This document shows, one piece after another, positions 1 through 22,277 of a DNA stretch of 22,277 nt. A model generated the notes under the pieces. The model worked only from the letters and a program-made list of their open reading frames with translations. It was not told where the DNA came from and did not search any database. The stretch's first letter is position 1; every line of letters starts with the position of its first letter. The stretch is from a virus, in IMG/VR virus record IMGVR_UViG_3300036857_000215, positions 1 through 22,277 of that record, one strand, 5' to 3'. A program made the position numbers and the translations under genes.

Positions 1-175
1 GGCGGGCAGAACCCGTTGAAAAGAAATGCGGATCGCGTTTGAGGGGGTGTTTGGTAGGATAGAACGCGCGAATTGCCAGGCGGTTGCGCCATAACGCATA
101 GGTGAGTTTTGCGAACGGCTGGCGTATGTAACGCGAACACAAGCGGTAAAATAGGACAGCAAAAGTGACGGAACT

Positions 176-769
176 GTGAGCGAAGCGGGTCACAAGACGG
201 CGCTCGAGCTGGCGCTCGACGCGTATCGCGAGGCCGAGGCCGAACGCCGCGCCGCGGCTGGCCGCGAGGGGCAGCTCGCCCTCTTCGACGACGACGAGGC
301 GGGCGAGCCGGCGGCGCTTGGCGAGGGCCGCGCGGCTGAACCGGGCGAGCGTCGCATGGGGCGCCCGCCCGGGGCGCGCAACAAGCGCACCGACGAGCTC
401 GCGCGCTGGTATATCGGCAAAAACGGTGGTCGCGATCCCTTGGAACGCGGTATCGAGATTTCCGGTTTGCCGATCTTGGCGCCCGGCATCCTCGAGGGGC
501 TGGCGCAGCGTCTCGGCTGTTCGCGTTTTGATGCGGCCAAATTCTGGGCTGGCGTGTTGACCGCGACGCTACCCTACACGCATCAGCGGCTCGCCCAGCT
601 CGAGGTCAAGCCGGCGGGTGCGCTGGGCAGCGGCGAAGCGGTGCTGTGGACGCTAGGCGCGCGCGGCGAGCTCCTCGACGCGCGGCGGCATGAGCTCGGC
701 GATGCGGCGCTTAAGGACGTAACACCACCCTTCCCGGCGGCCGAACCGGACGATGATCCGTCCCGCTAG
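176..769 (+). CDS. Putative terminase small-subunit-like protein
   Basis: A 197-aa protein with a GTG start and only a weak upstream purine run. Residues 1-60 are acidic and Ala/Glu-rich, probably disordered. At about residues 62-71 there is a basic AT-hook-like segment, GRPPGARNKR. A helical region follows with the pattern 'DPLERGIEISGLP...LAQRLGCSRFDAAKF...LPYTHQRLAQLEVK'. From memory, this GRPxGxxNKRT start followed by a 'PYxHQ' block is found in small DNA-binding proteins next to large terminases in alphaproteobacterial podoviruses, where they are treated as small terminase subunits that recognise the packaging site. It is separated from the large terminase (3374) by six genes or sites, which is unusual but not prohibitive. 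It could instead be another phage DNA-binding protein. Confidence 0.5.
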   Translation: MSEAGHKTALELALDAYREAEAERRAAAGREGQLALFDDDEAGEPAALGEGRAAEPGERRMGRPPGARNKRTDELARWYIGKNGGRDPLERGIEISGLPILAPGILEGLAQRLGCSRFDAAKFWAGVLTATLPYTHQRLAQLEVKPAGALGSGEAVLWTLGARGELLDARRHELGDAALKDVTPPFPAAEPDDDPSR

Positions 770-829
770 ACCTTGGTTCAGCGGGACCTCGCGCGCACTG
801 CAAAATCGCGTGCCGCATGAATTGTTTTG

Positions 830-858
830 TTGACTTTTGGAACGTCGTACCGTAGGAT
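830..858 (+). promoter_or_regulatory. Sigma70-like promoter
   Basis: TTGACT at 830-835 and TAGGAT at 853-858 are separated by exactly 17 nt. They lie in a locally AT-richer stretch between the stop at 769 and the GTG at 921. The octamer TTTGGAAC occurs in the spacer (836-843) and again at 869-876, 33 nt apart (about three helical turns), so it may be an operator. A short dyad GCGGG/CCCGC follows at 879-895. The promoter would drive the 921-2271 operon, which ends at the terminator at 2317-2358. Confidence 0.55.
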
Positions 859-920
859 CCCTTTGGTTTTTGGAACCACGCGGGCCGCAAACCCGCGAAA
901 ACCGCGAAAGGAAAATCACA

Positions 921-1157
921 GTGACCACGATCAACAACAACAACTTGGCGCCGGCCGTTATCGCCGAATTGGCGGTGCGGCTGGTCGAGCGCGCCGGCGG
1001 CGTAAACGACGATTGGGGTTATGTCGTCGAGCGCGCCGACCGCGGCTGGACTGCAGCCGAAATAGCGCGAGCCTATGTGCGCTCGCATTTCCCGAAAGGC
1101 GATATTCGTCGCCGGCGGATGCTGGTCGGGTTGACCCGGCAAGGGGCGCGGCGATGA
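921..1157 (+). CDS. Small conserved-looking phage protein, function unknown
   Basis: A 78-aa protein. I chose GTG at 921 because AAAGGAA (908-914) lies 6 nt upstream; the longer reading from 837 would start inside the promoter. After an Asn-rich start (TTINNNN) the rest is mostly helical, with 'WGYVVERADRGWTAAEIARAYVRSHF' and a very basic end (KGDIRRRRM...RQGARR). The TAAEIARAYV segment could be one helix of a helix-turn-helix, but no complete DNA-binding domain is evident. The stop overlaps the next start (ATGA), so the two genes are probably translationally coupled. First gene after the promoter at 830-858. Function not recognised. Confidence 0.6.
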   Translation: MTTINNNNLAPAVIAELAVRLVERAGGVNDDWGYVVERADRGWTAAEIARAYVRSHFPKGDIRRRRMLVGLTRQGARR

Positions 1158-1465
1158 GCGAGAATGGCGAACTTGATCTGCGGGCGGAAATCGCCCGCAT
1201 CGATCGCGATCGCGCCGAAGCGCACAAGCTCGAGGTCGAGGCGCGCAAGCTCGATGCCGAGGCGCGCAAGATCGATGCCGAGCATCGCCGGCAGGCGGAT
1301 CGCGATTTTGCCGAACTGCGCAAGCTCGCCGCCGAACGCGACAAGCTCGCCGCCGAGGCGCTCAAATTCGAGCGCGAGCGCTGGTGGTTTCCGTGGGCAC
1401 AGCTCGCGGCGCTGGTGGCGTCGAGTGCGGCGATTGCCGCGGTCGTCGCGCGCCTTCTGCACTGA
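1154..1465 (+). CDS. Tail-anchored heptad-repeat membrane protein
   Basis: A 103-aa protein with an ATG overlapping the upstream stop. Residues 10-76 are a highly charged helix with two runs of exact seven-residue units. The first is KLEVEAR-KLDAEAR-KIDAEHR (25-45); the second is KLAAERD-KLAAEAL-KFERERW (57-77). Both fit a coiled coil. Residues 77-103 (WWFPWAQLAALVASSAAIAAVVARLLH) form one transmembrane segment at the very C-terminus. The predicted topology is a cytoplasmic coiled coil held to the inner membrane by a tail anchor. The repeats are also visible in DNA as near-identical 21-nt units (1226-1288). I do not recognise a family; a lysis-accessory or superinfection role is only a guess. 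Confidence 0.65.
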   Translation: MSENGELDLRAEIARIDRDRAEAHKLEVEARKLDAEARKIDAEHRRQADRDFAELRKLAAERDKLAAEALKFERERWWFPWAQLAALVASSAAIAAVVARLLH

Positions 1466-1477
1466 GGAGGCCTGGCG

Positions 1478-2065
1478 ATGAAAATCGGCTATGGCCGCAC
1501 CTCGACCTGGCACCAGGAGGCCGGGCTTGCGGCGCAACGCGAGACCCTGACCGCGGCAGGTTGCGAGGAAATATTCCAGGAACAGGTGTCGAGCGTCGAG
1601 CTGCGCCCGCAGCTCGAGGCGGCGATCCGGTGCTTGCGCAAGGGCGATGTGCTGGTCGTCACCAAGCTCGACCGCTTTGCGCGGTCGGTCGAGCATGCGA
1701 TTTGCCTGGAACGCAAGATCGCGGCGAAGGGTGCCGCGTTGCTGGTGCTTGATCCGGGCATCGATACCGGGACCGCGGTCGGGCGGCTGATGTTTGGCGT
1801 GCTGGGCAGTGTCGCGCAGTTTGAACGCGAAATCATGTTGGAGCGCCAGCGCGACGGCATTGCGCGCGCACAAGCCGACGGCAAATATCGCGGCCGCGCG
1901 CCGACCGCGCGCGCCAAAGCCGAGGAGATCGAGCGGTTGCTGGCGGCCGGTGTGCCAAAAGCCGAGATCGCGCGGCGGCTGCGGATCGGCCGCACCAGCG
2001 TTTTTCGCGTGCTCGGCGAGCGCCGCGAGGCGCTGGCCGCGGATCGTGCGGAGGCCGCGTCGTGA
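1478..2065 (+). CDS. Serine recombinase (resolvase/invertase family)
   Basis: A 195-aa small serine recombinase, normal length for the Hin/Tn3-resolvase group. SD GAGGAGG (1464-1470) is 7 nt before the ATG. The catalytic domain begins GYGRTST, with Arg7 and nucleophile Ser9 in the positions of R8/S10 of gamma-delta resolvase. The conserved KLDRFARS (63-70) supplies the Asp/Arg residues. The E-helix start FEREIMLERQRDGI (115-128) and the minor-groove arm RGR (138-140) follow. A C-terminal helix-turn-helix is seen at 157-179 (GVPKAEIARRLRIGRTSVFRV). All key residues are present, so it should be active in site-specific inversion or resolution. No pair of inverted crossover sites is obvious nearby. 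It sits in a coupled operon with small phage genes rather than in an isolated transposon. Confidence 0.92.
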   Translation: MKIGYGRTSTWHQEAGLAAQRETLTAAGCEEIFQEQVSSVELRPQLEAAIRCLRKGDVLVVTKLDRFARSVEHAICLERKIAAKGAALLVLDPGIDTGTAVGRLMFGVLGSVAQFEREIMLERQRDGIARAQADGKYRGRAPTARAKAEEIERLLAAGVPKAEIARRLRIGRTSVFRVLGERREALAADRAEAAS

Positions 2066-2271
2066 ACTGGCGGCGGGATCGTCCGGTTGGTCTGGCGCCC
2101 GCAGGCTGGCATGTCACGGTCGCCTCGGCCGATCTGGGCGAGGTCTTGTGGCACGGCATGCCGTCGTCGCAGGCTGAGGCTGAGGCGCTCGCGGCCGAGG
2201 CGCGGCGGCTGCGCCCGGACGCGCGGATCATGATCCGGCCGCCGGCCGGGCCGCTCTACGATTGGGAGTGA
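2062..2271 (+). CDS. Small hypothetical protein (69 aa)
   Basis: Starts with GTG overlapping the recombinase stop (GTGA), so it is probably co-translated with it. The sequence has a strand-like core (GWHVTVASADLGEVLWHG), an Ala/Glu-rich helix (SSQAEAEALAAEARRLRPDARI) and an end in PPAGPLYDWE. The compact beta-helix-beta pattern and codon use resemble the neighbouring genes, so I take it as real. It is the last gene before the terminator at 2317-2358. No function recognised. Confidence 0.6.
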   Translation: MNWRRDRPVGLAPAGWHVTVASADLGEVLWHGMPSSQAEAEALAAEARRLRPDARIMIRPPAGPLYDWE

Positions 2272-2304
2272 CGAGGCGGTCTCGGCTGATCCGCCAGCCG
2301 TAAC

Positions 2305-2324
2305 GCGGTTTTTTCAAAAACCGC
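2305..2324 (+). promoter_or_regulatory. Alternative hairpin overlapping the terminator stem
   Basis: GCGGTTTTT (2305-2313) is the reverse complement of AAAAACCGC (2316-2324), giving a 9-bp stem with a 2-nt gap. Its right arm is also most of the left arm of the terminator at 2317-2353. The two structures therefore cannot form at once, the geometry of an attenuator or anti-terminator pair. The very small loop makes full closure unlikely, so this is tentative. Confidence 0.35.
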
Positions 2325-2358
2325 CCTTCCCGCCGGCCGGGAGGGGCGGTTTTATTTT
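2317..2358 (+). terminator. Rho-independent terminator
   Basis: A 16-bp stem with one mismatch: left arm AAAACCGCCCTTCCCG (2317-2332), right arm CGGGAGGGGCGGTTTT (2338-2353), loop CCGGC. It is followed by ATTTT. It lies 45 nt after the stop of the 2062-2271 gene and closes the recombinase operon. The arms begin in A and end in T, so the reverse strand could also be terminated. Confidence 0.88.
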
Positions 2359-2378
2359 GTCCGAGAGGGGTGCGGGGA

Positions 2379-2948
2379 ATGGCCAAGAGTACGCGATGGG
2401 GCGGGGCGCGGCGCGAGGCGATGCGGGCGGCTGGTATCGAGGAGCCATCGCGCGAGCGGCGCCGCCAAGGCGCGGTCGTGCGCCAGGTGGCGCTCGTCGA
2501 GGACGAGGCGGGCGGGATGCGCCGTGCGGTCGTCTGGCGCGGTCTCGACACGCTCGCGACGATGACGCAACGCGGCACGATCACCGCGACGATGGCGGCG
2601 GCTGGCGAGCGGTTTCACGACGCATTCCGGCGGGCCGGGCTCGATGGTCTCTATGCGCCGGACCCCAGGCGGGTCCCGGTGCAGCTCGGGCCGAGCTATG
2701 GCTTGTGGCGGATGGCGCGCGGCAATGACCGCGCCAAGCTCGAGGTTGCGGGCGCGCTTGCCGCCCTCGGCGGCGCCGTCTCGCCGGGCGGGTCGTGCGC
2801 CTGGCATGTGCTTGGCTGCGAATGGTCGCTGCGGCAATGGGCGGTCAGCGTCAATTGGGCGGCGGGCGGCATCTCGCACCAATATGCCGCCGGCATCCTG
2901 ATCGCCGGGCTCGGCATGCTCGACGCGCATTTTCGTCATAGGGTCTGA
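2379..2948 (+). CDS. DUF6456-like phage protein
   Basis: A 189-aa protein. I prefer ATG 2379 over GTG 2370 because AGAGGGG (2364-2370) is correctly spaced for it. The N-terminal 45 residues are basic. The middle has 'TLATMTQRGTITATMAAAGERFHDAFRRAGLDGLY'. The C-terminal third (W-HVLGCEWSLRQWA...AAGILIAGLGMLDAHF) resembles, from memory, the alphaproteobacterial DUF6456 fold: a helical protein in which a 'W-V-G-S-R-WA' motif is followed by a helix ending 'L-LAxHY'. Such proteins occur in prophages and chromosomes without a settled role. It stands alone between a strong terminator and a non-coding stretch just before the large terminase, where late-gene regulators often lie. A regulatory role is inference. 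Confidence 0.55.
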   Translation: MAKSTRWGGARREAMRAAGIEEPSRERRRQGAVVRQVALVEDEAGGMRRAVVWRGLDTLATMTQRGTITATMAAAGERFHDAFRRAGLDGLYAPDPRRVPVQLGPSYGLWRMARGNDRAKLEVAGALAALGGAVSPGGSCAWHVLGCEWSLRQWAVSVNWAAGGISHQYAAGILIAGLGMLDAHFRHRV

Positions 2949-3064
2949 AATCGCCGCAAACCGGGTCTGGATGCGCAAAAGCCGATTTGCGGTCCCTTTG
3001 GAGCTGAAAACCCGAGAAACCCCCTCAGTGGCGGGCGCCGCGGCCGGCTGAGCCAAAATTTTTG

Positions 3065-3096
3065 CAACGCGAGCGCAGCCGCGGAGATGCTGCGAG
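3065..3096 (+). repeat. REP-like 32-bp repeat, copy 1
   Basis: Identical over 32 bp to the copies at 3254 and 3322. It starts CAACGCGAGC and ends GATGCTGCGAG. Inside is a 6-bp dyad, CGCAGC/GCTGCG, with a 9-nt loop CGCGGAGAT. The flanks of this copy differ from those of the other two. It lies 157 nt before copy 2. Confidence 0.9.
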
Positions 3097-3118
3097 GTGA
3101 CGCTGTGAAGAAAGAGGC

Positions 3119-3149
3119 TTGACAGGGTGGTGACCACGAACGCCATGAT
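3119..3149 (+). promoter_or_regulatory. Possible promoter for the packaging operon
   Basis: A perfect -35 hexamer TTGACA (3119-3124) is followed after 19 nt by CATGAT (3144-3149), four of six matches to TATAAT. The spacing is 2 nt longer than ideal and the transcript would have a leader of over 200 nt containing repeat copies 2 and 3. The position upstream of the terminase gene supports it; the spacing argues against it. Confidence 0.35.
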
Positions 3150-3253
3150 TTAACCAAGATCGGTTCGCGCGACCCCAGCGCGGACGAAACGAGAACACGG
3201 CGCTGCGGCGCCCCTCTTGCGCAGCCAACCTTACCGCCAAGGTGGACGGGTGA

Positions 3254-3285
3254 CAACGCGAGCGCAGCCGCGGAGATGCTGCGAG
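3254..3285 (+). repeat. REP-like 32-bp repeat, copy 2
   Basis: Same 32 bp as copies 1 and 3. Together with copy 3 it is part of a longer 39-bp identity that also includes the upstream CGGGTGA (3247-3253). It is 36 nt from copy 3. Confidence 0.9.
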
Positions 3286-3321
3286 CGACGAGGATGTGTG
3301 GTGGTTGTCGGCGGCGGGTGA

Positions 3322-3353
3322 CAACGCGAGCGCAGCCGCGGAGATGCTGCGAG
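3322..3353 (+). repeat. REP-like 32-bp repeat, copy 3
   Basis: Third identical copy; the 39-bp form shared with copy 2 is 3315-3353. It ends 20 nt before the terminase ATG and contains an in-frame ATG (3344), so a longer terminase reading would translate the dyad. Confidence 0.9.
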
Positions 3354-3373
3354 TCCTCAAAAAACGGCGACGT

Positions 3374-5578
3374 ATGGCGGCGGCTGCCTTCTATGAGCCC
3401 GACGGCGCGCAACTGCGCGCGTTTCGTGCGAGCCAAGCCTTTGCGCGCGCTCTGATCGGTCCCGTCTATGGCGGCCGCAAGACCTGCTGCATCCACGAAA
3501 TCATCCGCCGGGTGCAAGACGCCAGGCGTCAGCGGCACTGGCGCTGGCTGGTGGTGGGGCCCAAAGCCGACGAGCTCGACCGCGAAATCGTGCCGGCATT
3601 GCGCGACGCCCTTCCGCCGGAAACCGGCTGGGATGCCAAAGGGCACCGTCTCGGGCTCGAATACAACCTCGGCGACGACATCCTGCGCCGCCTCGAAATC
3701 TTGGCTCTGGGGCTCGACCAGGAAGCCGACCGCAAGCGCTTTCTCGCGGCCGAAGCGACCGCGGTGTGGCTGGTCGACGCCCGCTGGCTCGCCGAAGGGG
3801 TGTTTGATACGGCGCTGACGATTGCGCGCAAGAGTTTTCCCGCACCCTTGCAGGGTGGTGCTGAATGGTCCGGGGTCATCTGCTCGTCGAGGATGCCGGG
3901 TCCCGGTCACTGGCTGATCGGCCGCAGTCTGGACGCCGGCGGCGTCAGACACGATCTCGCCCTGTTTCGCCAGCCGGGTGGCCGCACTCCCGAGGCGGAA
4001 AATCTTGGCCCCCTCAAAGCCGCTGGATTTTCCTACGAGAGCCTGGCCGAGCTGTGGCCGCCCGACCGGGTGCGGGTCGAGATCGACGCTGAGCTCGGCG
4101 CCTCGGCCGAGGAAACCGCCCTCGAGGCGGATCGCGAAGCGGCGCGCAACGACTTCACGCGGTTTATCGGGGTGGTGGCGCCCGATATCACGCCGGCGGC
4201 GCATCATCGGCTGTTGATCCACACCCTCGAACGGGTGGCGCGCGGCGAGTTGAAGCGGGTGATGTTCTTTCTGCCGCCGGGTGCTGCGAAATCGACCTAT
4301 GCCTCGCTGCTGTTTCCGCCGTGGTTTTTGGGGCGCAAGCCGGCGGACAGCATCATCCTCGCCTCGCACCAGCGCGAGCTCGCCGAGCGGTTTGGCCGCC
4401 GGGTGCGCAACATCGTCGCCTCGGCGCAATACCGCGATGTATTCGGGTTTGGGCTCGCCCCCGACAGCGGCGCGGCCGGGCGCTGGGAAACCCAGCGCGG
4501 CGGCGAATTCTATGCGGTCGGGGTCGACAGCTCGGTGACCGGCCGGCGCGCCGATCTCGGGATCATCGACGATCCCGTCAAAGGGCGCGCCGAAGCCGAC
4601 AGCCCGACCGTGCGCCAGCACACCTGGGATTGGTACAAGGCGGATTTCTGGACCCGCCTCAAACCCGGTGCCGCCCTCCTCTACATCGGCACCCGCTGGC
4701 ACGATGACGATCTCGCCGGGCGCCTCATCGAGGAGGCCAAAGCCGGCGGCGAACAATTCGAGATCATCTCGATCCCGGCACTCGCCAAGGAAGGCGACCC
4801 GCTGGGCCGCGCCCCCGGCGAGCGCCTGTGGCCGGAATGGTTCACCGCCGAGACGTTCGAGACCGCCCAGCGCGACGTGCGCAACTGGTCGGCGCTCTAC
4901 CAGCAAGAGCCGATGCCGGAATCGGGCGATTACTTCAAAGCCGAATGGATACGCTGGTACGACAAGGCGCCGCCGCGCGATGAGTTGCGCACCTATGGCG
5001 CCAGCGATTACGCGGTGACCAGCGATGGCGGTGATTTTACCGTGCACCTGGTGGCTGGGGTCGATCCCGAAGACGACATCTACCTGCTCGATTGCTGGCG
5101 CGAGCAGACTGCCTCAAACGAATGGGTCGAGGCCGAGCTCGATTTGATGGCGCGCTGGAAAACCCTCGAATGGGCCGAAGAAAAGGGGCAGATCGAAAAG
5201 GGGGTGGGGCCGTTTCTTACCAAGCGCCAGCGCGAGCGCAAGATTTACAACTACCGAAAACAGTATTCGACCGCGGGCGGCGACAAGGCGGTGCGGGCTC
5301 AGCCGATCCGCGCCCGGATGGCGATGGGGAAAGTGTATTTTCCGTCGCGCGCATCCTGGGCAACCGATTTTGTCCAGGAATTGTTGCGCTTTCCGGCCGG
5401 GCGCTTTGACGATCGGGTCGATGCGCTGGCACTGATCGGCCGGATGCTCGGCGAGATGGTGCCAGGGCAGCGCGCTAAGCGGCCCGAGCCGATCCGCGGC
5501 ATCGAGGCGCTGACCCTCGACCAGGCCTACAAACTCACCGGCCCCGGTGCGCGCTGGGGTGTGGCGCTGGTGCACTAG
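3374..5578 (+). CDS. Large terminase with an extra degenerate N-terminal terminase ATPase domain
   Basis: A 734-aa protein; phage large terminases are usually about 400-600 aa. Residues about 240-734 form a complete terminase: P-loop LPPGAAKST (300-308, a variant of the LPPRHGKS type), Walker B LGIIDD (395-400), coupling motif YIGTRWHDDD (437-446), and an RNase H-like nuclease with SDYAVT (Asp545), VDPEDDIYLLD (563-573) and the late acidic GRFDDRVDA (677-685). It would pump DNA into the prohead and cut it. Residues about 8-230 resemble the ATPase half of a different podoviral terminase family: PDGAQLRAF, a P-loop-like GPVYGGRKT (29-37), RWLVVGP, ILALGLDQEADRKRF, and RQPGGRTPEAENL (199-211). 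The P-loop and acidic box (VWLVDAR) are altered. Start at 3374 chosen because MAAAAFYEPDG matches how that family begins; the SD is poor. ATG 3344 lies inside a repeat. Confidence 0.93.
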   Translation: MAAAAFYEPDGAQLRAFRASQAFARALIGPVYGGRKTCCIHEIIRRVQDARRQRHWRWLVVGPKADELDREIVPALRDALPPETGWDAKGHRLGLEYNLGDDILRRLEILALGLDQEADRKRFLAAEATAVWLVDARWLAEGVFDTALTIARKSFPAPLQGGAEWSGVICSSRMPGPGHWLIGRSLDAGGVRHDLALFRQPGGRTPEAENLGPLKAAGFSYESLAELWPPDRVRVEIDAELGASAEETALEADREAARNDFTRFIGVVAPDITPAAHHRLLIHTLERVARGELKRVMFFLPPGAAKSTYASLLFPPWFLGRKPADSIILASHQRELAERFGRRVRNIVASAQYRDVFGFGLAPDSGAAGRWETQRGGEFYAVGVDSSVTGRRADLGIIDDPVKGRAEADSPTVRQHTWDWYKADFWTRLKPGAALLYIGTRWHDDDLAGRLIEEAKAGGEQFEIISIPALAKEGDPLGRAPGERLWPEWFTAETFETAQRDVRNWSALYQQEPMPESGDYFKAEWIRWYDKAPPRDELRTYGASDYAVTSDGGDFTVHLVAGVDPEDDIYLLDCWREQTASNEWVEAELDLMARWKTLEWAEEKGQIEKGVGPFLTKRQRERKIYNYRKQYSTAGGDKAVRAQPIRARMAMGKVYFPSRASWATDFVQELLRFPAGRFDDRVDALALIGRMLGEMVPGQRAKRPEPIRGIEALTLDQAYKLTGPGARWGVALVH

Positions 5579-5806
5579 GTGCGCTGCGAGCCGTGCCGCG
5601 GCCGGGGCGAGGTGCGCAATCCACGCGCCGGGTGTGCCGGCGAGCCGCCGACGATCCCGTGCGGCGAGTGCATCGGTGGGATCGCGTCGTGCTGCGACGG
5701 CGCCGGTAGCGAAGAAACGGCAAGAGGAAGCGGATCATGCCCGACGAGCAGCCTGCTCTCGACCTCGCCGGCGGCGGCGACGAGAAAAAGCGCCTGCCGA
5801 TCCTGA
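5579..5806 (+). CDS. Small zinc-finger (DnaJ-like CxxC) phage protein
   Basis: A 75-aa frame starting with GTG directly after the terminase stop. Residues 1-45 carry two CxxC pairs in DnaJ-type zinc-knuckle context, CEPCRGRGE (3-11) and CGECIGG (28-34), plus Cys19 and the doublet C38-C39 (ASCCDGAG). Small phage proteins ending in '...PCPxCxGxGIxxCCxG' are common beside packaging genes; their role is not established. The last 23 residues overlap the start of the HAD gene (5737) and look non-native (Ser/Ala-rich), so the functional part is probably residues 1-50. Confidence is high for the motif, lower for the exact end. Confidence 0.6.
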   Translation: MRCEPCRGRGEVRNPRAGCAGEPPTIPCGECIGGIASCCDGAGSEETARGSGSCPTSSLLSTSPAAATRKSACRS

Positions 5807-6195
5807 TGCTCGATTTTGACGGGGTGCTGCATTCCTACAGTTCGGGCTGGCAAGGGGCGGACCGCATCCTCGATCCGCCGGTCGCGGGGTTTGCCGGGTT
5901 TCTCGAACGCGCGGTCGAGCATTTCCAGGTGTGCGTGCACTCGTCGCGCTCGGCGGTCGAAGAAGGTCGCTGGGCGATGCGGGATTGGCTGCGCCGCGAG
6001 CTTCATGCGCATTACCGGCAGACAGTGTCGACCGATGCCGGCGCCTGGCGGGCGGCTGACGCGATCATGAACCGGATGGGGTTCCCGAAGGACAAGCCGG
6101 CGGCGTTTGTCAGTCTCGACGACCGGTGTCTGAATTTCACCGGCGTGTGGCCCGATATCGCCGAATTGCGCGCCTTTCGGCCGTGGTGGGGCTGA
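5737..6195 (+). CDS. HAD-superfamily phosphatase-like protein
   Basis: A 152-aa protein with GAGGAA about 8 nt before the ATG. After a short acidic lead, motif I is LMLDFDGVLHS (Asp26 nucleophile, Asp28 acid/base). Motif II is the Ser in VCVHSSRS (Ser69/70). The late acidic motif is VSLDDRCLNF (Asp128, Asp129), which would bind magnesium. No cap domain is evident. Family knowledge: minimal HAD enzymes of this kind hydrolyse phosphate esters, including nucleic-acid ends and nucleotides; the substrate here is unknown. It overlaps the zinc-finger frame by 70 nt. A clearly related copy at 20548-20922 lacks the catalytic residues. Confidence 0.82.
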   Translation: MPDEQPALDLAGGGDEKKRLPILMLDFDGVLHSYSSGWQGADRILDPPVAGFAGFLERAVEHFQVCVHSSRSAVEEGRWAMRDWLRRELHAHYRQTVSTDAGAWRAADAIMNRMGFPKDKPAAFVSLDDRCLNFTGVWPDIAELRAFRPWWG

Positions 6196-6202
6196 TCCCC
6201 GA

Positions 6203-6914
6203 ATGGCCGATATCCGCGAGGGCCACGTGCTCGACCGGCTCAGGGAAATGCCGGGCGAGAGTGTGCATTGCGTCGTGACCTCACCGCCCTATTGGGGGCT
6301 CAGAGACTACGGCGGCCCGCCGCAAATCTGGGGCGGCGATCCCGGCTGCGGTCACGATGATTGGGGCGCAGAATCTGTCTTGCCGCCCCTGACCGGCGGG
6401 TTCACCGAAAAGCAAGTCACGAATATCGGCTCTTATCGCGCGGCACAGCCGTCAACCACTTGCCGGTGCTGCGGGGCGTGGCGCGGGGCGCTCGGGCTCG
6501 AACCCGATTGGCGGCTCTACCTCGACCACGTGGTCATGGTGTTGCGCGAGGTGCGCCGCGTGCTGCGCCGCGACGGCACCCTCTGGCTCAATCTCGGCGA
6601 CAGCTATGCCGGCAATGGATCATCCGCGGCTGCGTGGCGCGGTTGGGCAAAAGCCGATGGACGCCTCAAACGGCTGGCAAGGCACGCCGCGTGGCACGAC
6701 GGCGGCCGAAACGACCGGCTGGCGCGCGTCGTGTCCGTGCGGGCAACGCCGCGAGCCGGTGCCGGCAACCGTGCTTGACCCGTTTTTGGGCTCAGGGACG
6801 ACAGCGATGGTCGCCGAGCGGCTCGGGCGGCGCGCGATCGGGATCGATCTCAACCCCGATTACATCCGAATGGCCGAGCGGCGTGCCTCGCAGCCCGGTC
6901 TGATGCTGGCCTAA
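6203..6914 (+). pseudogene. Broken beta-class DNA (N4-cytosine/N6-adenine) methyltransferase
   Basis: The first frame (6203-6778) encodes a normal methyltransferase start. It has catalytic motif IV TSPPYW (residues 26-31), then [25 protein letters not shown], and the helix [17 protein letters not shown]. After about 6625 that frame turns into Arg-rich nonsense. Family-like sequence resumes one frame over (6606-6914) with [11 protein letters not shown] and the AdoMet-binding motif [12 protein letters not shown], then [18 protein letters not shown]. Motif order IV then I is that of beta-class enzymes. Besides the +1 frame change, the central part (motifs V-VIII and the target-recognition domain, normally over 100 residues) is missing. 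The combined length is about 237 codons. The gene is therefore decayed and unlikely to methylate DNA. Intact relatives in phages protect virion DNA from restriction. Confidence 0.8.
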
Positions 6915-6918
6915 ACCG

Positions 6919-8730
6919 ATGGCCGACCAGGTCACGATCGCCACCGCGCAGACGATCGAGCGCCCGAGCGATCTGGGCTCGGGCCCCGACGCGACGGTGC
7001 GGTTCTGGAATGGCCAGCTCGGGCTCGCCGAGGCGCAAGACCGCGACTGGATCGAGCGCGGGCGCAAGATCGTCGAGCGCTATCGCGACGAGCGCAACCA
7101 GGTGAACGCCGGCCGCGAGGTCCGCTACAACGTTTTGTGGGCCAACACCGAAACGCTGAAACCGGTGCTCTATGGCCGGATTCCCAAACCCGATGTGTCG
7201 CGCCGCCACAAGGACGAAGCCGACCCCTCGGCGTCGCTGGGTGCGGACATCATCGAGCGCTGTCTCGAATGGGAAGACGATATCGAGGAATTCGATGCCG
7301 TCATGCAGGCGGTGGTCGAGGATCGCCTCTTGCCCGGCCGCGGTATCGCGCGGGTCTTTTACGAGCCCGAATTCGGGGCCGAGGAGGAGGATGCGGCCGC
7401 CGAAGGGGATACCGCCGAAAGCGGTGGCGGCGGCAATGAGCCTGGTGCCGCTGCCGAGGGCGACCAGGACGACGACAGCGAGGTTGGCGGCACCGCGCCG
7501 GGGGGTGCCGGTGCTGCCGAGGCCTTCGGTGCCGGGGTTTCGGCCCCGGAAGCCGGGGCTTCGCCGGGGTTTCGTCCAGTCATCAACGAGCGCGCCCCCT
7601 TGCGCTATGTATTTTGGGAAGACTATCGCGAGAGTCCGGCGCGCACCGAAGACGAAATCTGGTGGAAAGCCTATCGCAGCTATTTGACCCGCGACCAATT
7701 GACCGAGCGTTTCGGCCGCGAGCTCGGTAACGCCGTCGATCTCGACTATACCCCTTCGGGAGTGAACACCGACGGCAATAACGGGCCGCTCCCCGACGCG
7801 TTCAAAAAAGCGAGCGTCTGGGAAATCTGGAACAAGCGCAAACGCGAGGTCGTATGGCTCGCCAAAGGTTATGCCAAGACGCCGCTCGACCAAAAACCCG
7901 ATCCGCTCGAATTGCCGGGGTTTTTTCCGTCGCCGCCGGCACTTTTGGCGACGACGACCAACAACACGCGGGTCCCGGTCGCCGATTACATCGAATATCA
8001 GGATCAGGCGCAGGAGCTCGACAATCTGACAAGCCGCATCGACCGCCTGGTGCGGGCATTGAAAGTCGCCGGTGTCTATGCCGGCGCCGAAAAGGCGGTC
8101 TTGCAGCAGCTCATCGATGACGGCAGCGAAAACCGGCTGATCCCGGTCGAGGATTGGGCGGCCTTTGCCGGCGACAAGGGCGGTGTTGCAAACCTGATCC
8201 AATGGCTGCCGGTGCAGCAGATCGCCGATGTGGTGGTGCGGCTCTACGATGCGCGCGAGCGCATCCTGGCGATCATCTACCAGACGACCGGGATCGCCGA
8301 CATCCTGCGCGGCGAGACCAACCCGACCGAGACCTTGGGCGCGCAGGTGCTCAAAAGTCAGTTCGCAACCCGCCGGATCAGCCGCGCGCAAAAGGAGGTG
8401 GCGCGGTTTGCCCGCGATTTGATGCGGCTGCGCGGTTCGATCATCGCGCGGCATTTCTCGCCCGAGACCTTGGGTCGGATGTCGGGCTTGCCCGATCCGC
8501 TGCCGGCGCTGCCGCCGCCGCCGCCGATGCTGATCCCGGCCCCTCAATCACCGATGCCGCAACCGATGGGAACCGGCCCGGCGCCGGTGGCCGCCGCCCA
8601 GGCCGGGGCGCCGGGTGTCCCACCCGGTGGGGGCGCGCCCGCCATACCCCCAGCGGGCCCCCCGGCGGCTCCCGCGCCGATGCGTCCGGCGTTGCCGCCG
8701 CCCGCGGCCGGCGCGGCGGCTGGGGCGTGA
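6919..8730 (+). CDS. Portal protein, N-terminal part (P22-like)
   Basis: A 603-aa protein. It reads as a P22-like portal: RFWNGQLGLAEAQDRDWIERGRKIVERYRDER, VLWANTETLKPVLYGRIPKPDVSRR, VINERAPLRYVFWEDYRESPARTEDEIWW, and the wing/stem signature IIYQTTGIADILRGETNPTETLGAQVLKSQF. The portal dodecamer forms the DNA channel at one head vertex and docks the terminase. Residues about 153-218 are an acidic Gly/Ala-rich insert, probably a loop. The frame ends in a Pro/Ala-rich tail (about 525-603). The C-terminal portion expected in this family, with IDIEADSTIAADE and the helical barrel, is found in the next gene, one nucleotide downstream and in another frame. SD is weak. Confidence 0.9.
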   Translation: MADQVTIATAQTIERPSDLGSGPDATVRFWNGQLGLAEAQDRDWIERGRKIVERYRDERNQVNAGREVRYNVLWANTETLKPVLYGRIPKPDVSRRHKDEADPSASLGADIIERCLEWEDDIEEFDAVMQAVVEDRLLPGRGIARVFYEPEFGAEEEDAAAEGDTAESGGGGNEPGAAAEGDQDDDSEVGGTAPGGAGAAEAFGAGVSAPEAGASPGFRPVINERAPLRYVFWEDYRESPARTEDEIWWKAYRSYLTRDQLTERFGRELGNAVDLDYTPSGVNTDGNNGPLPDAFKKASVWEIWNKRKREVVWLAKGYAKTPLDQKPDPLELPGFFPSPPALLATTTNNTRVPVADYIEYQDQAQELDNLTSRIDRLVRALKVAGVYAGAEKAVLQQLIDDGSENRLIPVEDWAAFAGDKGGVANLIQWLPVQQIADVVVRLYDARERILAIIYQTTGIADILRGETNPTETLGAQVLKSQFATRRISRAQKEVARFARDLMRLRGSIIARHFSPETLGRMSGLPDPLPALPPPPPMLIPAPQSPMPQPMGTGPAPVAAAQAGAPGVPPGGGAPAIPPAGPPAAPAPMRPALPPPAAGAAAGA

Positions 8731-8731
8731 G

Positions 8732-9532
8732 GTGAGCGAAGAACGCGGCGCGGTTGTCGGGTTTCCAAGCGGCGCGCCGATGCCGCCTGGCGTGGGGGCG
8801 CCGGGGCCGGTCGCCGGACCCGCCGCCCCGCCGCCGATGGTGCTCAACCCGGCTTTTGTCCAATGGCGGCAATTGGCGCAGGCCTGGCACGCCGAAAAAC
8901 AGCGGCGCGAGGACGAGTTTCGCGCCGCCTGCATGACGATCCGCCACGATGTCGCGGCCGGCTACAAGATCGACATCGAAGCCGACAGCACGATCGCGGC
9001 CGACGAGCAGGCCGAAAAACAGGCGCGCACCGAATTTTTGCAATCGATGATCCCGATGCTGCAGCTCCTCATTCCCGAGGCGCAGCAGAACCCGGGGGCG
9101 GTGCCGCTCATTCACGCGCTCGTGATGTTCGGGGTGCGCGCCTTTCCGGCGGCGAGGAGCCTCGAGCAGCAATTCGAGCAGGCGTTTCGCGCCCTCTTGC
9201 AGGCGCCACCCTCGCCGCCGCCACCTAAAGGCAACACCAAATCGCCGCTCGAAATCGCGAGCGAGGCGAAGACCGCCGCCGGTGACCAGGCGGTGGATCA
9301 GCAATCGAACCAGATCAAAGCCGCGCAGGTACAGGTGCAGCAGCAAAAAAACGCGATCGATCTGTTCGAAGCCTACATGAAGGCGCAGCAGGGTCAGGCG
9401 GCGCAGGCGCAGGAAGGCCAGTTGCGCACGGCCGAGTTGACGCAGGAAGGGGCGATCATGGCCGACCGCCAGGCGCTCGACCGGGCGCGCCTCACGCATC
9501 TGATGACCCGCGACGCGACGGGGCTGGTGTGA
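8732..9532 (+). CDS. Portal protein, C-terminal part
   Basis: A 266-aa protein from GTG 8732, 1 nt after the upstream TGA. After a Pro/Ala/Gly-rich lead (1-40) comes DVAAGYKIDIEADSTIAADEQAEKQARTEFLQSMIPMLQLL...LIHALVMFGVRAFPAARSLEQQFEQAF. In alphaproteobacterial P22-like portals this block follows directly after the 'SPETLxxMxG' helix, which is where the upstream gene leaves the family sequence. The remainder is a long Gln/Ala-rich helix (QSNQIKAAQVQVQQQKNAIDLFEAYMKAQQ...) suited to a barrel or coiled coil. Either the portal is made as two chains by re-initiation, or an indel split it. The frame upstream of 8732 gives Arg-rich nonsense, so the break is at or near the stop/start. Could be misread as a separate scaffold-like protein. 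Confidence 0.75.
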   Translation: MSEERGAVVGFPSGAPMPPGVGAPGPVAGPAAPPPMVLNPAFVQWRQLAQAWHAEKQRREDEFRAACMTIRHDVAAGYKIDIEADSTIAADEQAEKQARTEFLQSMIPMLQLLIPEAQQNPGAVPLIHALVMFGVRAFPAARSLEQQFEQAFRALLQAPPSPPPPKGNTKSPLEIASEAKTAAGDQAVDQQSNQIKAAQVQVQQQKNAIDLFEAYMKAQQGQAAQAQEGQLRTAELTQEGAIMADRQALDRARLTHLMTRDATGLV

Positions 9533-9714
9533 TGGCGAGACCCGCCGGGAGGCGGCCAATCTGGGGATTGACCGCCCCCCGGCTACGCCCGCAAGATGAC
9601 CTTGACCCTCAGGATCAAGATCACTACGATCCGCAGCCGGAGCTTGCGATGCCACAACATCGCAGCCCTCCTACGCGAGTGCCGGCCCCGATGCGGCCGG
9701 CATTTGCGTTTTAG
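9532..9714 (+). CDS. Doubtful 60-aa frame
   Basis: An ATG overlaps the portal stop (TGATG), but the product (MARPAGRRPIWGLTAPRLRP..., then Asp/Gln-rich, then Pro-rich) has low complexity. Its third codon positions are far less G/C-rich than those of its neighbours, and its last codons fall inside a terminator-like hairpin. It is more likely that 9533-9722 is a non-coding spacer. Confidence 0.2.
   Translation: MARPAGRRPIWGLTAPRLRPQDDLDPQDQDHYDPQPELAMPQHRSPPTRVPAPMRPAFAF
9681..9714 (+). terminator. Probable terminator hairpin after the portal genes
   Basis: GCCGGCC (9681-9687) and GGCCGGC (9695-9701) form a perfect 7-bp GC stem with loop CCGATGC. It is followed by ATTTGCGTTTT, an interrupted T-rich tail. 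It lies between the portal genes and the head-assembly genes, where a partial terminator would lower read-through. Confidence 0.5.
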
Positions 9715-9722
9715 CACACACA

Positions 9723-10100
9723 ATGCGGCGGCGGTTTGTCATGCGGCGCGGGCGGCTCATTGAGCTCGACCTCGAGGCGCCGCGGCCGCCGCCCAAGGCG
9801 CCGATGGTCATCTCGGATATCGCGCCCTATCGCTCGATGCGCACCGGCGAGGTGATCAAGGGCCGCGCGCAGCACCGCGAGCATTTGCGCGCCCACGGGC
9901 TTATCGAAATCGGCAACGAATGGACGGCGTTTTCCGCACCCCGGCCCGATCCGGGGCCGGCGAAAGGCGAAATCGCGCAGGAAATCAAGCGCCAGCTCGC
10001 GCGCGAGCCCGGCGAACGGCACGCCGAAGCCGAGAGTGTCTTGCGCGGGGCCGGCTATGACGGGCCAGCAATCGACCGCATCATCGGGGGCGATCCATGA
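9723..10100 (+). CDS. Conserved podoviral head-region protein, function unknown
   Basis: A 125-aa protein. ATG 9723 gives MRRRFVMRRGRLIELD, which matches how relatives start ('...YVYRDGKLVE'); ATG 9741 is an alternative and neither has a good SD. The recognisable core is MVISDIAPYRSMRTGEVIKGRAQHREHLRAHGLIEIGNEW (28-67), a pattern I know from small proteins between portal and scaffold genes in podoviruses of proteobacteria. The C-terminus has a helix (GEIAQEIKRQL) and an Asp/Gly-rich end (GYDGPAIDRIIGGDP). Its position suggests a head-assembly or virion role. It overlaps the next gene by 4 nt (ATGA). Confidence 0.7.
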   Translation: MRRRFVMRRGRLIELDLEAPRPPPKAPMVISDIAPYRSMRTGEVIKGRAQHREHLRAHGLIEIGNEWTAFSAPRPDPGPAKGEIAQEIKRQLAREPGERHAEAESVLRGAGYDGPAIDRIIGGDP

Positions 10101-10495
10101 AAACCCATGTCATGAAGCGCTCGGACCGCGAAAAAAAAGCCGCCGCCGAAGACTATGTCGTGCCGTACCATCCGGGTGCCGAAGACTATCACTATGGGCT
10201 GCGCATATCCCTCGATGATGCGTGTTTGAAAAAGCTGGGGATCGACGAGATGCCGAAACCCGGCGACAAGTTCAGAATTGAGGGCGAGGCGCAGGTGATT
10301 TCGTCGGAGCAGCGCAATACCGCCGACAATTCCGACCGCCGGGTCGAATTGGTGCTGCACGAATTGGGCGCCGAGGCAAAAGCGGCACCCCGCGAAAAAA
10401 CGATCCGTGACGAGATCGAGGGCGCCCGCCGCGGCGGCACCGGCAATGGCGCCGATGCCGGCCGGATCGGGGCGCGGGTGCGGGTGCGCGGGTGA
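10097..10495 (+). CDS. Capsid staple-like protein
   Basis: A 132-aa protein coupled to the upstream gene. The core DYHYGLRISLDDACLKKLGIDEMPKPGDKFRIEGEAQVISSEQR followed by RRVELVLHELG (about residues 33-93) matches, from memory, the small proteins annotated as capsid staple proteins. These have a 'YGLRxxLDxexLKKLG...P..GdK....A.V' start and a 'R.VELQ...' strand. Such proteins are thought to clamp neighbouring coat subunits on the capsid surface. The basic, Gly-rich tail (GARRGGTGNGADAGRIGARVRVRG) is probably disordered. Its position before scaffold and coat agrees with a head role. The name is moderately sure, the fold assignment less so. Confidence 0.6.
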   Translation: MKTHVMKRSDREKKAAAEDYVVPYHPGAEDYHYGLRISLDDACLKKLGIDEMPKPGDKFRIEGEAQVISSEQRNTADNSDRRVELVLHELGAEAKAAPREKTIRDEIEGARRGGTGNGADAGRIGARVRVRG

Positions 10496-10701
10496 GATCG
10501 GTTTCGCGCACCGGGGCGCCGTGGGCGCGCGACAACATGCGGCAGGGCGAATTGCGGTTTCCGAGCGCGAAACCGCCGGCCGCGCCGAGCGAGACCTCGG
10601 TGCCGCCGGATTACCCCGACGACAATCGGCAAGCTGGTGGCGATGTTGGCATAACAGACGAGAGGTCGACTCATGTCGGAACAGCGCAGCGGCCAGGCTG
10701 A
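10492..10701 (+). CDS. Possible small protein (69 aa)
   Basis: A GTG overlaps the upstream stop (GTGA). The frame fills the 177-nt gap before the scaffold gene and overlaps it by 29 nt. The product is Pro/Arg/Asp-rich and probably unstructured (GELRFPSAKPPAAPSETSVPPDYPDD). The coupling pattern matches the other genes here, but no domain is visible. The stretch could be only a leader for the scaffold gene. Confidence 0.35.
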   Translation: MRSVSRTGAPWARDNMRQGELRFPSAKPPAAPSETSVPPDYPDDNRQAGGDVGITDERSTHVGTAQRPG

Positions 10702-11965
10702 CGATCTGCGCAGCGCCATCGCCGGGGCGCTCGCCGACGACAAGGGACGCGCGATCCCGCCGGCGGTGCGCGAGGAGCGCGGTGCGGGCGACGGTGCTGC
10801 GGCGGCGGCGCGACAGCAGACCGAGGAGGGAGCGTCGGGGGCGCCGTCGGGCGGACGTAGCGCTCCCGACGCGGAGGACACCCGCGGCGCCGGAGCGCTC
10901 GACGAGGGCGGCAGGCCGGCGGCGGCGGACGCCGAGGGCGGGCCTTCTGATCAAGCCCCGGGCGGTGAGCGGCAGCGCGGCTCCGCAGAGGCGCCGACGC
11001 ATTGGTCGGCTGGCGATAAGGCGGTCTTTAACGCGCTCCCCGAGACGGCAAAAACCCCGTTTCTCGATCTCTATAAGCGGATGGAGGCGGGGTTTACCCC
11101 GAAATTGCAGCGCGGCGCACAGCTCGAGCGCGATTACGGCGCCCTCGATCAGAACCTCTTTACGCCGCAAATCCGCGAGGTGCTGCGCGGCAAGGGGATC
11201 GCCGAACCGCGGCAGATGATCGAGGCCTGGGCGCAGGTCGAAATCGGGCTCGTCAATCCCGATACCAGAAACCAGGTGCTGGCGCGACTGATCCACGCCT
11301 ATCAGGCTGATCCCGGCGAGGTCGCGCGCATTCTCGGCGAGTTGCGCGGCTTTGCGCCGACCACCGGCCACGATGGTGCAGCACCGGGCGCTGGCGCCGG
11401 CGGGATCGGGGCCGGCAATGGTGCGGCGGCGGCGCCGGGCGGAGCGCCGGCGGTCTTTTCTGGGGCAGGTGCGGTCGACCCGCGGCTCGATGCGCGCCTG
11501 CGAGCCCTCGAAACCGAGACAAGCGCACAGAAAGCCGCGCGCGAGGCAGCGGAATACACCCGCGCCGGCCGCGAGATTGAAACCTTTGCCAACGAAAAAG
11601 ACGCCCAAGGCAATCTGAAACACCCGTTTTTTGCGGAATTAGAGGCGGATATGACGGTGCTTGCCCAATCCGAGAGGATACAGGGCAAGGCGCCGGTGCT
11701 GGCCGAGCTCTATGACCGTGCCCTATGGGCAAACCCGTCGACCCGCGACAAGCATCTGGCCTTGCAGCGCGACGCCGAGGCCAAGCGAGCGGCAGAAGAC
11801 CGGCGAGCCAAAGCCGAGCAGGCCCGGCGGGCCGCGGTCAGCGTCACCGGCGCCCCCGGGCCCGGCCAGGCGCAGATCGGCGCGCCCGATCGCAGCCTGC
11901 GCGACGAAATCCGCGCCAATATGGCGGGCGGCCCCGCGACATCGGGCGGCGCCGGCCGGATTTGA
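10673..11965 (+). CDS. Head scaffolding protein
   Basis: A 430-aa protein with SD AGAGG (10661-10665) before ATG 10673. Residues 1-105 are acidic, Gly/Ala/Glu-rich and probably disordered. Residues about 108-165 are the recognisable block: APTHWSAGDKAVFNALPETAKTPFLDLYKRMEAGFTPKLQ...YGALDQNLFTP. It is typical of putative scaffold proteins encoded just before the coat gene in alphaproteobacterial podoviruses. A mainly helical region follows with a Gly/Ala-rich break (238-265) and a charged helix (about 275-400). Scaffolds guide coat assembly and then leave the prohead. Assigned mainly from composition, the conserved block and its place immediately before the coat gene. Confidence 0.75.
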   Translation: MSEQRSGQADDLRSAIAGALADDKGRAIPPAVREERGAGDGAAAAARQQTEEGASGAPSGGRSAPDAEDTRGAGALDEGGRPAAADAEGGPSDQAPGGERQRGSAEAPTHWSAGDKAVFNALPETAKTPFLDLYKRMEAGFTPKLQRGAQLERDYGALDQNLFTPQIREVLRGKGIAEPRQMIEAWAQVEIGLVNPDTRNQVLARLIHAYQADPGEVARILGELRGFAPTTGHDGAAPGAGAGGIGAGNGAAAAPGGAPAVFSGAGAVDPRLDARLRALETETSAQKAAREAAEYTRAGREIETFANEKDAQGNLKHPFFAELEADMTVLAQSERIQGKAPVLAELYDRALWANPSTRDKHLALQRDAEAKRAAEDRRAKAEQARRAAVSVTGAPGPGQAQIGAPDRSLRDEIRANMAGGPATSGGAGRI

Positions 11966-11985
11966 CGCTTTCTTAACCGCGAAGG

Positions 11986-12012
11986 CGGGGCAAATCCGAC
12001 CAGATTGCCCCG
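11986..12012 (+). terminator. Hairpin between scaffold and coat genes
   Basis: CGGGGCAA (11986-11993) pairs with TTGCCCCG (12005-12012) around an 11-nt loop and is followed by only three T. It is 29 nt before the coat ATG. The short T tract suggests an RNA-processing or stability hairpin, or a leaky terminator that sets the scaffold/coat ratio, rather than a full stop. Confidence 0.4.
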
Positions 12013-12041
12013 TTTCCGCCTGACAATCGGAAAATCGCGCT

Positions 12042-13073
12042 ATGCCCTCACCCAATCCGAATTGGGGCGAGATCACGACCACGACCTTGTTCAACCGGTC
12101 GCGCAAACTCGCCGACAACGTCACCAAAAACAACGCAATCCTACAGCGCCTTTCGGCGCGCGGCAAAGTCAAGCCGGTCGATGGCGGTCAAGCTATCGTG
12201 CAAGAGCTCGAATACTCGGAAAACGGCACTTACAAGCGTTATTCTGGGTATGACATCCTGAATATTTCGCCAAGCGACGTGTTTACTGCGGCACAGTATC
12301 CGTGGGCGCAGGCGGCGGTGGCGGTCTCGATCTCGGGCCTCGAGGAATTGCAGAATTCCGGCGAGGAACGGATGATCGACCTGTTGGAGGCGCGCATCGG
12401 CAACGCCGAGCGCACGATGACCAACGGCATTTCGGGCGATTGCTACGGCGACGGCACGTTGGACGGCGGCAAGCAGATCGGCGGTCTGCAATTGCTGATC
12501 GCCGATGTCAATACGTCGGGGGTCGTCGGCGGCATCGACCGCGGCCTGTGGCCATTCTGGCGGCATGCGGTGCATTCCTTTACCGGCGACGGGCTGACCG
12601 CCTCGACCGCGACGATGCAGACCGAAATGAACCGCGCCTGGCTGGCACAAGTGCGCGGCACCGACCGGCCCGATCTGATCATCGCCGACAACACCTATTA
12701 CCGGTTTTATTGGGAGAGCTTGCAGGCGATCCAGCGGATCAACAGCCCGAGCGAAGGGGTGGCGGGGTTTCAAAGCCTCAAATTCATGGATGCCGATGTC
12801 GTCTTTGACGGCGGCTTTCAGGGTGTGGCGGCCGGCACCGGCACCGTGATCGGCGGCGGGATCACCTGGGCCACACCGGGTGGTGCACCCAGCAATCACA
12901 TGTATTTTCTCAACACCGATTACATCTTTTTGCGCCCGCACCGCGACCGCGACATGGTGCCGCTCAATCCCGACCGGTTTGCCGTCAATCAAGACGCGAT
13001 GGTCAAGCTTGTCGCTTGGGCCGGCAACATGACGATGAGTAACGCCTTTTTGCAGGGTGTGATCATCAATTAG
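12042..13073 (+). CDS. Major capsid (coat) protein
   Basis: A 343-aa protein following the scaffold gene. CGGAAAA lies about 10 nt before the ATG. It begins MPSPNPNWGEITTTTLFNRSRKLADNVTKNNAIL. It contains ISGLEELQNSGEERMIDLLEARIGNAERTM (a spine-helix-like segment), LIIADNTYYRFYWESLQAIQRI, and ends MYFLNTDYIFLRPHRDRDMVPL...VKLVAWAGNMTMSNAFLQGVI. This is the pattern of phage coat proteins of the HK97 fold found in podovirus-like prophages. The length fits, and gene order (scaffold, coat, decoration) supports it. It would form the icosahedral head. Confidence 0.88.
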   Translation: MPSPNPNWGEITTTTLFNRSRKLADNVTKNNAILQRLSARGKVKPVDGGQAIVQELEYSENGTYKRYSGYDILNISPSDVFTAAQYPWAQAAVAVSISGLEELQNSGEERMIDLLEARIGNAERTMTNGISGDCYGDGTLDGGKQIGGLQLLIADVNTSGVVGGIDRGLWPFWRHAVHSFTGDGLTASTATMQTEMNRAWLAQVRGTDRPDLIIADNTYYRFYWESLQAIQRINSPSEGVAGFQSLKFMDADVVFDGGFQGVAAGTGTVIGGGITWATPGGAPSNHMYFLNTDYIFLRPHRDRDMVPLNPDRFAVNQDAMVKLVAWAGNMTMSNAFLQGVIIN

Positions 13074-13092
13074 CCTCGGCGCGCCGAAGGCT

Positions 13093-13112
13093 ATCCCCGC
13101 GCAGGCGGGGAT
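13093..13112 (+). repeat. Short GC palindrome (ATCCCCGC/GCGGGGAT)
   Basis: A perfect 8-bp inverted repeat with loop GCAG, 19 nt after the coat stop. An imperfect dyad (AGCCTCGGCG / CGCCGAAGGCT) immediately precedes it. Palindromes of the form ATCCCCGCnnnnGCGGGGAT are, from memory, very common between genes of alphaproteobacterial chromosomes. No T tract follows, so it may stabilise the 3' end of the coat mRNA. Confidence 0.6.
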
Positions 13113-13130
13113 CGGCAAAGGATTTTGAAA

Positions 13131-13625
13131 ATGGGTTACGCAATCCAAGACGACATCATGGGGATGCCGCCGATCGCCGGCACCAACCCCGTCCAGGGGG
13201 TGCCGCTCGGCATGTTGTGCCACGCGGTCGATCCGGTGCTGGGCGGTGGCGAATTTATCTATCTGGCGGGCTGCGCCGGGACGGTCGCCGGCAGCCTTGT
13301 CAGCTACGACCAGGTGAACCGCACGACGACATTGGGAGCGGGTGCGGGCGGTCATTCGGGGCGGCCGCTCGCGGTCGCGATGAGCGCCAACCTCGCCAAC
13401 CAATATGGCTGGTACCAGATTTCCGGGGCCGCGACAGTCCAGAAGGACGGCACCGCACTCACCGCCGGCGGTGCGGTGGGCCTCGGCACCGTCAACGGCA
13501 CGGTGGGGGCGGTCACCGCCGGGCAGCAGATCGATGGGGCGGCGGCGGTCAATGCCGCTGCGGCGGGCGCCGCAACGGCGCTCGTCACGTTGAGCCGCCC
13601 CTCGGCGCAAGGCCAGATCACTTAA
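13131..13625 (+). CDS. Putative head decoration (cement) protein
   Basis: A 164-aa protein with AAGGA (13118-13122) 8 nt before ATG 13131. The sequence is Gly/Ala/Thr/Val-rich with alternating short strands (IYLAGCAGTVAGSLVSYD, RTTTLGAGAGGHSGRPLAVAMSANLANQYGWYQISGAATV, GTVNGTVGAVTAGQQIDGAAAVNA). This is typical of beta-rich capsid decoration proteins of the DUF2190/gpD-like type encoded right after the coat gene. These trimerise on the capsid surface and resist internal pressure. No membrane or signal segment. A terminator follows at 13664. Named from composition and position, not a specific motif. Confidence 0.6.
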   Translation: MGYAIQDDIMGMPPIAGTNPVQGVPLGMLCHAVDPVLGGGEFIYLAGCAGTVAGSLVSYDQVNRTTTLGAGAGGHSGRPLAVAMSANLANQYGWYQISGAATVQKDGTALTAGGAVGLGTVNGTVGAVTAGQQIDGAAAVNAAAAGAATALVTLSRPSAQGQIT

Positions 13626-13663
13626 CAACAAAAACAACAACAATCCCCTTCCTCCCTGAACTT

Positions 13664-13692
13664 GCGGACCCTTCGGGGTCCGCAGTCTTTTT
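13664..13692 (+). terminator. Rho-independent terminator after head genes
   Basis: GCGGACCC (13664-13671), TTCG tetraloop, GGGTCCGC (13676-13683), then AGTCTTTTT. The 8-bp perfect stem with a UUCG loop and a U tract is a textbook terminator. It is preceded by a 30-nt CAA-rich, unstructured tract (13626-13655) that could serve as a Rho- or ribosome-free landing. It separates head-assembly genes from the following genes. Confidence 0.92.
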
Positions 13693-13705
13693 CGGGATAC
13701 GAGAA

Positions 13706-14488
13706 ATGCTATCGGCAAACCAATATTCGCGCACCTATGGCGCTATGGTGCAGGAACTGCGCCCCGATTTCTTTATGGACACGATCGAAGACCGGGTGGC
13801 CTCAAACGCCGCCGGGCGCCCGATCTATCGCGAAATCGAGCGGGTGCGGATCATCATTCCGGGTGCTGTGGCGACGATCTCGGTCAAAAATGTCAGCGAT
13901 ATCGAGCGCAACCGCTGGCCCGAAGCCTATGCCGCGTTCAAGTCCGGTCAGGAAGCGCCGATCACCGGCACGCCGATCGAGGAATGGCCGGTGTTGAACC
14001 GGGCGATGGTCGGCGAATTGCGCCATCTCGAAATTCGCACAGTCGAAGAATTGGCGCGGCTCTCGGATGTCCAAGTGCAGCGGATCGGCATGGGCGGGAC
14101 GATCCTGCGCGAGCGGGCGCGCGCCTTTCTCGACGATTCGGCGCATGAAGCGCTGACCTCGAAGACGATCGCCGAAAACGACCTCTTGCGCTCGCGGATT
14201 GTGGCGCTCGAACGCCAGGTGGACGAGCTCGGGCGCCAGCTTTTGACGCTCGACCACCAGGCGCGGGCACTCGCCGACCGGCGCCCCGGTTTTCAGACCT
14301 ATGTGCCGGGCGATGAGGAGGCGGTGCATCCGGGATTGCGGCAGCCTTACCCCGCCGAGCCGCCGGCCTCGCCGCCCTCGGCGTTTGACGATCTGGCGGC
14401 GCGGCCCTTTACCGGGCGCCCGCGCCGCGGCTTGGTGAATTTTGATCCGGCAGCCGACGAGGACACGGCGCCCGGCGAGGCCGCATGA
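13706..14488 (+). CDS. Conserved phage structural-region protein, function unknown
   Basis: A 260-aa protein. The frame is open from further upstream, but ATG 13706 after the terminator gives MLSANQYSRTYG, with a purine stretch ACGAGAA. Recognisable blocks are VRIIIPG, VSDIERNRWPEAYAAFKSGQEAPITGTPIEEWPVLNRAMVGELRHLEIRTVEELARLSDVQVQRIGMGG (about 60-130). The last looks like a helix-hairpin-helix (IRTVEELARLSDVQVQRIG) and is common in an uncharacterised protein after the coat genes of podovirus-like prophages. A leucine-rich helix follows (LLRSRIVALERQVDELGRQLLTLDHQ, coiled coil), then a Pro-rich tail. Role unknown; perhaps a virion or connector component. Confidence 0.75.
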   Translation: MLSANQYSRTYGAMVQELRPDFFMDTIEDRVASNAAGRPIYREIERVRIIIPGAVATISVKNVSDIERNRWPEAYAAFKSGQEAPITGTPIEEWPVLNRAMVGELRHLEIRTVEELARLSDVQVQRIGMGGTILRERARAFLDDSAHEALTSKTIAENDLLRSRIVALERQVDELGRQLLTLDHQARALADRRPGFQTYVPGDEEAVHPGLRQPYPAEPPASPPSAFDDLAARPFTGRPRRGLVNFDPAADEDTAPGEAA

Positions 14489-14506
14489 CGGCTCAGCGGT
14501 GAGCCG
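14489..14506 (+). promoter_or_regulatory. Intercistronic hairpin at a start codon
   Basis: CGGCTCA, loop GCGG, TGAGCCG: a perfect 7-bp hairpin that exactly fills the 18 nt between the TGA of the previous gene and the GTG at 14507. No free SD remains, so the next gene probably depends on ribosomes arriving from upstream to melt it. Confidence 0.5.
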
Positions 14507-14863
14507 GTGAGCTGGTTTCCGCCGCAGACCGGGGCGCCGTTGCCGGTCGTCGTGGTCAATGGCGCCACACCATCGACCGGGCCCGGCTGGTGGCCGCCGA
14601 CAATGGCAAACCCGCTGCCGGTCGAGGTGATCACGACCGGCGCCGATCCCGGAACCCAGGGCTGGCGCCCGCCGAGCCGCGCCAACCCGCTGCCGGTGCG
14701 CCAGGTCGGCGCCGCGCCCGCCGGGGTCACCGGCTGGTTTCCGGCCGATCCGGCGCTCGGGGCCGCGATCCCGGTCGAGATCATCGTGGGGGCGACCCCG
14801 TCGGTCGGACCCGGCTGGTGGCCGCCGTCGCGCGCCAACCCGCTGCCGGTCGTCATGGTGTGA
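14507..14863 (+). CDS. Trp/Pro repeat protein (WxPP...NPLPV units)
   Basis: A 118-aa protein made of five imperfect units of about 24-27 residues. Each starts with an aromatic-Pro pair and carries a P-L-P-V strand: WFPPQTGAPLPV (3-14), WWPPTMANPLPV (28-39), WRPPSRANPLPV (53-64), WFPADPALGAAIPV (77-90), WWPPSRANPLPV (104-115). Between them run G-A-x-P linkers. No signal peptide or membrane segment. The regular beta-turn-beta pattern suggests a small beta-solenoid or a fibre-like virion component. I do not recognise a named family. It starts with GTG under a hairpin and is followed 7 nt later by the next ATG, in a run of small structural-region genes. Confidence 0.65.
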   Translation: MSWFPPQTGAPLPVVVVNGATPSTGPGWWPPTMANPLPVEVITTGADPGTQGWRPPSRANPLPVRQVGAAPAGVTGWFPADPALGAAIPVEIIVGATPSVGPGWWPPSRANPLPVVMV

Positions 14864-14870
14864 GGAAAAC

Positions 14871-15224
14871 ATGCTGCGCCAGATACCGCTCAAAATCGTC
14901 GAGTTTTCGGGGCCCACGGGGCAGAAATTGCCCGATCTGCACTATTCCGAGGCGCTGGTGGTGATCGCCAAGGCACCGCAGGGCGGGCTCGCCGGCGATG
15001 AAATCGATACGGCATTGGCGATTGAGGCGGCGGTGTCGTCGGCGGTCGATGCGGGGCGCGATGCGGTACTGCTCGACGACGCGCAATGGGGCTGGCTTGC
15101 CGAGCGGGTACGTCAGAACCGCTGGCCTTTTGCCTCGGCGGTGTTCAAGGCGCTAATCGCCGATGTTGTCGAGGCGGCGCCGTTCGATCCGAACCGTAAA
15201 CCGGCGGCGCTGGCCGCCGAGTAG
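14871..15224 (+). CDS. Hypothetical structural-region protein (117 aa)
   Basis: SD GAGGAAA just before ATG 14871. A beta-like start (LRQIPLKIVEFSGPTGQKLPDLHYSEALVVIA) leads into helices with AGRDAVLLDDAQWGWLAERVRQNRWPFASAVFKALIADVVEAAP. This resembles small proteins after the coat gene in podovirus-like prophages, whose 'L.d..w..L...v....wp.a....l.....v..A' pattern is recurrent. No catalytic motif. Position suggests a minor virion or assembly role; function unknown. Confidence 0.65.
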   Translation: MLRQIPLKIVEFSGPTGQKLPDLHYSEALVVIAKAPQGGLAGDEIDTALAIEAAVSSAVDAGRDAVLLDDAQWGWLAERVRQNRWPFASAVFKALIADVVEAAPFDPNRKPAALAAE

Positions 15225-15235
15225 GAGGGACCATC

Positions 15236-15580
15236 ATGGCGAGAGCGAGTGCCGCCGATCTGTTGATGGCTGCTGGGATGCCGGCGGCGCAGGCGCGAGT
15301 GCTTGCAGCACCGCTGGAATTGGCGCCCCCCGATGCGCTTCCCGGTACGGTCATCAGCCGGCTGCCGACGATCCCGATCTGGGGCGAGATCAGCCCCGAA
15401 GCCGATATCGCGCTCAATGTCTATCTCGATGCAGACAGCAAATGGCGCTATCTGGCAGACGGGCCGGCGGCGGTGTTCCGGCTACCAAAAGCTGGCGGTC
15501 TTGAAATTCTGACCGCGCCGATCGGCAAGACAGGCGATCTGGTGGCGAGTTGGACGGTCGCTTGGTCGGCGCCGACCTGA
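15236..15580 (+). CDS. Hypothetical structural-region protein (114 aa)
   Basis: SD TAGGAGGG (15223-15230) precedes ATG 15236. An Ala-rich helical start (SAADLLMAAGMPAAQARVLAAPLEL) is followed by a beta-rich part with ISPEADIALNVYLDADSKWRYLADGPAAVFRLP and a C-terminal Trp-rich strand (DLVASWTVAWSAPT). The second half looks like a small beta-sandwich, as in capsid- or fibre-associated proteins. Family not recognised. Well-spaced SD and codon use like its neighbours make it a confident gene. Confidence 0.65.
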   Translation: MARASAADLLMAAGMPAAQARVLAAPLELAPPDALPGTVISRLPTIPIWGEISPEADIALNVYLDADSKWRYLADGPAAVFRLPKAGGLEILTAPIGKTGDLVASWTVAWSAPT

Positions 15581-15610
15581 AAGCTCTATTTTTGGTGAGG
15601 AGGGAAAACG

Positions 15611-15952
15611 ATGCGAGTGCGATTTTTTAGCGATTGGGGGCCCAACGACACGGTGCGGGTGCTGGTTGGGGTTTCGCCCGACGATCCCGACCGCGGCCAG
15701 GCGCGCGAGGCGGTGCATGTCGCAACCCAAGCCGATATCGACGCCTACCCGGCGGCTTATGCCGACTATGAAAAGACCGTCGAGGCGGCAAAAGCCGCGG
15801 CCTCCGCGGATACCGCGGTTCACACCACCGGTGCCGCCGGATCATCGGCGCCGAGCGAGGCAACGGCACCAAGCGAAACGACAACGGCCAGCGCCAGCGG
15901 CGGTTCGCGCAGCTCGAGAAGCGGCGGCGGCTCGTCGGGCTCGAGCGGCTGA
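15611..15952 (+). CDS. Small protein with Ser/Gly-rich tail (113 aa)
   Basis: A strong SD (GAGGAGGG) precedes ATG 15611. Residues 1-50 look like one small folded unit (MRVRFFSDWGPNDTVRVLVGVSPDD...VHVATQADIDAYPAAYADYEKT). A helix and then a long Ala/Thr/Ser/Gly-rich disordered tail (about 65-113, ending SSRSGGGSSGSSG) follow. Such tails are typical linkers in virion proteins. Its stop overlaps the next ATG (TGATG). Function not recognised. Confidence 0.6.
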   Translation: MRVRFFSDWGPNDTVRVLVGVSPDDPDRGQAREAVHVATQADIDAYPAAYADYEKTVEAAKAAASADTAVHTTGAAGSSAPSEATAPSETTTASASGGSRSSRSGGGSSGSSG

Positions 15953-16215
15953 TGGCGCCGCCCGTCCCGAAAACAAAAGCCGGGAAACAGCGCAAGGTTG
16001 CGCGCGTCATGCACGAATGGGGCGAGGGCACGCTCAAAAGCTCGTCCGGGGCACCCGTCAAAAACCAGAAACAGGCGGTGGCGATTGCGCTCAACGAAAG
16101 CGGCCAGTCCAAGCCTCCCTCAGAACGCAAGAACGCGCGTAAGGGCGGCGATGGGACAACGCGGCGGCTCGCGGAGCGGCTCGATCGCCGCCTCGACCAG
16201 AGGATGCGGCGATGA
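15952..16215 (+). CDS. DUF6496-like small basic protein
   Basis: An 87-aa protein with ATG overlapping the previous stop. Residues about 8-50 (KAGKQRKVARVMHEWGEGTLKSSSGAPVKNQKQAVAIALNES) match the DUF6496 pattern 'KVxKVMHEFKxGxLxSGS...V..RKQAIAIALSEA', seen from memory in many phages and chromosomes; its role is unknown. The tail (65-87, GGDGTTRRLAERLDRRLDQRMRR) is a basic amphipathic helix that reappears almost residue for residue at the end of the DUF6582-like protein (16986-17342). Overlaps the next gene by 4 nt. First gene of a coupled accessory cassette. Confidence 0.78.
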   Translation: MAPPVPKTKAGKQRKVARVMHEWGEGTLKSSSGAPVKNQKQAVAIALNESGQSKPPSERKNARKGGDGTTRRLAERLDRRLDQRMRR

Positions 16216-16529
16216 GCGCTGAACCGTGGCGGCCGGTCGTCGATCTGACAGAGTGCGCACGCTGGCGGGGCGGCGACATGCGCGCGTGCATTTGCCGGCT
16301 GCCCAACCTTGGCGGCTGGGCCGAATGCCCGCCTGAGGTGCGCGGTGTTGCCGCGATGCCGGGGGACACTTTTTCGGCTCACGATCGTGGCGGAAAAAAT
16401 GGACATGCGGCACCGGCGACGCAGGGGTTTACCGGCGACGCCTGCGACGTGTGCGGCAATTTCCGGCTGGTGCGCACCGGGACGTGTGCCACTTGCCTCG
16501 ATTGCGGTTCGACCGGGGGCTGCGGATGA
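16212..16529 (+). CDS. Small protein with NrdJ-tail-like zinc ribbon
   Basis: A 105-aa protein with ATGA overlaps at both ends. The C-terminal 35 residues (71-105) read QGFTGDACDVCGNF...TGTCATCLDCGSTGGCG, with Cys78, 81, 92, 95, 98 and 104. This is very close to my recollection of the extreme C-terminus of alphaproteobacterial class II (B12-dependent) ribonucleotide reductases (GEsCxECGNFTxVRNGTCxKCxTCGSTxGCS), which binds zinc or relays electrons. Residues 1-70 have three further Cys (15, 26, 28) plus Cys39 and no recognised fold. No reductase catalytic domain is in the window, so the module stands alone. Function unknown: zinc-binding adaptor or redox protein. Confidence 0.7.
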   Translation: MSAEPWRPVVDLTECARWRGGDMRACICRLPNLGGWAECPPEVRGVAAMPGDTFSAHDRGGKNGHAAPATQGFTGDACDVCGNFRLVRTGTCATCLDCGSTGGCG

Positions 16530-16969
16530 CCGCCATCGCCTATCGCGACGGGGTGCTGGCGGCCGACTCTTCGTGCTTTCAAGGGGCGATCCTCGGCGGC
16601 AAGAGCCGGAAAATCTGGCGGCTTGCCGATGGGCGGCTTTTCGCCGCGAGCGGTCGCATCGCCGACACCGAAGCCTGTCGGCAGTGGATCGAAGACGGTG
16701 GTGATCCGGTGCGGCGCCCCTCCCCGTGCGAGAGGGAAAGCTTTGCCGCCTTTGTGATCGGCCCGGGCGCGCGCGATGTCGTCAAGATCGAATGGGATTT
16801 TCGGCCGTTTACGGCACCCGAAGCCGAGTTTTGGGCGATCGGCTGCCATTACGAGTTTTTGCTGGGGGCGATGGCGGCAGGTGCGGCGGCCGCGGCGGCC
16901 GTCGAGCTCGCCTGTCGGTATGGCGACGGGGCGGTGGGGCCGATCCAGATCGAGCGGCTCAACTTCTGA
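16526..16969 (+). CDS. HslV/proteasome-like Ntn-hydrolase
   Basis: A 147-aa protein. I chose ATG 16526 because it leaves Thr as residue 2, the nucleophile position once Met is removed, and overlaps the upstream stop by 4 nt. From that Thr, MTAIAYRDGVLAADSS places Asp13 (near proteasome D17), and GGKSRKIWRL gives Lys28 (near K33). Then come GRLFAASGRIAD, FAAFVIG and the late block FWAIGCHYEFLLGAMAAGAAAAAAVELACRYGDGAVGPI, which matches the HslV-like 'aiGSG...AlGAM..G..A..AV..A...d..tGg'. Proteins like this occur in phages without an HslU partner; their substrate is unknown. It may be a processing protease for virion proteins, given its location in the morphogenesis region. Family call is confident; activity is inferred. 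Confidence 0.8.
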   Translation: MTAIAYRDGVLAADSSCFQGAILGGKSRKIWRLADGRLFAASGRIADTEACRQWIEDGGDPVRRPSPCERESFAAFVIGPGARDVVKIEWDFRPFTAPEAEFWAIGCHYEFLLGAMAAGAAAAAAVELACRYGDGAVGPIQIERLNF

Positions 16970-16985
16970 AAAGGGAGCTGGCGGG

Positions 16986-17342
16986 ATGGCGAAATTGACC
17001 ACGGCGCGGCGCAACGCGCTGCCAAAAAGCGATTTTGCGGTGCCGGCAAAGGACGGCTATCCCGTCGACACCGCAAACCGCGCGCGTGACGCGCTCTCGC
17101 GGGTGTCGCAACACGGCAGCAGCCAGGAAAAAGCCCAGGTCCGCCGCAAGGTCGCGCAGGAATATCCGGGGATCAAACAGACCAAGGGGCCGCAAGCCAA
17201 AAAAGCCACTCCGGCAAACGCCGGGGGCAACGGCAACAACCGTAACGGGGGCGGTGGGCGTAACGGGAATGGCGGCACGACGCAGCGCCTGGCGCGCGAG
17301 CTCGGCCGCCGGCTCGACGCCCGGATGACGCCGCGGCGCTAA
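16986..17342 (+). CDS. DUF6582-like small basic protein
   Basis: A 118-aa protein. AAGGGAG (16972-16978) precedes ATG 16986. Residues 1-62 (MAKLTTARRNALPKSDFAVPAKDGYPVDTANRARDALSRVSQHGSSQEKAQVRRKVAQEYP) match the DUF6582 pattern 'LtaaqRnaLP.saFA.P..R.YPi.d..HArnALaRvsQhGtpeEka.Vr..V...yP'. That family is frequent in phages, with unknown role. A Lys/Ala and Gly/Asn-rich linker (68-97) leads to a basic C-terminal helix (GGTTQRLARELGRRLDARMTPRR), shared with the DUF6496-like protein at 15952. Closes the accessory cassette before the head-tail adaptor gene. Confidence 0.78.
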   Translation: MAKLTTARRNALPKSDFAVPAKDGYPVDTANRARDALSRVSQHGSSQEKAQVRRKVAQEYPGIKQTKGPQAKKATPANAGGNGNNRNGGGGRNGNGGTTQRLARELGRRLDARMTPRR

Positions 17343-17346
17343 AAGG

Positions 17347-17433
17347 TTACCAGATGCCGAGCCGCCGCGCCCATACCACGATCACGGTCGTCAACAACAG
17401 CGCCAGGGCAGCCCAAAGCAAATTTTCGTTCAC
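17347..17433 (-). CDS. Possible antisense 28-aa single-span membrane peptide
   Basis: On the minus strand a GTG (17433-17431) is preceded by AAGGA with a 7-nt spacing. It opens a frame of 28 codons: start, Asn-Glu-Asn, then LLWAALALLLTTVIVVW followed by ARRLGIW and TAA. The product has an ideal transmembrane stretch with a positively charged Arg-Arg flank. It fills the only gap between 17342 and 17452 and is the sole minus-strand gene I can support. It resembles in form the tiny hydrophobic peptides of phages and type I toxins. No family is claimed. A competing plus-strand frame (17354-17455) also has an SD but encodes an unremarkable peptide. Confidence 0.45.
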   Translation of the reverse strand: MNENLLWAALALLLTTVIVVWARRLGIW

Positions 17434-17451
17434 TGCCGGTTCCTTAACACC

Positions 17452-18615
17452 ATGACCCTCTTTACAATCTGCGAGAGCGTGGCGCTCGATCTCGGCGTCA
17501 ACCTGCCGCAGCCGCCGGTCTATGGCTCGCGGGTGCCGGCCGCGCAGCGGCTTTATGCGCAGGCCAGGCGCGCGGCGGTGTCGCTGTGGCGGCGCGCTCC
17601 CTGGGTCGAGCTCGTCACCGAATACAACTTTACCGCCTCGGGGGTGTCCGATTATCCGCTGCCCGACGATTTCGGGTGGATGGTCGACGACACCTTATGG
17701 GAGCGGTCGCGCTATTGGGCGCTGCGCGGGGCGATGAGCCCGCAGAAATGGCAGGTCTACAAATCCTCGATCTATGGCCGCGCCACGATCTGGCGGCGTT
17801 GGCGCATCCGGCTGCCCTCGGGTGCTGGGGCCGGGTCGCCGGCGATGTTTTCGATCGATCCGCCGATCGCCGCCACCGATTCCACCTCGCAATTTGTTTT
17901 TGAATACGTCTCAAAAAACTGGTGCGTCTCGAATGTCGCAGGCCAGCCGCAGGTCATGGCGAGCGACTGGACTTCCGACAATGACGAGAGCCTGCTCGAC
18001 GAGTGGCTGATCGAGCTCGACACCCGCTGGCGCATGCTGCGCCGGTTGGGGCTCGCCTATGACGACGAGCAGGACGAAGCCGAGCGCGAGATCGACAAGG
18101 CGGTGGCGCGCAACGGCGGCGGGGCAATCCTCGATCTGGTGCCCAGCAACAAGCGCGATGATTTTATCGGGCAATACACTTTGGGCGCCTTTCCGCCGGT
18201 GCCGCCTGCCGATCCGGCGGCCGGTATCGCGGCAGCGCGTTCGGCGCTGCGCCCGCCGCCGGCACCGCTGGCGTTTGCCGCACCCGCACCGCTTGTCGGC
18301 GGCGGTGAGAGCGGTGTCTTGCCGCCCGCCGCACCGCGTCGTCGGCGCGCGCCGGCGCCTGGCATCCGCGCGGCCACGCCGCAGCCGCCGACGGCGCCGT
18401 TCAGCCCTCCAGTACCCCCGATGTCGACAGCGGCGGTCGCGGCCCCGGTGGCCGCGATCGTCGCGGGAGTGCCCGAGCAGCGCGGGTTTGCCCCGGCGTT
18501 TCAGATGCCGGTCGCGGCGGGGCCCGCGTCGGCGCTGCCGCCGCCGCCGGCCCCGAGCGTGCCGCCCGCGCCGCGCCGGCCGCGTCTGCGGCAGCCGCCG
18601 ATGAGCGATTGTTGA
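17452..18615 (+). CDS. Head-tail adaptor, P22 gp4-like, with Pro-rich tail
   Basis: A 387-aa protein. Residues about 1-215 are the adaptor: MTLFTICESVALDLGV, AQRLYAQARRAAVSLWRRAPWVELVTEYNFTA, YPLPDDFGWMVDDTLWERSRYWALRGAMSPQKWQVYKS, FVFEYVSKNWCVS, DNDESLLDEWLIELDTRWRMLRRLGLAYDDEQDEAERE. This is the pattern of the P22 gp4-like tail accessory factor that joins portal to tail in alphaproteobacterial podoviruses. The last about 165 residues are an extraordinary Pro/Ala stretch (PPPAPLAF..., ending PPPPAPSVPPAPRRPRLRQPP), an addition not present in the usual 200-230-aa family. It contains few large hydrophobics, so is probably disordered. The upstream gap holds no clear plus-strand gene. Confidence 0.85.
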   Translation: MTLFTICESVALDLGVNLPQPPVYGSRVPAAQRLYAQARRAAVSLWRRAPWVELVTEYNFTASGVSDYPLPDDFGWMVDDTLWERSRYWALRGAMSPQKWQVYKSSIYGRATIWRRWRIRLPSGAGAGSPAMFSIDPPIAATDSTSQFVFEYVSKNWCVSNVAGQPQVMASDWTSDNDESLLDEWLIELDTRWRMLRRLGLAYDDEQDEAEREIDKAVARNGGGAILDLVPSNKRDDFIGQYTLGAFPPVPPADPAAGIAAARSALRPPPAPLAFAAPAPLVGGGESGVLPPAAPRRRRAPAPGIRAATPQPPTAPFSPPVPPMSTAAVAAPVAAIVAGVPEQRGFAPAFQMPVAAGPASALPPPPAPSVPPAPRRPRLRQPPMSDC

Positions 18616-18624
18616 GGAGGAAAT

Positions 18625-18864
18625 ATGGCCGAGGCCTGGCAGCCGATCGACACCGCACCCAAGGATGGCAGCAAAATCTGGCTGCATTTTCCCGGCGAGG
18701 CCGAGCCGGTGCGGCTCGGTTCCTGGATCGATCGCGAGCTGCGTGAGCATGGCGAGGTCGTGAGCACCGAAATCGGCTGGCTGATGGCCGACCGCGCCGA
18801 ACTCCGCGATCCCGACGACCCGGCCGATTGGTGCGCCGCGCCGCCGCCGCCGAGTGCGGCCTGA
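18625..18864 (+). CDS. WQPIDTAPKDG-type small phage protein
   Basis: A 79-aa protein with SD GAGGAGG (18614-18620) before ATG 18625. It begins AEAWQPIDTAPKDGSKIWLHFPGE, the hallmark of a widespread family of small phage and prophage proteins with the pattern 'WqPIeTAPkDGt.il....'. These usually continue with a strand and a C-terminal 'W.P.P' segment, here DWCAAPPPPSAA. Role unknown; usually found in accessory or tail regions. A near-duplicate of the start context (CTGATGGCGG at 18861 and 18879) precedes the next gene; the first ATG there reads only five codons. Confidence 0.75.
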   Translation: MAEAWQPIDTAPKDGSKIWLHFPGEAEPVRLGSWIDRELREHGEVVSTEIGWLMADRAELRDPDDPADWCAAPPPPSAA

Positions 18865-18880
18865 TGGCGGCTGATTTCTG

Positions 18881-20551
18881 ATGGCGGCGAAAATCGGCCG
18901 CGCGCGGCTTGTTCAGCGCCAGCGCGCAGCACAAAAACTGACCTCGCCGACCTCGCTGCCGCCGCCGTTGAAAGGGTGGAACGCGCGCGACCCGTTTGAG
19001 GCGATGGACCCGCAGGACGCGATCACCCTCGACAATTGGTACCCCGATTATGGCGGCTGCCGCTCGCGCGACGGGTGTGCGGTCTATGCCGCAACCGACA
19101 GCGCCTCACCGGTGCCGACCTTGGCGGTGTGGCGGCACGGTTCGCCCTCGGCGCTCGTCGCGGCTTCGGGCAGCCAGCTTTGGGATGTCTCGGGCGGCAT
19201 CGCGACAAAAGCCGTCGTCATCGGCAGCGATTACCAAAGCGATTGGTGGGCTTCCGCCAATTTCAACGGCTATCTCTTTCTGGTAAACGGCATCGACCCG
19301 CCGCAGCAATGGCAGGGCCCGGCTTCGGGCGACGCCGTCGCCGCCGGGTTTACGCTCGACCCCGCCGCTGGGTTTGACCCGAGCTATATCAACGCGCTCA
19401 ACGGGATCGCGGTCAAACACAACCGGCTCTTTTTCTGGACCGGGCGCGACCCCGGCTTTTGGTATGGGCCGCTCCTCGGGATCGCCGGCACGCTCAGTTA
19501 TTTCCCATTTGACCAGCTTGTTCCCGATGGCGCCGCCCTCGTTGCGGTTGAAACCTTGACCTATGACGGCGGCACCGGGATCGCCGACTACACGGTCTTT
19601 ATCCTCTCGACCGGCGAGATGCTGAGCTACTCGGGCACCGATCCCTCAAACCCCGACAATTGGGCGCTGGTCGGGCTGTATGTGATCGCGGCCCCGGTGG
19701 GCGGTGCCGAGGTCTCGGGCGAAAATGCCTACCCGAACCGCGGTACCTTGCGCTATGGCGGCGATGTCTACGTGATCACCTCGAGCGACCACGCGAAGAT
19801 GTCGCAACTGATCACAGCGCTTAAGCTTGGCCAGATGCCGCCGCGCTCAAAAGCCTCGCAGGCGGTGGCCGATGCGGTGGCGCTGGGGCGCACCTTGCCG
19901 GGCTGGCAGGTGATCTATTGGGGTTACAAACGCCGCCTCGTCTTCAACGTGCCGCAGCCCGACGGGACCTTTCAGCAGCACCTCTACAACCCCGCCCTCG
20001 ACGCCTGGTCGCGCTATGTCGGTATCCCGGCGATCACCTGGTGCGTATGGGGCGACCGGCTCTTTTTCGGGACGCCGCAAGGGATGATCTGCGAGCACGG
20101 GGTGGGCTCGTCGGATCAGTTTTATTGGTACCGCGTGCCGTGGAACACGACGCCGTGGAATTCGTCGCGCTGGTCGCAACAGGTCGAAAACCCGATCAAC
20201 GCGACCGCCCAGCAGGCCTGGAACCTGTTTGGCACACCCCTCGAAAAACGGGTGGCGGCGGTGCGCCCGGTGATCCAGTCGATCGGGGCGGCCGATTTCA
20301 ATTTCAGCCTCGGCTTTGACTATGGCAAGCCGTCGGTCACGATCACCGTCAACCAGGCGAATTTGCGCAGCCCGTGGAATACGAGCCCGTGGAACACCTC
20401 GCCCTGGTCGGACACCGCGACGGTCGACGCGCTGTGGCATGTCGCGAGCGGTGACGGGAGTGCGGTGAGCCTGATGGTCGGGGCGGCCGGGGTGCAGCCG
20501 CTGACCTGGGTGCGCACCGATTTGCGGCTCGAACCGGGGCAAGCCCTGTGA
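18881..20551 (+). CDS. P22 gp10-like packaged-DNA stabilisation / tail hub protein
   Basis: A 556-aa protein. It begins LKGWNARDPFEAMDPQDAITLDNWYPDYGGCRSRDGCAVYA, a phrase typical of the gp10-like 'packaged DNA stabilisation' proteins of alphaproteobacterial podoviruses. It continues with beta-rich WD-like segments (ALVAASGSQLWDVSGG, NGYLFLVNGIDPPQQW, FWTGRDPGFWYG, GDVYVITSSDHAKM, AWSRYVG, GMICEHG). In P22, gp10 plugs the portal and joins the tail hub; the same role is inferred. Two copies of a Trp-Asn-Thr motif, PWNTTPWNSSRW (about 421-432) and PWNTSPWNTSPW (about 498-509), lie 77 residues apart. ATG 18881 is the only sensible start but has little SD. The stop overlaps the next GTG. Confidence 0.83.
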   Translation: MAAKIGRARLVQRQRAAQKLTSPTSLPPPLKGWNARDPFEAMDPQDAITLDNWYPDYGGCRSRDGCAVYAATDSASPVPTLAVWRHGSPSALVAASGSQLWDVSGGIATKAVVIGSDYQSDWWASANFNGYLFLVNGIDPPQQWQGPASGDAVAAGFTLDPAAGFDPSYINALNGIAVKHNRLFFWTGRDPGFWYGPLLGIAGTLSYFPFDQLVPDGAALVAVETLTYDGGTGIADYTVFILSTGEMLSYSGTDPSNPDNWALVGLYVIAAPVGGAEVSGENAYPNRGTLRYGGDVYVITSSDHAKMSQLITALKLGQMPPRSKASQAVADAVALGRTLPGWQVIYWGYKRRLVFNVPQPDGTFQQHLYNPALDAWSRYVGIPAITWCVWGDRLFFGTPQGMICEHGVGSSDQFYWYRVPWNTTPWNSSRWSQQVENPINATAQQAWNLFGTPLEKRVAAVRPVIQSIGAADFNFSLGFDYGKPSVTITVNQANLRSPWNTSPWNTSPWSDTATVDALWHVASGDGSAVSLMVGAAGVQPLTWVRTDLRLEPGQAL

Positions 20552-20922
20552 GCGCCGGCGGCCTGGCGCGCGAGCCGCGGCTGCCGGTCGCAAAGCCGGC
20601 GCCGGAAGCGACAAGGCCGGAAGTGCTGATCGATTTTGGCAATGCCTGCCCGGCGGGTGCCGATCGCGGCCTGGTGCGGTTTCTCGAAACCGCGGTCAGG
20701 CATTTCGCAGTCGCGGTGTGGTGGGCTCATTCCGCCGAGCAAGAGGGCCGCGCGCTGTTGCGCGGCTGGCTCGGCCAGCAATTGTTGACAGCGTGCCGCG
20801 GCGAACGGCCCGAGGGTGCCGAGCGCCGCGCCAGCGACATCCTGCGGCGCATCGGCTTTCCGGCGGCGCGGCCGCCGGGTCTGGCGCTCCGGGTGGGCTT
20901 TGAGTCGTCGGTAAACAGATAA
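20548..20922 (+). CDS. Catalytically dead HAD-like paralogue
   Basis: A 124-aa protein with GTG overlapping the previous stop. It aligns along most of its length with the HAD phosphatase at 5737-6195: VLIDFGNA with ILMLDFDGV; RFLETAVRHFAVAVWWAHSAEQEGRALLRGWLGQQL with GFLERAVEHFQVCVHSSRSAVEEGRWAMRDWLRREL; and RRIGFPAARPPG with NRMGFPKDKPAA. The key residues are gone: acid/base Asp28 is Gly31, the motif II Ser residues are Trp59/Ala60, and the magnesium-binding Asp128-Asp129 are Val116-Gly117. Only the first Asp (29) remains. It cannot be a normal HAD enzyme. It is shorter by about 28 residues and has the same codon style as its neighbours, so it is a kept gene rather than noise. Position among tail genes suggests a structural or regulatory reuse (inference). 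Confidence 0.72.
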   Translation: MSAGGLAREPRLPVAKPAPEATRPEVLIDFGNACPAGADRGLVRFLETAVRHFAVAVWWAHSAEQEGRALLRGWLGQQLLTACRGERPEGAERRASDILRRIGFPAARPPGLALRVGFESSVNR

Positions 20923-20928
20923 GCCAAA

Positions 20929-21438
20929 ATGGCCGAGGCGACCACGGTCGTGCTCGGCCATGACGTGGCGGTCGCCGAATGGGTGCGGCGCCGCCTTACC
21001 GATCCGCCGATTGCCGAGTGGGGGCCGTGCACCGCGATCGGGATCGCGATCGGTCCCGAGCTCGTCGCCGGTATCGTCTTTAACAATCTGCGCTGGCCCA
21101 CGATCGAGGCCTCGATCGCCTCCTCGACGCCGCGCTGGTGCTCGCGCCGCAATCTCGCGGCGATCTTTTCCTACCCGTTCCGGCAGCTCCAATGCCGCCG
21201 GCTCGGGGCCATGACCGGGGTCACGAACCAGCCCGCAAGGGCGTTCCTCTGCCGCCTCGGCTTTCGCGAAGAAGGGATGCTGCGGCAGGCGCTGGTTCCG
21301 AACGCCGCCAACCCCGTGGGCGATGCCGTGATCTTTGGCATGATCCCCGCGGAATGCCGCTGGCTCCCCGTCAGCCCGAAAGAACGACAGGGGAACGAGG
21401 ATGTCGAAGGGTTCGGCGGCACAGCCAAAACAGGCTGA
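20929..21438 (+). CDS. GNAT-family N-acetyltransferase
   Basis: A 169-aa protein. The frame AIGIAIGPELVAGIVFNNLRWPTIEASIASSTPRWCSRRNLAAIFSYPFRQLQCRRLGAMTGVTNQPARAFLCRLGFREEGMLRQAL is the pattern of phage GNAT proteins found among tail genes. It has a strand-strand hairpin carrying the substrate site, the acetyl-CoA helix after 'PRW.sR..L', and the 'N..A..fl.rlGFreEG' block. It would transfer an acetyl group to an unknown acceptor, perhaps a virion or host protein. The last 38 nt overlap the next gene in another frame. An AAAAT-rich start (20925-20930) has no clear SD. Confidence 0.8.
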   Translation: MAEATTVVLGHDVAVAEWVRRRLTDPPIAEWGPCTAIGIAIGPELVAGIVFNNLRWPTIEASIASSTPRWCSRRNLAAIFSYPFRQLQCRRLGAMTGVTNQPARAFLCRLGFREEGMLRQALVPNAANPVGDAVIFGMIPAECRWLPVSPKERQGNEDVEGFGGTAKTG

Positions 21439-22277
21439 TCCATCGGCACTCGCGGCAGCCCAAACACAATCGAATATTTCGACCGCGCAGACCCAAGCCG
21501 CACTCAACAACGCCAATGTCTATTCGCCTTTTGGCTCGTCGATCTGGACGCCCTCGACCAATGCGCAGGGTCAGACCACTTACACGCTCAACCAAACGCT
21601 GTCGCCGGAATTGCAATCGCTGTTTGGCGGTCAGGTGGGGCTGGCGCAGCAATTGGCTGGGCTCGGCGGCACGATCGCGGGCTCGGGCGGCGGGTTTGCT
21701 GGTGCCGGGCAAAGCCTTCTCGGCAATATCGCCGGAGCGGCGGGGCAAGTCCCGACCTCGCTGAACCTCGGCGGCGTGCCGGGGATCGCGACGCTGACGC
21801 CGCAAAGCTTTCGCACCGATGTAACGCGGGGGCCGGTTCAGGGCTCGGTCAACGCGAACCTGCCGCAGCTTGTGAGCCAAGCGCAAAACGCCGCTTACCA
21901 GGCGCAGACGCAATACCTCGATCCGCAATGGAACCAGGCGCAGTCGAACCTGCACCAGCAGCTCGCCGACCAGGGGATCGAGGAAGGCACGCCCGCTTAT
22001 TCGCGGGCGATGCTCGATTTCAACAACCAGAAACAGCAAGCCTATGGCAACGCGCAATATCAGGCGGTGCAGGCCGGGAACGCGCAGCAGCAGGCGCTGT
22101 TTGGCGAGAGCCTGGGGGCCGGGCAATTCGCCAACCAGGCGCAGCAGCAGATGTTTGGGCAGGGGCTGCAGCTCGCCGATCTCTACAACCAGGCGGTGCT
22201 GGGTGCGGCGGGGCAGCAGAACACCGCAACCCAGCTCGGGCTTACCGAGGCGCAGGCGCAAGCAACACAGCCGATCA
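21401..22277 (+). CDS. Gln/Asn-rich virion protein, probably DNA-ejection or internal protein (partial)
   Basis: ATG 21401, preceded by AGGGGAACGAGG, opens a frame that continues past the window edge; at least 292 residues are visible. It starts MSKGSAAQPKQADPSAL and contains NVYSPFGSSIWTPSTNAQGQTTYTLNQTLSPELQSLF, then an Ala/Gly-rich part. A block QYLDPQWNQAQSNLHQQLADQGIEEGTPAYSRAMLDFNNQKQQAYGNAQYQAVQAG follows. The combination 'TPFGS..y......tqtLSPe.q.L' with 'L..QGi..Gt.aY.rAm.df....' occurs in a family of large virion proteins after the tail genes of alphaproteobacterial podoviruses, thought to be internal or ejection proteins. The function is inferred from that position. The start overlaps the GNAT gene by 38 nt. 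Truncated only by the window end. Confidence 0.75.
   Translation, partial: MSKGSAAQPKQADPSALAAAQTQSNISTAQTQAALNNANVYSPFGSSIWTPSTNAQGQTTYTLNQTLSPELQSLFGGQVGLAQQLAGLGGTIAGSGGGFAGAGQSLLGNIAGAAGQVPTSLNLGGVPGIATLTPQSFRTDVTRGPVQGSVNANLPQLVSQAQNAAYQAQTQYLDPQWNQAQSNLHQQLADQGIEEGTPAYSRAMLDFNNQKQQAYGNAQYQAVQAGNAQQQALFGESLGAGQFANQAQQQMFGQGLQLADLYNQAVLGAAGQQNTATQLGLTEAQAQATQPI

Follow-up and report, generated by a model that had tools for sequence, protein, structure and literature searches.

A chimeric large terminase with a putatively dead additional ATPase domain in a phage clade in which no small terminase gene was detected next to it

The DNA analyzed here (the window) is a stretch of 22,277 nucleotides from the IMG/VR virus record IMGVR_UViG_3300036857_000215. 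A single open reading frame on the plus strand, positions 3374-5578, encodes a large terminase subunit (TerL) of 734 amino acids and contains no internal stops. An alternative GTG start codon upstream at 3296 is possible; homologues begin at the ATG at 3374 (M..YxPxG), and no candidate for a conserved internal start yielding the motor alone was found among the aligned homologues. Residues ~243-704 represent a complete TerL of the family phrog_38 (E 1e-113) and match the Pfam families Terminase_6N, in the ATPase domain of the motor (4145-4951, plus strand; P-loop PPGAAKST at 4274-4297), and Terminase_6C, in the nuclease domain (5006-5431, plus strand; residues 545-686). The motor P-loop PPG[SA]AKST is intact in all fused copies and the same as in the unfused TerL of locus L008. 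In front of this terminase and in the same frame lies a putative pseudo-ATPase domain, the N-domain (3374-4093, plus strand; residues 1 to ~240), which was assigned to subdomains I and II of the Mx8-type TerL ATPase by tblastn, alignment, HMM, an AF2 model and Foldseek. The junction or linker between both parts (4073-4144, plus strand; residues 234-257) is modelled with low confidence: in the full-chain model pLDDT is below 50 across residues 227-244 and pTM is 0.49, and neither linker orientation nor ring geometry is fixed by this model. A first-pass annotation made from the letters alone had described the coordinates and motifs of this gene correctly, as judged from the reading frame, profile matches and alignment, including the complete large terminase behind the N-terminal part.

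Residues 1-233 alone gave no useful family match in Pfam, PHROG or NCBIfam, and the N-domain sequence matched none of the PDB chains. A tblastn search of the N-terminal part against phage genomes led to terminases (Rhizobium phage RHph_TM3_14A, 6e-16; Myxococcus phage Mx8, 3e-13; Cronobacter phage Ss1, 6e-12). A profile HMM derived from nine Mx8-type terminases, with the window sequence left out, scored 106.8 bits on the N-domain compared to 5.4 bits for the best of 2000 shuffled sequences; it aligns to residues 6-243, and the similarity stops at the border between ATPase and nuclease of the relatives. The AlphaFold model of the N-domain (pLDDT 86, pTM 0.83) was compared to known structures with Foldseek and has its ATPase fold in common with the terminase ATPase domains of P74-26, D6E and Sf6 (PDB 7ks4, 5oea and 4iei; E 1.9e-9 to 2.4e-5). 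The relationship of the N-domain to terminases thus emerged from tblastn, the Mx8-type HMM and the fold, not from family scans. Sequence and model together indicate that residues 1 to ~240 are homologous to the ATPase half of TerL proteins of the Mx8/TM3_14A type (phrog_2; Mx8, RHph_TM3_14A, Ss1) over its full length and adopt a terminase ATPase fold. The N-domain differs from Mx8-type TerL in lacking the nuclease half, the homology ending at ~243, and from the P74-26, D6E and Sf6 proteins in that these are active ATPases in single-ATPase terminases. Standalone N-domain genes were not found, and a search for closer standalone relatives returned only distant intact Mx8-type terminases (L115 and L135). 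The proposal that one chain holds terminase ATPase domains of two different families was thus borne out by the Mx8-type HMM and the phrog_38 match, by separate profile searches of both parts and by structure prediction. The protein is almost certainly a chimera of two TerL families, in which the ATPase half of an Mx8-type TerL, cut at the nuclease border, was joined in frame to a complete phrog_38 TerL.

Compared to active Mx8-type relatives, the N-domain has Walker A, the catalytic Glu and motif III replaced. Walker A (3458-3484, plus strand; residues 29-37), GPxGSGKS in active relatives, is GPxYxGRK[ST] throughout the aligned fused copies; in the window GPVGSGKS has become GPVYGGRKT. In a gap-free alignment Arg35 takes the place of the catalytic Walker Lys and Lys36 that of the Ser/Thr, in agreement with the N-domain model, in which the P-loop helix begins at residue 35. 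In the Walker B region (VWLVDAR at 3764-3784, plus strand; residues 131-137) the acidic box NEA(R) of active relatives has in most copies become DDAR; the window has VDAR, L005 DEAR and L097 EDAR, and the catalytic Glu is replaced by Asp in nearly all fused copies. Motif III (SSRMP at 3884-3898, plus strand; residues 171-175) is DTN(P) in active relatives and SRMP in fused copies, with Arg in place of Asn, and SRMPxPGHWL is invariant across the fused N-domains. The invariant basic residues R35, K36 and R173 occupy the former nucleotide site, and an N-terminal Y-P-F segment, a possible adenine contact, is kept. The alignment with Mx8-type terminases confirms that the first P-loop has lost its canonical form and that the NEAR-type box has become VDAR, both noticed in the first-pass annotation. 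Judged by these motifs, the N-domain is most likely catalytically dead; a one-residue shift that would keep K[ST] as the working pair is less probable, and the invariance of R35-K36 together with the kept Y-P-F segment leaves room for nucleotide binding. A full-length Mx8-type terminase of Microcystis phage Mwe-JY08 (L093, 2944-4539) has the P-loop GPIRSGTSS without the Walker Lys and is possibly a second inactivated copy.

Protein and profile scans detected 22 further IMG/VR loci from many metagenomes that carry the N-domain in frame on the same TerL, among them one frameshifted locus (L006) and a few cut by contig ends; homologues with the same N-terminal extension thus exist. L006, the closest fused relative, contains a one-base frameshift around position 3320, inside the N-domain, which is either a sequencing error or a real break. 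A tree calculated for the TerL part places the fused copies in a single clade with support 1.0, to which the unfused L007-L011, L030 and L078 are the sister group, and the N-domains form one clade among Mx8-type ATPases. Distances in the N part correlate with those in the C part (r 0.81, Mantel p 5e-4), therefore both halves were inherited together, and a fusion that arose once is the simplest account of the sequences. For informative pairs dN/dS was 0.02-0.33 in the N part and 0.03-0.30 in the C part, values obtained with a simple method in GC-rich DNA, of which only the comparison between both parts is meaningful. This comparison indicates that the N-domain is under purifying selection as strong as in the working half, and the N-domain very probably has a maintained function. 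Bacterial and archaeal genomes were scanned twice with the N-domain, and no prophage was found; GcrA-like and DUF6456-like neighbour genes give no more than a hint of Alphaproteobacteria as hosts. A large in-frame insert resembling an intein was observed in another phrog_38 TerL (L072, 2191-4218); for the N-domain itself, its ATPase fold and the position of the junction, where the unfused TerL begins, speak against an intein or internal insert.

The unfused sister TerLs (IMG/VR loci L008, L009, L010, L011, L030 and L078) are 63-66% identical to the TerL part and are accompanied by a related portal, but they have no N-domain, and a gene for the small terminase subunit (TerS) or a TerS-like gene lies directly upstream of TerL. 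This gene belongs to phrog_1482 in L008, L009 and L011 and to phrog_309 in L010 and L078, and is TerS-like in L030; the contig of L007 ends upstream of TerL and gives no information on TerS. Such a TerS gene adjoining TerL was not seen at the fused loci: phrog_1482 matched none of 15 fused contigs, and phrog_309 or phrog_51 none of the eight searched, where absence means no detectable similarity, as TerS genes diverge fast and the contigs are maybe not complete genomes. At most fused loci the preceding gene ends only ~0.1-0.2 kb before the fused TerL, therefore there is no room for a TerS gene directly in front of it. Known members of phrog_38 (Phage CBW1004C-Prop1, Microcystis phage Mwe-JY13 and Pseudanabaena phage Pam1) likewise combine a single ATPase domain with a TerS gene in the vicinity, whereas the fused chain, although a full member over residues ~243-704, has a second ATPase domain at its N-terminus and no adjacent TerS.

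Two genes on the upstream side could encode a TerS. The nearer one (2370-2948, plus strand), immediately before the fused TerL, is conserved and shows weak similarity to DUF6456 (E 0.004, below the Pfam cut-off); it is a possible TerS stand-in or regulator. All 22 fused loci measured have a gene of this type, and in the unfused L008 and L030 it precedes TerS. The gene at 176-769 (plus strand), a candidate for a displaced TerS with faint TerS-like features (GRPxGxRNKRT...PYxHxRL), has been seen so far only in the fused clade: among the 13 fused phages whose contigs reach far enough upstream, 10 have an orthologue (L103, L104 and L107 lack it), and none has come to light so far in an unfused phage. 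Its similarity to phrog_15261 is weak (0.026 in the window, 4.3e-5 for the orthologue in G007), and hhalign aligned it with the TerS-like protein of L014 with a probability of 46% over a short match of 14 columns (PYxHxRL). No match to its product was found in phages, and homology to Mx8 p42 or to the TerS of L008 was detected in neither comparison. The 176-769 product may thus be a TerS that was displaced and docks on the N-domain, or it may be something other than a TerS. Between both genes, ahead of the packaging genes, lies a serine recombinase or DNA invertase gene (1478-2065), the relatives of which are on the opposite strand in other fused contigs (G001).

Downstream of the terminase, the main part of an Mx8-type portal protein (phrog_12082; 6919-8730, plus strand), the C-terminal part of the portal as a separate reading frame (8615-9532, plus strand) and the major head protein (phrog_9953; 12042-13073, plus strand) are encoded. 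Fused and unfused phages have portals of one and the same Mx8-related family, and they also share the capsid where that stretch is present. Since portal and capsid are otherwise the same in both groups, the gene order indicates that the fusion correlates with the loss of the adjacent TerS and not with a change of the portal. The portal gene is split into two reading frames in fused and unfused members (the window; the G001 and G003 pieces L117, L119 and L121; L009 and L078), with at least one gene between the portal parts in several contigs, including, in G001 and G003, a reading frame of ~660-710 amino acids that belongs to no known family; the portal is a single gene in Mx8 and RHph_I3_18. 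Between Mx8 (L001, 3926-5374) and Mx9 (L145, 871-2295) the portals and the nuclease halves of TerL are related, but the ATPase halves of TerL differ: terminase domains have been swapped within this group.

Several explanations of the N-domain were weighed. That an assembly error joined two unrelated terminase genes is conceivable for a single metagenome contig, which can be chimeric, but it is practically dismissed, since 22 other contigs, which come from many separate metagenomes and span a wide range of divergence, have the same in-frame junction. The N-domain could also be a functionless leftover of recombination on its way out, as the first-pass annotation had considered; the loss of the catalytic motifs and the frameshift in L006 would fit such a relic. 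This is nevertheless very improbable, as the selection on the N-domain equals that on the motor part, the altered P-loop and SRMPxPGHWL are invariant, and the frame is intact in the other fused loci, including pairs just 44-57% identical to the window. If the N-domain still bound or slowly hydrolyzed ATP, it could form a second, regulatory motor ring, for which the kept Y-P-F segment and the K[ST] pair one residue later would speak; with Arg at the Walker Lys, Lys at the Ser/Thr, Asp for the catalytic Glu in nearly all copies and Arg for the motif III Asn, we consider this quite improbable.

An adapter to the portal is somewhat less improbable, though still unlikely: the graft would seat the phrog_38 motor on an Mx8-type portal, to which an Mx8-type ATPase half is suited, and the portal of the window is clearly related to that of Mx8, whose TerL is a relative of the N-domain. 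However, in the unfused L009, L010, L030, L078 and G017 a phrog_38 TerL that has no N-domain goes together with this portal family, and Mx9, BUCT555, ppBjS10J-1 and RHph_I3_18 combine it with TerLs of another ATPase type. The same portal family works without the N-domain elsewhere, therefore the portal does not require it. A direct replacement of TerS, in which a covalently attached ring of dead ATPase domains would recognize the genome and gate the motor with no TerS at all, is a tentative alternative that we take more seriously. TerS and the N-domain are mutually exclusive in the compared loci, and R35, K36 and R173 are invariant basic residues in the former nucleotide site; on the other hand, most fused phages with enough upstream sequence carry the weakly TerS-like 176-769 gene, and we know of no RecA-type fold that acts as a sequence-specific pac binder.

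We favor a platform on the TerS side because the foreign domain sits at the N-terminus of TerL and was gained as the neighboring TerS was lost. For P22, mapping placed the site at which TerL binds TerS within the first 23 residues of TerL (PMC9611059). Going beyond homology, motif loss, selection and gene order, we infer that a working TerL acquired the dead ATPase domain in a single event that coincided with the loss of the TerS gene. The phrog_38 motor was probably the resident and the Mx8-type ATPase half the newcomer, because the phrog_38 TerL, portal and capsid are common with the unfused sisters; the first-pass idea of a resident terminase that was replaced and left its N-terminus behind therefore keeps the two-family chimera, with the direction probably reversed. 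The C-terminal TerL would hydrolyze ATP and translocate and cut DNA, and the N-domain would take no part in ATP hydrolysis. Five chains on the portal would place five N-domains beside the motor ring, where they would form a fixed platform without catalytic activity at the N-terminus of TerL, the end that faces TerS. Such a platform would do part of the job of TerS, holding the DNA and restraining the motor until packaging starts, or it would dock a non-canonical TerS that arrived with the N-domain. Docking to the portal or the small subunit had been proposed before and is compatible with the data, the missing upstream TerS favoring the side of the small subunit; with little more than even confidence we place the function there rather than on the portal side. 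To the whole reading, a chimeric TerL that arose once and is maintained with the N-domain as a platform on the TerS side, we assign a probability of about 0.55.

Inactive copies of ATPase domains that turned structural or regulatory are familiar from cellular ring machines; we know of no such copy repurposed in viral packaging motors, and every large terminase known to us has a single ATPase domain. A search of open-licence papers found no description of double, fused or degenerate-ATPase terminases. Both halves belong to known families and, as far as can be told, the maintained arrangement of a dead plus a live domain is undescribed. A maintained two-family chimera in which one half is dead and the adjacent TerS is lost is a natural experiment on the role of TerS and its site on TerL, which are poorly understood structurally (PMC9611059).

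Two other kinds of genes were observed around the packaging genes. A fragment of a DNA N6/N4 methyltransferase gene with a partial family alignment (6203-6778) lies between the fused TerL and the portal and has no copy in the related contigs compared. HAD-like genes (HAD_SAK_2) are located at 5737-6192 and 20572-20874 of the window and are 36% identical to each other.
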